DNA from: Candidatus Tepidiaquacellales bacterium OLB4/UTCHB1
GTDB lineage: Bacteria > Bacteroidota > Ignavibacteria > Tepidaquicellales > Tepidaquicellaceae
Assembly: GCA_002050165.1 (NCBI GenBank)
Contig: MWSW01000010.1
Coordinates: forward strand, 1-64,000
Length of the DNA: 64,000 bases
Reading direction: 5' to 3'
This document shows positions 1 to 64,000 of this stretch, piece after piece. The position numbers and the translations under genes are program-made. The notes below the pieces were generated by a model, which saw only the letters and a list, made by a program, of their open reading frames with translations, did no database searches and was not told the DNA's origin. Position 1 is the first letter of the stretch. Every line of letters begins with the position of its first letter.

Positions 1-1
1 C

Positions 2-145
2 ATTGGCTCACACTCAATCCGCGCAGAAAATGTTTTCAAACTTTTACTTCAGGGAAATACATTTAATATTGCAGCTAACAAAACCGGTGTAGAAATTCTA
101 AATCGTATTAATGCGGGCAATTCTCAGGAAGATGGTGGCAATTAA
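2..145 (+). CDS. C-terminal end of an unidentified protein (truncated by window edge)
   Basis: An open frame runs in from the left edge and stops at TAA 143-145, giving the last 47 residues of a protein that ends in a short polar tail (SQEDGGN). I do not recognise the family. The same reading frame continues after the stop into the decayed gene at 146-685. The fragment could therefore be the upstream part of that pseudogene, but its composition is unlike the beta-propeller-type remnant that follows, and the polar tail looks like a natural C-terminus. Confidence 0.4.
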   Translation: MGSHSIRAENVFKLLLQGNTFNIAANKTGVEILNRINAGNSQEDGGN

Positions 146-685
146 CGAATTCATTTACGACTGATAACATCTTTTAACAATCAAATCAAACCTTTAACCA
201 GAGATAATAGAGGTACTTTAGCGCTTTTATTTAAATCTACTAATGGTGGTCATAAATATGTTTGGGAAAACATCGGGGTTGTTTCGAGAGCAAAAGCACG
301 ATTTGTAAATGATACTGTAGGATGGGTAGTTGGAACGCCAGGTAGAATGTTTATGAGTACATCGGTAGGTGAGCCTTTAGTTAGAATAGCAAATAATATT
401 AGTGTTGTAGATAACTTTAAGTGACATCAGAACTACCCTAACCAATTTAACAATTTAACTAGTATTGAATATTCCGTTACCCGAAATAATTATTACAAGC
501 TTGAGATGTTTAATAAAGCAGGAAGATTATCATAAGAGTTGTTTTCAGAATACAAACAAACAGGTAAACACACTGAACGATTTAATAGTAATACGCTCTC
601 ATGCGGGATATTTTTCTACCGTTTGAGTTCGATTTTAAATTTACAAACCCAAAAGTTAGTGCTTTTGAAACAAAAAGAGGGTTAA
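146..685 (+). pseudogene. Decayed T9SS-sorted (YCF48/photosystem-stability-factor-like) secreted protein remnant
   Basis: Translated in one frame, this stretch reads as the end of a YCF48-type repeat protein (STNGG, then ARFVNDTVGWVVGTPGR, then a linker with NNISVVDNFK). It is followed by a complete type IX secretion sorting domain: a degraded HQNYPNQFNN where HQNYPNPFNP is expected, SIEYSV, KLEMFNKAGRL, and the usual end with FFYRLSS and KLVLLK. Stops interrupt it at 422-424 (TGA) and 533-535 (TAA), the final stop is 683-685, and there is no plausible start. The signature prolines are lost and the glycine of the SSGIYFY strand has become cysteine, so this is decay by point mutation rather than a single sequencing error. 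The intact gene would have encoded an exported surface or secreted protein. Confidence 0.75.
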
Positions 686-720
686 CAACAAATGCTAACC
701 CTTCTATTTTTTTTACTTCG

Positions 721-793
<73 letters not shown>

Positions 794-914
794 TTTCTTA
801 CACAACTTAGGAAATTGGTCTGCGAGTTTCAAATCAAAACATAAGGAATAAATCAGTTCATTGATTAAATTATTTTAGAATTTAATTAAATGAAATTTAA
901 AATTAATTTACTTT

Positions 915-2408
915 ATGTTCAAAGCGAAAGCGTTTGAAATATTGGAAACTCTTACTGAAAAAGAGTACTCATTATTCAAAGACTACCTTGAAAGCCCGTT
1001 TTTTAATTCCAACCAAAGATTAGTAAAACTCCTGGTTTTTCTCAAACAATTTTATCCCGAATTTAATCAGGACGAACTTACGCGGGAATTAGTACATAAA
1101 GAAATTTATGGTAAAATAAAATTCTCCGATGCAAAGATCAGGGTGCTTTTTTCTGAATTCAATGAGAAATTAGAAAATTTCATGTCGCAAATATCATACG
1201 AGACAAAGTTTGTCGAAAAGAAATTTAATCTTATTGAACAGTTAGATAAAAGAAAGCTTGGAAAACGCGAAGAGGAAGTCCTTGAAAAACTTGAAGACGA
1301 GCTAAAAAGTCAAGAGCTTAATCTTGATTTGTTGTTAAATCTCATGAGGTTGGAAAGTGAAAGGTTTAATTACCAACTCAACCATAAGTTTCTTTCAACG
1401 GTAAAAAATATCCGCTCGGACATATACTGTCTCATCAAACGCGGCGAATATTTTGTCCAATTCATTATTCTTGATGTGCTAAAAAGTACGGACATTCTAT
1501 ACAAATATATTAAGTACAATGACCAGAAAATTGATGATACAATGTTGATAAAATTTATATCAACACTTGACATAAAAAAGATACTTAAAGATATACAAGG
1601 TTTCAAATCTGAGTATTCGGATGTGTTAACAATATATTACAAATTTTACCTTGCGTTCTCAGAGTTAGATAATCATAAATTTTACCTGGATTTCAAAAAT
1701 ACCGTACTGAAAGATCAATCGTTGAAAGGTACAGAGATAAAAAAATTTTTTATCGCTAAACTTATTGACTATTGTATTACAAAGAATACCTATTCAATTA
1801 AACGTGCGTATGAAAACGACCTGTTTGATATATACAATGTTTACCTGAGGGAGGAGATGTACTTATCTCCCAGAAATCAGTTTTTTTATCCGGACCTTTT
1901 CAGAAACATTGTATTTCTCGCGTTGAGGTTAAAAAAATTCGACTGGTGCAGAGAATTTATTGATGGCTATTCACACACGCTTCATCCGGAGATCAGGCAA
2001 AGCATGGTAAATTATTCGATGAGTCAGATTTTATTCCGGGAGGGTGATTTTGAGAATTCGCTCATTTACCTGAATAAGGTTAAATTCGATGCATTTATCT
2101 TCAAATACGATGTTAGAAATCTTTCACTTATGCTTAACTATGAACTCAAGAATTACGATATAGTCGAAATGCAGATAGATGCGTACAGACATTTTATCAA
2201 GTACGATCAGAATACTCAGGATTTCAAAAAGGTTGGTGTAAATAATTTTATTAAAGTAATAAACTCGCTTTTGTTAATGCTTTCGAGCATCAGTAATGAT
2301 TTGGATTTTCAGAAAAATAAAATTTTAAAAGAGATTAATTCACTGCCGGAACTCCATTTCAGGAGCTGGTTGAAGAGGAAAGCGGAAGAAATTCCGGTTA
2401 ATGCTTAG
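915..2408 (+). CDS. Conserved hypothetical protein, 497 aa, all-helical
   Basis: Not recognised as a characterised family. The predicted product is soluble, without signal peptide or membrane segment, and looks almost entirely helical. It has an N-terminal segment with the phrase ESPFFNSNQRL (residues about 26-36), which I associate with uncharacterised Bacteroidota/Ignavibacteria proteins. A highly charged probable coiled coil (about 105-150) follows, then long helical repeats resembling a TPR/SEL1-like solenoid. No catalytic motif is evident. It is transcribed toward the peptide-transporter operon and its 3' end overlaps the last gene of that operon by 4 nt (2405-2408). A scaffold or protein-interaction role is only a guess. 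Confidence 0.8.
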   Translation: MFKAKAFEILETLTEKEYSLFKDYLESPFFNSNQRLVKLLVFLKQFYPEFNQDELTRELVHKEIYGKIKFSDAKIRVLFSEFNEKLENFMSQISYETKFVEKKFNLIEQLDKRKLGKREEEVLEKLEDELKSQELNLDLLLNLMRLESERFNYQLNHKFLSTVKNIRSDIYCLIKRGEYFVQFIILDVLKSTDILYKYIKYNDQKIDDTMLIKFISTLDIKKILKDIQGFKSEYSDVLTIYYKFYLAFSELDNHKFYLDFKNTVLKDQSLKGTEIKKFFIAKLIDYCITKNTYSIKRAYENDLFDIYNVYLREEMYLSPRNQFFYPDLFRNIVFLALRLKKFDWCREFIDGYSHTLHPEIRQSMVNYSMSQILFREGDFENSLIYLNKVKFDAFIFKYDVRNLSLMLNYELKNYDIVEMQIDAYRHFIKYDQNTQDFKKVGVNNFIKVINSLLLMLSSISNDLDFQKNKILKEINSLPELHFRSWLKRKAEEIPVNA

Positions 2409-4207
2409 ACTTCCTCGAGCAGTTTCGCTCGCCTTTTAGCCCTTTCACTGATTGTTTCAATATCACCTTTTGGAATTGCCTCAATCAGTTTTTTCGTATA
2501 TTCCTTTTGCGGATTATTGTAAATTTCATCAGCAGGTCCCATTTCTTCTATTACCCCCTGATTCATTACTACCATTCTATCGCTCATAAACTTAACAACT
2601 GATAGGTCATGAGAAATAAAAATGTATGTAAGGTGCAACTCCTCGCGGAGTTTTATTAAAAGATTGAGAACCTGTGCCTGAACTGAAACATCAAGCGCTG
2701 ATACTGATTCATCACAAATTATAAATTCAGGGTTCACTGCCAACGCCCTTGCAATACAAATCCTCTGCCGCTGTCCGCCACTGAATTCGTGTGGATAACG
2801 GTTAAAATGTGAAGGTTCCATATTTACTTTCTCGAGCAATTCAAAAACTTTATCTTTTCGTTCTCTATCGTTCGAATAAATGCCGTGAATTTTCATCGGT
2901 TCCAAAATTGCGCTCCCGATCGTGAGGCGTGGATTGAGCGATGAATAAGGATCCTGGAAAATAATCTGCATATTTTTTCTCATTTCCTTTAGATCATCGC
3001 CTTTGAACGAGAAAATATCTTTATCTTTATATATCACTTCGCCGTCAGTTGCATCAACTAAGCGTAATATGGTTCTGCCGAGCGTTGTTTTTCCACAGCC
3101 GGACTCCCCGACAAGTCCGAGAGTTTCACCGGGATAAACGTCAAATGAAACATCATCAACAGCCCTTACCCAGTCAAGTACTTTCCCGAAGAAATTTTTT
3201 GTTGAAGGGAAATAGGTTTTAAGGTTTTTTACTCGCAACCTCGGTGCGTTATTCATCAACGCATTGCGTCTGTCCTGTGTTTCTTTCTCGCTTACAATAA
3301 CCGAATTTACTACCTGCTCAACCGAGGCATTCACCTCAACCATGTTGCCATTTTCATCTTCGTTCATGAAATCGGATATAACCGGAAGTTTCTTTAACCG
3401 GATTCCTAAAGGTGGTCTGCAGGCAAGCAGACTCTTTGTATAAGGGTGTTGAGGATTTGAAAAAATATCTAAAGTCGTTCCCTGTTCGACAATTTTACCT
3501 TTATACATTACCGCAACTTTATCCGCAATTTCACCAATTACACCAAGGTCGTGAGTTATGAAAATAATTGACATACCGATTTCATCTCGCAATTGTCTCA
3601 TCAGATCTAATATTGTTGCCTGAACAGTAACGTCTAAAGCAGTAGTTGGTTCATCGGCTATGAGAATATGAGGATTACAGCTCATCGCCATGGCAATCAT
3701 CACGCGCTGTTTTTGTCCGCCTGATAGCTGGTGCGGATAAGCCTGAAATATTCGTTCAGGATTTGGAAGTTTCACTTCGTTGAATAAATTAAGCGTCCTT
3801 TCTTTAGCCTCCTGATGAGAGACTTTCTGGTGCAACTCGATTGCTTCTACTACCTGTTCACCGCATCTGAAAACCGGATTCAAGGATGTCATTGGCTCCT
3901 GAAAGATCATTGAGATTTCGTTTCCCCGGTAATGGAGCATTTGCTTCTCAGTAATGCTAAGCAAATCAACCCGTCCCGAATCCTTTGAGTCGTAAAAAAT
4001 CTTACCACCGGTAATCTTACCCGGGGGATCTGGTATTAGTCTCATAATCGAAAATACGGATACTGACTTCCCGGAACCCGATTCACCAACTATACCGAGC
4101 GTCTCGCCACGGTTTAGAGTGAAACTTATTTTATCAACTGCCTTAACAAATTTATCGTCAGTTTTAAACTGGGTTTCAAGGTCAATTACTTCGAGAATAG
4201 TGGACAT
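2405..4207 (-). CDS. Peptide/nickel-type ABC transporter ATPase with two fused nucleotide-binding domains (DppD-DppF fusion)
   Basis: A cytoplasmic ATPase that would power peptide import. Two complete ABC domains lie in tandem. The first has Walker A GESGSGKS at residues 41-48, signature LSGGQKQR and Walker B ILIADEP. The second has Walker A GESGCGKTT near 363-371, signature FSGGQRQR and Walker B FIICDES. A linker of roughly 60 residues separates them. Both separate ATPases just upstream carry the cysteine-rich oligopeptide-family tail (TRCP motif); here that tail is absent after both domains. It is the last gene of the operon, 6 nt after the preceding ATPase gene. The second domain has serine after Walker B (DES) where DEP is usual, but the catalytic glutamate is kept. 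The substrate is unproven. Confidence 0.93.
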   Translation of the reverse strand: MSTILEVIDLETQFKTDDKFVKAVDKISFTLNRGETLGIVGESGSGKSVSVFSIMRLIPDPPGKITGGKIFYDSKDSGRVDLLSITEKQMLHYRGNEISMIFQEPMTSLNPVFRCGEQVVEAIELHQKVSHQEAKERTLNLFNEVKLPNPERIFQAYPHQLSGGQKQRVMIAMAMSCNPHILIADEPTTALDVTVQATILDLMRQLRDEIGMSIIFITHDLGVIGEIADKVAVMYKGKIVEQGTTLDIFSNPQHPYTKSLLACRPPLGIRLKKLPVISDFMNEDENGNMVEVNASVEQVVNSVIVSEKETQDRRNALMNNAPRLRVKNLKTYFPSTKNFFGKVLDWVRAVDDVSFDVYPGETLGLVGESGCGKTTLGRTILRLVDATDGEVIYKDKDIFSFKGDDLKEMRKNMQIIFQDPYSSLNPRLTIGSAILEPMKIHGIYSNDRERKDKVFELLEKVNMEPSHFNRYPHEFSGGQRQRICIARALAVNPEFIICDESVSALDVSVQAQVLNLLIKLREELHLTYIFISHDLSVVKFMSDRMVVMNQGVIEEMGPADEIYNNPQKEYTKKLIEAIPKGDIETISERAKRRAKLLEEV

Positions 4208-4213
4208 ATTAAT

Positions 4214-5254
4214 TCAATTAACGTTTATTGTGCTTTCAATATGTTCGCCGGCATTTACAAATGGACACGCAGCGAAACTTCCGTTTGATTTTTCTTCAAG
4301 TACAGGAATAAAAGTTGCACACTCCGGTCGGGCAATCGGACACCTTGTCCTGAATACACATCCGCTTGGTTTGTTTATTGGTGTTGGGACATCACCTGTA
4401 AGTATAATTCGTTTTTTATCTCTGAATTTTGGATTCGGTAACGGGACGGCAGATAAGAGCGCCTGACTGTATGGGTGAATCGGATTATGATAAACTTCTT
4501 CACCGATTCCCACTTCAACAATTTTACCGAGGTACATTACAGTAATTCTTGAACTGATATGCTCAACCACCGAAAGGTCATGTGCAATGAAAATAATACT
4601 CAGGTCGAACTCCTGCTGGAGATCCTGTAACAGATTTATAACCTGTGCCTGAATAGACACGTCCAAAGCGGAAACCGGCTCATCAGCAATAATAACTTTG
4701 GGATTCGTTGCGAGGGCTCTGGCAATTCCTATTCGCTGTCGTTGTCCTCCGCTGAATTCGTGTGGATAACGTTTGGATTGTTCTGGTTGCAAACCTACTT
4801 TCTCTAAAAGCCACGCAACTTTTTCGGAACGCTCCTGCTTCTTCATATCGGTATGATACAAAAGAGGCTCTTCAATAATCTGCCCGACGGAAAGCCTTGC
4901 ATTTAATGAAGAATACGGGTCTTGAAAAATCATCTGTATCATCCCACGATATTTACGCATTTCCTTATTTGTCAGATTGGTAATATTTACCTCACCGGTA
5001 TCTGTTTTAAGCCATACCTCACCTTCAATTTGCACATCCGGAGAGGTGAACCGTTGGATATTAATCACCGCTTTTCCGATTGTAGATTTCCCACATCCGG
5101 ATTCACCCACTAATCCAAGCGTTTCCCCTTTTTTAAGTTCAAGGGAAACATCGTCAACGGCTTTAACTTCCGCAACTTTGCGCAGAAATAAACCACCATG
5201 AATCGGGAACGAAACCTTGAGGTTCTTTATTTCTAATACATTTTCATCTTTCAT
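4214..5254 (-). CDS. Oligopeptide/dipeptide ABC transporter ATP-binding protein (DppF/OppF type)
   Basis: A cytoplasmic ATPase of the Opp/Dpp family, 346 aa, the usual length. Walker [10 protein letters not shown] is at residues 50-58, the Q-loop lies in [11 protein letters not shown], the signature is FSGGQRQR, Walker B is VIIADEP, and the H-loop lies in FIAHDLSVV. The C-terminus carries the family-specific cysteine tail [14 protein letters not shown], which in some relatives binds an Fe-S cluster. It lies 15 nt downstream of the DppD-type gene and 6 nt upstream of the fused ATPase. It would pair with the DppD-type ATPase under the two permeases. Confidence 0.95.
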
Positions 5255-5269
5255 ATCAAAATCAAAATT

Positions 5270-6298
5270 TTAGTATAAATGGCATCTAACGAAATGCCCC
5301 TCGGAAATTTCCTTTAGTTCCGGTTCTTTTTCCCAACAGATATCCATAACATCGGGACATCGGGTACAAAACTTGCACCCTTTGGGTAACTCGAGTATAT
5401 GCGGTATCAGGCCTGGAATCGCCTGAAGTTTACCTTTTAACTGTTTGCCGGGATCGGGCAGCGAAGCAAGCAAACCTTTGGTATATGGATGCAACGGGTT
5501 TTCAAAAAGTGAATGTACATCGGCAATTTCCTGAATCTTGCCACCGTACATAACTATTACCCTGTCGCAGAGCTCAGCTACGACACCAAGATTGTGGGTA
5601 ATCAGTAAAACTGCGGCTTCCTTTTTTTCCTCTTTAAGTTTAGTCATAAGTTCGAGGATTTGTGCCTGTATAGTTACATCCAGTGCGGTTGTCGGTTCAT
5701 CTGCTATTAATAAAGATGGATTACAGGAGAGCGCCATTGCAATCATAACCCGTTGTCTCATCCCGCCGCTGAACTGATGGGGATAATCTTTCATTCTTTT
5801 TTGTGCATCAGGAATACCAACCGCCTCAAGCATTTGAACTGCTTTTGCAAACGCGTCCTCTTTGCTTAAATTTTTTTCATGTTGTTCAATTACTTCAATT
5901 ACCTGATCACCGATTTTCATTACCGGGTTAAGTGATGTGAGTGGTTCCTGAAAAATCATTGATATTTCTTTTCCCCGGTACTGCTGCATTTCAGTGTAAC
6001 TTAAGTCGAGCAGATTTTCCCCTCTGAATAAAATTTTCCCGCCAACAATTTTACCGGGTGGATCGGGAATCAATCTGAGTATAGAATTTGCGGTTACTGA
6101 TTTCCCCGAACCGGACTCACCTACAATACCGAGAACTTCACCCTCGTATATATCAAACGATACATCATCAACCGCTTTTGCGGGGACCTTACCTTTCGGT
6201 GCGTTTTCATCTTTAAAGCCTTTCGCAAGTTGCTTGTCGGTCGCTTCAACAAAGAAATAAGTTCTCAGGTTTTGTATCTCAACTAATTTTTTCGACAT
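5270..6298 (-). CDS. Oligopeptide/dipeptide ABC transporter ATP-binding protein (DppD/OppD type)
   Basis: A 342-aa ATPase with Walker A GESGSGKS at residues 60-67, signature FSGGMRQR, Walker B LLIADEP and H-loop LLITHNLGVV. The C-terminal cysteine tail GCKFCTRCPDVMDIC is present, typical of the DppD branch. A 20-odd-residue charged insertion (about residues 19-40) follows the first beta strand, where standard DppD proteins run straight to the AVDDVSF strand. The gene sits between the DppC-type permease and the DppF-type ATPase and is presumably co-transcribed with them. Confidence 0.95.
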   Translation of the reverse strand: MSKKLVEIQNLRTYFFVEATDKQLAKGFKDENAPKGKVPAKAVDDVSFDIYEGEVLGIVGESGSGKSVTANSILRLIPDPPGKIVGGKILFRGENLLDLSYTEMQQYRGKEISMIFQEPLTSLNPVMKIGDQVIEVIEQHEKNLSKEDAFAKAVQMLEAVGIPDAQKRMKDYPHQFSGGMRQRVMIAMALSCNPSLLIADEPTTALDVTIQAQILELMTKLKEEKKEAAVLLITHNLGVVAELCDRVIVMYGGKIQEIADVHSLFENPLHPYTKGLLASLPDPGKQLKGKLQAIPGLIPHILELPKGCKFCTRCPDVMDICWEKEPELKEISEGHFVRCHLY

Positions 6299-6345
6299 GA
6301 ATTAAATATTTTCTTACATTAGTTTTGATGTAAAAAGTTAACACT

Positions 6346-7434
6346 TCATCTTAAACGCGAATATACTTTCGGGTCAAAAGCTTCCCTGATTGCTTCGCCG
6401 ATGAATACAATACAAAGCAACGTTAGGAATAAAGCAATGAGAGGAAATGTTACTAGCCACCAGTTATTTATGTTCTGTAGTCCCTGATCCATTAGCTGTC
6501 CCCAACTTGGCGTCGGTGGCGGTAACCCAAAGCCGAGGAAGTCCAGCGCTACTAATGAAGAAATGTTACCGACGATAGCAAACGGAGCAAAAGAAATTAT
6601 AGGTACGAGCGAATTCGGAAGGATGTGTTTAAGAATAATTGTCCTGTTCTTCGCTCCCATAGATACAGCAGCTGAAACGTATTCCCTTGCCTTTTCTCTA
6701 TAGAACTCTCCGCGGATGTAATAGGTTATTCCAATCCATCCGAACAGGGTGAGAATTACAGTTAACAATATAAAGTTAGGCTGTACCAATGAACTTATTA
6801 TTATGATCACGTAAAGAAACGGCAGGGTTGACCAAATTTCTATCAATCGTTGCCCGAAGATGTCAATTTTTCCGCCGAAGAAACCGAGTATTGCTCCGAT
6901 AACCACCCCCAAAATGTAAGAGAACATTGTCACAACCAAAGCGAAGGAGATTGAAATATTGAAACCGTACATCAACCTTGCAAATACATCTCTGCCGCGA
7001 TCATCAGTGCCGGCGAAGTTTTGCATTGTTGGCGGATGTGGTGGTATACCCGGTATTTCCTCGAGAAGGTTCTCATTCGGACTGTACGGATAAAGTGGCA
7101 TAAGTACCCAATTGTCTCCATCCTGATTGCTGAATTCCTGCTTCAAAATTCTGTAGTTCGTCTCACCCGGTCTGTCTTGTCCAAAAGTTTTTGCATCGTA
7201 AAACTGGAAAACCGGGAAATAATATTCCCCTTCATAATGAACGATTAATGCATCTTTGTTTATTAATAAAGGGAAAGCAAAAGAGAGCAGATAAAAAAAC
7301 AAAATAACAAGGAATGAGTAATAGCCCCGTTTTAAGGTTTTAAACTTTTTCCACCGTTTCATTAATACAGATGTGGAAATTTCCTTACTTTCGTTGGTGT
7401 TTTCCGGTTTAGATGTTAGTTCTTTTTCGGCCAT
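6346..7434 (-). CDS. Peptide ABC transporter permease (DppC/OppC/YejE type)
   Basis: An inner-membrane permease of 362 aa. It has a long cytoplasmic N-terminus, a first membrane helix near residues 38-57, and then a large periplasmic loop of about 100 residues before the binding-protein-dependent transport fold. The core shows GTDDRGRDVFARLMYG, which is diagnostic of the OppC/DppC group. The EAA loop follows (about residues 245-260, VSAAVSMGAKNRTIILKHILPN). The long loop resembles YejE-like members more than E. coli DppC. It ends with the usual EAIREAFDPK. The gene follows the DppB-type permease by 14 nt. Confidence 0.95.
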   Translation of the reverse strand: MAEKELTSKPENTNESKEISTSVLMKRWKKFKTLKRGYYSFLVILFFYLLSFAFPLLINKDALIVHYEGEYYFPVFQFYDAKTFGQDRPGETNYRILKQEFSNQDGDNWVLMPLYPYSPNENLLEEIPGIPPHPPTMQNFAGTDDRGRDVFARLMYGFNISISFALVVTMFSYILGVVIGAILGFFGGKIDIFGQRLIEIWSTLPFLYVIIIISSLVQPNFILLTVILTLFGWIGITYYIRGEFYREKAREYVSAAVSMGAKNRTIILKHILPNSLVPIISFAPFAIVGNISSLVALDFLGFGLPPPTPSWGQLMDQGLQNINNWWLVTFPLIALFLTLLCIVFIGEAIREAFDPKVYSRLR

Positions 7435-7448
7435 CAGAAATTTAGTTG

Positions 7449-8486
7449 TTATTTAAACCTAATTCTCGGGTCAATTACAGCGTAAAGCATATCCGAGATG
7501 ATATTGCCAATCAGCATCAGAAAACTTGAGATAACTAAAATACCCATAACTGTCGGATAATCGCGCTGAATAATGGAATTAAAACCAAGTAATCCCATAC
7601 CGTCAATATTGAATACCTTTTCAATCAGGAAACTTCCGGCAAGAACAAGGGAGAGAAAATGTCCTAATCCGGTAGCAATTGGTATCAGAGAATTTCTCAA
7701 CGCATGTTTGAAAATAACTTTTTTCTCCGAAATCCCTTTTGCGAACGCAGTTTTAACGTAATCCTGACTTAAGTTTTCAATCACAGAATTTTTTGTAAGG
7801 ATAGTAAGGGTAGCAAAACTTCCGGTTAAATAAGCAGCAACCGGAAGAACAGTATGGTACAACTGATCCAGAATTTGTTGGGAAAACGAGAGGTATTCGA
7901 AATCATCCGATCTGAATCCGCCTAGAGGAAACACATCCCAGAAGCTTCCACCACCGAATAATACAAGCATAATTGCGCCAAATGCAAAGCCGGGCATGGC
8001 ATATCCGGCAAATACAATTACAGAACTTGTGAAATCGAAAACTGAGCCGTTCTTAACAGCTTTCATAACGCCAAGCGGAACGCAGATTGCGTATGAGAGT
8101 ATGAAGCCAATTAACCCGAAATATATTGATACCGGAAACCGTTGGGTGATAACGTCCCATACAGGTTCGGCGTAAACGTACGATCTACCCAGGTCAAATG
8201 AAAGCAGGTTGCCTAACCACCGGATGTATCTCTCGTGTATCGGAAGGTCGAAACCATAGAAACGTTTCATTTCCTCCAGTGCGGATTCGGGAATATTAAT
8301 TGCCCCGGAAGTACCGGTACCCGTAGGGCCTACTTCACCGCCCGGAGCACCCATCCCCCGAAGTTTCATTAACTCCATCTCGAGCGGTCCACCGGGAACA
8401 ACCTGAAGTATGATAAATGTAATTAAGGTTATCCCAAGAAATGTTGGAACAATCAGTAAAAACCTTCTAACGAAATATGAAATCAT
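7449..8486 (-). CDS. Peptide ABC transporter permease (DppB/OppB/YejB type)
   Basis: A 345-aa inner-membrane permease. The N-terminus MISYFVRRFLLIVPTFLGIT is the typical DppB/YejB first helix, followed by the periplasmic segment FYGFDLPIHERYIRWL. The EAA loop is VKTAFAKGISEKKVIFKHALRN and the protein ends YAVIDPRIRFK, as family members do. A glycine-rich insertion (about residues 45-63) precedes the periplasmic segment. The gene order binding proteins, DppB, DppC, DppD, DppF matches classical dpp/yej operons and supports the assignment. Confidence 0.96.
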   Translation of the reverse strand: MISYFVRRFLLIVPTFLGITLITFIILQVVPGGPLEMELMKLRGMGAPGGEVGPTGTGTSGAINIPESALEEMKRFYGFDLPIHERYIRWLGNLLSFDLGRSYVYAEPVWDVITQRFPVSIYFGLIGFILSYAICVPLGVMKAVKNGSVFDFTSSVIVFAGYAMPGFAFGAIMLVLFGGGSFWDVFPLGGFRSDDFEYLSFSQQILDQLYHTVLPVAAYLTGSFATLTILTKNSVIENLSQDYVKTAFAKGISEKKVIFKHALRNSLIPIATGLGHFLSLVLAGSFLIEKVFNIDGMGLLGFNSIIQRDYPTVMGILVISSFLMLIGNIISDMLYAVIDPRIRFK

Positions 8487-8567
8487 AAATTCATCCTGAT
8501 TTTAGAGCTGCTTGATTCAATTTTATTTTTCCAGTTAACGCCAATAAATCCGATGATGATTAGTTAA

Positions 8568-10472
8568 CTATTTTTTAACAGTCGTCCAGTATTTGTTCTC
8601 AACTTCTCCCATGTCCAGCTTAATAGAATTATCTTTTTTTGCTTCTTCATATCGGGCGAGCTTTTCCGGATCGTTGTACCAGATCGATACTAATGTAAGG
8701 TAATTTCCGGTTCTTGAAATCATCCACTCGGGGTAACCGAATTTATTATGAAACGCTATCCTTTGATATGGAGCATACCACCCGAAGGCATAAGGTTGCA
8801 TTTCAGTTGCAATCTTATCAATTTCTCTGATGAGTTGAATCCTTTTCTCTCTGTCAAATTCAATATTGTATGCTTCGCAAAGTTCATTAATCCTGTCATT
8901 TTTAATCCCCGGCCAGTTTGTTGAGTTCTGTGCATCTGCAGTACCGGGACCCATCGAACTTTCCGGGTTTGGAATGCTTAACCCGGACCAGTTAATGGTT
9001 ATCATGTTGAAGTTTCTTTCGTTGCCGAGTTTAAAGTTCGTTGTTCCGTCAATTTCTCTGAGGATCAGATTAATACCGGCTTTCTTGCAGTCCTCCTGAA
9101 AGATCGTAAGGTACCTATCCGCGCCTTTTGTGTATGGTAATTCTAATGTAAGCACCTGTCCGTTTTTAACAAGGTAACCTTGATCATTTTTAGTTGTCCA
9201 TCCCGCTTCAGCAAGTAATCTGACAGCTTCATCGAAATCATATTTCATTTTTGGATTGTCAGGGTTTTCGTAAACCGATCCGGGAAAAAATGAATAAGTA
9301 AGAAAGTAGCTGTTATAAAAAAGTCGCTCGTTAAATAGTTCACGATTATAAAGGTGCGCAATAGCCTTCCTCATTCTGATATCATCAAACGGTGGTTTCC
9401 TCATATTGAAACAAATTCCTGAGACCCCGTTTGGTACTTCGTTAAAAATTTTCCTTTTGAGAATCAAACCTCTATTATATTCTTCAAAGTCAAACCTTTC
9501 CTCCCACCATTGAGCGCGGTTAACGCTTATTACGTCAAGTTCGCCTTTTTTAAACTTTTCAAATTCGAGACCATCATCCTGAACAACTTCGAAACGAATG
9601 AGATCAAAATTATATAACCCTTTATTTGCTTCACTATTCTCAGCCCAGTAATCGCTTCTCCTCCGGATCATGATTGAATTGCCTTTGTTTATGTCAGCTT
9701 GTTGAATTAAGTAGGGACCGGTACCGGGTACAAATTCAAATTGATACTTGTTAAGATAGTCACCACCGGAAATTCCTCCGATATAATGGGCAGGTAAAAT
9801 TGACATAGAAACGGAAAAATAGAGGAACAATCGCCAATTGAGTTCTTTTGTTTTTACTTTTACGATATACTTGCTGAGCGCGACAGGTTCCTCGTATGAA
9901 CCATACAAAATATTTGAGTAAGCTTCGAGGATACCCGGATCAACGAGCAGTTTCCAAGTTGCGATTACATCTTCTGAAGTTACCGGTTTACCGTCAGCCC
10001 ACCTTGCATCAGGATTGATCCTGAAAGTGTATTCAAGTTTATCTTCAGAAATTTTCCAGTGAGTTGCAAGCGACGGAATGTATTCTTCAGTTACCGGATC
10101 AAGGGAGAGAAGAGTTTCGTACATCAACCCTTCTGCCATACTATTGAAATATGAATTAGCATCTTTTCCAATGGTTCTGAGAGTTCCGGGGAAATCGGGA
10201 ATTGACATAACCAGTTGTCCACCTTTGACCGCATCCGGACTGCCGAGCTTGTTTATATCAACTTCTTTAACTGTTTGCCAACCTTCGCCGGTAAATCCTT
10301 CGCCACCGTCTTCAGCTGAAACTGACGGGTCTGCTCCGGGTGGTGTATCGAATTTTTTAATTGAAACCGTTTCGCTGTTAAAGGTTACCTGTCGCTTTTT
10401 TGTGCCACATCCGGCGATTATTACTGCAATCAGTAAGAAAATAGCGTTGAGAAGAATTTTATTTAATCTCAT
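8568..10472 (-). CDS. Peptide ABC transporter substrate-binding lipoprotein (SBP family 5), paralogue 1
   Basis: A 634-aa solute-binding protein anchored by lipid. The lipobox is VIIAGCG with cysteine 22. The mature part has the family 5 signature region (LATHWKISEDKLEYTFRINP, ARWADGKPVTSEDV, then the RKAIAHLYNRE segment) seen in DppA/OppA/YejA proteins. Residues 36-65 form an N-terminal block identical in sequence to the second binding protein upstream. It lies 37 nt downstream of its paralogue and 81 nt upstream of the first permease gene. The ligand is unknown; overall similarity to YejA-like proteins suggests oligopeptides. Confidence 0.93.
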   Translation of the reverse strand: MRLNKILLNAIFLLIAVIIAGCGTKKRQVTFNSETVSIKKFDTPPGADPSVSAEDGGEGFTGEGWQTVKEVDINKLGSPDAVKGGQLVMSIPDFPGTLRTIGKDANSYFNSMAEGLMYETLLSLDPVTEEYIPSLATHWKISEDKLEYTFRINPDARWADGKPVTSEDVIATWKLLVDPGILEAYSNILYGSYEEPVALSKYIVKVKTKELNWRLFLYFSVSMSILPAHYIGGISGGDYLNKYQFEFVPGTGPYLIQQADINKGNSIMIRRRSDYWAENSEANKGLYNFDLIRFEVVQDDGLEFEKFKKGELDVISVNRAQWWEERFDFEEYNRGLILKRKIFNEVPNGVSGICFNMRKPPFDDIRMRKAIAHLYNRELFNERLFYNSYFLTYSFFPGSVYENPDNPKMKYDFDEAVRLLAEAGWTTKNDQGYLVKNGQVLTLELPYTKGADRYLTIFQEDCKKAGINLILREIDGTTNFKLGNERNFNMITINWSGLSIPNPESSMGPGTADAQNSTNWPGIKNDRINELCEAYNIEFDREKRIQLIREIDKIATEMQPYAFGWYAPYQRIAFHNKFGYPEWMISRTGNYLTLVSIWYNDPEKLARYEEAKKDNSIKLDMGEVENKYWTTVKK

Positions 10473-10509
10473 AATGAACTTTTTTTATATTGGAAAAATT
10501 ACTGCAGGT

Positions 10510-12477
10510 TTACTCTTCAACAGACTGATAGTCAACTTTTTCCGTGCTTTCCGCATCACGCAGCTCCTTGATTTTCATCCAATATTTGGATTCCATATTG
10601 CCGATTGTCATTGATTTACTATTATCAGCCCTCGCTGCAGCGTAACTGTCATTTTTCTCCGGGTCAATGAACCATAGTACCGGTATGGTTAAATAATCAT
10701 TAGTTCTTGTTAGTACACTTTTCGGAAAACCAAATTTGTTATGAAAAGCTAAATTAATTGACGGATAATACCATGCTAACGCATAAGGGACAAGTGAAGT
10801 TTGAATACTGTCAATTTCCCTGATTATTTCAATTCTCCTTTTTCTATCGAATGTGATGTTGTATTCTTCACAAAGTTGGTCAATTCGTTGATTTTTTATT
10901 CCCGGCCAATTGGTTGTATTGGGTTCATCGGCAGTATTGGATTTTACGCTACTCTCAGGGTTTGGAAAAACCAATCCGCTCCATGCGGCATATAGGATTT
11001 CAAAATTCCGTTCGTTACCTAATTTGAAGTTAGTGGGACCGTCAACCTGTCTGAGATTTAATTTTATGCCGGCTTTCTTCAGGTCCTCCTGATAAATCGT
11101 GAGAAATTGTTCAAGCGCCGGTGAACCGTATGGCAGCTCGACTTCAAAAATTTTTCCGTCTTTAACCAGATAACCATCACTATTTTTTTGCGTCCATCCG
11201 GCTTCAGAGAGTAATTTAACGGCTTCATCGTAATTGTACCGGATTTTTATATTATCAGGATTTTGATAAGGCGAGTTTTCATAGTAAGAATCGAGCAGAC
11301 CGATCATATTGTCGTACAATCGCTCTTTAAATTTCTCTCTATCGAATAGATATGCAAATGCTTTCCTTATTCTGATATCATCGAAAGGTGGTCTCCGCAT
11401 ATTAAAGCATAAACCGCGCGTACCTGCCGGTTGCTCGTTGAATATCATTTTGCGCTGAATTAAACCTCTCTTCACGAGGTCGTTGTCCGCCAGTTCTTTC
11501 CAGTATTTTACTCTGGTAATCCCTGAAAGGTCAACTACATCAATATCACCCTTTTTGAATTTTTCAAATTCAAGGTTTGGATCTTTAACGATTTCAAATC
11601 TCACAAGATCAAAGTTATTCAATCCGGTGTTCCATCTCTCATTTGCAGCCCAATAATCGCTTCGTCTCCTGATGATAATGTGTTGTCCTTTCTGTATGTC
11701 TTCCTTTTGGATGAGATAGGGTCCGCTTCCCGGGATAAATTCGAATTGATATTTCTCAATGTATTCGCCTCCTTTCAAACCACTTATGTAGTGTGCCGGA
11801 AGTATTTGCATCGAAGCTGCAAAATAAAGGAATTGTCTCCAGTTTAAATGTTTGGTTTTAACGGATACGATGTATTTACTTAATGCGACAGGTTCTTCAT
11901 AAGTCTGATACAGAATATTAGTGTAAGCTTCGAGTATACCCGGATCAACGAGCAGTTTCCACGTCGCGATAACGTCTTCGGAAGTTACCGGTTTCCCGTC
12001 TGCCCAGCGTGCATTAGGGTTTATTCTGAATGTGAACTCTTTTTTGTCTTCGGAGATTTTCCAGTGAGTTGCGAGCAGTGGCATGAAGTCTTCGGTAATA
12101 GGATCCAGCGAGAGTAACGATTCATACATCATGCTTGCTGCTGCGCTGTTGAAATATGAGTTTGACTCTTTCCCTACCGTTCTTAATGTGGCGGGAAAGT
12201 CAGGAATTGAAAGTATTATTTCGCCACCTTTAATCGCTTCAGGGTTTCCGATTGTGTTATAATCCGTGTTAGTTTCCCAACCTTCGCCGGTGAATCCTTC
12301 TCCACCGTCTTCGGCAGATACGGACGGATCCGCTCCCGGTGGTGTATCAAATTTCTTAATTGATACCGGTTGAGTATTTAAATTTCTTTTTTCTTTTCTA
12401 TTATCTCCACAGGAGAATACAATAGATGAAATGATGATTACTAATAGTGGAAAGTAAAACGATTTGCTTAAATTCAT
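10510..12477 (-). CDS. Peptide ABC transporter substrate-binding lipoprotein (SBP family 5), paralogue 2
   Basis: First gene of the seven-gene operon, encoding a 655-aa binding lipoprotein with lipobox IVFSCG (cysteine 23). It aligns along its whole length with the downstream paralogue, sharing for example ARWADGKPVTSEDVIATWK, DPGILEAY and the SBP family 5 core, but has clearly diverged in between. This looks like an old tandem duplication that may give two ligand specificities to one permease. The 255-nt gap separating it from the divergent sugar dehydrogenase gene should hold its promoter. I could not define promoter elements there with confidence. Confidence 0.93.
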   Translation of the reverse strand: MNLSKSFYFPLLVIIISSIVFSCGDNRKEKRNLNTQPVSIKKFDTPPGADPSVSAEDGGEGFTGEGWETNTDYNTIGNPEAIKGGEIILSIPDFPATLRTVGKESNSYFNSAAASMMYESLLSLDPITEDFMPLLATHWKISEDKKEFTFRINPNARWADGKPVTSEDVIATWKLLVDPGILEAYTNILYQTYEEPVALSKYIVSVKTKHLNWRQFLYFAASMQILPAHYISGLKGGEYIEKYQFEFIPGSGPYLIQKEDIQKGQHIIIRRRSDYWAANERWNTGLNNFDLVRFEIVKDPNLEFEKFKKGDIDVVDLSGITRVKYWKELADNDLVKRGLIQRKMIFNEQPAGTRGLCFNMRRPPFDDIRIRKAFAYLFDREKFKERLYDNMIGLLDSYYENSPYQNPDNIKIRYNYDEAVKLLSEAGWTQKNSDGYLVKDGKIFEVELPYGSPALEQFLTIYQEDLKKAGIKLNLRQVDGPTNFKLGNERNFEILYAAWSGLVFPNPESSVKSNTADEPNTTNWPGIKNQRIDQLCEEYNITFDRKRRIEIIREIDSIQTSLVPYALAWYYPSINLAFHNKFGFPKSVLTRTNDYLTIPVLWFIDPEKNDSYAAARADNSKSMTIGNMESKYWMKIKELRDAESTEKVDYQSVEE

Positions 12478-12732
12478 TAAATAGGATATGATTGAGTGTT
12501 TCGATTGTCAATATAAAAAACGAATTTGAAAATTAATAGTTTTTTAAAACTGCCTTTGAGAATATATGAATACTTTAATTGATTTTTTCCTTTCCGGTTT
12601 CCGTGAGACGAAATATTTTCGTGGTAGCTCTTTTATTTTAACAAAATTTTTTTTCTGCTTTCGTAACTTTAATAAGTTTTAAAAAACTTTTTAAATTAGT
12701 AATATGCAGGCAAAATCAAATATAATTTACCA

Positions 12733-14187
12733 ATGAATTTTCAGAAAACACTCTTTCTTTTAGTTGCTTTTAGTTTTGTGATTGTTACAAACAGCGATGC
12801 TCAGTACAGCTGGGTATCAGCATTTCCGAACCTACCAACTTTCAGCAGACCGATTGACATGAAGTTACCACCTGATTCCACCAATCGGATTTTCATAGTT
12901 CAGCAAAGGGGAATAATATGGTATTTCATGAATACTCCGACTGTATCGGTTCGTGATACTTTTTTGAACATAAGCGACAGGGTAGAGCAATCGGGTTCCG
13001 AGACCGGATTGTTGGGCCTTGCATTTCACCCTGATTTTGCAAACAATGGTTATTTCTACGTAAACTACACCACAAATTCAGGGGGCAGGCTCTCCCGCAT
13101 TTCGAGATTCAATCTTGAAGCCGGCAATCCAAACAAGGGAGATGAAAGCTCGGAATTGATTCTGATTACTGTCTCTCAACCGTATTCAAATCACAACGGA
13201 GGCTGTGTTGAGTTTGGTCCCGACGGTTACCTTTATATAGCTTTCGGTGATGGTGGTTCAGGTGGCGACCCGGGCAATCGTGCGCAGGATGTTACAACTT
13301 TCCTTGGAAAACTTCTGAGAATTGATGTAGATACAACTCATGGCGCATTGAATTACGGTATTCCACCAACTAATCCGTTTGCGGATACAACCGCGTCTAA
13401 TGTAAAAAAAGAAATTTATACCTGGGGTATGAGAAATACCTGGAAGTTTTCGTTTGATAAAGAACTAGATAGCCTTTGGGCGGCAGATGTAGGCCAGACT
13501 GCTAGGGAAGAAATTGACGTTATCAGAACTCCCGGGAACTACGGTTGGCGGTGTTATGAGGGATTCCTGCCATACAATACTTCCGGATGCGGACCTTCGT
13601 CGAATTATATTTTCCCGGTTTTTGATTATCCGCGATCTGAAGGGATTTCAATTACCGGTGGTTACGTTTACAGAGGTACAAAATATCCTGAACTTCAGGG
13701 TAAGTATATTTACGGTGATTACGGTTCCGGGAAAACCTGGGCGTTAACGCATGAAAACGGAAATACTTCAAACGCTCTGCTTGAGGAAACAAATTTTTCG
13801 ATTTCATCTTTTGGGCAGGATAAAGCTGGTGAGCTTTATTTATTGCAGTACAGTTCTTCTGGGCGCATTTATAAACTTGAAGGACCGTCGAATGTTAACC
13901 CTGTCAATAATGAGACACCTTCGGAATACAAACTAAATCAAAACTTCCCGAACCCGTTCAATCCGGTCACGAAAATTAATTTCTCATTGCCGGAATCAAG
14001 CAAAATTTCGTTGAAAGTTTTTGATTTAAGCGGAAAACTTGTTCAGACTTTAGTTGATAACCAAACTTTAAATGCGGGTAATTATTTCAGCTCTTTCAAC
14101 GGTGATAATTTACCCTCAGGAATTTATATTTGCAGGTTCGATACAGAAAAATTTTCGGACTCAAAACGTATGGTACTCCTCAAATAA
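12733..14187 (+). CDS. Secreted PQQ-dependent sugar dehydrogenase (glucose/sorbosone dehydrogenase family) with T9SS sorting domain
   Basis: Likely an exported six-bladed propeller dehydrogenase oxidising aldose sugars. A type I signal peptide (about residues 1-23, ending SDAQ) is followed by the GSDH/YliI-like domain: GLLGLAFHPDFANNGYFYVNY, then GGCVEFGPDGYLYIAFGDGG, GDPGNRAQD, KLLRIDVD, YTWGMRNTW and ITGGYVYRG. The last 80 or so residues are a T9SS sorting domain (LNQNFPNPFNPVTKINFSLP through SGIYICRF to KRMVLLK). That predicts passage over the outer membrane and surface attachment or release. It stands alone and has a clear downstream terminator. Cofactor use is inferred from family; soluble GSDH relatives include members with other functions. 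Confidence 0.9.
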   Translation: MNFQKTLFLLVAFSFVIVTNSDAQYSWVSAFPNLPTFSRPIDMKLPPDSTNRIFIVQQRGIIWYFMNTPTVSVRDTFLNISDRVEQSGSETGLLGLAFHPDFANNGYFYVNYTTNSGGRLSRISRFNLEAGNPNKGDESSELILITVSQPYSNHNGGCVEFGPDGYLYIAFGDGGSGGDPGNRAQDVTTFLGKLLRIDVDTTHGALNYGIPPTNPFADTTASNVKKEIYTWGMRNTWKFSFDKELDSLWAADVGQTAREEIDVIRTPGNYGWRCYEGFLPYNTSGCGPSSNYIFPVFDYPRSEGISITGGYVYRGTKYPELQGKYIYGDYGSGKTWALTHENGNTSNALLEETNFSISSFGQDKAGELYLLQYSSSGRIYKLEGPSNVNPVNNETPSEYKLNQNFPNPFNPVTKINFSLPESSKISLKVFDLSGKLVQTLVDNQTLNAGNYFSSFNGDNLPSGIYICRFDTEKFSDSKRMVLLK

Positions 14188-14210
14188 CCGAGAGGTATAT
14201 TGCAATCATA

Positions 14211-14240
14211 AAGGCGGTTTTCCAACCGCCTTTTTTTTTA
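14211..14240 (+). terminator. Intrinsic terminator after the sugar dehydrogenase gene
   Basis: A nine-base-pair perfect stem AAGGCGGTT / AACCGCCTT closes a four-base loop and runs directly into a run of eight to nine T residues, 23 nt after the stop codon. It is the clearest factor-independent terminator in the window. Confidence 0.93.
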
Positions 14241-14375
14241 CGGTTATGAAATGAAGATTAATATAAAATAGTTAAATCCGGATACGAATGAAATTTTACA
14301 CTATGATTTTATCAAGCTCTATTTCAATGCTTATGCGTTTCAATAATACTGAAGAATTGATAACTTTACAGTTTT

Positions 14376-14596
14376 AATTTACAAACGACTCCGGCAGGAA
14401 CAATAATTCAGCCAGCGGATTACACCGTTGCCACAGGTGAAACAAGCTTTGATCTTGTATATAAGTGTAAATTATGATGACCCGGGAAATTTTCAGTTTT
14501 ATATTTGAAGCAAATTTGATATCTCGTTAATACCTGTTAAACTCAGGTGGTCACAAGTTTATAATTCAAGAGATTACAGGAGTTGTTATTTACTAA
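14376..14596 (+). pseudogene. Decayed coding remnant, possibly of a secreted protein
   Basis: The 14241-14632 gap has no intact gene, but pieces of it translate as plausible protein. One frame gives TTPAGTIIQPADYTVATGETSFDLVYKCKL and stops. A shifted frame continues DDPGNFQFYI, and another ends with SGGHKFIIQEITGVVIY and TAA 14594-14596. The pieces lie in order and suggest one former frame broken by frameshifts and stops. I do not recognise the family; the composition suggests a secreted beta-rich domain. It may instead be chance open frame. Confidence 0.3.
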
Positions 14597-14632
14597 CCGA
14601 ATATTTTTATTAACAATATTAAATTAAATAAA

Positions 14633-15364
14633 ATGAGAAGAGATATTTCAAAATGGTTTAGTCCGATCCTAAATAAAGATATGGAAATTGTAGCGTACGG
14701 TCATCATGGTTTTGCGCTTTTGCTGTTGCCGACGGCTGCTGCAGATTTTCTTGAGTATGAGAGGTTTCATATGATTGAAACGCTTGAACCATTCATTGAT
14801 GCAGGAAAACTAAAAGTATATTCCATTAATAGTATTAACTCTGAATCGTGGCTTAACGACGAAATGCCCGGATTTGCTAAAGCTCAGAGACAAGTTCAAT
14901 TCAATGACTATGTAAATTTTGAAGTCGTGCCTTACATTAACAATGACTGTAAAGGTGAAGTCCCGGTTTACTTATCAGGCGCATCGCTTGGCGCGCTTCA
15001 TTCCGCAAATATTTTTTTCCGCCGACCGGATATTTACGCCGGTTTTATCGCTATGAGCGGTTCATACGATTTGAAGGATTACACAAAAGGTTACTTTGAT
15101 GATACTGTTTATTTCAATTCACCTTTAGATTATTTACCTCGTCTGGAAGATGAAAATATCCTGAACCAAATGAGGTTTCACAAGAAATTAATAATTGCGA
15201 CCGGGCAGGGGAACTACGAAAATCCTCAGTCATCAAAAACTCTTTCAGCGGTTTTGGATTCGAAAAACATTCCGCATGAACTAGATATTTGGGGTCACGA
15301 TATGCCGCACGACTGGCCAACTTGGAGGAAAATGTTACCTTATTTTATCGAAACCCGATTTTAA
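14633..15364 (+). CDS. Alpha/beta-hydrolase, esterase superfamily (COG4947-like)
   Basis: A 243-aa cytoplasmic protein of the esterase-like alpha/beta hydrolases. The nucleophile elbow is GASLG with serine 118. The acid residue is probably in the following loops and the histidine in WGHDMPHDWPTW near residues 228-234. The N-terminal half (GYGHHGFALLLLPTAAADFLEYERF-like phrase around 21-45) is typical of the uncharacterised COG4947 group, which is often filed with esterase D. It ends 5 nt before glycogen synthase, so the two are probably one transcript. That hints at a carbohydrate-linked substrate, but the substrate is unknown. Confidence 0.85.
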   Translation: MRRDISKWFSPILNKDMEIVAYGHHGFALLLLPTAAADFLEYERFHMIETLEPFIDAGKLKVYSINSINSESWLNDEMPGFAKAQRQVQFNDYVNFEVVPYINNDCKGEVPVYLSGASLGALHSANIFFRRPDIYAGFIAMSGSYDLKDYTKGYFDDTVYFNSPLDYLPRLEDENILNQMRFHKKLIIATGQGNYENPQSSKTLSAVLDSKNIPHELDIWGHDMPHDWPTWRKMLPYFIETRF

Positions 15365-15369
15365 CTGTA

Positions 15370-16812
15370 ATGAAAGTTGCTTTTCTTACCTCAGAATGTT
15401 TCCCTTACGTAAAAACCGGAGGGCTGGGTGATGTCGCCGGTGCTTTGCCGAAAGCACTATACCAATCGGGTTGTGAAGTGAAAGTGTTTCTACCATTGTA
15501 CGGGGGAATAAAAGTTCAAGACCATGGAATTAAGCGGATTGACGAATTCAGCAATATTTCAGTTCATCTTGCGGGAAAAGATTTAAACTTTTCAGTATTT
15601 CATACTACATTGCCCGGTGCCGAGGTGGAGGTTTACTTTATAGATTGCCCGTATTATTACCACCGTAACCTACCATATACAAACGATTCCGACGAAGATG
15701 AAAGGTTTCTCCTGTTTCAAAATGCAAGTTTGATGACATTGCAAAGATTGAAGTGGGCGCCTGATGTTATCCATTGCAACGATTGGCAAACCGGCCTCAT
15801 TCCGGTTTACTTGAAAACAAATTATGCATGGGACAGGTTGTTCGGCGAATCAAGATCTTTGTTGTCAATTCATAATATAGGATATCAGGGGCGATTTCCT
15901 GAAAGTACTGTTGCAAAATCGGGTTTGGATAGGAACTTGTACCTGAACGCCGGTCCGCTCGAATTTCATTCCACTTTCAGTTTTTTAAAATCGGGGATAA
16001 TGTACGCCGACAAAATTTCAACTGTGAGTCCGACTTATGCCAGAGAAATCCAAACCGAGGAGTACGGTGCCGGTATGGACGGGGTTTTGCGCTCCAGAAG
16101 TAACGATCTTATAGGAATTTTAAACGGAATAGATATTGACCTTTGGAATCCTGCAAAGGATAAATTTATCAAAAGTCAGTACACGGCAGAAACACTTGAA
16201 ATGAAGGAAGAAAATAAAAAGAATCTGCTTGAAAGAGTAAACATAGAATATGCTGAAAATCAGCCAGTACTTGGAATTGTATCACGACTTGCTGGTCAAA
16301 AGGGAATTAATTTATTACAACCAATAATAAATCATATCATGTCGCTGCCTGTTAGGTTTGTTGTTTTAGGCAGTGGTGAAGAGCAGTACGAACAATTTTT
16401 ATCTGCAGCTGAGTCAAGTTTTGAAGGAAGGTTCTGCGCATATTTGGGTTACAACAACGAACTATCGCACTTGATTACTGCAGGTGCGGATATATTTCTC
16501 ATGCCGTCGAGATATGAACCTTGTGGACTGAATCAAATGTATTCGCTCAGGTACGGTACTGTCCCGGTTGTTCGAAAAACCGGCGGGTTAGCTGATACAG
16601 TTATGGACTACCATGAATATTATGAAAAGGGGAATGGTTTTTCGTTTAACGAATATTCGTCAGCTGCTCTGCTTTCAACAATTCAGCGGGCAGTTGATAT
16701 TTATTACCAAAAAGATATATGGAGCGGGATACAACGCCGCGGAATGTTAGAGGACTTTTCGTGGAAAAAATCCGCAGAGAAATATCTGGATGTTTATAAA
16801 AGTCTGATGTAA
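15370..16812 (+). CDS. glgA: Glycogen synthase (ADP-glucose type, GT5)
   Basis: Transfers glucose from ADP-glucose to growing alpha-1,4-glucan. The N-terminus MKVAFLTSECFPYVKTGGLG carries the KTGG nucleotide-sugar motif at residues 15-18. The GT-B C-terminal half has FLMPSRYEPCGLNQMYS with the catalytic glutamate region, followed by the GGLADTV phosphate-binding loop. Length (480 aa) is normal. I chose the ATG at 15370, although the open frame extends back to 15289, because the family begins MKV/MKI directly before the first beta strand and the longer version would overlap the esterase gene. No other glycogen gene is in the window. It converges on the metallo-beta-lactamase gene with a 1-nt gap. 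Confidence 0.96.
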   Translation: MKVAFLTSECFPYVKTGGLGDVAGALPKALYQSGCEVKVFLPLYGGIKVQDHGIKRIDEFSNISVHLAGKDLNFSVFHTTLPGAEVEVYFIDCPYYYHRNLPYTNDSDEDERFLLFQNASLMTLQRLKWAPDVIHCNDWQTGLIPVYLKTNYAWDRLFGESRSLLSIHNIGYQGRFPESTVAKSGLDRNLYLNAGPLEFHSTFSFLKSGIMYADKISTVSPTYAREIQTEEYGAGMDGVLRSRSNDLIGILNGIDIDLWNPAKDKFIKSQYTAETLEMKEENKKNLLERVNIEYAENQPVLGIVSRLAGQKGINLLQPIINHIMSLPVRFVVLGSGEEQYEQFLSAAESSFEGRFCAYLGYNNELSHLITAGADIFLMPSRYEPCGLNQMYSLRYGTVPVVRKTGGLADTVMDYHEYYEKGNGFSFNEYSSAALLSTIQRAVDIYYQKDIWSGIQRRGMLEDFSWKKSAEKYLDVYKSLM

Positions 16813-16813
16813 C

Positions 16814-18229
16814 CTAAATTTCAAATTCTTCCCCGTCGGAAGGAATGTAAATTTTCCCGAACCCCATTTTCTCTAATGCACTCTTAAGCGCCTGCTGTTG
16901 CGGGAGTTCACCGTGTACAAGAAATATATCTTCCAACAACTTCCGGTCGAATTTATCGAAGTATTCATGTAGTTCATTTTTATCCGCGTGGGCGGAAAAT
17001 GAGTTCAGTACAACTACGTTCGCATTTACCTGATACGAATCACCAAAGATTTTTACTGTCGGGTTAGGTTTATCCCTTGAGTCGATAATTTGTCTGCCGA
17101 GTGTATGTTGAGCCATAAACCCAACAATCAAAATTGTATTGTTCTTGTTTTCTATGTTATTTTTTAAGTGATGCAGAATTCTACCCGATTCGCACATTCC
17201 CGAAGCGGATATTATTATAACCGGTTCATCGAGTTCATTTAGTTTCTTGGAATAGAATGCATCTCGTATATAACTAACATGAGTATTGCCAAAAATATCG
17301 ACACCATTACGTAGTAATTTGGCGGTTTCCTTATCGAAACTGTCCGGATGTTTCCTGAAAACTTCTGTTGCGTTGGTCGAGAGCGGACTATCAACGAATA
17401 TTTTCACATCAGGAATTTTCCCTTCATTTAGGAGTTTCGTGTAAACGTAAACTATTTCCTGAGTTCTCCCGACGCTAAAAGCAGGAATGATTAATTTCCC
17501 GCTCTTATTGTAAGTTTCATTGATGGTTTTTGCGAATTGAAACTCCATTCCGTCCGATTTATCGTGTACTCTGTTGCCGTAAGTTGATTCACTAATAATA
17601 CAATTTACGTTACCAATAAAGTCCGGATCGCGTAGAATCGGGAGTCCGGGTCTTCCTATATCACCTGTAAAAGCAAACTTGATTTTTCGGGTATTTTGAT
17701 TTATTTCAAGCACGGTTTGTGCTGAGCCAAGTATATGCCCCGCATTAAAAAATTTCATTTTCACTTTGCCATCAAATTCCGGTATTTCTAATTCTTCATA
17801 GTAATTGACAGGTTTGAACAAGTTCAGAGTATTAATTACATCATCAATTGTGTACAATGGATTGAACTCCGGTTCATTTTTCTTTCGCCTTTTCTTGTTT
17901 ACATATTCGATATCTTTCTCCTGTATGTAGCCGCTATCGCGTAGCATAATTTCGCACAGATCTATCGTTGCAGGGGTTGCATAGATATTACCTTTGAACC
18001 CGTTGCGCCATAAACTCGGGAGATTCCCTGAATGATCAATATGAGCGTGAGATAAAATCACTGCATTAATCTTTTGAGGGTCGAAAAGCAAATTTTTATT
18101 CCTTTTGTAAGATTCTTCACGTTTACCCTGAAAAAGACCACAATCGAGTAATAAACTTTTCCCGTTAATCTCAAGCAAATGCTGAGAGCCGGTTACAGTC
18201 CTGGCTGCGCCGTGAAATTTAATTTTCAA
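16814..18229 (-). CDS. MBL-fold beta-CASP ribonuclease-like protein (YSH1/CPSF73 type)
   Basis: A 471-aa metallo-beta-lactamase of the RNA-specific beta-CASP group. The zinc motif HAHIDH is at residues 61-66, the third histidine lies in FNAGHILGS, and the beta-CASP domain contains SESTYGNR and FSVGRTQEIVY. The C-terminal motifs are SASGMCESGRILHHL and LNSFSAHADKNEL. This arrangement is that of bacterial homologues of the mRNA 3'-end endonuclease CPSF73. It may process or decay RNA in the cytoplasm, but the bacterial substrates are generally not known. It lies 5 nt after the glycosylase gene and is the last gene in the transcript from the GH16 gene. Confidence 0.92.
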   Translation of the reverse strand: MKIKFHGAARTVTGSQHLLEINGKSLLLDCGLFQGKREESYKRNKNLLFDPQKINAVILSHAHIDHSGNLPSLWRNGFKGNIYATPATIDLCEIMLRDSGYIQEKDIEYVNKKRRKKNEPEFNPLYTIDDVINTLNLFKPVNYYEELEIPEFDGKVKMKFFNAGHILGSAQTVLEINQNTRKIKFAFTGDIGRPGLPILRDPDFIGNVNCIISESTYGNRVHDKSDGMEFQFAKTINETYNKSGKLIIPAFSVGRTQEIVYVYTKLLNEGKIPDVKIFVDSPLSTNATEVFRKHPDSFDKETAKLLRNGVDIFGNTHVSYIRDAFYSKKLNELDEPVIIISASGMCESGRILHHLKNNIENKNNTILIVGFMAQHTLGRQIIDSRDKPNPTVKIFGDSYQVNANVVVLNSFSAHADKNELHEYFDKFDRKLLEDIFLVHGELPQQQALKSALEKMGFGKIYIPSDGEEFEI

Positions 18230-18234
18230 TATAG

Positions 18235-18858
18235 TTATTTTAGTTTGTTGAATTTATGGTTCGTAACGAATGGATTTCCATAAATGAAAAATCTGTTGAG
18301 CCTGTCCTCAGCTTTTGAAATTCCAATGCGTTTTGAGGCGCTTATTTTGAAATTTGTATAACCCGAATCGAAAATAAAAACTTCGCTTTTTGATGTAATG
18401 TCAATTCCGTTCAGTTCGAGCGAAATATCTAATGCCATACAAAGTTTACCGGGGCCACTGGTTAGATTGTAAATGTTGTTTACCTGTCTGAACTTTTTCA
18501 TTTCTTCAATTCCCGATAGTGGTTCAATCGCTCTTATAAGAACAGCATGGGCATCACCGGGCTTTCCGGCTGTAGCATTTGCGCAATAGTGTACTCCATA
18601 AATGAAGTAAACGTAAAGTAGCCCGGGACGATTGAACATAACTTCGTTTCTTTTGGTTTTGCCTTTGTAACTGTGACTGGCAGGGTCAGTCCTTCCTGTG
18701 TAAGCTTCAGTTTCTACTATCAAACCTGAAAGGATTTTACCGTTTATTATCCGGACGAAAGTTTTACCAAGGAGTTCTCTCGCAACTGTAAGCGACTTCC
18801 TTGTATAAAAACTTAATGGTAATGGTTTTGGTATGATTTCAGTTTTCTTAGTCCTCAC
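18235..18858 (-). CDS. DNA-3-methyladenine glycosylase (AAG/MPG family)
   Basis: Base-excision repair enzyme that removes 3-methyladenine and other alkylated purines. It is 207 aa, the normal size for bacterial AAG proteins. Characteristic blocks are ELLGKTFVR, IVETEAYTGRTDPASHSYKG with the catalytic glutamate in ETEAY, RNEVMFNRPGLLYVYFIYG, HYCANATAG and TSGPGKLCMALDI. Its start overlaps the 3' end of the TPR lipoprotein gene by 11 nt, suggesting translational coupling. Both the tight packing and the pairing with a beta-CASP RNase appear incidental rather than functional. Confidence 0.95.
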   Translation of the reverse strand: MRTKKTEIIPKPLPLSFYTRKSLTVARELLGKTFVRIINGKILSGLIVETEAYTGRTDPASHSYKGKTKRNEVMFNRPGLLYVYFIYGVHYCANATAGKPGDAHAVLIRAIEPLSGIEEMKKFRQVNNIYNLTSGPGKLCMALDISLELNGIDITSKSEVFIFDSGYTNFKISASKRIGISKAEDRLNRFFIYGNPFVTNHKFNKLK

Positions 18859-21178
18859 CCTCTCCTTTAGATTTTTTAATTTCTTCTACCGGTAACTGAT
18901 CGCCTTCTTTCTGTTGAACTTCACCATCGGGCTTTTCAACGTCTTCTTCGGGTTGATCTTTCTTAAGTTCCGGCTTTGGCTCGTTAATCGTTTCCGGATT
19001 TTCATTTTTCAGTTTGTCCTGATCATTTCCATCAGACTCTTTTTGAGTTAATACAGTTACCTTTTCAAATACACGGTTATTGTAAATTGTAAACGGATAG
19101 TTGGATATGATCATATTGTAGTAGTGTAGTGCGCTGTCTTTGTTTATGATCTGGTTTTCATAAATCCAGCCGAGGGTGTAATAAGCCCTAGGTAGTACAG
19201 TCGAGTCCGGGTGTGATATAATTATTCCCTGCAGTTCGGTAATTGCTTCAGAATACTGCTTGTTCAAAATGGAAGAAGAAACCTTTTCAAATATCTGGTC
19301 AACTCCTGCAGATACATTTTGGTTTACTGATAACCCAAGTTGTTTTTTTGATTCAATTGCAAAAGGTGAATTCGGATATTCATTTATTATTTTGTTGTAG
19401 ATTACTTCTGCCTCCGCTGTCCTGCCTGAATTCGACAGTACGATAGCTTTAGTGTAATACGCCTTTGCAAGATTAAGGTAATCTGTTTCTTCGCTAATCA
19501 GTAAATTAAGGTAATGTTCGGCAGAATCGGGGATAACAATTTCGTACATGAATATTTCAGCGAGTTGAAATAAAGCGCTGAACCTTTGGTCTTGAATCTT
19601 ATTAATATCCACTTGCTGATTGCCCGTAGTATCTTCTTCGGTTTTCCCGGAATTCTCTTTATCCTCACCCGTTTCTTTTCCCGATTCTTTTAGCTTCTCT
19701 TTTTCCTTTATGTCGCCTTCTTTTTCTTTGCCGGATTTTATAGAATCGTCGAGTTCGATTGAAAACCTGAAAGTCTGACCGCCACCCTTCCCTTCAGGTG
19801 TTTCACGGTTTTCTATTCCGTCTCTGCCCGGCGCTGTTTCAATTCCTTTTTGTTCGAGACGTTTTATCCTGTACTCTTCAAGCTCCTTGTTCTGAAGTGG
19901 GATTTCCTGTTTGGTCGTATTATTTGCTTTCGCAATTAAAGTGAAATATTTATCTAGAACTTTTGATTTATTTTTAGTGATTTCGGAGAAATTAGAGTTA
20001 GAATTTTCCTGATTAGATTTGTTGTAGTTTACCAATGCTGTAAGATAATCACCTGAATTAGTCTCGTAATATTTAGCGAGGTAATAGTATGCATCAGATG
20101 CGGATATTGAACCGGGGAAATCTACAATCACGTTATAATATGCAATTTTGGCTTTCTCAAAATTGCCCATTGCAAGCAGATTGTTTGCAATCTCTAAATC
20201 TACCAATTGTCTAAACTCCGGGTAATCCCGATAGTCAGATGCCATATCTTCCAGAAGTTCGCCTGCCAGACGGTAATTCTGATCGCTGATTAATGCTTTA
20301 GCATAGTTAAGGCTTGAATAAAAGGTGAGGTCTAAATTAGAACTCAAATCAATTGCTTTATTAAATGCCGCCGTAGTAAGGGGCGATTCGAAGGTTGAGT
20401 AGATTCTGGCAAGCAGGTATTGATTACGTGCGCGGGTTTCCGAATCTTTTGAGAGGTCAACGGCATCTTTGAGATATTTCATCGCCTCCGACTGGTTTTT
20501 TTGAGTGAGATAGTAAACCCCCAAATCGAATGCAGCTTCGGATTTTACCGAAAAGTTTTTTGAATTTTCTAAAAGGCTTTTCATTAATGTTTCTGCTTCA
20601 CGGTTTTGACCGAGCCGAAACTTTGTCTTTGAGTAGTACAAAATAGCTTTATCGCGGACTGCACTGGTCTCAAACTTTGATAGGAACTCAGAGAGTGACC
20701 TTTCGGCTTGAAGATATTCCTGCATATAGTAATATGATTGCCCGATCATTAGTACCGCTTTATCGATAAACCTCGAATCTTTTTGAAACTGAATTACCTT
20801 AGAGGCACGCTCGACGACTTTAGTGAACAAATCTTTAGTCTGAGGAGATATTGGCGTTGCGATGTTTAAGGAATCAAGTCGCCTGTTATAAGCCGCAATC
20901 CTTGATGTTTCAATCTGGTTCATTGCCTGGTCGAAATCCGATTGTGCGGTATAATATGCGTTGAAGTATGCGGAAAAATTTTCAATCCGGTTTCCTAAAA
21001 AAATATAGGTAACGAAGTCCTGATATTTATCGTCGTTCGTCAATTCATAATCCGGCTCCGTTATTGTATCGAGAGGTGAACCGGAAAATGTCCGGTGTGT
21101 AACGTAGTTACATGAAGCGGAATACAGCAGACACACTGCAAAAATTAATGCTGCCCCGATTCTGTTGGTTATCCTCAT
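18848..21178 (-). CDS. TPR-repeat lipoprotein with charged low-complexity linker
   Basis: A 776-aa envelope lipoprotein. The signal peptide ends LLYSASC, so cysteine 23 would be lipidated. The N-terminal half holds many tetratricopeptide repeats (for example VKSEAAFDLGVYYLTQKNQSEAMKYL split between residues 210 and 240). A Lys/Glu/Gly-rich linker of about 100 residues follows (around 445-545), then another TPR set with FALFQLAEIFMYE-type helices, and the protein ends in an acidic/lysine-rich low-complexity tail. The repeat order resembles gliding- or assembly-associated TPR lipoproteins of Bacteroidota such as the SprE/PorW group. That resemblance is my inference and needs a profile search. 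Confidence 0.82.
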   Translation of the reverse strand: MRITNRIGAALIFAVCLLYSASCNYVTHRTFSGSPLDTITEPDYELTNDDKYQDFVTYIFLGNRIENFSAYFNAYYTAQSDFDQAMNQIETSRIAAYNRRLDSLNIATPISPQTKDLFTKVVERASKVIQFQKDSRFIDKAVLMIGQSYYYMQEYLQAERSLSEFLSKFETSAVRDKAILYYSKTKFRLGQNREAETLMKSLLENSKNFSVKSEAAFDLGVYYLTQKNQSEAMKYLKDAVDLSKDSETRARNQYLLARIYSTFESPLTTAAFNKAIDLSSNLDLTFYSSLNYAKALISDQNYRLAGELLEDMASDYRDYPEFRQLVDLEIANNLLAMGNFEKAKIAYYNVIVDFPGSISASDAYYYLAKYYETNSGDYLTALVNYNKSNQENSNSNFSEITKNKSKVLDKYFTLIAKANNTTKQEIPLQNKELEEYRIKRLEQKGIETAPGRDGIENRETPEGKGGGQTFRFSIELDDSIKSGKEKEGDIKEKEKLKESGKETGEDKENSGKTEEDTTGNQQVDINKIQDQRFSALFQLAEIFMYEIVIPDSAEHYLNLLISEETDYLNLAKAYYTKAIVLSNSGRTAEAEVIYNKIINEYPNSPFAIESKKQLGLSVNQNVSAGVDQIFEKVSSSILNKQYSEAITELQGIIISHPDSTVLPRAYYTLGWIYENQIINKDSALHYYNMIISNYPFTIYNNRVFEKVTVLTQKESDGNDQDKLKNENPETINEPKPELKKDQPEEDVEKPDGEVQQKEGDQLPVEEIKKSKGEGED

Positions 21179-21240
21179 TTAATAATTTGATTGTTCAGTT
21201 TTTCACAATTAATTTAATCATGCTACCTTACTATGTTAAG

Positions 21241-22071
21241 TTAGTTCGATGGTACCATTTTATAAACACGGATGTAATCAATTTCCATGACATAAGGTGA
21301 ATTGGAATCATCAACCTGTTTGTTGTTTTGTTCGTGATCCTTGACTGCAACGTTAGCAATCATAAACATAGGCGCTGTGGGAATACCTTCTGTCATTTCA
21401 AAGACAACTTTACCATCAAGTTTCCATGTAGCTTTATTCGGCAGACATTCAAATTCCCAGACCATCCAGCGATCTGCAAAATCGCCTTCAGTAGAGCTGG
21501 ATTTTACGTAATAAAACGGTTCGCCAAGGCCGTAATATTTCCCTGTTTCATAATTTGGATAGTCAATACCCCAATGCAATGTAGAAGATATTTGGTTTTT
21601 ATCAATCCCGAAATATTCAAACACGTCAACCTCCGGCAAGGTTGGTCTTTGTTCCGGTAAGAGCCAGAAAGCAGGCCAAAATCCTTTTCTGAAAGGAAAT
21701 TTAACGCGGATTTCCCATTTCCCGTACGGTTGTACGAAACTCTCGGAACTGCAAATCATACCCGAAGTGTATTCAAATTGCTTTTCGCTTTCTACGTCTT
21801 TTCCATAAATCTGCTTTTTAACCGTCGTCAGTTGCAACTTACCATCTTTAACCGAAACATTCTCCGGCATATACCACTGCAATTCCTTGTTAGACCAGAT
21901 CGTTCTCGTTTCCCATGGAAATTCTGTTATCCATTTTGTTGTATCAAACGTGTTGAAATTATCTTCGAAAGTGAGCTCCCATTTTATCGGCATATCATTT
22001 CCCGACGTTTTACAGCCTCCGGCCGGTTTAAAAATTAACAAGGCAATTAAAACCAAATAAAGTTTCAGCAT
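21241..22071 (-). CDS. Glycoside hydrolase family 16 lipoprotein (beta-glucanase/laminarinase-like)
   Basis: A lipid-anchored beta-glucan hydrolase of 276 aa. The lipobox is KPAGGC (cysteine 20). The GH16 active-site motif ExDxxE appears as EVDVFE, residues 147-152, with glutamates 147 and 152 as nucleophile and acid/base. The flanking WEIRVKFPFRKGFWPAFWLLP and the C-terminal MEIDYIRVYK are characteristic of laminarinases/lichenases. It would hydrolyse beta-1,3 or mixed-linked glucans at the cell surface or in the periplasm. It is the first gene of a minus-strand run, diverging from lon across 178 nt that presumably contain both promoters. Confidence 0.95.
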   Translation of the reverse strand: MLKLYLVLIALLIFKPAGGCKTSGNDMPIKWELTFEDNFNTFDTTKWITEFPWETRTIWSNKELQWYMPENVSVKDGKLQLTTVKKQIYGKDVESEKQFEYTSGMICSSESFVQPYGKWEIRVKFPFRKGFWPAFWLLPEQRPTLPEVDVFEYFGIDKNQISSTLHWGIDYPNYETGKYYGLGEPFYYVKSSSTEGDFADRWMVWEFECLPNKATWKLDGKVVFEMTEGIPTAPMFMIANVAVKDHEQNNKQVDDSNSPYVMEIDYIRVYKMVPSN

Positions 22072-22249
22072 AACGAAAAGTTTTTAGGATAAAATCACAT
22101 TAAAATTAATTTGAGTAAATGCAAAAGTAAAATATAATCAAACAAATGCGAATTACTTTTAAATTCCGAATAGGATAGCTAACTTGTCCGAAATTCATCA
22201 CTGATATTTAAAAACGAAGAATTTATTTTTACATCTAATTTAAATTCAA

Positions 22250-24706
22250 ATGACAGATAAAGATAGCATATACGATCATTTTGACGAGGTCTTTTACGAA
22301 AGCGACACAATGTCGGAAGAAGGGAAAGATAAAATTCCCATCGTATTGCCGGTTTTACCTTTAAAAGATTTAGTGGTTTTCCCGCATACAGTTTACCCGA
22401 TATTAGCCGGTAGAGATACATCTGTTAAAGCAATAAACAAATCAATCACTGCAGACAAATATATTTTTCTTGTAACACAAATTGACCCTGCAATTGAAAA
22501 CACAACAAGTGCTAACCTTTATAAAATAGGTGTTGTCGCAAAAATACTTCAGGTTTTAAGGCTCCCGAACGGACTGATTAAAGTGTTGGTCAACGGTATT
22601 ATCCCTGCCAAAGTAATCAGGTTTCAGGAACACGATTTCATTACCGCCGAAGTGTTTAACATTCCATCATTTGACAATGTAACTCCGGAGTTAAACGCAC
22701 TCGTTAAGAGGGCGTCTTCGCTGTTCAATGAATATGTTCAGGCAAATAAAGAGATTCCGAATGAAATTATGAGTAAATATAACGCTTTAAAAGAAGCACA
22801 AAAGAAATTGTATTTCATTGCTTCTCATCTCAATTTGGATGTGAAGAAAAGATACACAATACTTGAGCGCGAAAGTATTGAAGCAAAATTTTTCGAAGTG
22901 TTATATCTTTTAAATTCGGAGCTGGAAATACTTAATGCTGAAAAAGAAATTGACGCTAAGATTTACAATGCGATGCAAAAAAATCAGCGGAAATTTATTG
23001 TGCAGGAACAGATTAGGATATTACAGGAAGAATTGGAAGAAGATACGGAATCCGATCCTGACTTGATCAAGCTTAGAGGGAAAATTGAAAAATCGGGAAT
23101 GCCAAAACCGGTTATGGATAAGACGATGGAAGAGTTCTCAAAGCTAAGGAAAACTCCGCAAATGTCACCTGAATTTTCAGTCCTCCGCAACTATCTTGAT
23201 TGGTTGGTCTCAGTACCGTGGACTGAATCTACTGAAGACAACTTCGATCTGAATAGCGCTAAAGTGATTCTGGACGAAGATCACTACGACCTTGAGAAAC
23301 CTAAAGAAAGGATACTGGAGCTTTTAGCTGTATTGAAATTGCTTAAAGACAAGAGTATTAAAAGTTCACCAAAGGGGCAGATATTATGCTTTGCAGGTCC
23401 GCCGGGAGTTGGTAAAACTTCACTCGGTAAATCAATCGCAAGGGCAATAGGCAGGAAATTCGTAAGGCTTTCAGTAGGTGGCGTTAGGGATGAAGCGGAA
23501 ATCCGTGGTCACAGGCGAACGTACATCGGTTCAATGCCGGGTAAAATTATTCAGGCGATGAAGAGGGCGGGGACAATTAATCCGGTTATTCTTATTGATG
23601 AAATTGACAAAATGAGCAATGATTTCAGAGGCGATCCGTCAAGTGCAATGCTCGAAGTTTTAGACCCTGAACAGAATAATACCTTTAACGACCACTATCT
23701 CGAAGTAGATTACGATTTGTCGAAAGTGCTTTTTATCACAACCGCCAATGTGAAATATAATATACCGCATGCCTTGCGTGATAGAATGGAACTAATAGAA
23801 ATGAGCAGCTATATGGATTTTCAAAAGCTGGAAATAGCAAAGAAGCACATAATTCCAAATGAACTTGTGGAGCATGGTCTGGATGGGCAAGGGGTGAAAT
23901 TTAACGATAAATCAATTTACCGGATAATTCGCGAATATACCCGCGAAGCCGGAGTTAGGAACCTCGAGCGGGAGATATCATCTATAATCAGAAAAGTTGC
24001 AAAAGAAAAGGTAATGAATGGGACTGTTACTCCAAAAGGGATAACAATTACACCAGCGAAAATTGAAGAGTATCTCGGCGTTCCGAAATTTAAAAACAAA
24101 CCCGCCGAGCAACGAAAAGCCGGAAAGGTAGGATCAGTGTTCGGTCTCGCCTGGACCCCGATGGGCGGGGATATTCTAACCGTTGACGCTAACGTGATGA
24201 AAGGAACGGGCAAGCTTACCCTCACTGGTAAACTTGGAGACGTGATGAAAGAATCTGCAATGGCGGGATTATCATATTTGAGATCAAACTCTGAATCATT
24301 TGGAATTGACGAAAATCTGTTCAAAGAAAACGATATTCACATACACTTACCCGAAGGTGCAATCCCAAAAGACGGACCGTCTGCCGGCATTACAATGGTG
24401 ATAGCAGTTCTCTCTGCACTTACTAAAATACCCTGCAGTACCAATGTAGCTATGACCGGTGAGATAACACTTCGCGGTAACGTTCTGCCGATTGGTGGTT
24501 TGAAAGAAAAATTACTTGCTGCATTGCGGAGCGGAATAATGAACGTTATTATACCTCAGGACAATGAAAAAAACCTGAAAGATATTTCTGTTGACATTAC
24601 ATCAAAGCTTAATATTGTGACAGTCTCAAAAATCGAACAAGGGTTTGAACTCATCTTCGGGAAGGATAAGTTAAAAAAGAGAAAAGTTAACAAAAAAAAT
24701 TATTAA
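22250..24706 (+). CDS. lon: ATP-dependent protease Lon
   Basis: An 818-aa cytoplasmic AAA+ serine protease that degrades misfolded and regulatory proteins. Its parts in order are the LonN substrate-binding domain (LPVLPLKDLVVFPHTVYPI, from about residue 32), a coiled region, and the AAA+ module with Walker A GPPGVGKTS at about 383-391. The peptidase domain follows, with catalytic serine 711 in PKDGPSAG and lysine 754 in GGLKEK. Length is typical. The start at 22250 adds about 30 acidic residues before the LonN domain, which is common. The stop is 7 nt before dnaX. Confidence 0.98.
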   Translation: MTDKDSIYDHFDEVFYESDTMSEEGKDKIPIVLPVLPLKDLVVFPHTVYPILAGRDTSVKAINKSITADKYIFLVTQIDPAIENTTSANLYKIGVVAKILQVLRLPNGLIKVLVNGIIPAKVIRFQEHDFITAEVFNIPSFDNVTPELNALVKRASSLFNEYVQANKEIPNEIMSKYNALKEAQKKLYFIASHLNLDVKKRYTILERESIEAKFFEVLYLLNSELEILNAEKEIDAKIYNAMQKNQRKFIVQEQIRILQEELEEDTESDPDLIKLRGKIEKSGMPKPVMDKTMEEFSKLRKTPQMSPEFSVLRNYLDWLVSVPWTESTEDNFDLNSAKVILDEDHYDLEKPKERILELLAVLKLLKDKSIKSSPKGQILCFAGPPGVGKTSLGKSIARAIGRKFVRLSVGGVRDEAEIRGHRRTYIGSMPGKIIQAMKRAGTINPVILIDEIDKMSNDFRGDPSSAMLEVLDPEQNNTFNDHYLEVDYDLSKVLFITTANVKYNIPHALRDRMELIEMSSYMDFQKLEIAKKHIIPNELVEHGLDGQGVKFNDKSIYRIIREYTREAGVRNLEREISSIIRKVAKEKVMNGTVTPKGITITPAKIEEYLGVPKFKNKPAEQRKAGKVGSVFGLAWTPMGGDILTVDANVMKGTGKLTLTGKLGDVMKESAMAGLSYLRSNSESFGIDENLFKENDIHIHLPEGAIPKDGPSAGITMVIAVLSALTKIPCSTNVAMTGEITLRGNVLPIGGLKEKLLAALRSGIMNVIIPQDNEKNLKDISVDITSKLNIVTVSKIEQGFELIFGKDKLKKRKVNKKNY

Positions 24707-24713
24707 GCCCAAT

Positions 24714-25964
24714 ATGTCAGATTTCATGGTATCAGCGAGGAAGTTCAGACCACAAAAGTTTAATGAAGTAACTTCTCAGGATTTCGTAGTCCAGACAATG
24801 AGAAATGCTATCAAGGTAAACAAAATCGCTCACGCATATCTACTGAGTGGACCAAGAGGTGTTGGCAAGACTACGATTGCAAGGATAATGGCAAAAGCTC
24901 TCAACTGTACAGATCCAGGAGATGGCGAACCATGTGGCGAATGTGGGAATTGTACAGAGATAACTAAAGGTGTGCATCCCGATGTAGTTGAAATGGACGC
25001 AGCGTCAAACAGAGGAATTGATGATGTTCGGGCAATTCAGGATACGGCAAAGTATTACCCGATTAAGGGGAAATATAAGTTCTTTATTATTGACGAAGTT
25101 CACATGCTGACGCTTCAAGCGTTCAATGCATTGCTGAAGATTCTTGAAGAACCGCCAAAGTATTTGATTTTTATTCTTGCGACAACTAATCCGGAAAAGA
25201 TACCTCAAACGATTGTAAGCCGTTGCCAGAGGTTTCAGTTGCAACGGATTACCATAAACGAAATTTCAGATAAACTTAATGAAATCGCAAAGCAGGAAGG
25301 TGTAAACATTGATGAACGATCGGTGTTCCTGATTGCAAAACTTGGTGACGGTGCGCTAAGGGATGCGCTTGGAATTTTCGATATGGCGGTTTCATTCTGT
25401 GGGAACAATATTACTTTTGATGAGCTGCGGGGATTTCTGAACCTGCCGGATAAAGAGATATATTTCGAAATTTCAAACCGTGTAATTTCATCAGACGCGA
25501 AAGGTATAATTGAATATTTCGAAGAGGTGAGCTCAAGGGGATTTGATTTAATGACTTTTTACAACGGGGTTACGGAACATTTTAGAAATCTTCTGTTGGT
25601 AAAAACAACCGGTAGCCCTGATTTACTGGATGAATCGGAAGCTGTGAAATCAATGTATCTTGAATCAGCGCAGAAATTTTCCGAACCTCAATTGCTTAGG
25701 TTATTGAAGGTTTTATTTGAGGCTGAATCGAGGTTGAAATATTCTTCCAACCAGAAATTGTTGCTGGAAATGCTTCTTGTAGAACTTACCCGCGTAAACG
25801 GTGAAATTAGCGATTTGATTTCAGTTATCGAAATTCTTCGGGGTTCAAAAAAAAAACTTGACGAAGAAATTACCGCTACAGGAATATCAAACACTCAACC
25901 CACCGAATCAGATATTGTTAAAAAGCTTAAAGAACTATTTAATGTAGTTGAGTATAAACCGTGA
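24714..25964 (+). CDS. dnaX: DNA polymerase III subunit gamma/tau
   Basis: Clamp-loader ATPase that builds the replisome. The AAA+ domain has Walker A GPRGVGKT at residues 46-53, a four-cysteine zinc site (C65, C74, C77, C80) and the DEVHMLT box. The ATPase and collar domains are complete. The protein is only 416 aa, so the tau-like tail (binding polymerase and DnaB) is minimal. A run of ten A residues at 25847-25856 encodes the Lys-rich stretch at residues 379-381. A +1-frame slip there would reach an immediate TGA. It is the first of a tight plus-strand run ending with rmuC. Confidence 0.96.
   Translation: MSDFMVSARKFRPQKFNEVTSQDFVVQTMRNAIKVNKIAHAYLLSGPRGVGKTTIARIMAKALNCTDPGDGEPCGECGNCTEITKGVHPDVVEMDAASNRGIDDVRAIQDTAKYYPIKGKYKFFIIDEVHMLTLQAFNALLKILEEPPKYLIFILATTNPEKIPQTIVSRCQRFQLQRITINEISDKLNEIAKQEGVNIDERSVFLIAKLGDGALRDALGIFDMAVSFCGNNITFDELRGFLNLPDKEIYFEISNRVISSDAKGIIEYFEEVSSRGFDLMTFYNGVTEHFRNLLLVKTTGSPDLLDESEAVKSMYLESAQKFSEPQLLRLLKVLFEAESRLKYSSNQKLLLEMLLVELTRVNGEISDLISVIEILRGSKKKLDEEITATGISNTQPTESDIVKKLKELFNVVEYKP
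25847..25859 (+). promoter_or_regulatory. Possible slippage site (A10 run) inside dnaX
   Basis: Ten consecutive A residues (25847-25856) precede CTTGA. In frame this reads Ser-Lys-Lys-Lys-Leu. With one A added or two lost, the next codons become ACT TGA, ending the protein at about 382 aa. With one A lost, a 36-residue alternative tail ends at TAG 25945-25947. Homopolymer slippage or frameshifting in dnaX is well known from Escherichia coli (A6G) and Thermus (A9), so a function is plausible. Here it is only inferred. Confidence 0.45.
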
Positions 25965-25971
25965 ACTATTA

Positions 25972-26853
25972 ATGAATACTCTATCAATTAATGAAAATTT
26001 TCTCGCTTTAGAAGATCGGTACTCGTCATTTAATAATTCGAAGATTGCGATACTTCCCGTTCCTTACGAAGCAACGACATCATACGGGCAAGGGACTGCT
26101 AACGGTCCTGGAGCTATTTTAAAAGCTTCCCATTTCGTCGAATTTTTTGATGAGGAACTGAACAGGGAATTGTGCTTCGATGCAGGTATTGCAACTTTAC
26201 CACCAATTGAATTTAACGGTGTGAGAGATAAAGAAGCACTTGAAAAAATTTATCACAATGTCCGTGAATTAATCATTGAAGGGAAGTATGTGGTAACTCT
26301 TGGTGGTGAACATACAATATCTTTCGCACCGATAAAAGCTCATCTTGAATACTTTAGAAATCTGTCAGTTTTGCAATTCGATGCTCATTCCGATTATCGG
26401 GAAGAATACGAAGGAAGCAAATATTCACATGCATCCGTAATGGCGAGAGTATCGGAATTAACGCGTGATATAGTTCAGATCGGTATCAGAGCACAGTGTA
26501 GAGAGGAGTTTGAGTTTATTCTACAAAACAACATGAAAACATTTTATGCCCATCAGATAAGGAACGGAGAATTTGGTAACGACTGGGATGACAAGGTTAT
26601 AGACGCATTGGGAGAAAATGTATATGTAACATTTGACGTAGATTATTTTGACCCTTCAATCATGCCTTCAACCGGTACGCCGGAACCACTTGGATTTTAC
26701 TGGGAAGAGACTATGAAATTGCTTAGAAAACTCGGTGAGCGCAGAAATGTTGTCGGATTTGATGTTGTTGAACTTTCACCGAAACCTTCGATTGAATTTC
26801 CCGACTTTTACGGGGCAAAACTGGTTTACAAAATGCTCAATTATTTTATCTGA
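25972..26853 (+). CDS. speB: Agmatinase / arginase-superfamily ureohydrolase
   Basis: Predicted binuclear manganese hydrolase converting agmatine to putrescine and urea. The metal ligands are present: histidine 114 in GGEHT, then DAHSD with D137, H139 and D141, and D222/D224 in FDVDYFDPS. The substrate loop near TTSYGQGTANGPGAIL matches agmatinases better than arginases. I chose ATG 25972 (293 aa), although the frame extends to TTG 25948, because the upstream start would overlap the dnaX stop. Substrate preference between agmatine and guanidino-acid relatives cannot be settled from sequence alone. Confidence 0.9.
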   Translation: MNTLSINENFLALEDRYSSFNNSKIAILPVPYEATTSYGQGTANGPGAILKASHFVEFFDEELNRELCFDAGIATLPPIEFNGVRDKEALEKIYHNVRELIIEGKYVVTLGGEHTISFAPIKAHLEYFRNLSVLQFDAHSDYREEYEGSKYSHASVMARVSELTRDIVQIGIRAQCREEFEFILQNNMKTFYAHQIRNGEFGNDWDDKVIDALGENVYVTFDVDYFDPSIMPSTGTPEPLGFYWEETMKLLRKLGERRNVVGFDVVELSPKPSIEFPDFYGAKLVYKMLNYFI

Positions 26854-26862
26854 AGTTAGCTT

Positions 26863-27498
26863 TTGAAAAAAAAAGTTGAACAAATTATCAAACTTCTAGC
26901 AATTACCTTCCCGGAGGTCAAATGCCACCTCGAATTTAATTCACCTTTTGAATTGATAGTTTCAACTGTGTTAGCAGCACAATGTACGGACGAACGCGTG
27001 AATATGACTATGGTTCCACTGTATAAGTCTATTTACCGGTCTCCGTATGATATCATCAAATTGGGTGAAGAAAAATTGAGGGAGAATATCCGCAGTATAA
27101 ACTTTTTCAACAATAAGACAAAATCGGTTTACGCGCTATCAAAGAAATTAGTTGAAGAATATAACGGAAATGTTCCGGAAACAATGGAAGAACTTACTCA
27201 ATTAGCAGGAGTGGGGCGAAAATCAGCATCAGTCATTCTCGGTAATTGCTATGGTAAGAAAGATGTAATAATTGTTGATACACATTTCAAGCGCGTTGTC
27301 AACCGGCTTGGAATTATTGACGAGAGTGATGCTGTCAAAATTGAAATTGGCATTGACAGGATAGTTCCGAAGAAAGAGCAATTTGATTTTTCGATGAGGA
27401 TAGGTGAGCTTGGGAGAAATATTTGTAAAGCCCGTAAACCTTTATGCGCAGAATGTGTCCTGAATAAAGTATGCGATTCGGCATTTAAATTCGACTGA
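26863..27498 (+). CDS. nth: Endonuclease III
   Basis: DNA glycosylase/AP lyase that removes oxidised pyrimidines. It has the helix-hairpin-helix LAGVGRKSASVILG with catalytic lysine 120, and aspartate 139 in VDTHFKR. The C-terminal 4Fe-4S cluster has cysteines 188, 195, 198 and 204 in the C-x6-C-x2-C-x5-C spacing. Length is 211 aa as expected. The start is TTG at 26863, since no ATG or GTG lies before the conserved region and the gene follows agmatinase by 9 nt. Co-transcribed with a peroxiredoxin, which fits an oxidative-damage theme. Confidence 0.97.
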   Translation: MKKKVEQIIKLLAITFPEVKCHLEFNSPFELIVSTVLAAQCTDERVNMTMVPLYKSIYRSPYDIIKLGEEKLRENIRSINFFNNKTKSVYALSKKLVEEYNGNVPETMEELTQLAGVGRKSASVILGNCYGKKDVIIVDTHFKRVVNRLGIIDESDAVKIEIGIDRIVPKKEQFDFSMRIGELGRNICKARKPLCAECVLNKVCDSAFKFD

Positions 27499-27505
27499 TT
27501 ATTTT

Positions 27506-27952
27506 ATGATTACAGGTGAAAAAGCTCCATTGTTTAAGCTAAAAAATCAGGATGGGAAAGATGTGTCTCTCAGCGATTACTTCGGTAAACGTATAATGCT
27601 TGTTTTTTATCCTAAAGACAATTCAACCGTGTGTACAAATCAACTGTGTGAGTACAGCGATTCATTAAACGAGTTTGAAGAGCTGGGAATAATAGTATTC
27701 GGGATTAGCAATGACAGCGTGGATTCACATAAAAAGTTCAAAGAGAAAAACAGTATAAAATTTGACCTCCTCTCCGATGAAACAAAAGAAGTATGCCGAG
27801 CTTACGATGTTCTCAGTATATTCAATTTACCCAGACGAGCTATATTTTTCATTGACGAAAATGGCTACGTAATTTATGAGAACACCACTTTCGTTTTTAT
27901 GAGACAACGCAAATACGATTTGTTAAGAGTTATTGAACAAAAATTCAGATAA
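27506..27952 (+). CDS. Peroxiredoxin (Bcp/PrxQ type)
   Basis: Thiol peroxidase that reduces hydrogen peroxide and organic peroxides in the cytoplasm. The 148-aa AhpC/TSA domain has the PrxQ signature: peroxidatic cysteine 43 and resolving cysteine 48, four residues apart, in STVCTNQLCEY after FYPKDN. The next gene starts immediately after its stop codon. PrxQ proteins usually read TPGCT at the active site; here the glycine is a valine (TVCT), a modest departure that should not abolish activity. The electron donor is presumably thioredoxin. Confidence 0.93.
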   Translation: MITGEKAPLFKLKNQDGKDVSLSDYFGKRIMLVFYPKDNSTVCTNQLCEYSDSLNEFEELGIIVFGISNDSVDSHKKFKEKNSIKFDLLSDETKEVCRAYDVLSIFNLPRRAIFFIDENGYVIYENTTFVFMRQRKYDLLRVIEQKFR

Positions 27953-28447
27953 ATGAAAAATCAACCTGACCTGACAAAAATAAAAATGATTCTCATGGAT
28001 CTTGACGGGTGCCTTACAACAGGTCACATCGTATATTCTTCAAGTGGTGCAGATATAAAACTATTTCACACTCACGATGGATTCGGTATCACCAGAGCAA
28101 AGGAATTGGGGATGCTTTTTGCTGTCATCAGCGGGAAAAGTTCTGCGGTAAATCACAGGCGTGTAACGAAACTCGGAATTGATCATTTGTACGAAGATAT
28201 TGCGGATAAGACTGTTCCATTTGAAGAGTTGAAAATTAAATACGGATTCAAAAATGAAAACTTTGCTTACATTGGCGATGACGAATTTGATATTCCGTTG
28301 CTTAAACTTGTAGGGTTTGCTTCATGTCCCGAGAGCGCAGTTGATGAAGTAAAAAATCATGTTCATTACGTTTGTAAGAAAGCTGGTGGAAACGGCGCGG
28401 TTCGAGAACTTATTGACATGATTCTTAAAGCCCAGAATCTATTATAA
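27953..28447 (+). CDS. kdsC: HAD-family phosphatase, KdsC-like (3-deoxy-manno-octulosonate-8-phosphate phosphatase)
   Basis: Probably removes phosphate from Kdo-8-phosphate in the lipopolysaccharide core sugar pathway. It has the HAD motif DLDG (aspartates 16 and 18) with LTTGHIVYSSSG, the FHTHDGFGITRAKELGM block, AVISGKSS, and the GDDEFDIPLL motif IV. The 164-aa length and absence of a cap domain are typical of KdsC tetramers. No kdsA or kdsB is in the window. Related HAD phosphatases such as those fused to CMP-sugar synthases share this pattern, so the exact sugar is an inference. Starts directly after the peroxiredoxin stop. Confidence 0.87.
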   Translation: MKNQPDLTKIKMILMDLDGCLTTGHIVYSSSGADIKLFHTHDGFGITRAKELGMLFAVISGKSSAVNHRRVTKLGIDHLYEDIADKTVPFEELKIKYGFKNENFAYIGDDEFDIPLLKLVGFASCPESAVDEVKNHVHYVCKKAGGNGAVRELIDMILKAQNLL

Positions 28448-29031
28448 TGAAAAAATATTCAATGTACTTAATCCGGTTCCGGGTAATCTTTTTGACGATC
28501 ATATATTTTGCAAGCGTATCACCGGTAATGACGCAACAGAAGACACAAAATTTTATTTCACTCGGTACCGGTGCTACAATACCTGTGCAGGGAGATACTT
28601 TTAAAGGTCGCTATAATGTGGGCTACAATGTTGAAGCGAAATTTGGTTTGGATTTAGGGAGATATTACAAACTGAGAATCGGATTTCAGCACTCTGAATT
28701 CAGTAGCAAAGACGAATCATCAATGAAATTATCAATCACAAATATCGGTGGGGAATTTTTATTCAACGATGTTTTCAGATACAATGTGAATATGTATCCA
28801 AAATTCGGCGCATATTACTACTTGCTAAATTCCGATGACGTATCGGAAAATGTGTTGGGAATATCAGCAGGCGCCGGTATTAACTATTCGATTTCGAAAA
28901 GTAAACGAACTTTCATCTCAATTGAAACGGGATTTCATTATTTTTTTAATACGAACGAAGTATCAAAAAAATTCATTTCAGATGCTCGGATGATGGTTCC
29001 GGTTTCGGCAATGATAACTTTTTTATTATAG
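28447..29031 (+). CDS. Putative outer-membrane beta-barrel protein (uncharacterised)
   Basis: A 194-aa exported protein that I do not recognise. An N-terminal signal peptide (positively charged start, hydrophobic core FLTIIYFASVSPVMTQ) is followed by alternating hydrophobic/aromatic strands, such as NVEAKFGLDLGRYYKLRIGFQHSEF shortened, and a terminal phenylalanine/leucine-rich strand. That pattern suggests an eight-strand porin-like barrel of the OmpW/OmpA-like size class. The gene overlaps the kdsC stop by 1 nt and is 3 nt from rmuC, so it is embedded in the operon. The function is unknown. Confidence 0.75.
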   Translation: MKKYSMYLIRFRVIFLTIIYFASVSPVMTQQKTQNFISLGTGATIPVQGDTFKGRYNVGYNVEAKFGLDLGRYYKLRIGFQHSEFSSKDESSMKLSITNIGGEFLFNDVFRYNVNMYPKFGAYYYLLNSDDVSENVLGISAGAGINYSISKSKRTFISIETGFHYFFNTNEVSKKFISDARMMVPVSAMITFLL

Positions 29032-29034
29032 CCA

Positions 29035-30318
29035 ATGGATATTTTATACATCATTTTAACCGTCGCTGCAGGTCTAATAATCGGATTTCTGATTGCGAGG
29101 TTAAATTCATCCCGCAGGATAATCGCTTTAACGGAAAGGAATAGTTTCCTTGAGAATACAAATTCAAGCCTTACCGGTGAGATTGAATTGCAACGGGAAG
29201 AGGTTTCTCGACTTTCAGTATCTCTTACAGAAGCGCAAACAAACAATAAACATCTTCAACAAAGTCTGAACGATAAACTCGCTGAGATGGAATCTCTTCA
29301 GAAGAAATTTACTGCTGATTTTGAGGCGTTGGCATCGAAGATTCTCGAGGAGAAGTCAGCGAAGTTTACGATGCAAAATAAAGAGAATCTTGAGAGCATC
29401 CTTAAGCCCCTAAGGGAGAGAATCTTTGATTTTGAACAGAAAATTGATTTGACTTATAAAGAGGGGATGAAGGAGCGGACTACGCTTGCTGAGCAGATCA
29501 GAAACCTTCAGGAATTGAACATGAGAATGACTGAAGAAGCAAACAACCTCACTAAAGCGTTAAAGGGTGATTCAAAAGCACAAGGCACATGGGGAGAATT
29601 TTTACTTGAGAGTATGCTTGAAAAATCCGGATTAGTAAAAGACAGGGAATATAAACTCCAGCTCGGTTTTCGAACTGAAGAAGGTTCAAAAAAAATACCA
29701 GATGCAGTTGTTTATTTACCTGACGACAAGAATTTAATAATTGATTCGAAAGTATCGCTTAAAAATTATGAACTGTACGTCTCATCAGACAACGAAAAAG
29801 ATCGCAAAGAATATCTGGCACTTCATCTCAAGTCAGTGCGGAATCATCTGAAAAATCTTAGTGACAAAAATTATCATTTAATCGAGGAGATTAAAAGCCC
29901 TGATTTTGTCCTCATGTTTATGCCTATTGAGCCTGCATTTGCTCTTACTGTTCAAAACGATAGTACATTGTATTCTGATGCTTTCGATAACAATATCGTA
30001 ATTGTAAGTCCTACAACCCTTCTGGCAACGTTACGTACAATTTCAAGCATCTGGAAAGTTGAACATCAAAATGCCAATGCGCTCGAGATAGCAAAGAGGT
30101 GCGGGTTGTTGTACGACAAGTTCGCTGACCTGACAAACGACCTGATAGAAATAGGTAAACGGTTAGAGCAGACACAGTCTGCGTATAAAAGCTCAATGAC
30201 GAAACTTTCTGAAGGGAGGGGAAATCTCATTTCGCAGGTAGAAAAAGTAAAAGAATTAGGTGTAAAAGCGTCTAAACAAATTTCTAAGAGTTTACTTAAC
30301 CGCTCAAACGAAGATTAA
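29035..30318 (+). CDS. rmuC: RmuC-family DNA recombination protein
   Basis: A 427-aa membrane-anchored protein related to E. coli RmuC, which limits inversions at short inverted repeats. An N-terminal transmembrane segment (about residues 1-21) leads into a long coiled coil (about 25-170). The conserved RmuC nuclease-like domain follows: KGDSKAQGTWGEFLLE, then PDAVVYLPDDKNLIIDSKVSL and FMPIEPAFALTVQ. The IDSK block resembles a PD-(D/E)xK catalytic core. It is the last gene of the plus-strand run and converges on transketolase. Confidence 0.94.
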   Translation: MDILYIILTVAAGLIIGFLIARLNSSRRIIALTERNSFLENTNSSLTGEIELQREEVSRLSVSLTEAQTNNKHLQQSLNDKLAEMESLQKKFTADFEALASKILEEKSAKFTMQNKENLESILKPLRERIFDFEQKIDLTYKEGMKERTTLAEQIRNLQELNMRMTEEANNLTKALKGDSKAQGTWGEFLLESMLEKSGLVKDREYKLQLGFRTEEGSKKIPDAVVYLPDDKNLIIDSKVSLKNYELYVSSDNEKDRKEYLALHLKSVRNHLKNLSDKNYHLIEEIKSPDFVLMFMPIEPAFALTVQNDSTLYSDAFDNNIVIVSPTTLLATLRTISSIWKVEHQNANALEIAKRCGLLYDKFADLTNDLIEIGKRLEQTQSAYKSSMTKLSEGRGNLISQVEKVKELGVKASKQISKSLLNRSNED

Positions 30319-30342
30319 TAAAATCAATTCACGTCTCCGGGT

Positions 30343-32337
30343 TCATTGTGCATATAAACTCTTCACTTCATTTATAATCCTTTCGACAGTGATATTAAAA
30401 TAGCGGTACAATTCATCCGCCGGTGCAGATTCGCCGAAACTATCAAGACCTATGGAAACTCCCTTATCGCCCGTGTATTTGTTCCAGCCGAGAGTGCTTC
30501 CGGCTTCAACACTTATTCTGTTGGAAATTTCCGGTGGCAGCACAAAATTGCGATATTCTTCATTTTGCCTGTCGAATTCTTCAAGACAGGGCATGCTCAC
30601 AACACGAACATTTATTCCGGATTGTTTCAATTTCTCGAATGCGTCAATACAGAGGTATAGCTCTGAACCAGTTCCTATAATTATTGCTGTAGGATTCTCC
30701 GAATCCGCAATAATGTAACCACCTTTCGAAGTTCCTTCTGCTGAACTGTATTTCGATCTGTTAATCATTGGAATTTTCTGTCTGGATAAAATTATAGCTA
30801 TCGGTCTGTCTCTCAGGCTCAAAGTATAATTCCACATCGCTTCAATCTCTTTATCGTCTGCAGGTCTAAATACATCAAGCCCGGGAATTGCCCTAAGCAT
30901 AGCAAGGTGCTCGACAGGTTGGTGGGTTGGTCCGTCTTCACCAAGCCCTATACTGTCGTGAGAAAAAATAAAGATGACATTAAGTTTCATTAATGCAGCC
31001 ATTCTAATTGCAGGTTTCATATAGTCTGAGAACACAAGAAACGTCCCCGTGAAAGGTAAGAGATTACAAAGCCTCATCCCGTTGGCAATTGCACCCATAG
31101 CATGTTCCCGTATCCCAAAATGAATATTCCTGCCGGAGTAATTTTCCGGGCTGAAATCACCTTTCCCGGTTAATTTTACATTGTTCGATTCACTGAGATC
31201 AGCCGATCCCCCAATCATCCATGGGATGTGGGATGCGACTGTATTTAAGACTTTACCGTTCAACTCGCGCGTTGAAGCTATCTTCTGATTATCGGGAAAA
31301 ATCTTAACACATTCTGGAATATCGTTGGGTAGTTCGCGGTTTATTATAGTTAAAAGTTCAGCAGCTTCATGTGGATAAGCATTTCGGTAATTATCGAATA
31401 ATTTATCCCAAGATATTTTCTTTTCTTTTCCCTCGTTTATTTTTTGTTCCCGGAATTGACTTAGTTCTGACGGGACAAAGAATTTTTTATCTGGATCCAA
31501 TCCGTAAAATGTTTTCGTTAATTTGACTTCTTCTTCCCCTAAAGGTGACCCGTGCGCGGCGGAAGTATCCTGTTTGTTCGGACTTCCGTATCCGATTATA
31601 GAATTAAGGATAACTAATGTAGGCTTACTTTTTTGGTTAACCGCATCTGACAGGATTTTTTCAATTTGGTCGGTATCGTTGGCATCGGTTATTTCTAACA
31701 CGTTCCATCCTACACTATTGAACCTTAATTTAATATCATCACTAAAGCTCAATAATGTTTTGCCGTCAATTGTAATTTTGTTGTTATCGTAAATCCAGAT
31801 GAGGTCGTTAAGTTTTAAATGGCCGGCGAGCGAGGCGGCTTCGGAGGAAACACCTTCCATCAAATCACCATCGCTAACAATGGTAATAACCTTATAACTA
31901 ATTAAATCAAATTCAGGTTTGTTAAACCGGTCTGCGAACCACTTCCTTGCAATTGCCATTCCGACAGAATTTGCAGTGCCCTGTCCGAGCGGCCCTGTTG
32001 AAGTATCAACGCCGGGAGTGTGCCGGTATTCAGGATGTCCCGGTGTTTTACTTTTCAATTGTCGGAAATTCTTTATATCATCAATCGAAATATCAAATCC
32101 GGTAAGGTGCAGAACAGAGTATAACAGCATTGAGGCATGACCACACGAGAGAATCAATCTGTCACGATTAAACCATTCAGGTTCAGTAGGATCGTAGTTT
32201 AAAATTTTATTGTATAGCACAAACGTAACAGGTGCAAGCGCCATCGGGGTTCCGGGATGTCCGCTATTTGCAAGTTGTACTGCATCCATTGAAAGCGACC
32301 GAATAGAATCAATTGCTGCTTTGGTAATGTTTGTCAT
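30343..32337 (-). CDS. tkt: Transketolase
   Basis: Thiamine-diphosphate enzyme of the non-oxidative pentose phosphate pathway, moving two-carbon units between sugar phosphates. A full-length single chain of 664 aa. The pyrophosphate site SDGDLMEG is at residues 155-162, and histidines lie in SGHPG (26-30) and CGHAS (65-69). The pyrimidine-domain block GIREHAMGAIANGM and the sequence VFSHDSIGLGEDGPTHQPVEH carry the second-domain catalytic residues. Its start overlaps the glucokinase stop by 4 nt (ATGA), implying translational coupling. Confidence 0.97.
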   Translation of the reverse strand: MTNITKAAIDSIRSLSMDAVQLANSGHPGTPMALAPVTFVLYNKILNYDPTEPEWFNRDRLILSCGHASMLLYSVLHLTGFDISIDDIKNFRQLKSKTPGHPEYRHTPGVDTSTGPLGQGTANSVGMAIARKWFADRFNKPEFDLISYKVITIVSDGDLMEGVSSEAASLAGHLKLNDLIWIYDNNKITIDGKTLLSFSDDIKLRFNSVGWNVLEITDANDTDQIEKILSDAVNQKSKPTLVILNSIIGYGSPNKQDTSAAHGSPLGEEEVKLTKTFYGLDPDKKFFVPSELSQFREQKINEGKEKKISWDKLFDNYRNAYPHEAAELLTIINRELPNDIPECVKIFPDNQKIASTRELNGKVLNTVASHIPWMIGGSADLSESNNVKLTGKGDFSPENYSGRNIHFGIREHAMGAIANGMRLCNLLPFTGTFLVFSDYMKPAIRMAALMKLNVIFIFSHDSIGLGEDGPTHQPVEHLAMLRAIPGLDVFRPADDKEIEAMWNYTLSLRDRPIAIILSRQKIPMINRSKYSSAEGTSKGGYIIADSENPTAIIIGTGSELYLCIDAFEKLKQSGINVRVVSMPCLEEFDRQNEEYRNFVLPPEISNRISVEAGSTLGWNKYTGDKGVSIGLDSFGESAPADELYRYFNITVERIINEVKSLYAQ

Positions 32338-33305
32338 ATAAAATTATTCATTTTTAAATAATGTAACCCGCCTCTGAGTGAAGCGAGTTCATCTGTGATT
32401 AAATTAATTTCAAAATTTTTAAGAACGTATCCCATTGTTGGATGTTGTGAAAATTTATTCTCATTGAAAAAATCCTTAACGAGTTTAAGGTTTTTCCGGA
32501 CTATCCCTCCGGTAAGGTAAATACCCGCATAAGGCAGAAATATTAAAGCGAGTTCCATGCAATACTCGTACAACAAATTGAAGAATAAAGTAATTGCATC
32601 TTTGCATACTTTATCGTTCATGTTACAGGCATTGTTAAAGATTGAACCTGGATTAATTAAATCCTCCGGTTTTTCTGAGGTTATCCTTTCACCCGAATAA
32701 TATTCATACATTAACATAATCCCGTTTCCACTTATAACTTTGTCGTAAACCGGTTCAATATTTCTTGCAGACAGGTACTGTAGGAAATTGTTTATCATTT
32801 CATCTGAAGAACAAACCAACCTGTGCGAAGCTTCAGATGGATGTGCTGAAAATGTGTTTTCCCTTTGAAGAAAAAATGCTTGACCTAAACCAGTACCCGG
32901 AGCAATTACCAAACCGGTCAACTTCCGGCACGAATGGTTAGGCGCTTTTATTTGAAGAACTGACTCTCCTTTTACTGCAGGCACACTATGACAGTGCAGG
33001 ATCATGTCGTTAACTAAGTGAACGCTAAATCCGAACAGTTCTCGGATCTCATTTTCATTTGCGGAAAACGGGCGATTCGGCATGTATGAAATTCCATTTA
33101 TCACAGGACCGGCAATCCCGATACATGCTGACTTTATACTTGTTGCCTTCGCATTATCTCTTATGAAATCATTTAAAATGTCAGTCGCGTTTGAGTAGTC
33201 AGATGTTTTATATTTTCTGACATTTGCAGGTTGTTTATGGAGATCGCTGTAATCCCACAGACTGATTATTGTATTGGTTGCTCCGCAGTCCCCGGTTAGT
33301 ATCAT
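32334..33305 (-). CDS. glk: Glucokinase (Glk family)
   Basis: Phosphorylates glucose to glucose-6-phosphate using ATP. The 323-aa product belongs to the Glk (not ROK) family. The N-terminal phosphate loop MILTGDCGATNTI, SACIGIAGPVING, the catalytic-aspartate segment LVNDMILH, VIAPGTGLGQAF, and EASHRLVCSSDE near the middle support this. The C-terminal IYLTGGIVRKNL glycine-rich adenosine site is also present. It is coupled to transketolase, giving a small sugar-phosphate operon for feeding glucose into the pentose pathway. Confidence 0.9.
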   Translation of the reverse strand: MILTGDCGATNTIISLWDYSDLHKQPANVRKYKTSDYSNATDILNDFIRDNAKATSIKSACIGIAGPVINGISYMPNRPFSANENEIRELFGFSVHLVNDMILHCHSVPAVKGESVLQIKAPNHSCRKLTGLVIAPGTGLGQAFFLQRENTFSAHPSEASHRLVCSSDEMINNFLQYLSARNIEPVYDKVISGNGIMLMYEYYSGERITSEKPEDLINPGSIFNNACNMNDKVCKDAITLFFNLLYEYCMELALIFLPYAGIYLTGGIVRKNLKLVKDFFNENKFSQHPTMGYVLKNFEINLITDELASLRGGLHYLKMNNFI

Positions 33306-33402
33306 TGATAGATTTAATCTGTAAAATAAATATTGAAGTAGAGGAAATCCAAAATTAATATACGAATTCTATGTGTGAATGACATTGTGAATTTTAATGG
33401 AT

Positions 33403-33434
33403 AAAAAAAGCAGCAATATATGTGTTATTGCTGC
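33403..33434 (-). terminator. Intrinsic terminator of the small lipoprotein gene
   Basis: Read on the minus strand, a nine-base-pair stem GCAGCAATA / TATTGCTGC with a seven-base loop runs into seven T residues. It begins about 35 nt after the stop codon of the lipoprotein gene. It separates that gene from the glucokinase-transketolase unit, which therefore needs its own promoter in 33306-33402. Confidence 0.9.
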
Positions 33435-33469
33435 CATAATAATAGTGAAAAAGGCTAAAACTAAATAAG

Positions 33470-33889
33470 TTAATTCGATGAATACTGACAAGAAGTTGTG
33501 TCTAACATGCTCACGTTTGTTTTAGTAACTTTAACAGATCCCGCGACAGACCCGCTAGTAATTTCTGTTTTATAATTTAAGAATGCCGTGTCACCGGAGG
33601 CAAAGAAAAATGAGGTATCAAGCGTGTGTGGTGAAGTAATCCCTGTAACATCAACCGGACCACCGGGTGTCTGATACCTGTAACTTTCAATACCAACATT
33701 CCCGGTAATTGAGAGTTTATAACTTACGGTGAATGAATCCGCCGGAAGATTTGACAGTCCGTTTCGCCCGAAGCCCAGCGTTTTGTCACATCGCTGAGTT
33801 GTTGGACTGACCGGGTCGCTATTGTTGTTACATGAATAGATGCTCATTACAATAATCGCAACAATAAATGATGAGGTTAATAGTCTCAA
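33470..33889 (-). CDS. Small hypothetical lipoprotein
   Basis: A 139-aa product with a lipoprotein signal peptide ending MSIYSC (cysteine 20). An Asn/Ser/Pro-rich linker (NNNSDPVSPTTQ) follows, then a compact beta-rich domain. I do not recognise a family. The mature sequence has three cysteines (C20 lipidated, C33 and one near the end in TSCQYSSN) that could form one disulfide. It diverges from the large metalloprotease gene and has its own strong terminator, so it is a single-gene unit. The cargo or partner is unknown. Confidence 0.8.
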   Translation of the reverse strand: MRLLTSSFIVAIIVMSIYSCNNNSDPVSPTTQRCDKTLGFGRNGLSNLPADSFTVSYKLSITGNVGIESYRYQTPGGPVDVTGITSPHTLDTSFFFASGDTAFLNYKTEITSGSVAGSVKVTKTNVSMLDTTSCQYSSN

Positions 33890-34013
33890 TTTTATTTTTT
33901 ATTTGATATATCCAATATATCCATTTACGGGAAAATTTTTAATACCATTTTTAATTAAATTTTTCAATATTAACTTAAGTGAATTTTTCAAACTATACTG
34001 AAATTAAACTAAC

Positions 34014-36827
34014 ATGAAAAAACTTATTCGTATATACTTGCCCGTAATTGCGTTGGTATTAATAGCATTCATAATTACCTTTTTCTTTGACGGAACGGGA
34101 AACCCGGAAAGTTTAATCGCAAAAAACGAATCCTTGTCATTATGGAGTTTTATTGAAGAGCAGCAGATAAACCTTCGCGGTGAAAGGAGAATTTTACCGA
34201 CGGTTTACTCGGTTGCAAATGTAAACTTCAGCGACCTGGTATCAGTTTTAAACCGAGCGCCGGCGGAAAGGACAGAAGAAGCGAAGAACTCACCATTGAT
34301 TTTTGAACTACCTAAACCAGACGGAACATTCGAGCGATTTTCCGTAGTGTCATATCAGATAATGGAACCGGAATTAGCGAAAAAATTTCCTGAAATCCGG
34401 ACTTTTATTATCAAAGGCATAGACGATCCTTATGCAGTTGGAACGATAGACCATACTCCGCACGGGTTTCACGGAATGGTCAGAAGTCCGCATGGAGATT
34501 ACTTCATTGATCCGTACAGCACCAATGAGACATCGAACTACATCACATATTATACAGCAAATTTCACAAAAGCATCAGATTTTGTTTGCAATTTAGTCGA
34601 AGGTGACAATTCCGTAAAGAATTCCAATCCGTTAATGCATCTTGTAACCGGTGAACAACTTCGTACATATCGACTTGCTTGCGCCGCTACCGGTGAATAC
34701 ACGATATTCCATGGCGGAACAGTTCCGCTTGGAATGGCGGCAATTACAACTACGGTAAACAGAGTCAACGGAATTTATCATACTGACGTGGCACTAAGAA
34801 TGGTTTTAGTTGCTAACAATGACCAGTTAGTTTACACTAATCCCTCAACTGATCCGTACACCAATAACAATGGAGGGGCAATGCTTGGAGAGAATCAATC
34901 TAACATTGACAATGTTATTGGAAATTCTAATTACGATATTGGTCATGTATTCAGCACAGGTGGTGGTGGCGTTGCGTGGTTGGGATCTGTTTGTATATCC
35001 GGTCAAAAGGCGAGGGGAGTTACCGGATCAAGTCAACCAATCGGCGATCCATTCGACGTGGATTATGTTGCACATGAGATGGGTCATCAATACTCCGGTA
35101 ACCATACTCAGAACAACAATTGCAACCGTAACGGTTCAACGGCATGGGAGCCGGGAAGCGCTTCAACAATAATGGGATATGCCGGCGTATGTCCGCCGAA
35201 TCTTCAAAACAACAGCGATCCATATTTCCATTCCGGCAGTTATTCCGAAATGTCTAATTTTACCCAAACAGGCGCTGGAAACAGTTGTGCTCAAACAACG
35301 GCGACCGGGAATCTTCCCCCGATTGTAACAGTTCCCACAGGTGGGTTTACAATACCGGTAAGTACGCCGTTTAAGCTCACGGGTTCAGCAACTGATCCTA
35401 ATTCAGACCCGGTTACATACTGCTGGGAAGAGTTCGATCTCGGGCCTGCAGGTAACCCGAATAATCCTTCTGGAAATGCTCCAATATTCAGGTCGTGGTT
35501 ACCGTCAACTTCACCAACGAGATATTTTCCACGACTCCAGGACCTTCTGAACAATACAACCGTGCTGGGGGAATTGTTGCCAACCTACACGAGAAGTTTA
35601 TCGTTCAGATTGACAGTACGCGATAATAATCCGCAAGCCGGTGGCGTAAATTTTGGGCTTATTCAGTTTTCCGTAACCTCAACCGCCGGTCCGTTCCTCG
35701 TGGTTTCGCCAAATACAAATGTTACATGGAATGCATCAGACCCGCAAACAATTACTTGGGCTGTGGCAAATACGAATGCATCACCGGTTAACGTTTCAAA
35801 TGTAAACATTAAACTTTCGACTGATGGCGGATTGACTTATCCTCTGACACTTGCGGCCAACACTGCGAACGATGGGAGTGAAGTTGTAAACTTACCTAAT
35901 ATTTCAACTAATCAGGCGAGGGTTATGGTAGAGGCGGTTGACAATATTTTCTTTGATATCTCAAATGTTAACTTTACTATTTCAAGCGGTCCTCCGCCGC
36001 AAACCGGGTTTCCTGAATCTTTCGAAAATTCTAACTTTCCACCGGCAGGTTGGGGCAAACTAAATCCCGATAATGGTACTGGTTGGAACAGGCAAACTGT
36101 TGGTACTTCGCCAATACCGGGTTGGACAGGCGGTGTTATCACAGCTCCTCCGGGTGGCGAGAATGCGGTTGCGTTCTGCACTTGGAATACCGGTGGAACG
36201 AACTCAAATGACCAATGGATATACACTCCGCAAATTTCTGACTTTACATCTGCTGATTCAATTACTTTCTGGATGAAGCGAAGTTTTTCAGAATATTCGG
36301 ATAAAGTGGAAGTGAGACTTTCAAATACTACTCCAACAGTAGGAGGTTTCTCGGTTTTACTTTTGACAAAAACTTATCCCGCAAACAACTCCGATACAAA
36401 CTGGACAAGGTTCTCAATTCCACTTGCCTCTTTTGTAGGACAGGATATTTATATTGCCTGGCGTGAGGTAGTTGCGGATAATTTTAATGAAGGTTCAGCA
36501 ATCTTGCTTGACCTTGTAAATATTAATAACACAACTTCTATTATTTCCAACGAAGAATTGCCCGTAACATACTCGCTTTCACAAAATTTCCCTAACCCGT
36601 TCAATCCGTTTACTAAGATTAAATTCTCCATTGCACAAGAGACTCTGGTTACTCTGAAAGTATTTGATATCACCGGAAGGGAAGTGGCAACGTTAGTGAA
36701 TTCTCCAAAGATGCCCGGAAATTACGAGGTGAACTTTAATGCAGGAAATCTTTCAAGCGGAATTTATTTTTATAAACTCGAGGCAGGTGACTTTACGGAG
36801 ACTAAGCGAATGATACTTGTAAAGTAA
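34014..36827 (+). CDS. T9SS-secreted zinc metalloprotease (reprolysin-like, M12B group)
   Basis: A 937-aa secreted protease. An N-terminal hydrophobic segment (about 5-27) is followed by a propeptide-like region. The catalytic domain carries zinc motif HEMGHQYSGNH at residues 354-364, in the HExxHxxGxxH pattern, and STIMGYAG with the Met-turn. A central part follows with Ig-like repeats (SNVNIKLSTDGG and the like). Then a choice-of-anchor J-like lectin segment (GFPESFENSNFPPAGW, WIYTPQISD, FWMKRSF) precedes the terminal T9SS sorting domain (LSQNFPNPFNPFTKIKFSI to KRMILVK). This order is common in Bacteroidota secreted proteases. Substrate is not predictable. Confidence 0.93.
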   Translation: MKKLIRIYLPVIALVLIAFIITFFFDGTGNPESLIAKNESLSLWSFIEEQQINLRGERRILPTVYSVANVNFSDLVSVLNRAPAERTEEAKNSPLIFELPKPDGTFERFSVVSYQIMEPELAKKFPEIRTFIIKGIDDPYAVGTIDHTPHGFHGMVRSPHGDYFIDPYSTNETSNYITYYTANFTKASDFVCNLVEGDNSVKNSNPLMHLVTGEQLRTYRLACAATGEYTIFHGGTVPLGMAAITTTVNRVNGIYHTDVALRMVLVANNDQLVYTNPSTDPYTNNNGGAMLGENQSNIDNVIGNSNYDIGHVFSTGGGGVAWLGSVCISGQKARGVTGSSQPIGDPFDVDYVAHEMGHQYSGNHTQNNNCNRNGSTAWEPGSASTIMGYAGVCPPNLQNNSDPYFHSGSYSEMSNFTQTGAGNSCAQTTATGNLPPIVTVPTGGFTIPVSTPFKLTGSATDPNSDPVTYCWEEFDLGPAGNPNNPSGNAPIFRSWLPSTSPTRYFPRLQDLLNNTTVLGELLPTYTRSLSFRLTVRDNNPQAGGVNFGLIQFSVTSTAGPFLVVSPNTNVTWNASDPQTITWAVANTNASPVNVSNVNIKLSTDGGLTYPLTLAANTANDGSEVVNLPNISTNQARVMVEAVDNIFFDISNVNFTISSGPPPQTGFPESFENSNFPPAGWGKLNPDNGTGWNRQTVGTSPIPGWTGGVITAPPGGENAVAFCTWNTGGTNSNDQWIYTPQISDFTSADSITFWMKRSFSEYSDKVEVRLSNTTPTVGGFSVLLLTKTYPANNSDTNWTRFSIPLASFVGQDIYIAWREVVADNFNEGSAILLDLVNINNTTSIISNEELPVTYSLSQNFPNPFNPFTKIKFSIAQETLVTLKVFDITGREVATLVNSPKMPGNYEVNFNAGNLSSGIYFYKLEAGDFTETKRMILVK

Positions 36828-36868
36828 ATTTTAATTTAGAAGAGTAGTGTAATTTCTAAATTTTAATT

Positions 36869-36897
36869 AAAGCCCGCATTCTGCTATTGCGGGCTTT
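36869..36897 (+). terminator. Probable intrinsic terminator after the metalloprotease gene
   Basis: A ten-base-pair perfect stem AAAGCCCGCA / TGCGGGCTTT encloses a nine-base loop 42 nt after the stop codon. The T tract is only the three T residues ending the stem plus a scattered ACGTTT, so it may be a weak terminator or act in the opposite direction as well. Confidence 0.7.
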
Positions 36898-36993
36898 ACG
36901 TTTCTACGCAATCGTTTAAATTGTCAAAGATTCTAACCTTTAAACAAAGTTTAATATAAATTATTATTGTACCTCTCAACAATTAAAGCATAT

Positions 36994-38043
36994 ATGACAG
37001 AAGAACAAATCAGATCTTTAGATATTTCGGATATGTATGGTGTCCTGAAAGATTTTCACTTACAAATAGAGGATGCAGTGAGAATTTCCGGAGAGGTCAT
37101 TCTCCCTGCTATAGACAAGAGTTCAATTAGCAATATTATTATTAACGGTCTTGGCGGTTCTGCTATTGGAGGCGATTTTGTAAGAAGTGCGGTTCAATAT
37201 GAACTAAACATTCCGGTTGCCGTAAACCGAAACTACGATTTGCCTTCCTATGCTACCAAAAACACTTTATGTTTTGTTTCCAGTTACTCCGGAAATACTG
37301 AGGAAACTATAAGTACTTTCAAACAGTCGCTTGAGCGAGATTGTAAGATTATATGTATTACATCCGGAGGTGAAGTATCGAAATTAGCGGAGAGCAACGG
37401 AATACCGGTCATCCTGATTCCTGAAGGATTGCAACCGAGATGTGCATTGGGTTATTCTTTTTTTGTGTTATACGGTTTATTTCAGAAGCTTGGATTTATC
37501 GGTGATAAATCGGATCTGACACAGGCAACGATTAGCTCAATCAGGAACCTTTCGGGATTATACTCTGATTTCGGTAATTCATCTAATACGGCTGAAATTA
37601 TTGCCGGAAAGCTCTATGGGAAATTACCCATCGTTTACAGCGCTGATATTCTCGATGTGGTAAATCTCAGGTGGCGTGGGCAGCTCTCCGAGAATTCTAA
37701 AGTTCTCGCTTATGGTAGTTTGTATCCTGAAATGAACCACAATGAGCTCGTTGGATGGAAGGGCAATGAACAGATTATGTCGAACATAGCGGTTATTATG
37801 TTAAAGGATACTGACGATCACGAGAGGAATAAATTGCGGATGGATATCACCGGAGAAATATACAGGAAATATGCTTCATCAGTAACCGAACTTCAGGCCG
37901 GCGGTAAAAGTAAACTTGAAAGGATATTTGAACTGACTTATCTTGGAGATTGGGTAAGTTTCTATCTTGCGATTTTGAATAACGAAGATCCTACACCTGT
38001 AAAAGTAATACAACACCTTAAACAAAAACTTTCAGAAAACTAA
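36994..38043 (+). CDS. Bifunctional phosphoglucose/phosphomannose isomerase
   Basis: A 349-aa SIS-domain isomerase interconverting glucose-6-phosphate or mannose-6-phosphate with fructose-6-phosphate. The first SIS domain begins GLGGSAIGGDFV, followed by SSYSGNTEETIS, the phosphosugar-binding loop. The protein also has GLQPRCALGYSF, MNHNELVGW and TYLGDWVSFYLA typical of the archaeal/Crenarchaeal-type bifunctional family. I selected ATG 36994; an in-frame TTG at 36967 would add nine residues without homologous look. It lies 12 nt before nuoH, probably co-transcribed. Confidence 0.92.
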   Translation: MTEEQIRSLDISDMYGVLKDFHLQIEDAVRISGEVILPAIDKSSISNIIINGLGGSAIGGDFVRSAVQYELNIPVAVNRNYDLPSYATKNTLCFVSSYSGNTEETISTFKQSLERDCKIICITSGGEVSKLAESNGIPVILIPEGLQPRCALGYSFFVLYGLFQKLGFIGDKSDLTQATISSIRNLSGLYSDFGNSSNTAEIIAGKLYGKLPIVYSADILDVVNLRWRGQLSENSKVLAYGSLYPEMNHNELVGWKGNEQIMSNIAVIMLKDTDDHERNKLRMDITGEIYRKYASSVTELQAGGKSKLERIFELTYLGDWVSFYLAILNNEDPTPVKVIQHLKQKLSEN

Positions 38044-38055
38044 GATATTTTTTAT

Positions 38056-39087
38056 ATGCCCGAATGGTTAATTGAATTACTGATTACTTTTGCGAAAATT
38101 GCTGTTGTTCATGGTGTACTGCTTACGGCGGTTGCCTACACTGTTTACCTCGAAAGGCGGGTATCAGCATTTATACAAAACCGGATTGGACCTAACCGGG
38201 TTGGACCGGAGGGATTGCTCCAACCGCTTGCTGATGTTATAAAGTTGTTAATGAAAGAAGATATCGTCCCGGAAAGAGCGAATAGATTTGTTCATGCCCT
38301 CGCACCCGGAATATCCATTATCGTTGCTCTTTCAACGATCGCCGTCGTACCGTTTGGTGATACTATTGAATTGTTCGGGCGACAAATTAAACTTCAGATT
38401 GCAGATGTTAACGTCGGAATTCTATACATTTTCGCCTTACTATCATTAGGAGTTTACGGTATAACACTAAGCGGGTGGGCTTCCAACAGTAAATATTCAT
38501 TGCTTGGCGGATTGAGATCGTCTGCACAAATGATTAGCTATGAACTATCAATGGGATTGTCCGTCATCGGAGTTATCATAATAAGCGGAACGTTGCAGTT
38601 AGATGAAATTGTGTATGCACAATATGGATGGAAGTGGAACATTATTCTACAACCTGTTGGATTCATTATTTTTCTGGTGGCTTCATTTGCTGAAACTAAC
38701 CGTTTACCCTTCGACCTTCCCGAAGCAGAACAAGAGCTGGTCGGTGGATATCATACCGAATACTCGAGCATGAAGTTTGCATTGTTCTTTCTTGCGGAAT
38801 ATGCCGCAATTATAGTTTCTTCAGCAGTAATTGCAACGCTTTATCTTGGCGGGTGGCAGTTCCCTTATCTTCAGGATTTTGGCTTGCCACAGATTGTGAC
38901 AAGTATATTGCAGGTGCTTACTTTCTCTGTAAAAGTAGTTGCACTTGTATTTTTCTTTATATGGATAAGGTGGACTATCCCAAGATTCAGGTACGATCAG
39001 TTGATGGATCTCGGCTGGAAAGTTATGTTACCAATTGCGCTGGCGAACTTACTTGTAACCGCGTTGGTTGTATTATTATTAAAGTAA
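38056..39087 (+). CDS. nuoH: NADH-quinone oxidoreductase subunit H
   Basis: The membrane subunit of complex I at the quinone chamber. It is 343 aa with about eight helices. Diagnostic blocks are [36 protein letters not shown] shortened, [24 protein letters not shown], and the glutamate-rich loop [19 protein letters not shown]. Unusually, it is not next to other nuo genes: it is flanked by a sugar-phosphate isomerase and a thioredoxin. nuoG is 22 kb away in the same window. Complex I genes are therefore dispersed here. Confidence 0.97.
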
Positions 39088-39105
39088 ATCACAAAACATT
39101 TCAAA

Positions 39106-39624
39106 ATGAAAAAGCTGCTCTTAATTTTATCTTTTTTCGTATTCATTTTATCTTTGAATAAATCACATGCACAGTCATACTCTGACTTTTCTCTCGTTAG
39201 TTTGGATGGCTCTGAAGTTGTATTAAGCGATCTGCTTGAAAAAGGTCCTGTGTTGTTGTCTTTCTGGGCAACCTGGTGCGCACCGTGCAAAGATGAAATG
39301 AAGCATCTGAACTCACTTTATAATGAGTACAAAGACAAAGGTTTTACCTATCTTGCAATTAATGTGGATAACCAAAAATCGTTATCTAAAGTAAAGCCAT
39401 TCATTTCTGCTCACGGTTACGAATTCCCTGTTGTGTTTGATACAGATAATAAAGTGTTCGAAGCATATATGGGACAGGATGCGATACCATACTCCGTATT
39501 AGTAAGCAGCGATAAAAAAGTTGTAGCTACGCATACCGGGTTTGTCCCCGGCGATGAGTCGAAGATTGAGGCTGAAATTCTGAACTTATTGAATGACAAT
39601 TCGGAAGTTCCCGATTCTGAATGA
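39106..39624 (+). CDS. TlpA-like thioredoxin-fold protein
   Basis: A 172-aa exported thiol-disulfide reductase-like protein. Signal peptide about residues 1-22 (ending SHAQ), then an AhpC/TSA-Redoxin domain with WATWCAPCKDEM, cysteines 58 and 61, the CxxC of TlpA/ResA. The cis-proline lies in DAIPYSVLV. It probably acts in the periplasm, for example in cytochrome c maturation or thiol repair. It follows nuoH by 18 nt and is closed by a terminator, so isomerase, nuoH and this gene probably form one transcript. The coupling to respiration is suggestive but unproven. Confidence 0.92.
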   Translation: MKKLLLILSFFVFILSLNKSHAQSYSDFSLVSLDGSEVVLSDLLEKGPVLLSFWATWCAPCKDEMKHLNSLYNEYKDKGFTYLAINVDNQKSLSKVKPFISAHGYEFPVVFDTDNKVFEAYMGQDAIPYSVLVSSDKKVVATHTGFVPGDESKIEAEILNLLNDNSEVPDSE

Positions 39625-39643
39625 AGGTCATAGTACCGGGATT

Positions 39644-39673
39644 AAACCCGCTCCGAAAAGGGCGGGTTTTTTT
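39644..39673 (+). terminator. Intrinsic terminator after the TlpA-like gene
   Basis: A stem AAACCCGC / GCGGGTTT encloses a roughly ten-base loop and is followed by a run of seven T residues, about 20 nt after the stop codon. It separates the isomerase-nuoH-thioredoxin unit from the following envelope genes. Confidence 0.9.
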
Positions 39674-39755
39674 ATATTTTATTTTTACGTTTAAACTTTT
39701 GCGATGTATTATTAATATGTACTCAAGTTTCTGAAATATTCAATCAATCCAAGTT

Positions 39756-41414
39756 ATGCACCTAAGATTACTCTTTATTGTTGTTACTCTTTTCTTTTTT
39801 TGCAACGCTAATGCTCAACTGAATTTAAATGTAAAGGCATCTTTCAATAATTTGTTCAGGTATGGTAACGGAAACGAATATTCCGGAATGAATAAATTTC
39901 AAAAGGAATATTTTGAAGAGATTGCTGAGGGAAGGATTGACGTTAACGATATAATTTTCGGGATGAGGTATGAACTCAGTGAACCGATTGAGTATGGCAC
40001 AAATTTTAAAGGGATAAAGAAACGTTATATTGAATACAATAACCGGAACCTCGGGCTTGGTGTACGAGCGGGCGATTTCTATGATATTTTTTCACGTGGA
40101 TTATCCTTAAACGTTTTTGAAGAACGCTCGCTTGCCTATGATACGGGAATTGACGGGATAAGGTTGAAGTACGATAAAACTTTCGGTAAGAAAAAACCGG
40201 TAAAACTTGAAGCGCAGGTAATTGGCGGAAATTTAAACTACAGCGATTTTTTACAACCCGACAGAATTGAATCTTATAAAATCAGAAATGCGAATTTCCG
40301 TATTTCACCGGTCAGACAAGTTACTATTGGAGCAGGATATGTATATTCAAAAGGGAAAATCCCAAATGCATTTGATACGACTGATATTACAGTTGACCTT
40401 CCGGAGTTTAACCTTGCACTGAATTTTTCTGATTTTCAATTTTATGCAGGTTATGTTTGGAAAAGCCTCCGTTCGGATAGAAGTCAATTGTTCCCTACCG
40501 GACTTTCTACACGTGGTGATGGATTTTATTCAGCCGTTTCATATAGCACGGGAAGTTTTGCAGCAACGCTCGAGTATAAGAACTACCGTTTCGACCTCAC
40601 AAACCCGGATAACCGAAGTGTTGACAGACCAACAAAAATGCTGCCTTTCCAGAATCCTCCCACAGCAGTAAAAGAACATACATCTACTTTAATCTCTCGT
40701 AATCCGCACGTTGTTAATTTTAACGATGAAGTTGGCGGACAACTTGATTTGCTTTACGTCGCTTCCGATAAGTTGACATTTAATTTTAATACTGCAGTGG
40801 CATCAAGACACTACAGGTATGAAGATATTGAGCCGTCAGTTTCAAATTATCAATGGAAAAGGGTAGAGCGGAGTTTCGATTTGATCCCTGATTTTGATAA
40901 AGCCTTCTCCCCGTATTGGGAGATTTATACTGAAGCAGAATATTACGCAACTGACGAAATTCTTACAAAACTTGCATTCAGCAGGCAAAGTCAGGTTTTA
41001 TTCAATGATTTCTTTCCCGAATCTTCCGAAACAATTCTGACAACAACAATTCCCGCCGAATTCAGATATAGGATTAATAATGAATATGCAATAAAACTAA
41101 GCGTTGAACAACAATGGCAGTATAACTCGATCAGAACAGGTGACAAAAAATTAATGAATCAACTTATAACCCTCAATCTGACTAAATCTCCGGAATTAAG
41201 TTTTTCTATTTCAGGCGAGTTCACTAACGATGATGAAGAACCTACAGGGAAAAAGTCATGGTTTATCGGCGAAGTTTTATACAAATTAAATACCACCAAT
41301 TCGATTACATTATCGTACGGAAGCGAGAGGGGTGGTTTGAAATGTACAAATGGTATTTGCAGATTTGTTAATCCGTTCGACGGATTCAGGATGTCCGTCC
41401 AATCAATTTTTTAA
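39756..41414 (+). CDS. Putative outer-membrane beta-barrel protein, 552 aa
   Basis: An exported protein with signal peptide (about 1-20, ending ANAQ). Strong strand periodicity follows to the end, with many aromatic girdle positions (SPYWEIYTEAEYYATDEILTKLAF shortened) and a C-terminal strand ending RMSVQSIF. I do not recognise a named family. It resembles uncharacterised Bacteroidota outer-membrane proteins with a DUF6029-like look, which I cannot verify. It is the first of three envelope genes (followed 19 nt later by the Omp28-like lipoprotein) and may assemble with them. Confidence 0.78.
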   Translation: MHLRLLFIVVTLFFFCNANAQLNLNVKASFNNLFRYGNGNEYSGMNKFQKEYFEEIAEGRIDVNDIIFGMRYELSEPIEYGTNFKGIKKRYIEYNNRNLGLGVRAGDFYDIFSRGLSLNVFEERSLAYDTGIDGIRLKYDKTFGKKKPVKLEAQVIGGNLNYSDFLQPDRIESYKIRNANFRISPVRQVTIGAGYVYSKGKIPNAFDTTDITVDLPEFNLALNFSDFQFYAGYVWKSLRSDRSQLFPTGLSTRGDGFYSAVSYSTGSFAATLEYKNYRFDLTNPDNRSVDRPTKMLPFQNPPTAVKEHTSTLISRNPHVVNFNDEVGGQLDLLYVASDKLTFNFNTAVASRHYRYEDIEPSVSNYQWKRVERSFDLIPDFDKAFSPYWEIYTEAEYYATDEILTKLAFSRQSQVLFNDFFPESSETILTTTIPAEFRYRINNEYAIKLSVEQQWQYNSIRTGDKKLMNQLITLNLTKSPELSFSISGEFTNDDEEPTGKKSWFIGEVLYKLNTTNSITLSYGSERGGLKCTNGICRFVNPFDGFRMSVQSIF

Positions 41415-41433
41415 CTTAAAGATTTAAAGTATA

Positions 41434-42516
41434 ATGTTTAATCGTATTTCAATAGCTGCATTTGTACTTTCGTTATCTATTATTTTATACTCCTGCGAGA
41501 GTAACGATAGTATTACAAACTCCGGTTCATCAGGTACGGAAATTAATCTCCTTATCCCACCTGATAATGCAGTAATAAACAATCTTAATCCGACATTCTC
41601 GTGGAGTGCAATTTCCACTGCTCAGTATTACAGACTTCAGATTTCCCCTACGAGTTCATTTTCAAATATCATTTTTGAAAAGGCAAGTGTAAGTTCCACT
41701 TCATATACGCTCACAGATGCAGTCTTGGTTGATAGCAACACTTATTACTGGCGCGTAAACGGTTATAGTGATGCTGATACAAGCGAGTGGTCGGCTGTTT
41801 CAAGTTTTACGGTTAATACTATCGCAGCAGTTCCAAATGGAAAAGTCCTTCTTGAGTTGTTCACTAATACAAGTTGTATTCCCTGTCTTCAGCCGAATCA
41901 TTACCTCGATAATATATTCGGCAATCAGGGAGTAACGAATAATGATGCGAAGGTTGTAATTCTAAGAGCGCATACTACCTTATTCCCGAATGACCCGTTT
42001 TATCTTTTCAATCCAACTGTTAATGATGCGAGACAAACTTATTACAACGCTGCTAATGCCAATCCGAGGGGATTTCTGCTTGGAGCAAATATGGGTGCAT
42101 TTAATTCCACTAACTGGACAACATTGATTAACAGTAAACTTGGCTCTACAACTGACTACGCAATAACAGTAAGTAACAATTATAATCCTGCTGGAAATGC
42201 AGGTTCACTTGAAGTTAAAGTGTTCCAGATAAGCGGTGCACAGGCTTCAGACCTTCGTTTGTTTGTAGCGCTCACCGAGAATGATCTTTCTTATAACGCT
42301 CCTAATGGTGAAGTCCATTTCGATAATACCCTACGGGATATGCTCAATGGTATCAATGGGGAACAAATAAATCTTACCGCGGGACAGTCATTATCAAGAA
42401 CCATAAACTATTCTGTAATGAGCGGTATAAATTACCAGAAAGCACAATTAATAATTTTCATTCAGGACTATTCAACGAGAGAAATATTCGCAGTCGAAGT
42501 AATAAACGTAAACTGA
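41434..42516 (+). CDS. Omp28-like lipoprotein with thioredoxin-type CxxC and a fibronectin-like domain
   Basis: A 360-aa lipoprotein (lipobox ILYSCE, cysteine 21). After a Ser/Gly linker comes an Ig/fibronectin-like module with the phrases NPTFSWSAIS and TYYWRVNGYSD (about 35-127). The Omp28-related domain follows, with LLELFTNTSCIPCLQPNHY, where cysteines 148 and 151 form a CxxC in the thioredoxin position. Omp28-related proteins of Bacteroidota are outer-membrane or surface proteins. The gene is followed 1 nt later by the HhH-barrel gene. The redox role is inferred from the CxxC; the cis-proline loop is not clear. Confidence 0.83.
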   Translation: MFNRISIAAFVLSLSIILYSCESNDSITNSGSSGTEINLLIPPDNAVINNLNPTFSWSAISTAQYYRLQISPTSSFSNIIFEKASVSSTSYTLTDAVLVDSNTYYWRVNGYSDADTSEWSAVSSFTVNTIAAVPNGKVLLELFTNTSCIPCLQPNHYLDNIFGNQGVTNNDAKVVILRAHTTLFPNDPFYLFNPTVNDARQTYYNAANANPRGFLLGANMGAFNSTNWTTLINSKLGSTTDYAITVSNNYNPAGNAGSLEVKVFQISGAQASDLRLFVALTENDLSYNAPNGEVHFDNTLRDMLNGINGEQINLTAGQSLSRTINYSVMSGINYQKAQLIIFIQDYSTREIFAVEVINVN

Positions 42517-42517
42517 T

Positions 42518-44608
42518 ATGCGAGGGATTACAATTAAAACTTGTTTAGCTATTTATTTTTTGATTCTGGCAATTGGAAGTAATTCTTTTGCACAGGATGT
42601 CGGTGATACGACTGATCTCAATACTGAGGAACTGGAAGAGAAACTCCTCGAATCTATTGAAGATGAAAACATTGATGAAACTACTGTGCTTGATTTTCTT
42701 GAGACTTTGAAACGCAATCCATACAACCTTAACGAAGTTTCTGAACAGGAACTCCAGAATATTCCTTTCATTAATGCGATAATTGCAAACCGAATAGTTG
42801 AATATAGAAAAAAATCAGGCAGGTTCAATTCTAAGCGCGAGCTTTTGCGGGTTGAAGGCATCACGGATGAGCTCTACGAAAATATTAAAGTTTACCTGAT
42901 CGTACCGAGATCAACTACGGATTACGTAATCGGTGAAACGGGAATTACCGAACCGGAAAAAGTAAGGTTATCTAAAGGACTTGTGGAGAGATTTGATCTG
43001 AGATATCGGGCGAGATTTATTCAAGACCTTCAAACCAAAGCAGGTTTTCTCGATAGTTCGAAGTATCTGGGGAGCAAAGCAAAAATATATAATCAGTTAA
43101 ATTTTCGTTACAATTTCCCGGATGTTAAGTTTCAGGGTAATCTGACAATTGAAAAGGATCCGGGCGAAACGGACTTAAATGATTTCAGTTCTTACGGAAT
43201 CATGATGTCAGACTACAAATGGATAAACAAGGTTATCGCAGGAGATTATACGCTGAACTTCGGGCAGGGACTATCAATGTGGAGTTCGCTGTCGTTTTCA
43301 AAGGGAGTCAATACTGTTAACGGGCTTAAAAAACGAGGACGTGAAACTAATTTATATACTTCTGTAACTGAAGTTCAGTTTTTCCGCGGTGGGCTTGCTG
43401 ACCTGCAATTCGGTAAATTCAATTTCATCGGTTACTTCTCACTGCAATCGCTTAGCGCCAGTATTGATACTCTGTTTGACGGTGTTACTTCGTTTAAGAC
43501 GGATGGATATTTCAGAACCGAATCAGAAAAAAATAAAAAGAATGCAGTAGATGAAACGCTCTTTGGTGGTAGATTAGTTTATAAAACCGATGGATTAATG
43601 CTCGGTGCTACATATTGGAATTCAAGATTCTCAAAAGATTTAGTTCCTGATAGCACGAGGGAGTTGTATGACCTTAAAGGGAAAAAGGCCAACGTTATTG
43701 GATTGGATTACGATTATGTCTTTGAAAATATTAACCTCTACGGCGAAATTTCACGGTCTCAATCAGGCTCGGTAGCTTACATTAGTGCATTACAAATGAA
43801 TTTTCTGAAAATAGCGGATGTGGTTTTTTCTTACCGCAATTATCCTGAAGATTTTAGTCCGGTTCATTCGTATGCATTCGGCGAAAAAAGCGGTGATTCG
43901 AAAAATGAAACCGGCTTCTATGCGGGAATAACGGCAAAACCTCTTAAAGGTTTGAGGATTGCTGCATATTATGATATCTTTAAGTTTCCTTATCGCTCTT
44001 TTTTCCAACCAACCTCAATCAGTGGAAACGAGTTGCTTGCAAATATTGAATGGCGCGCGGGTAAAGGTTTAGAACTCTATCTGAGGTATAAAAATGAAAA
44101 CAAAGGTCTTTCCCGAACAATTACGGATGAGTTTGGACGCGACATTAAGAGAATTGATAACAGGAATAAGTTGAATGTTAGAATCGGATTTAATTACGAA
44201 GTTAGCAAAACAATCAGGCTCAGGAGCAGGTACGAATATGTTTTTGTTGACTATGACCTTTTTGGTGGCGATAACAAAGGTTTCCTGTTTTTCTCCGATA
44301 TTAGAATAATTCCTATCACCGGGCTTGCGCTTGAAACGAGGTTGACATTCTTCCAGACTGATTCTTACGATAGCAGAGTTTATCAGTTTGAAAACGACAT
44401 AAAAGGTTTGTTCACTAACGTTGCACTCTTTGGTAAAGGTACAAGGTGGTTTCTGTTGGCGAAATATAAATTGCTGGACTTTCTTGAACTGCAAGGGAAG
44501 TATTCTGTCAGTTACATTGATGGAGCTACTTCTATCGGAAGCGGTAACGATGAGATTAAAGGCGACATCAACAATAAACTAAATCTTGGTTTAGAGATAT
44601 TATTCTGA
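42518..44608 (+). CDS. ComEA-like helix-hairpin-helix domain fused to an outer-membrane beta-barrel
   Basis: A 696-aa exported protein with a signal peptide (about 1-25, SFAQ). An acidic stretch precedes a ComEA-type double helix-hairpin-helix (about 70-127: NLNEVSEQELQNIPF, then ANRIVEYRKKSGRFNSKREL and VEGITDELYENI). The rest is a large predicted barrel of alternating aromatic strands ending LNLGLEILF. In the first hairpin the canonical GIG is replaced by FIN, so direct DNA binding through that hairpin is doubtful. It may be a DNA- or protein-capturing outer-membrane receptor. The function of this architecture is not known to me. Confidence 0.85.
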   Translation: MRGITIKTCLAIYFLILAIGSNSFAQDVGDTTDLNTEELEEKLLESIEDENIDETTVLDFLETLKRNPYNLNEVSEQELQNIPFINAIIANRIVEYRKKSGRFNSKRELLRVEGITDELYENIKVYLIVPRSTTDYVIGETGITEPEKVRLSKGLVERFDLRYRARFIQDLQTKAGFLDSSKYLGSKAKIYNQLNFRYNFPDVKFQGNLTIEKDPGETDLNDFSSYGIMMSDYKWINKVIAGDYTLNFGQGLSMWSSLSFSKGVNTVNGLKKRGRETNLYTSVTEVQFFRGGLADLQFGKFNFIGYFSLQSLSASIDTLFDGVTSFKTDGYFRTESEKNKKNAVDETLFGGRLVYKTDGLMLGATYWNSRFSKDLVPDSTRELYDLKGKKANVIGLDYDYVFENINLYGEISRSQSGSVAYISALQMNFLKIADVVFSYRNYPEDFSPVHSYAFGEKSGDSKNETGFYAGITAKPLKGLRIAAYYDIFKFPYRSFFQPTSISGNELLANIEWRAGKGLELYLRYKNENKGLSRTITDEFGRDIKRIDNRNKLNVRIGFNYEVSKTIRLRSRYEYVFVDYDLFGGDNKGFLFFSDIRIIPITGLALETRLTFFQTDSYDSRVYQFENDIKGLFTNVALFGKGTRWFLLAKYKLLDFLELQGKYSVSYIDGATSIGSGNDEIKGDINNKLNLGLEILF

Positions 44609-44647
44609 TATCCACAGGATTCATGAAATCTATTAAGTAAGTTTTTA

Positions 44648-45991
44648 ATGGCAATCAGGAATAACCGGAAGCTTTTCGTTCTCGATACTAATGTTATACT
44701 TCATGATGCAAGTTGTGTATATCAATTTCAGGAACACGATATAGTAATTCCCATCTCAGTTATAGAGGAAATTGACCACTTCAAGCGTGGAAGTCAGGTT
44801 ATTAATCTCAATGCACGCGAATTTGCAAGATCGTTAGACAGCATGACCAGTCCGGCATTATTTAATGGTGGTGTATCAATTGGAAGTAAGAAAGGAAAGA
44901 TCAGCATTGCAATAACTAAAGGGATAAACCATACAATCCGTGAAATATTCCCCGACGATAATCCCGATCACCGGATCCTTAGTGCAGCTCTGGAGGTAAA
45001 CCTAAAATATAAATCAAAGAGAAATGTAATACTGGTTACCAAGGATGTAAATCTCCGGATGAAAGCAAAATCAATAGGACTCCTTGCCGAAGACTACACA
45101 ACCGATCGGGTAAGCAGCGTTGAAGAACTATACAGCGGGAAGGAACTTATTGAAGACTTTGATTTAAATCTGCTATCAAAAATTTATGAGCCGCCATTTG
45201 AAATTCCCGTTGAAAAATCATTTGACAAATCGAAAAAAGATAATTATCCCAATAAGTTTTACATACTGCGGAATTTACAACATTCAGTTTTGGCGCTTAA
45301 CGACGCCCGCGCATCGGTACTCAAAAAAGTAGATAAGAATACTGTTTACGGAATCAAATCAAGAAATGCAGAGCAGACATTTGCAATTAATGCACTCATT
45401 AACAGTGACATCCCGCTTATAACAATTACAGGTAAAGCAGGTACTGGAAAGACTTTGATAGCCTTGGCAGCAGCACTTCACGTTAGAAAAAGCTATCGTC
45501 AGATTTACGTTGCCCGACCGATTATTCCGCTTAGCAACAAGGATATTGGTTATCTTCCAGGTGATGTTGAAAGTAAACTTGCTCCTTATATGCAACCACT
45601 TTGGGATAATCTTAAAGTTATTCAGGATCAGTTCATGGAAACTGATAAACAACATCAGACTATTTCACAAATGGTAAAGGAGCAAAAGCTTGTGATTGAA
45701 CCGCTGAGCTACATTAGGGGAAGAAGTTTGCAGAGGATATTTTTTATAATTGATGAAGCTCAGAATCTTACACCGCATGAAATTAAAACAATAATAACCC
45801 GCGCAGGTGAAGGATCTAAAGTAGTTTTCACGGGCGATATATATCAGATTGATCACCCTTATCTTGATTCACAGTCGAACGGAATGTCATACCTCATTGA
45901 AAATTTTAAAGGACAAAAACTTTACGCTCATGTTAATCTAGAGAAAGGTGAGCGGTCGGAACTTGCAGAGCTTGCAAGCAATTTGCTGTAG
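44648..45991 (+). CDS. PIN-domain PhoH-family ATPase (PhoH2/YlaK type)
   Basis: A 447-aa cytoplasmic protein combining an N-terminal PIN nuclease domain (FVLDTNVILHDASCV with aspartate 13, SVIEEIDHFKRG) and a C-terminal PhoH ATPase domain. The ATPase domain has Walker A GKAGTGKT at residues 262-269, the loop DVESKLAPYMQPLWDNL, IIDEAQNLTPHE, and the GDIYQIDHPYLD segment. PhoH2 proteins elsewhere act as RNA-unwinding ribonucleases. A separate antitoxin gene is not adjacent, as expected for this fused type. It follows the envelope cluster by 39 nt and converges on yifB. Confidence 0.95.
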   Translation: MAIRNNRKLFVLDTNVILHDASCVYQFQEHDIVIPISVIEEIDHFKRGSQVINLNAREFARSLDSMTSPALFNGGVSIGSKKGKISIAITKGINHTIREIFPDDNPDHRILSAALEVNLKYKSKRNVILVTKDVNLRMKAKSIGLLAEDYTTDRVSSVEELYSGKELIEDFDLNLLSKIYEPPFEIPVEKSFDKSKKDNYPNKFYILRNLQHSVLALNDARASVLKKVDKNTVYGIKSRNAEQTFAINALINSDIPLITITGKAGTGKTLIALAAALHVRKSYRQIYVARPIIPLSNKDIGYLPGDVESKLAPYMQPLWDNLKVIQDQFMETDKQHQTISQMVKEQKLVIEPLSYIRGRSLQRIFFIIDEAQNLTPHEIKTIITRAGEGSKVVFTGDIYQIDHPYLDSQSNGMSYLIENFKGQKLYAHVNLEKGERSELAELASNLL

Positions 45992-46033
45992 CTAAAATTA
46001 CCTGTCAGGGAATACAACCAATACATCGTAACT

Positions 46034-47563
46034 TTATTGCATCCAATCGGCCCGGTCGAGGCTTCGATATTGAATTGCTTCGCTTAGGTGATCAGTATTA
46101 ATATTTTCATCACCATTGAGATCGGCAATAGTGCGACTTACTTTAAGAATACGATCGTACGCTCTTGCAGATAAACCAAGTTTTGTAATCGCCATTTTCA
46201 ATAGTTCCTCACCATCAACTCCTATACTGCAATATTTTTTTAATTCTTTGGTAGACATTTGAGAGTTTGCATAAACACCTATGAGATTTTTAAATCTTTC
46301 ATTCTGAATATCTCTTGCGCGTGAAACCCGCTCTCTAACTGACGCAGACCGCTCTGCTTCCGTCTTGCTTGAAATCTCGTCGTATTTTACCGGATTAACG
46401 TGAACATGAATATCAATTCGATCAAGGATCGGACCCGAAATTTTCGATAAAAATTTTTGTATCTCATATTGTGAATACATATCCATTTCTTTTTGAGTAC
46501 CGGCAGGAGTAGGGTTCATTGCAGCAATAAGCATGAAGTTGCAAGGATAACAGACGGTGATTTTCGACCGTGAAATTGTCACTTGTCTGTCTTCGAGAGG
46601 TTGGCGCATAACCTCTAAAACGTTCTTTTTAAATTCGGTTAATTCATCGAGGAAAAGTACACCGTTGTGTGCAAATGAAATTTCACCGGGTTTGGCGTTT
46701 GGACCGCCACCTACAAGAGAAACATCACTTGCAGTATGATGGGGTGACCTGAAAGGACGGGTTGAAATTATCGGAATCCCAACCGGGAGTATCCCTGCAA
46801 TAGAGTGAATCTTTGTCGTCTCCAGCGCTTCTGCCAAGGTTAGCGGTGGCAAAATAGTTGGAAGTCGTTTGGCGAGCATTGTTTTACCTGAACCCGGGAG
46901 CCCGATCATGATAATGTTATGAGCCCCTGCGGCTGCAACTTCCATTGCTCTTTTAACTTCAGCCTGACCCTTAACGTCAGCAAAGTCAACCAGGTAATTG
47001 CGGTGGCTTTCAAAGATTTCGCCGATGTCTATTGAATGTTGCTCTACGCTAAGTTTACCGTTCAGGTGATTAACCAATTGTTTCAGGTCACAAATGGGAT
47101 AAATTTCAAAATCATCAACAAACGCAGCTTCATCGGCGGATTCTTCCGGCAGAAAAATTCCCCTGAATCCCTGCTTCTTTGCTTCGATTGTAATTGGCAA
47201 TATACCCGGGACTTTCCTCAGTTTACCATCGAGTGATAGTTCGCCTATGAAAAGATATTTATTGATTTCGGGAAAATTAATTTGTAAAGTCTCCACGAGA
47301 ATTCCTACTGCGATAGGAAGGTCAAACCCCGAACCTTCCTTTTTAATATCCGCCGGAGAGAGGTTAATCGTAAATCTTCTGATGGGAAATTCCAACATGG
47401 AATTTTTAATTGCAGCAGATACTCTCTCCCGGGATTCTTTAACTGCACTATCAGGAAGCCCAACTATGGAAAATGTAAATAGGCCTTTCTCCATGTGGGT
47501 CTCAACCCTGACAATGAATGCATCTACCCCGAAAGTTGAAGCTGTAAAAATCTCAGAGATCAT
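46034..47563 (-). CDS. YifB/ComM-family Mg chelatase-like AAA+ ATPase
   Basis: A 509-aa AAA+ protein. The N-terminal S5-like domain (FTFSIVGLPDSAVKESRERV, FTINLSPADIKKEGSGFDLP) and the central AAA+ module with Walker A GLPGSGKT (about 218-225), FRSPHHTASDVSLVGGG, HNGVLFLDEL and AAMNP identify it. The C-terminal Mg-chelatase-like domain ends with YRSLDR. In Vibrio and Haemophilus, ComM promotes branch migration during natural transformation, a role not shown for Bacteroidota relatives. It abuts der: its start and der's stop share one nucleotide. Confidence 0.94.
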   Translation of the reverse strand: MISEIFTASTFGVDAFIVRVETHMEKGLFTFSIVGLPDSAVKESRERVSAAIKNSMLEFPIRRFTINLSPADIKKEGSGFDLPIAVGILVETLQINFPEINKYLFIGELSLDGKLRKVPGILPITIEAKKQGFRGIFLPEESADEAAFVDDFEIYPICDLKQLVNHLNGKLSVEQHSIDIGEIFESHRNYLVDFADVKGQAEVKRAMEVAAAGAHNIIMIGLPGSGKTMLAKRLPTILPPLTLAEALETTKIHSIAGILPVGIPIISTRPFRSPHHTASDVSLVGGGPNAKPGEISFAHNGVLFLDELTEFKKNVLEVMRQPLEDRQVTISRSKITVCYPCNFMLIAAMNPTPAGTQKEMDMYSQYEIQKFLSKISGPILDRIDIHVHVNPVKYDEISSKTEAERSASVRERVSRARDIQNERFKNLIGVYANSQMSTKELKKYCSIGVDGEELLKMAITKLGLSARAYDRILKVSRTIADLNGDENINTDHLSEAIQYRSLDRADWMQ

Positions 47564-48933
47564 CAGTCATTTTTTTTCTTAAAGATAAATGAAACCGGAA
47601 CACCCTCGAACCCGAAATGCTCCCGGAATTTCTTTTCAAGGAACCTTTTATAATTCTCCTTAATACTTTTCGGATCGTTACAAAAAAAAACTATCAGTGG
47701 TGGTGAAGTCTTTATCTGTGTAATGTAATTTATTTTTATTTCCTTTCCATTTACCGATTGCGGTGGCTTAATTTTTATTTCCTGTTGCATTTTTTCGTTT
47801 AACTCACCTGTCTTTATCTTGCGGTTTCGTTCATCGTAAATTTCTTTTGCGGTTTGGATTACTTTGTGAATTCTTTGACCTGTAAGCGCGGAAATAAAAA
47901 TGAACTTTAAATAATAAATTGATTTGAGGTGTGCGACTATCTTTTGCTTCATGATCTTCTCTGTATGCGTATCTTTTTCAACGAGATCCCATTTGTTAAT
48001 TACAATGAGTAATCCCTTTCGTAACCGTTCTACATCTTCAATTATGCGGGCATCCTGCCTATCGAGTTTAAATGGAGCGTTTCTTAAATCCGGATAATTT
48101 TCAAATTCCTTCATCAACTCAGTTGCATCAATAACAAGAATAGCAACATCGCACCTGCTGATGGATTTGTAAGTCCTGATGGTTGAGTAAAATTCAAGTG
48201 ACTCAGACCTTTTTAACTTCGACTTTTTCCTTAACCCTGCTGTATCAATTAAAACTATTTCATTGCCGTAATATTTTATGACGCTATCAATGCTGTCGCG
48301 TGTCGTGCCCGGAATGTCGCTTACGATGGATCTGTTTTCGCCGACAATTGCATTAACTATAGATGACTTTCCCGCATTTGGTTTCCCGATTATTGCAAAT
48401 TTTATCCTGTTGTCGTCAGGTGTTAATTCATCAGGTGAGATATTTTCTGTCAGAATATCGAGAAGGTCTGCTACATTGCGACCGCTGATTGCTGAAACCG
48501 GGACAGGTTCACCAAGTCCGAGTTTGTGAAATTCTACTGTGCTAAGTTCTCTCTCGTTGTTGTCAGATTTATTCGCAACGAGGATAACACGTTTATCATT
48601 AAGGTATTTCCTGAGCAATCTTGCAAACTCGAAGTCAACCGGATGTATCCCCTCATTTGCATCAACCGTAAAAATTACTTCATCTGATTCCCTGATCGCA
48701 AATAATATTTGATCGCGGATTTCCTTGTTGAATCCTGAATCAGTATCAGGTATGAAACCTCCTGTATCAATTAGAAAAAATTTTCTACCCTGCCAGTCGG
48801 CTTCAGAATAATTCCTGTCGCGTGTAACTCCGCTCGTATGGTGTACAATCGCTGTCTTACTGCCGGTAATTCTATTGAACAGCGTTGACTTTCCGACATT
48901 AGGTCTGCCAACGATTGCAATAATTTTCGACAT
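47563..48933 (-). CDS. der: GTPase Der (EngA)
   Basis: Tandem-GTPase ribosome assembly factor for the large subunit. Two GTPase domains occur in order: G1 GRPNVGKST at 9-17 with NKSD, and the second domain with GKPNAGKSS near 188-196 and NKWDL. They are followed by a C-terminal KH-like domain ending FIFKK. Length of 456 aa is standard. The gene has the divergent outer-membrane protease gene upstream across 222 nt. Confidence 0.98.
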   Translation of the reverse strand: MSKIIAIVGRPNVGKSTLFNRITGSKTAIVHHTSGVTRDRNYSEADWQGRKFFLIDTGGFIPDTDSGFNKEIRDQILFAIRESDEVIFTVDANEGIHPVDFEFARLLRKYLNDKRVILVANKSDNNERELSTVEFHKLGLGEPVPVSAISGRNVADLLDILTENISPDELTPDDNRIKFAIIGKPNAGKSSIVNAIVGENRSIVSDIPGTTRDSIDSVIKYYGNEIVLIDTAGLRKKSKLKRSESLEFYSTIRTYKSISRCDVAILVIDATELMKEFENYPDLRNAPFKLDRQDARIIEDVERLRKGLLIVINKWDLVEKDTHTEKIMKQKIVAHLKSIYYLKFIFISALTGQRIHKVIQTAKEIYDERNRKIKTGELNEKMQQEIKIKPPQSVNGKEIKINYITQIKTSPPLIVFFCNDPKSIKENYKRFLEKKFREHFGFEGVPVSFIFKKKND

Positions 48934-49155
48934 AGTTCAAATTATATTTTAATAAATGTTAGTTCAATGAAATAGTAAAATGAAGCTAAACTTTGACTTT
49001 CGATATGGCAGCATCTAATAAGGGTTTTTGAAGAATGTTGCAGGCAGGTGGATTATGGAATAAAAATTTTCCTGAAGTATAATTCAGAAATAATTTGAGT
49101 TTTAAATACCTTAAATTCCGTTGAAAAATTCAATTGAAATTTACAATATCGGTTC

Positions 49156-52029
49156 ATGTGTAAAACCTGTGTGAGAAATATTGCTTTTGTAATTTTTTTA
49201 ATCTGTCTAACACCTCTGGTTTCGGCACAATTTGTAGATTTCGGAAGGAATAAAGTTCAATACAATGATTTCGAATGGAGAGTTATGAGCACACCGCATT
49301 TTAAAATTTATTATTACAAAAATGCAAGAGAGATGGCAGAACACGGCGCATATTTCGCCGAGGAGAGTTACAAAATTCTCCAGCAAAAATTCACTCACTC
49401 GCTTATTGATACCGTACCAATTATTTTTTATTCATCCCCGATTCATTTCAAACAGACAAATACCACACCAGGTTTAATCCCTGATGGCGTCGGTGGTTTC
49501 TTCGAGTTTATTAAGGGCAGAGTAGTAATACCGTTTGACGGATCTCTGGGAAATTTTAAGCACGTTATACGACACGAACTCACACACGTTTTCATGACGA
49601 ATAAACTTTCTCTTCAATTGAAAAGTCACGGAACTTCTACAAGCAGAAGACCTCCATTGTGGTTTACTGAAGGATTGGCAGAATTTTTTTCTACTGAGTG
49701 GGACACGCAGGCTGATATGTTTATGTGCGATGCTGTACTGAATGATTATATAGTTGGATTGGATAACTGGGAAAAATTTTACGGAACTTTCTATATGTAT
49801 AAACTCGGACAACTCGTCCTTGAATTCATTTCAGAAAAATATGGGGGACAAACGGTGTTCGAGATACTGGAAAACTTCTGGTATAATTCAAATTTCTCTG
49901 ATATACTAGAATTCACGATAGGAAAATCTTACAGTGAGTTTGATGAGGAGTTTTTACCCTTTATAAGGGAGAAATATTTTAAAGATACACTCGATTACTC
50001 TAAGCCATCGAAGGTGTCGAAAGAAATTTACACGAAATCATTCGCACATAAGCCGGTATATACAGAGATTAACGGGATTCCGAAGATTTATTTTATTGGA
50101 AATAAGTATGGATACACGAGTATATTCAGTATTAACAAAAACGGTAATGAAACAGAAGAAGTCGTATTAGAAGGTGAATCATCCGATGAATTTGAATCGT
50201 TTCACTTCTTTCGTACCGGGCTCGATATTTCCAAAGACGGTAAACTTGCTTTTGTTACTCAAAAGGGTGAACGGGATGCAATTCATATTATGGATCTCAA
50301 CTCACATGAAGTTGAAATAGATTACTCATTCAATTCAGTTGTAGGAATAGGAACGCCAACATGGTCTCCCGATGGGAAAAGATTAGCCTTCCAGGTAATG
50401 GAGGAAACAGGTAAGAACGATATTTATATTTTAGAGCGAGAATCAAATTCGGTAACCCGTCTTACGAATGACTTTTATGATGATCGTGATCCGGATTTTT
50501 CACCTGATGGAAATTATATTGTATTTTCTTCCGACCGTACTCCTTTCGGGAATGATAATCGTTATAATTTATTCCTGTACGATCTTCGTAATGACGAAAT
50601 TTTACAACTTACCAATGGAGACTTTACGGATTATTCACCCCAGTTTTCTCCCAAAGGGAATAAAATTGTTTTCACATCTGATCGTGGCGGAAAGCAAAAT
50701 ATCTGGCTGATCGATCTCTTTCCCGAAAACGGGTTGAAATCGGAGCGCGACCTTATACGATATGATTTGCTCTTTACGAAGGGCACCGAATTTATTACAA
50801 AACGTATTTCCCGTTTTGTAACTGCCGCATATGATCCTAAATGGGTGGAAGATGATGCTCTGGTATTTTCTGTGTTTGAAAATGCTTCTATGAATTTAAG
50901 ATTCATTGATAGCGTAGAATTCAGGTTTGAAAACTCGACTATTGAAGGCAATAATGATTTTCATGCGAAGGAAGTCTGGGAACCTGGTAAAATCACTGCA
51001 TCAAAAAATATATCAGTTCAAAAATATAAGAAAGAATTTTCGCTCGATATAGCAACAACTTCACTCACTACCGATCCGGTTTTCGGCAGCAATGCAGGCG
51101 GTGTATTATCCATGAGCGATATGCTTGGAAATGAGCGATATTATTTTTTAGTATTCAATAACTCTAATACCGGGGATGAATTCTGGAAAAGTTTTAATAT
51201 TGCTATCTCAAAGTTTTCTGCTGAGGAAAGATTAAATCATGCCTATGGAATTTATCATTTGTCCGGACGAAGATATGATCTTAGGGAAAATGATTTCTCC
51301 TATTACGAGAGGATGTACGGTGCGTACTTTGCATTTTCATATCCGTTATCATTTTTCAGAAGGATTCAGACTTCGACAAGTTTATCGCAGTCTGTAAAGT
51401 ATCTTGATATTACGGATTACCGACGTTCGCTTTTGTTGTCGAATTACATTTCATATGTAAAAGATAATTCGATATGGAATTATACCGGACCTGTTGATGG
51501 TGAAAGGTTAAATGTTACTTTAGGTTACACTACCGACATTCAGAATTCCAACGTGAATTATTATTCAATTCTCGCAGATTACCGGCGATACATCAGGCTT
51601 TCAAAGGCGCTGACTTTAGCGATGCGCGGGCAATTTTTTATGAACGAGGGCACAAACCCGAGACGTTTTTTTCTCGGCGGGTCCTGGTCTTTGAGGGGAT
51701 GGCCATTGAATTCAATTCGAGGTACGAAACTTTGGCAGAGCAACATTGAGCTAAGGTTCCCGATACTGGAACCAACTTCATTTAAAACTCCGATGGGTTT
51801 TGATTTTCCCGTACCACCGGTGAGAGGTGCACTGTTCTTCGATGCAGGCAACGTATGGGATAATTCAGATAACTATGGATTTACACGCGGCAGCATCGGC
51901 GCAGGTTTAAGGTTTAACCTGTTTGGTATCGTAGTGCTGCGATATGACCTTGGGAAAAGGATTGAAAACAATTTCAGTAGCTTTCAAGGTGATATTTTTC
52001 ATCAGGTGCTGTTTGGTTGGGATTTTTAG
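49156..52029 (+). CDS. Outer-membrane gluzincin protease-TolB propeller-Omp85 barrel fusion
   Basis: A 957-aa exported protein with three modules. Signal peptide about 1-24 (LVSAQ). Module one is a gluzincin peptidase: HELTH at 140-144 and the third ligand region TEGLAEFF with glutamates 172 and 176. Module two is a run of TolB-like PD40 repeats (TPTWSPDGKRLAFQ, DPDFSPDGNYIVFSSDRT, YSPQFSPKGNKIVFTSDRGG). Module three is a C-terminal surface-antigen/Omp85-type barrel with the loop motif GGSWSLRGW near 840-848 and a terminal strand ending VLFGWDF. I infer it tethers a protease to an outer-membrane barrel. Its substrate and topology are unknown. Confidence 0.9.
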   Translation: MCKTCVRNIAFVIFLICLTPLVSAQFVDFGRNKVQYNDFEWRVMSTPHFKIYYYKNAREMAEHGAYFAEESYKILQQKFTHSLIDTVPIIFYSSPIHFKQTNTTPGLIPDGVGGFFEFIKGRVVIPFDGSLGNFKHVIRHELTHVFMTNKLSLQLKSHGTSTSRRPPLWFTEGLAEFFSTEWDTQADMFMCDAVLNDYIVGLDNWEKFYGTFYMYKLGQLVLEFISEKYGGQTVFEILENFWYNSNFSDILEFTIGKSYSEFDEEFLPFIREKYFKDTLDYSKPSKVSKEIYTKSFAHKPVYTEINGIPKIYFIGNKYGYTSIFSINKNGNETEEVVLEGESSDEFESFHFFRTGLDISKDGKLAFVTQKGERDAIHIMDLNSHEVEIDYSFNSVVGIGTPTWSPDGKRLAFQVMEETGKNDIYILERESNSVTRLTNDFYDDRDPDFSPDGNYIVFSSDRTPFGNDNRYNLFLYDLRNDEILQLTNGDFTDYSPQFSPKGNKIVFTSDRGGKQNIWLIDLFPENGLKSERDLIRYDLLFTKGTEFITKRISRFVTAAYDPKWVEDDALVFSVFENASMNLRFIDSVEFRFENSTIEGNNDFHAKEVWEPGKITASKNISVQKYKKEFSLDIATTSLTTDPVFGSNAGGVLSMSDMLGNERYYFLVFNNSNTGDEFWKSFNIAISKFSAEERLNHAYGIYHLSGRRYDLRENDFSYYERMYGAYFAFSYPLSFFRRIQTSTSLSQSVKYLDITDYRRSLLLSNYISYVKDNSIWNYTGPVDGERLNVTLGYTTDIQNSNVNYYSILADYRRYIRLSKALTLAMRGQFFMNEGTNPRRFFLGGSWSLRGWPLNSIRGTKLWQSNIELRFPILEPTSFKTPMGFDFPVPPVRGALFFDAGNVWDNSDNYGFTRGSIGAGLRFNLFGIVVLRYDLGKRIENNFSSFQGDIFHQVLFGWDF

Positions 52030-52031
52030 AA

Positions 52032-52682
52032 TTATACAAGTGATTGGTTGTTCCGGTTAAGCAGTTCAAGTACACGTCCCGCAATGTAATCTGCCAGATC
52101 ATTGAAATCTCGTGGATTGAAATCAAACGCCGGCATAGCAGGTACAATCTTCGCGCCATTATCAATTAGCCTCATCATATTCCCAAGGTGAATTTTGTTT
52201 AACGGTGTTTCGCGGGGTACGATAACAAGCGGTGTCCCGTAGGACATTGCGTAATCCGCCGATTTTTCAATCAATGTTTTTGCGTCTCCGCCCGCGATTC
52301 CTCCGAGTACTCCTGCAGCACACGGGCAAATTATCATTCCATGACATTCGTAATTATTTGTGAACAACTCTGATTTCAGGTCGAGGTTATTGTGTATCCG
52401 GATGGTTGATTTCATGATTATCAGTTCAGGGAAGAGCATTGATATATTGTTTTGTGTGAATTCAACGTTGCATTCGTTAAGCATTGAGTATTGCGCAAAA
52501 TCGGTCATAATCAGATCAATATTGTATTCACATTTTATTAAAGCTCTCAACATTCTCAAGCCGTATATAGCACCACTTGTGCCGGTAATTCCAAGCACTA
52601 TATTCCTACCACTCCCGTCGTAATTTTTAATCAATGATTTTGGTTGTGACTGAACGTTCGTGTAACTAAACTGCTCTTCCAT
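52032..52682 (-). CDS. ubiX: UbiX-family flavin prenyltransferase
   Basis: Makes prenylated FMN, the cofactor of UbiD-type decarboxylases. FMN-binding motif GITGTSGAIYGLRML is at residues 31-45, with the CPCAAGVLGGIAGGDAK block and the PREPL-like loop as PRETPLNKIHLGNMMRL, then PAMPAF. Size is 216 aa, longer than usual because of a polar N-terminal extension of about 25 residues. No ubiD is visible in the window. The gene abuts the ABC-2-like permease gene (1 nt) and its stop is 2 nt from the convergent outer-membrane fusion gene. Confidence 0.95.
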   Translation of the reverse strand: MEEQFSYTNVQSQPKSLIKNYDGSGRNIVLGITGTSGAIYGLRMLRALIKCEYNIDLIMTDFAQYSMLNECNVEFTQNNISMLFPELIIMKSTIRIHNNLDLKSELFTNNYECHGMIICPCAAGVLGGIAGGDAKTLIEKSADYAMSYGTPLVIVPRETPLNKIHLGNMMRLIDNGAKIVPAMPAFDFNPRDFNDLADYIAGRVLELLNRNNQSLV

Positions 52683-52683
52683 T

Positions 52684-54198
52684 TTATTTCTTTAAAATTA
52701 AAATTGCGATAATGAAAAATATAACTGACGCCGATATTACAAAAATAATATTTTGAAATGTAAAAATCTGAACGATGAAGACAATTATTGTGATACCCAG
52801 GGAGCTGAGTAGCGGTAGAAAATTTTTAAACGGATTCTCTGTTCCTGCATTTTTTGTGAAAGGAAATTCTTTAAATGTTTTCAGATACAGAGTCCCGGTC
52901 AACAATACTACAGAAGCTATAAACAATAAGTTCAAAAATAATGAAACGGGGGAGTTGTTAAAAAAAGCAATCAGCGAAACAACAGACACAACCGGTATCA
53001 GAAAAAATACAGTCAGAAACTTAAATGATCCAGCATTTGCATCCTTGATTTGAATGTTGGTGATATGAAATAACCATTGCGTGTTTTTATCTTTTGGGTC
53101 AGATGTTTTCATTATTCGCATTAAAGAAAACATTGAAAATAAAAGTAGGATTATTACTGCGGGCGAAAGGAGATCGAATTGAGGCTTCCAGGGAAACCCA
53201 TCTGGCATTGATGATGCCTGAAAAGTCGTAGTGGACAAGAATAAACCGATAATTGAAAATATTACCGGCATTAACATCAATGATAAAAACTTTAAACTTA
53301 AATCTCTTGATCCTGTGAAAAGTTCAAAAGTTAATTGATAGAAAGCTTTTTGGTATCTATTACTGCAAAAGAAGTTCAGTGTTGAGTTTACACAAAATCC
53401 CGTGAATTGTTTAATCCCGGAGTAACCGGTTTTAATTTTGGAGTTATTGTTATCCGAAAAACTGAGAATATTTTTCGATATAAAAAAAACTGTAAATAAA
53501 ATTGTTACAAAAGTCAAAATAGTAGTAAACAGGATTAATACGGGTTGTTCAATTGACTTAGCATATAACATTTGCGGAAAGAATCTCAGATAATTTATTG
53601 ATTCAATATCCGAGCGAACACCGGGTAATTCCTGTTTAAACCCGGTAGAAATAAATATGAACACAAAAAAGATTATTTGAAAAATTATAAATAGAAACGT
53701 TGATGAACCCGATAGTTTAAATGACAGAGCAAATAAAAGCATTAAAATAAACGTTACAGTGATTGTAAATTCGAACAGTATAAGAGTGTATAAAAAAACT
53801 TCTACTATGGAATTTGAATACTGGTAGTAAAAAAAAGCCGAAGGGATCAACAACACAATCACCAAAGCAAAAGAAAACAGGAAACCTGAAATAATTTTTG
53901 AAATTGTTAAATCACCCATACTGATAGGCATTGAAGCTAAAATCCGGTTATCTCTATTAAGAAAGAAAATATTTCTGAAATCATTTAATAGCATAAAACC
54001 AAGAAAAAAAAGCGCAAGCGAAATTGTAAGAAAGATGTATCCGGTTTTAGTAAAGGTAATGTAAAAGTTATATGAAAGTATAAAGTTTGAAATCAGATAA
54101 ATCAGAAGAATTCCGACAATCTTTCTGAACGAATTGTTGTCTTTATCCCGCAAAGTTTGAGAGATGAAAAATTTAGTCAGTAAAATAGATTTTCCCAA
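52684..54198 (-). CDS. Polytopic membrane protein, orphan ABC-2-like permease
   Basis: A 504-aa protein with about 12 hydrophobic segments. A short charged N-terminus (MGKSILLTKFFISQTLRDKDN) resembles export permeases of the ABC-2 class, and a motif region FRNIFFLNRDNRILASMPI resembles the coupling segment seen in putative bacteriocin/exporter permeases of the ABC-2 type. No ATPase partner is adjacent. The flanking genes encode MltG and UbiX, with 9 and 1 nt gaps. I cannot name the substrate, and the assignment to ABC-2 is tentative; it could be another multi-spanning protein. Confidence 0.7.
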   Translation of the reverse strand: MGKSILLTKFFISQTLRDKDNNSFRKIVGILLIYLISNFILSYNFYITFTKTGYIFLTISLALFFLGFMLLNDFRNIFFLNRDNRILASMPISMGDLTISKIISGFLFSFALVIVLLIPSAFFYYQYSNSIVEVFLYTLILFEFTITVTFILMLLFALSFKLSGSSTFLFIIFQIIFFVFIFISTGFKQELPGVRSDIESINYLRFFPQMLYAKSIEQPVLILFTTILTFVTILFTVFFISKNILSFSDNNNSKIKTGYSGIKQFTGFCVNSTLNFFCSNRYQKAFYQLTFELFTGSRDLSLKFLSLMLMPVIFSIIGLFLSTTTFQASSMPDGFPWKPQFDLLSPAVIILLLFSMFSLMRIMKTSDPKDKNTQWLFHITNIQIKDANAGSFKFLTVFFLIPVVSVVSLIAFFNNSPVSLFLNLLFIASVVLLTGTLYLKTFKEFPFTKNAGTENPFKNFLPLLSSLGITIIVFIVQIFTFQNIIFVISASVIFFIIAILILKK

Positions 54199-54207
54199 GT
54201 CTGGTAT

Positions 54208-55245
54208 TTAATTCTGATTTATTTTTTTCCTGTATTGTTTAACCGCTTCAAGGTGTTTTTCGTAATTTTCTGAAAATGTATGTCCGCCATCTCCGGAAGT
54301 AACAAAGAACAGAAAGTCGTGCTTCTGTGGATTAACGGCGGCAATTATAGCGTCCATACCGGGACTGTTAATAGGGCCGGGCGGTAAACCGAAATTTCTA
54401 TATGTGTTATATGGTGAATCAATTTTCAAGTCTTCGTAAAGTAGCCGGCTTTTGGGCCCATCGGGTAAAGAATATTGAACAGTAGGGTCAGCTTCGAGAC
54501 GCATGTGCTTTTTAATGCGGTTGTAATAAACACCGGCAATGGTGGGCATTTCGTCTTTAATGTAAGTTTCAGCTTCGATAATTGAGGCCATTGTTACAAT
54601 ATCGAGCAACTTTTCCGGTTCATTTAAAATCGGGCGGGTTTCCAATGATGTGTTCAATTTATTTTTAAAATTATCCACGAGGAGTTTTATTAAATCCCGT
54701 GAAGAAATATTAAGTGAAATTCGGTATGTATCGGGAAAAAGAAAACCTTCAAGAGTTTTTACTTTTCCTCTTAATCCTAATTCATTTATTAATGTCGTAT
54801 CAGAACAGGCAATGATAAATTCCTTAGAAGAAATTCCCAGCTTTGATTCAACCATGTTCGAAAGTTTCTTAATCGTAATACCTTCCGGTATTCTGAAATT
54901 TATCATTTGGACAAAAGTCGGATCGGTTAAAATCTGAATGATTTGGCTGTTGTTCAAGGGCTTTTTAAAAATATATTTCCCAGGCAATATACTTTCATCT
55001 TTATTACTGAGTTTTACCGCAATTTTGAATGTAAGAGTATTCTCTAAAATTCCGGCTTCGTTGAGTGCTGATATTACTTCTTCAAGATTATCGCCCTGAT
55101 TTATCCGGATTTTTATCCCTTCTTCAGAGCCTTTAAAGTTGTTAACGAAAAAAATCCTTGAGAATGAAATCAACAAAAGGAGTATAATTATCAGTCCCAA
55201 TCCCGAAAATATCTGCATTCTGTAACTTTGTGATATCCTCAGCAA
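54208..55245 (-). CDS. mltG: Endolytic murein transglycosylase MltG (YceG-like)
   Basis: A membrane-anchored lytic transglycosylase thought to terminate glycan strand synthesis. It has a short N-terminal cytoplasmic part and one transmembrane helix (about 16-34). A LysM-like region follows (GDNLEEVISALNEAGIL), then the catalytic YceG fold with glutamate 224 in MASIIEAETY, and GLPPGPINSPG toward the C-terminus. Length 345 aa is typical. The gene is downstream of the membrane glycosyltransferase. Confidence 0.96.
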   Translation of the reverse strand: MLRISQSYRMQIFSGLGLIIILLLLISFSRIFFVNNFKGSEEGIKIRINQGDNLEEVISALNEAGILENTLTFKIAVKLSNKDESILPGKYIFKKPLNNSQIIQILTDPTFVQMINFRIPEGITIKKLSNMVESKLGISSKEFIIACSDTTLINELGLRGKVKTLEGFLFPDTYRISLNISSRDLIKLLVDNFKNKLNTSLETRPILNEPEKLLDIVTMASIIEAETYIKDEMPTIAGVYYNRIKKHMRLEADPTVQYSLPDGPKSRLLYEDLKIDSPYNTYRNFGLPPGPINSPGMDAIIAAVNPQKHDFLFFVTSGDGGHTFSENYEKHLEAVKQYRKKINQN

Positions 55246-55298
55246 TTCAGTCTCCGGATCATTATTTCTTTTGAGGGATTAAATTTTGCCATATAATA

Positions 55299-57272
55299 TT
55301 ACTTGGGATTAATTTTATTATTAGCCATGGATTCAGCTCTCTGTTTTAAAGCGATAATGTTTTCATTTCCCGGATCTGTAATAAAAGCAAGCGTGAGATA
55401 TTTAAGCGCGGATATTTTATCACCGGTTTCAATATAAAAATTACCCAATTGATACAAAGCATCAGTGTATTTAGGATAAATATTAATTGCTTTAAGCAGG
55501 TTACTTTCAATTTCAGCATTGTTGCCTAGACTCGCGTAACAATATGCCATAAGGTAATATGTCAGGGATACGTCAGGTTCTTCTAAGACAGCGTGTGATA
55601 GCGCATTCAGCGCGATTTGTGGTTTATTCTGACTGATCATTTGCTCAGCGTAAGTAATCAACGATCGTGTTTTGTCCATGAGTATATGAGTTGAATCGGG
55701 ATAAAACTCAAATACTTCCATTACTTCAACAGGCGATTCGTTAATCGTTGAGAATAATGGTCTCTGATTGACAACTCTGAACCACTCTCTGAGAAATGCG
55801 AGATACTTAACGTCATTTTCCTTCATATAGTTTTTCAGAAAACCGGCATATTCGGGCGTGTTCAATTTTTTAACGAGTGCCGGGGTTATTAATCCTGCAG
55901 CGTCAATAATCTTCCTTTCACTGTAAAATCCAATTGCGCCTATATCGTGGGTACATATTACATCAGTTTCATTTGTGTGTTCTTTCAACCACTCTGCTGT
56001 AACAACCTGTCGGTTATGGATGTATCGGCATTCACTCGCGAACAGATCAGCGTTAGAAATGCATTCAGAAGTTGAAATTATCAGGCTAGTAAACAACACC
56101 AACAATGTAACTTGTTTAATTAGTCTGAATTTAAATTTACCGTACAGGAAAACGGCTGCTTGTGAAAAACCGTAAATCGAGAGGAATATAAAAAATGGAA
56201 TTATTGGCATCATGTATCTGCCGAATCTATGTGCATAAGGGAGCTTGTACCAGTAAATAAAAATAAATGCAAGGATGAAAATCAGATAAACAAAAAACCG
56301 GTTATACTTTTTTGAAAAGACATCAATGGTAATAAACAGAATTGAAATTAAAGTACCTGCCATTAAAATCGAGTAGCTCCCTGTAGTAAAATAGTCCCAG
56401 ACTTCAAGCGAGAGAAAGTCAACTCTGCTCCTGAACTCCGGAGAATAATAAGCCAGTTTTGCGTTATATGTATTCGGGAGCAACGATCCGGAGAGGTATA
56501 GGTTGAGGGAAAAGTACAATACCGCAACTACTGCGAACGCTGCAAATACTTTCATTAATTCCCGTTTAGTAAAAAGTTCAACCTGCTTGTTGGTTTTGTT
56601 AAGGTAAAGTTTATAAGCATAATCAATAATCAATGCGCCGATAAAGGCTACACCATCAGGTCTTGTCCAAAGGATTAATCCGAGAATTAAACCGGTTGGA
56701 ACCGGATTTCTCGATTTATAAAAAAACATTCCGAGAATAAGAAAAAAGATAAACATCGTAGTTTCCATTCCTGATGCGGCGATAAAGGTTAGCCACTTGT
56801 CTAACAGAAAAAAACCAATGCACAAAAACACTAATAATGAACTATTTCCAAATTCTTTTTCGGACAACCTGTAAAATGAAACTGCAGCCAGTAAAAAAAA
56901 TAAAACTCCGAAAAAATAACCAAGAATCATTTCGTTATGAGATATGAAAAATCCAATAGCCAGCAAAATTGTAAATAGCGGTGATGTTGAACCTGCGGTT
57001 GCAACCTCATTTTTAAAGTACGAGAAGCTACCATAGTCTGCAATATTTTTTGCGAACGTCAGATGTATCCATGGATCATCCAGAGGGAAACTGAGAAATC
57101 CATTTACAGCGTTTGCGTGAAAAATGAAGTAAACTGAAAGAGCTATCGCGATTATAACCGTAACCAGAATAACGATTTTGAGGTCAGGTGATTTGACAGT
57201 TTGAATGTTGAAATTAAATTCGGGAGTGGGTTTATTGGGTTTAGTTTTCCTGAATTTTTTGGGTGATATCAT
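55299..57272 (-). CDS. Polytopic membrane glycosyltransferase-like protein with C-terminal TPRs
   Basis: A 657-aa protein with about ten membrane segments in the first 430 residues. The first periplasmic loop contains DDPWIHLTFAKNIADYGSF, typical of the GT-C/PMT fold with an acidic residue in the first loop. The C-terminal 200 residues hold a soluble domain and TPR motifs (SLTYYLMAYCYASLGNNAEIE and KYTDALYQLGNFYIETGDK). It may transfer a lipid-linked sugar to proteins or lipids on the periplasmic side. Substrate is unknown. The gene is divergent from rho with 231 nt between. Confidence 0.85.
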   Translation of the reverse strand: MISPKKFRKTKPNKPTPEFNFNIQTVKSPDLKIVILVTVIIAIALSVYFIFHANAVNGFLSFPLDDPWIHLTFAKNIADYGSFSYFKNEVATAGSTSPLFTILLAIGFFISHNEMILGYFFGVLFFLLAAVSFYRLSEKEFGNSSLLVFLCIGFFLLDKWLTFIAASGMETTMFIFFLILGMFFYKSRNPVPTGLILGLILWTRPDGVAFIGALIIDYAYKLYLNKTNKQVELFTKRELMKVFAAFAVVAVLYFSLNLYLSGSLLPNTYNAKLAYYSPEFRSRVDFLSLEVWDYFTTGSYSILMAGTLISILFITIDVFSKKYNRFFVYLIFILAFIFIYWYKLPYAHRFGRYMMPIIPFFIFLSIYGFSQAAVFLYGKFKFRLIKQVTLLVLFTSLIISTSECISNADLFASECRYIHNRQVVTAEWLKEHTNETDVICTHDIGAIGFYSERKIIDAAGLITPALVKKLNTPEYAGFLKNYMKENDVKYLAFLREWFRVVNQRPLFSTINESPVEVMEVFEFYPDSTHILMDKTRSLITYAEQMISQNKPQIALNALSHAVLEEPDVSLTYYLMAYCYASLGNNAEIESNLLKAINIYPKYTDALYQLGNFYIETGDKISALKYLTLAFITDPGNENIIALKQRAESMANNKINPK

Positions 57273-57503
57273 TAAGCAAAATAATTATTAGGCAATGGAT
57301 TTTCAATTTAAAGGCAGAATTTTAAGAAATTCTCACTTGCAATTTTATTTTTATTCTGATAGTTTAAACATATCACTCCAAGAACAGATTATATATAACT
57401 TCATAACGACATTAGTTGACCTGATTTCAAAAACTCACAATACTCTATTCCTGCATTACAGTGCACCTAATTCAGATTAGGAAGTTACCCATTAATAAGA
57501 CAC
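57273..57503 (+). promoter_or_regulatory. rho 5' region between divergent genes
   Basis: A 231-nt AT-rich gap that must hold divergent promoters for the membrane glycosyltransferase gene and rho. It ends with a six-base inverted repeat, CCTAAT-TCAG-ATTAGG at 57466-57481, 22 nt before the rho ATG. rho is autoregulated in other bacteria by premature termination of its leader, so a leader function is plausible. There is no defined attenuator or riboswitch here. A short 61-codon open frame (57295-57480) inside it has no recognisable product. Confidence 0.35.
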
Positions 57504-58796
57504 ATGAACAATAAAATCACAAACGGCAAAAAAGTGGCTTCAGGTTCCACGAATATGGAGAACCTAAAATCAAAGAAGGTATCAGAATTGATTGCAGTTG
57601 CTAAGGAACTCAATGTTACCGGTTACAGCGATCTAAAGAAACAGGAATTGATATTTAAAATTATTGAAGCCCAAACCGCAAAAGATGGATACGCATTTGC
57701 CGAGGGAATACTTGAAGTTTTACAGGACGGGTATGGATTTCTGCGTTCCTCCGATTACAACTACTTGCCATCACCCGATGATATTTATGTATCACCTTCA
57801 CAGATTAAAAAATTCCTGCTTAGAACCGGCGATTCCATTAGTGGTCAGGTAAGACCGCCTAAAGAAGGCGAAAGGTTCTTTGCGTTACTAAAGGTGGAAG
57901 CAGTTAATTTTGAAAATCCAGATACAATAAGGGATCGGACTATTTTCGATAACCTGACACCGCTCTACCCGGATAAAAAGATTACACTTGAAACTGTTCC
58001 GGGAGAATACTCTATGAGGATGATGGATTTATTTACTCCTTTAGGTAAAGGGCAACGAGGGTTGATAGTTTCACCACCGAAAACTGGAAAAACCATACTG
58101 CTCCAGACAATTGCAAACAGCATCACCCGCAATCACCCTGAAATTCATCTCATAGTTCTCCTGATTGACGAGCGACCTGAAGAAGTTACAGATATGGAAC
58201 GAAACGTAAAAGCGGAAGTTATCAGTTCAACTTTCGATGAACCACCGGACAGGCACGTTCAGGTTTCAGAGATTGTACTTCAAAAGGCAAAAAGGTTGGT
58301 AGAGGCAAAGAAAGATGTTGTCATTCTCCTGGATAGCATTACCCGGCTTGCCAGAGCACATAACACAGTTAGTCCGCACTCCGGTAAAATTTTATCCGGA
58401 GGAGTTGATGCAAACGCGCTCCACAAACCTAAGCGTTTCTTCGGTGCTGCAAGAAACATCGACGAAGGCGGAAGCCTCACAATCATTGCAACTGCGTTGA
58501 TTGATACCGGTAGCAGAATGGATGAAGTTATTTTCGAAGAATTTAAGGGTACTGGAAACATGGAAATTGTATTGGACAGAAGGCTCTCCGACAGGAGAAT
58601 ATTTCCGGCAATGGACGTTAACAGGTCAGGGACGAGAAAAGAAGAACTATTATTATCGAATGAAACCTTGAACAGGGTATGGCTTTTAAGAAAGCTTACC
58701 TCGGATTTAAATTCTGTTGAAGCAATGGAATTCCTCCTCAATAAAATGCGGGGTACAAAATCTAATGAGGAATTCTTAGCAATCATGAATTCTTGA
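57504..58796 (+). CDS. rho: Transcription termination factor Rho
   Basis: Hexameric RNA-dependent ATPase that terminates transcription and isolates untranslated RNA. It has the SAP-like N-terminal domain ([18 protein letters not shown]) and the CSD-type RNA-binding domain ([22 protein letters not shown]). The P-loop region is [16 protein letters not shown], followed by [13 protein letters not shown] and [14 protein letters not shown], and the ring Q/R-loop segment [20 protein letters not shown]. Length 430 aa. It is followed by RNase G 21 nt later. Confidence 0.98.
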
Positions 58797-58817
58797 TACT
58801 GATATAGAACCTACGTT

Positions 58818-60365
58818 ATGCGGAAAGATATACTGATTAATTCTACCTCGAAAGAGATCCGGATAGCGATAACTGAAGACGGCAAACTTGTTGAATTCTT
58901 CGTTGAAAGCCCGGAACAAAACAGGAACGTTGGTGATATTTACCTTGGAAAAGTTGCAAAAGTAATGCCCGGTATCAGGGCTGCTTTTATTAACCTTGGA
59001 TTTCAGCAAGATGCATTTCTCCATTTTTCCGATATAAATTATCTCGATGAAATGTCCGTCCTTCTGGATGATGATGCAGAAGTTGACGATGATGACGATG
59101 AATCCACCTCAAAGGATTCCGGCAAAGAAAAGCAAACTACCGCTGTTGACCTCGTCAGAGGTCAGGATATAATAGTCCAAATCACAAAGGAACCGGTAGG
59201 TAACAAAGGTGTGAGAGTTACCTCAAAAGTTTCTCTTCCCGGCAGGTATCTCGTATTAATGCCATTCAATAAAAAGATTGCAACGTCAAAGAAAATCTAT
59301 CAGTTCAGGGAAAAACAACGTCTGAAGAAGATTGTGAAATCAGTCTTACCAAAAGGGTTCGGTGTTATTGTCAGAACTGTTGCAGCCGGACAGGAAGAGA
59401 GCTTATTGCTTGATGATCTGAACAAGCTAATTAAAACCTGGAATGAGATTGAAGAAAACGTTAAATCAAAAAAGTCTCCCTCAATTCTTTATAAAGACGC
59501 TTCAACAACATCATCGGTGATTCGGGATTTATTGAAGGGCGATGTATCAAAAATTCTTGTAGACTCAAAAAAACTTTACAGGGAAATTATGTCGTACCTT
59601 GAAGTTACCTCACCCGGATTCGTCAGTAAAGTAGAACTGTACAACAGTAATCAGCCGCTTTTCGATGCGTTTAATATAGAGCGGCAAATTATGGAGTCGC
59701 TAAATAAGAAAGTATGGGTGAAAGGTGCAGGCTACATTGTAATAGAAACAACCGAAGCAATGACGGTGGTTGATGTTAATAGCGGGAAATACGCTAAGAA
59801 TACCGAACAGGAAATCAATTCACTTAATACAAATCTCGAATCAGCTAAAGAAATCGTAAGACAATTGCGATTGCGTGATATAGGTGGAATTATAGTGGTA
59901 GATTTTATTGATCTCTATGAAGAAAAGAACAGAAGAAAGTTGTATGAAGAATTGAAGAAAGAATTCAGAAGGGACAGGGCAAAAGCATCCGTGCTGCCGA
60001 TGAGCGATTTTGGACTTATTCAGATTACGAGACAAAGAGTGAGGCAAAATATTTTAAACAGGGTGTATGATACTTGCCCATATTGCAGAGGAACGGGGAA
60101 TGTAATGTCAAAGATGGGTTTTCAGACCGAAATAGAGCGATGGATACAACGTTATTCAGGAAATCCTTCTACAAGAAGGTTAACCTTACACGTCAATCCT
60201 ATCGTGAAAAGTTATTTACAGTCAGGGTTTATCACAGAACTGTTTAAGTTAAATTTGAAATATAAATTGTGGATTTCCGTAGAAAGCGATTCATCACTGA
60301 GTTTGGACGATTACAAATTTTTCACTGCTGATGACCGTGATATTACGAGTGAGTTTGAAATTTAA
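58818..60365 (+). CDS. rng: Ribonuclease G/E family endoribonuclease
   Basis: A 515-aa single-strand endoribonuclease for rRNA and mRNA processing. The S1 domain spans about 1-150 and has an acidic insertion (residues 82-104, LDDDAEVDDDDDESTSKD) in its loop. The DNase I-like catalytic domain has aspartate 319 in VVDVNSGK and aspartate 362 in VVDFIDLY. The zinc link CPYCRGTG is present, followed by a small C-terminal domain without the long RNase E degradosome scaffold. This size is RNase G-like. The gene is downstream of rho in the same orientation. Confidence 0.95.
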   Translation: MRKDILINSTSKEIRIAITEDGKLVEFFVESPEQNRNVGDIYLGKVAKVMPGIRAAFINLGFQQDAFLHFSDINYLDEMSVLLDDDAEVDDDDDESTSKDSGKEKQTTAVDLVRGQDIIVQITKEPVGNKGVRVTSKVSLPGRYLVLMPFNKKIATSKKIYQFREKQRLKKIVKSVLPKGFGVIVRTVAAGQEESLLLDDLNKLIKTWNEIEENVKSKKSPSILYKDASTTSSVIRDLLKGDVSKILVDSKKLYREIMSYLEVTSPGFVSKVELYNSNQPLFDAFNIERQIMESLNKKVWVKGAGYIVIETTEAMTVVDVNSGKYAKNTEQEINSLNTNLESAKEIVRQLRLRDIGGIIVVDFIDLYEEKNRRKLYEELKKEFRRDRAKASVLPMSDFGLIQITRQRVRQNILNRVYDTCPYCRGTGNVMSKMGFQTEIERWIQRYSGNPSTRRLTLHVNPIVKSYLQSGFITELFKLNLKYKLWISVESDSSLSLDDYKFFTADDRDITSEFEI

Positions 60366-60452
60366 AACTGAAACGAAAACCTAGATTTAAGTATTAACAA
60401 CTGAATTGAAATAGCTGACTATTAAAAGTAATTTCATCAATAAAATTTTCTA

Positions 60453-62132
60453 ATGCATAAGTTTATTATTGACAATCAGGAAGTAGAATACACTCCGGGA
60501 GAATCTATTATTCAAGCAGCAAAAAATGCCGGGATAGAAATTCCGAATTTTTGCTGGCATCCGGGATTATCTGTTGCAGGAAATTGCAGGATATGCCTTG
60601 TTGAAGTTGAAAAAATGCCAAAATTAGCGATAGCCTGTGCCACTCCGGTGACAGATGGTATGGTTGTTTACACTAAATCAAAACGCACTATTCACGCACA
60701 AAATGCGGTAATGGAATTCCTGTTGATTAATCACCCGTTGGACTGTCCCATTTGCGATGAAGCCGGGGAGTGTAAGTTGCAGGACTATGCTTATAAGTAC
60801 AGTGTCGGTATTTCAAGATTTGACGAAGAAAAATTCAAAAAAGATAAACGTGTTGATATCGGACCAAACGTAATGTTTGATGGCGACAGGTGCATTAGCT
60901 GCTCGAGATGTATTCGTTTTTGCGACGAGATAGCGAAATCACCACAGTTGACTTTTGTTCGCAGGGGCGAAATGGTAACTATAAGAACATTTCCCGGTGA
61001 AGAACTTGATAATCCGTATTCAATGAACGTCATTGAAATATGCCCGGTTGGCGCGTTAACCTCTAAAGATTTCAGGTTCAGGTCAAGGGTTTGGGAAATG
61101 TCAAATACCGAAAGCATTTGTCCCGGATGTTCCCGAGGTTGTAATACGAGGCTCGGGGTCAGGAACAATGAAATTCTTCGAATTGAGCCTCGGGAGAATT
61201 TAGAGGTAAATGATTACTGGCTTTGCGATTACGGCCGGCTGAACACATTTAAATACGTTAATGATAAAAATCTTAGAATCTCCGAACCTATTATTAAGTT
61301 AGATGAACCTGAAAATGAGAAGAAAGATACGGTAGAAACCGGATGGGACGAGGCAATCTCAAAAGCAGTTTCAATTCTTAGACGGTATAACTCATCAGAA
61401 ATTTTGTTTGTTGCATCTCCGTTCTCAACAATGGAAGACAACTACGCATTAAAGAAATTTGCTACAGAAATTATCAAAACTGAGAATATTTTCTACATCC
61501 CGCTGATTGACGAATCATTTGAAGACGACATACTTAGGAAGGCCGATAAAACACCGAATGCAACCGGATTAAAACTACTTGGAATCAATCCGTATAATAA
61601 TAACGATATTGCTGATCTTAAATCAAGAAAGTATAAATTGATTTACGTATTAAATGACGACTTTTCGAGGATCTCGGAGTATAGTGAATTTTCAAAGCAT
61701 ATTGATGTATCAATACAACATTTGCAGGTCCGGACGAAATTTATGAACAATGCAATCGTGATTTTCCCTGACTCAACTTATGCTGAGATTAATGGAACGT
61801 TTGTAAATTTCATGAATAGGATACAAAGGATTAAACCTGCAGTTGCAACAATTGAGAAGGAACGTTTAATCGGTGAGTTCTCGCTTTCACGGTGGGATAA
61901 GTTTGGAGCTCCAAATGACAGGTGGACGCACGGGAAAAAATTTAATTCGAGACCTGCATGGAAAGTTATTAAACAATTGACAAAAGCCTTCGGAACTGAT
62001 TTTGGATTTAATAACACTGAAGAAGTTTACATTGAATTGGCGAATGCTATTCCGGGATTAGAGGGAACGGATTACGAAGCGATAGGACAGAAGGGATTAC
62101 TCATTACTTCAAATATTAAAGCTGAAGTTTAA
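60453..62132 (+). CDS. nuoG: NADH-quinone oxidoreductase subunit G (short form)
   Basis: Electron-transfer subunit of complex I. Its N-terminus carries a 2Fe-2S site with cysteines 34, 45, 48 and 62. A His-Cys-type 4Fe-4S site follows, with H94, C98, C101 and C107, then cysteines 147, 150, 153 and 197 around CISCSRCIRFC. The N7-type ligands C223, C226, C230 and C258 are also present in the C-x2-C-x3-C-x27-C spacing. The C-terminal molybdopterin-oxidoreductase-like domain is shortened; at 559 aa the protein is much smaller than E. coli NuoG (about 900 aa). It lies downstream of rho and rng, far from other nuo genes. Confidence 0.93.
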   Translation: MHKFIIDNQEVEYTPGESIIQAAKNAGIEIPNFCWHPGLSVAGNCRICLVEVEKMPKLAIACATPVTDGMVVYTKSKRTIHAQNAVMEFLLINHPLDCPICDEAGECKLQDYAYKYSVGISRFDEEKFKKDKRVDIGPNVMFDGDRCISCSRCIRFCDEIAKSPQLTFVRRGEMVTIRTFPGEELDNPYSMNVIEICPVGALTSKDFRFRSRVWEMSNTESICPGCSRGCNTRLGVRNNEILRIEPRENLEVNDYWLCDYGRLNTFKYVNDKNLRISEPIIKLDEPENEKKDTVETGWDEAISKAVSILRRYNSSEILFVASPFSTMEDNYALKKFATEIIKTENIFYIPLIDESFEDDILRKADKTPNATGLKLLGINPYNNNDIADLKSRKYKLIYVLNDDFSRISEYSEFSKHIDVSIQHLQVRTKFMNNAIVIFPDSTYAEINGTFVNFMNRIQRIKPAVATIEKERLIGEFSLSRWDKFGAPNDRWTHGKKFNSRPAWKVIKQLTKAFGTDFGFNNTEEVYIELANAIPGLEGTDYEAIGQKGLLITSNIKAEV

Positions 62133-62504
62133 ACTTCAGTGAAGATAATCGGTAAATTAGTTTGATTCTCCTCAAATGAATTCCAAATTTTTTCGAAAAT
62201 CACTTTCGCCAGAAATTAACGGGAATTTTCATTAAATCTGGTTACCACAATTCACATACTCCGCAAAAAAAACCGAATTATTATTTCCTTTCCTGTTTAT
62301 CGTAAACTGTAAGAAAAATATTAAGACACTGCTAATGATTTCAGAGTTTCCTTGATTTGAGAAGATTCATAGGCGCTGTTAAAATTTTTTCGAAGGTAAA
62401 GATTAATATTCAGAATTTTACATAGCAAACTACATTTCTTTTCTCACAATATATAAAAAATCAGATTTGTTATATTTGTATCCAAATCTTCCTCTACAAA
62501 CCAT
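62133..62504. other. Intergenic region between nuoG and carB
   Basis: A 372-nt AT-rich gap without a recognisable gene. All frames are short or stop-ridden. In particular, nothing resembles the missing N-terminal half of carbamoyl-phosphate synthase. A Bacteroidota-type -7 element candidate (TATATTTG) lies near its right end. I see no terminator with a good U-run after nuoG. Confidence 0.6.
62471..62478 (+). promoter_or_regulatory. Candidate Bacteroidota-type -7 promoter element (TAnnTTTG) before carB
   Basis: TATATTTG matches the TAnnTTTG consensus of the Bacteroidota primary sigma factor and sits 26 nt upstream of the carB start, giving a plausible short leader. No convincing -33 TTG element was found at the expected distance, so this may be a chance match in AT-rich DNA. 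Confidence 0.3.
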
Positions 62505-64000
62505 ATGAAAAACCTCACACCTGAGATTTTACTGAAAGCAAAGCGCTTGGGATTTTCTGATAAACAGATTGCTCACATACTAAATACAACTGAACAACGA
62601 GTTCGTTCATTCAGGAGAAAGCATATAATTTACCCGGTATTTAAAACTGTTGATACCTGTGCTGCTGAGTTTGAGGCAAGTACGCCATACCATTATTCAA
62701 CGTATGAAAAGTTTAATGAAATTGAATCTTCTGATAAACCAAAGGTGATAATTTTAGGTGGCGGTCCAAATCGTATTGGGCAGGGAATAGAATTTGATTA
62801 TTGTTGTGTAAGGTGCGTAAAAGCCTTAAGGGAAGAAGGTTTTGAAACTATAATGGTCAACTGCAACCCGGAGACTGTTTCAACTGATTACGACACGACG
62901 GACAAGCTATATTTTGAACCTTTGACAGCCGAGGATGTACTGAATATTTTAAAGTATGAAAAAAACGTTAAGGGGGTAATAGTCAGCTTTGGTGGACAAA
63001 CACCGTTGAAAATTTCAAAGGAGCTTGAAAAAAACGGATTGAAAATCCTGGGTACATCTTCTGCAAACATAGATGTTGCAGAGGATAGGAAAAAGTTCGG
63101 AAAATTACTTGACAACCTTGGGATTCCAAAACCTGAATACGGAACTGTTAAAAGTTTAAAAAGCGCATTAAAGATTGCCAGAAGAATAGGGTATCCTGTT
63201 TTAGTAAGACCATCATACGTTCTTGGTGGCCGAGCAATGCAAATAGTTTACAATGATGAAACGTTAAAGGAATTTTTTATTGAAGCTTCCCAGTATTCCG
63301 AGAAGCATCCTGTCTTAATAGATAAGTTTCTTGAGGAGGCGAGAGAAATTGATGTTGATGCAGTGTGTGACGGAAAAGATGTTTATATTGGCGGAATCAT
63401 GCAACACATAGAAGAAGCAGGGATTCACTCAGGCGACAGTACTTCAATACTACCACCAGTATCTCTTACGTCGGGAAACCTTAGAAGAATTAAATCATAT
63501 ACAAAAAAAATCGCATTGGGTTTAAAAGTAATAGGATTAATTAATATTCAGTTTGCAATCAAAGATAACGTAGTTTACGTAATTGAGGCTAATCCCAGAG
63601 CTTCAAGGACAGTACCATTTGTAAGCAAGACAACGGGAATTCCTTTGGCAACGATTGCTGCAAAAGTTATTGCCGGTAAAAAATTAAAAATTTTCAAACT
63701 GAAGGAATTTGATAAGCTGACTTACATCGGAATTAAGGAAAGTGTTTTTCCGTTTCAGAAATTCCCAAGGGCGAAAATGTTTCTTGGTCCTGAAATGCGA
63801 TCAACCGGAGAAGTGATGGGGGTTGCCAAGACCTTCGGTGCAGCAATGGCGAAAGCTCAGGAATCTACGGGTAATCCGTTACCTGTTACCGGAAATGTAT
63901 TCATTAGCCTGAACAATAACGATAAAAAACAAAAGGCTCTTGAAATCATTTCGAAATTTGAAAAACTTGGTTTTGGTATTGTTGCAACCCGTGGAACCTC
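62505..64000 (+). CDS. carB: Carbamoyl-phosphate synthase large chain, C-terminal half (split CarB), cut by window edge
   Basis: Encodes the second ATP-grasp half of CarB, which uses ATP to phosphorylate carbamate. Residue 1 begins at MKNLTPEILLKAKRLGFSDK, in the middle of the standard oligomerisation domain. It is followed by FKTVDTCAAEFEASTPYHYSTYE, VIILGGGPNRIGQGIEFDYCCV, MVNCNPETVSTDYDT and the VIEANPRASRTVPFVSKTTGIP motif. Near the window end is an MGS-like domain (NVFISLNN onwards). The gene starts at ATG 62505; an in-frame TAA at 62454-62456 and no intervening start codon exclude a longer N-terminus. The carbamate-kinase-like N-terminal half must be encoded elsewhere. The C-terminus runs off the right edge. 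Confidence 0.92.
   Translation, partial: MKNLTPEILLKAKRLGFSDKQIAHILNTTEQRVRSFRRKHIIYPVFKTVDTCAAEFEASTPYHYSTYEKFNEIESSDKPKVIILGGGPNRIGQGIEFDYCCVRCVKALREEGFETIMVNCNPETVSTDYDTTDKLYFEPLTAEDVLNILKYEKNVKGVIVSFGGQTPLKISKELEKNGLKILGTSSANIDVAEDRKKFGKLLDNLGIPKPEYGTVKSLKSALKIARRIGYPVLVRPSYVLGGRAMQIVYNDETLKEFFIEASQYSEKHPVLIDKFLEEAREIDVDAVCDGKDVYIGGIMQHIEEAGIHSGDSTSILPPVSLTSGNLRRIKSYTKKIALGLKVIGLINIQFAIKDNVVYVIEANPRASRTVPFVSKTTGIPLATIAAKVIAGKKLKIFKLKEFDKLTYIGIKESVFPFQKFPRAKMFLGPEMRSTGEVMGVAKTFGAAMAKAQESTGNPLPVTGNVFISLNNNDKKQKALEIISKFEKLGFGIVATRGT

Follow-up and report, generated by a model that had tools for sequence, protein, structure and literature searches.

In the 64,000-nucleotide stretch of DNA analysed here, referred to as the window, an open reading frame on the forward strand (positions 49156-52029, coordinates including the stop) starts with ATG and encodes a protein of 957 amino acids. 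The gene stands between der, in divergent orientation, and a gene for a UbiX-like flavoprotein, in convergent orientation. A preliminary description of the sequence had read its product as a protease fused in a single chain to a PD40 propeller and an Omp85-like barrel. The features assigned to the locus are as follows.

49156..52029, + strand: peptidase / TolB-like propeller / Omp85 protein (Pfam, NCBIfam, AlphaFold2)
49156..49227, + strand: probable Sec signal peptide, residues 1-24, ending in LVSA and followed by Q (by eye from the sequence)
49228..50010, + strand: gluzincin metallopeptidase domain, residues 25-285 (AlphaFold2, VIA-align, Foldseek, Pfam)
49573..49587, + strand: HELTH, residues 140-144, predicted zinc ligands H140 and H144 and base E141 (alignment)
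49669..49683, + strand: EGLAE, residues 172-176, predicted third zinc ligand E172, plus E176 (alignment)
49798..49800, + strand: Y215, candidate catalytic tyrosine (Y in 94/94 active copies, absent in 14 pseudo-peptidases)
50011..50931, + strand: TolB-like beta-propeller, residues 286-592, with PD40 repeats near 397-521 (VIA-align, Pfam, NCBIfam)
50932..51093, + strand: linker of about 54 residues with low model confidence (AlphaFold2)
51094..52026, + strand: Omp85-type beta-barrel of about 15-16 strands with a C-terminal Phe (PF01103, AlphaFold2, Foldseek)
51676..51702, + strand: GGSWSLRGW, residues 841-849, the Omp85 loop-6 RG[FYW] motif (alignment)
51835..51858, + strand: FFDAGNVW, the Omp85 FxDxG motif, with F894, D896 and G898 (alignment)

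The three-module architecture is secure, as profile searches and the predicted structure back each of the modules. The full-length AlphaFold2 model, built on a seven-sequence alignment (mean pLDDT 68.6, pTM 0.64, with modest confidence in the barrel), runs from a helical N-terminal domain through the propeller to a C-terminal barrel, with the modules in the order first proposed. The preliminary description had named structure prediction and a domain search as the way to confirm the modules, and the lack of a C-terminal barrel as what would speak against them; all three modules were recovered, and the model ends in a barrel. Of the three modules the peptidase is conserved best, with a mean pairwise identity of 0.586, compared to 0.527 for the barrel part and 0.412 for the propeller. 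The signal peptide is followed by Q25, which at least 97% of 65 homologues share, and reading the signal peptide of the window protein I saw no lipobox in it.

Folded alone, the peptidase domain gives a confident AlphaFold2 model (pLDDT 81.8, pTM 0.82) that resembles the peptidase domains of M9 collagenases (VIA-align Z about 14-17 over 223-234 residues), followed closely by M30 and M1 enzymes; Foldseek matches it to collagenase T with an E-value of 2.6e-6. A Pfam run on seven members is a further basis for the domain assignment. The Pfam peptidase matches of the window protein itself are weak (Peptidase_M9, E 4.5e-4; Peptidase_MA_2, E 0.065), and the M9 score of 20.0 bits lies under the 26-bit cut-off, so the protein is not assigned to that family. 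The genome also has a longer paralogue (G000:C8:534901) that can be aligned with the window protein from one end to the other, and this one does clear the Peptidase_MA_2 cut-off (47.9 vs 32.4 bits), so a Pfam member of clan MA(E) is above its threshold in the long paralogue and below it in the window protein. The clan assignment follows from the HExxH motif with its downstream Glu and from the thermolysin-like fold, through the matches to M9, M30 and M1. The window protein shares this fold and these motifs with M9 collagenases and M1 aminopeptidases, and differs from them in domain context and location.

In an alignment of 109 proteins, the residues H140, E141, H144, E172, E176 and Y215 are invariant in all 65 short copies (the window protein included), in all 21 long copies and in 8/8 active copies from Bacteroidia, which indicates that the peptidase is under selection. 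The preliminary reading of HELTH and EGLAEFF as a gluzincin site is thereby borne out by residue conservation as well as by fold. It had also been stated that a dead site in relatives would count against this reading; the site is intact in the 65 close homologues and the 21 long paralogues, and is lost only in a separate clade from Bacteroidia. Zinc binding and proteolytic activity of the domain are predicted. By analogy, Y215 may be catalytic: according to the title of a PDB entry, a mutant of the M30 enzyme lugdulysin alters E242 and Y315, a spacing of 73 residues, compared to 74 between E141 and Y215.

The second module superimposes on TolB with a Z-score of 27.5 (246 residues, rmsd 2.3) and contains three stretches that match Pfam PD40 (E 1e-23), confirming the propeller that had been proposed from its repeats. 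Its likeness to TolB is one of fold: against the TolB equivalog TIGR02800 the window protein scores 118.8 bits, far under the cut-off of 343.15, and no N-terminal domain of the TolB kind turned up among its matches, whereas TolB itself is a soluble component of Tol-Pal. The linker between propeller and barrel is probably too short for a POTRA domain, and the Pfam search returned no POTRA family match at E-values up to 1, which sets the protein apart from the BamA and TamA types.

The barrel matches Pfam Omp85 (PF01103) over residues 707-936 with an E-value of 7e-16 and 59 bits, compared to a cut-off of 24, and a Foldseek search with the whole model returns BamA (8sqb, E 1.9e-7) as one of its matches. 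R847 and G848 of loop 6, as well as D896 of the FxDxG motif, are present in 65/65 short, 21/21 long and 8/8 active Bacteroidia copies, and the C-terminal F957 is found in 65/65 short homologues. These profile, motif and structural matches place the barrel in the Omp85 superfamily, as had been proposed from the GGSWSLRGW loop. The genome encodes further Omp85 proteins, by sequence a BamA, two more of the POTRA type and one of the patatin type; given the separate BamA, the window protein is not the main barrel insertase of this organism. A 930-amino-acid Omp85 protein (L152, G000:C4:109125-109994) has an N-terminal part that reads like a patatin domain of the PlpD type. The Omp85 profile missed a further distant relative of 1080 amino acids in this genome (L020, region G000:C12:46338-46715), which carries HEFTH, EGTAQY and PD40 repeats.

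With a TolB-like propeller directly N-terminal to an Omp85 barrel, the window protein belongs to the WD40-Omp85 subfamily, one of ten defined by Heinz and Lithgow in 2014, who assigned it no function (PMC4104836). The main text of that paper describes no POTRA domain for these proteins, proposes that they represent a BamA-BamB-like fusion, and notes an expanded Omp85 diversity in Bacteroidetes/Chlorobi and Ignavibacteria; it does not mention a peptidase, gene partners or an inactive clade for WD40-Omp85 (PMC4104836). The separate 'metalloprotease' group in that text is based on PF00149 (PMC4104836), which in Pfam is Metallophos, a phosphoesterase family. The earlier suspicion that the architecture might be known while lacking a functional description thus proved apt for barrel and propeller (PMC4104836, main text). 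In 2024, the Omp85 subfamilies with metalloprotease-labelled, WD40-like and patatin-like N-termini were still regarded as not well characterised (PMC11116518). A recent paper on the BAM complex of Bacteroidota mentions neither WD40 nor propeller nor TolB, and in the literature searched, which includes few subscription papers, I came across neither an account of a WD40-Omp85 peptidase nor an experiment on any member. The subfamily itself is already known, but nothing in that literature was seen to describe its protease, the genes that partner it or the inactive clade.

A survey of phyletic range, also suggested in the preliminary description, found relatives throughout the class: all 149 sampled genomes contain one, and in 92 of these a short copy can be aligned along the window protein, so the architecture is not a product of chance. 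Long paralogues of about 1040-1160 amino acids are widespread in the class. In a sample of the phylum, 190 of 198 genomes give a match at E-values up to 0.001, many of these to PD40 only. Named relatives are labelled Ignavibacteria, Chlorobi OLB5, Ignavibacteriales, KSB1, Krumholzibacteriota and Owenweeksia. The plasmid collection searched yielded a single relative, on pSR116 of Salinibacter ruber (L157:5905-7806), a protein of 633 amino acids annotated as 'basic secretory protein-like', with peptidase, propeller and intact HELVH and EGMAEY, and with no Omp85 barrel in the same open reading frame.

Besides the eight active copies, 14 other Bacteroidia proteins keep the architecture and have lost both HExxH and Y215; E172 is retained in only 3 of the 14 and E176 in at most 1-2. 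These proteins form one clade (support 0.999), and by its sequences this clade indicates that the architecture can persist without catalysis. It could be argued from the loss of the zinc site in a monophyletic group, and from the presence of one active and one inactive copy in each of three Bacteroidia genomes (G177, G268 and G283), that the family consists mainly of structural or docking proteins of the outer membrane, in which the peptidase domain serves as a binding domain, the role left to it in the inactive clade, and catalysis is secondary. I consider this improbable, as every catalytic residue is kept in all short and long copies across a deep divergence, and as active and inactive copies coexist instead of one replacing the other.

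The gene neighbourhood gives a different picture within and outside the order to which the window belongs. The preliminary description had noted no obvious operon partners, and this stands for the window, where none was found, and for its order (families f1 and f2), where 0 of 19 loci, one genome being counted twice, have a BamB-like gene directly downstream. It does not stand elsewhere, as 44 of 46 homologue loci outside this order have such a gene in that position. The proposed survey of conserved neighbours thus returned partners for other lineages and none for that of the window. The product of the BamB-like gene matches PQQ_2, and its lipobox Cys is invariant in 15/15 aligned sequences. 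It is followed by a gene for a PEGA-repeat protein with probable C-terminal membrane helices, detected in 36 of the 46 loci, many of which end within the PEGA gene; at several partner loci the genes overlap by their stop and start codons (TGATG or TAATG). The BamB-like gene was absent near long and Bacteroidia copies at the loci examined. Across the 149 genomes, the PEGA gene, scored on its C-terminal part, is present in 75 of the 92 with the short form versus 1 of the 57 without it (Fisher p 2e-24, a test that ignores kinship); by the same measure the protease occurs without a PEGA gene in seven genomes of family f8. The genome of the window keeps a BamB-like/PEGA pair at another location (G000:C6:90201-92131), and judging from these gene orders the lack of partners in the window is a local rearrangement.

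Two further proteins encoded in the window may be recorded here. The gene at 42518-44608 encodes 696 amino acids, with a ComEA-like HHH_3 domain (residues 70-127) after a probable signal peptide and then a long region without Pfam matches. The 504-amino-acid product of 52684-54198 on the reverse strand has no match in Pfam or NCBIfam, and in other genomes of the family (L098, L099 and L100) it is conserved beside ubiX-like and mltG-like genes.

In 7 of 20 loci, tamB is found near the long paralogue, the two being separated by an rnr-like (RNase R) gene, and in a Krumholzibacteriota contig (L013) the long paralogue directly follows a tamB-like gene. The window gene does not adjoin tamB, and I dropped the idea that the short copy substitutes for TamA, as short loci lack a tamB neighbour. 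The position of the long paralogue could nevertheless be taken, with the strictly conserved active site and the general role of Omp85 proteins in inserting or translocating proteins (PMC4104836, main text), to indicate a dedicated export route, in which the barrel moves or inserts clients, the peptidase cuts a pro- or targeting sequence in passage and the BamB-like lipoprotein acts as client receptor. Such a route seems doubtful, since the POTRA domain, the usual client-handling module, is absent and since inspection of the neighbouring genes revealed no conserved client; the run of genes conserved upstream elsewhere in the class consists of an IDI-2-like gene and of housekeeping genes for a polyprenyl synthase-like protein, PTS enzyme I and a sugar-phosphate isomerase.

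Proteins of the BamA and TamA types have the domains that precede their barrel in the periplasm, and both ends of an Omp85 barrel face that compartment. The closest characterised analogue of the window protein is PlpD, a patatin-Omp85 protein in which a hydrolase likewise precedes the barrel, although its enzyme is of the lipase type and it has one POTRA domain, no propeller and a homodimeric state (PMC11116518). PlpD was formerly believed to move its enzyme domain to the outside, and when its topology was tested this domain turned out to be periplasmic (PMC11116518). The display option for the window protein would be that of a surface protease, its peptidase and propeller passing through the barrel or around it to work outside the cell, for instance on environmental protein or rival cells. 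The closest peptidase folds, those of secreted M9 collagenases, would be compatible with an extracellular enzyme as well; however, most of the class has the gene and it is retained together with a BamB-like lipoprotein, which is unlike an enzyme for scavenging nutrients, and the characterised N-terminal domains of Omp85 proteins, including that of PlpD, are periplasmic. I therefore regard surface action as improbable, and of the initial wording, 'displayed through, or tethered to' the barrel, tethering agrees with the confirmed barrel while display has become less likely by analogy with BamA, TamA and PlpD.

Considering what is directly observed in the family, namely its module order, the conservation of its active site and its conserved gene partners, the most economical reading is that of a periplasm-facing envelope protease, anchored by its barrel at the outer membrane, that clears or trims clients; I would give this a probability of roughly 0.42. 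The barrel would anchor the peptidase at the site of outer-membrane protein assembly, the propeller and the BamB-like lipoprotein would recruit clients or other envelope machinery, and the intact zinc endopeptidase would remove or trim misassembled or immature envelope proteins. Most likely it would work together with the BamB-like lipoprotein and the PEGA-domain membrane protein, as a protease station on the inner side of the outer membrane. A periplasmic topology, a physical complex with the partners and a role in quality control are what I infer, and it is the BamB-like partner and the example of BepA that lead me to guess at an action on misassembled barrels, as opposed to the maturation of particular clients. 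BepA and YcaL are periplasmic proteases that act on outer-membrane protein assembly (PMC13067283). As HExxH zinc proteases that work on Omp85 clients from the inner side of the outer membrane they are functional analogues only, belonging to the M48 family and not being fused to a barrel (PMC13067283). In outline the proposed role resembles that of BepA at BamA, but here the parts are unrelated and covalently joined.

A more far-reaching and tentative idea is that the peptidase-propeller-Omp85 protein, the BamB-like lipoprotein and the PEGA protein constitute a complex editing outer-membrane proteins, with the long paralogue linked to the route of TamB and the inactive Bacteroidia clade retaining only a role as scaffold or adaptor. 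The finding points to a true protease-Omp85 fusion and names two partner genes, and the occurrence of an active and an inactive copy within single genomes makes built-in proteolysis in outer-membrane barrel proteins directly testable.
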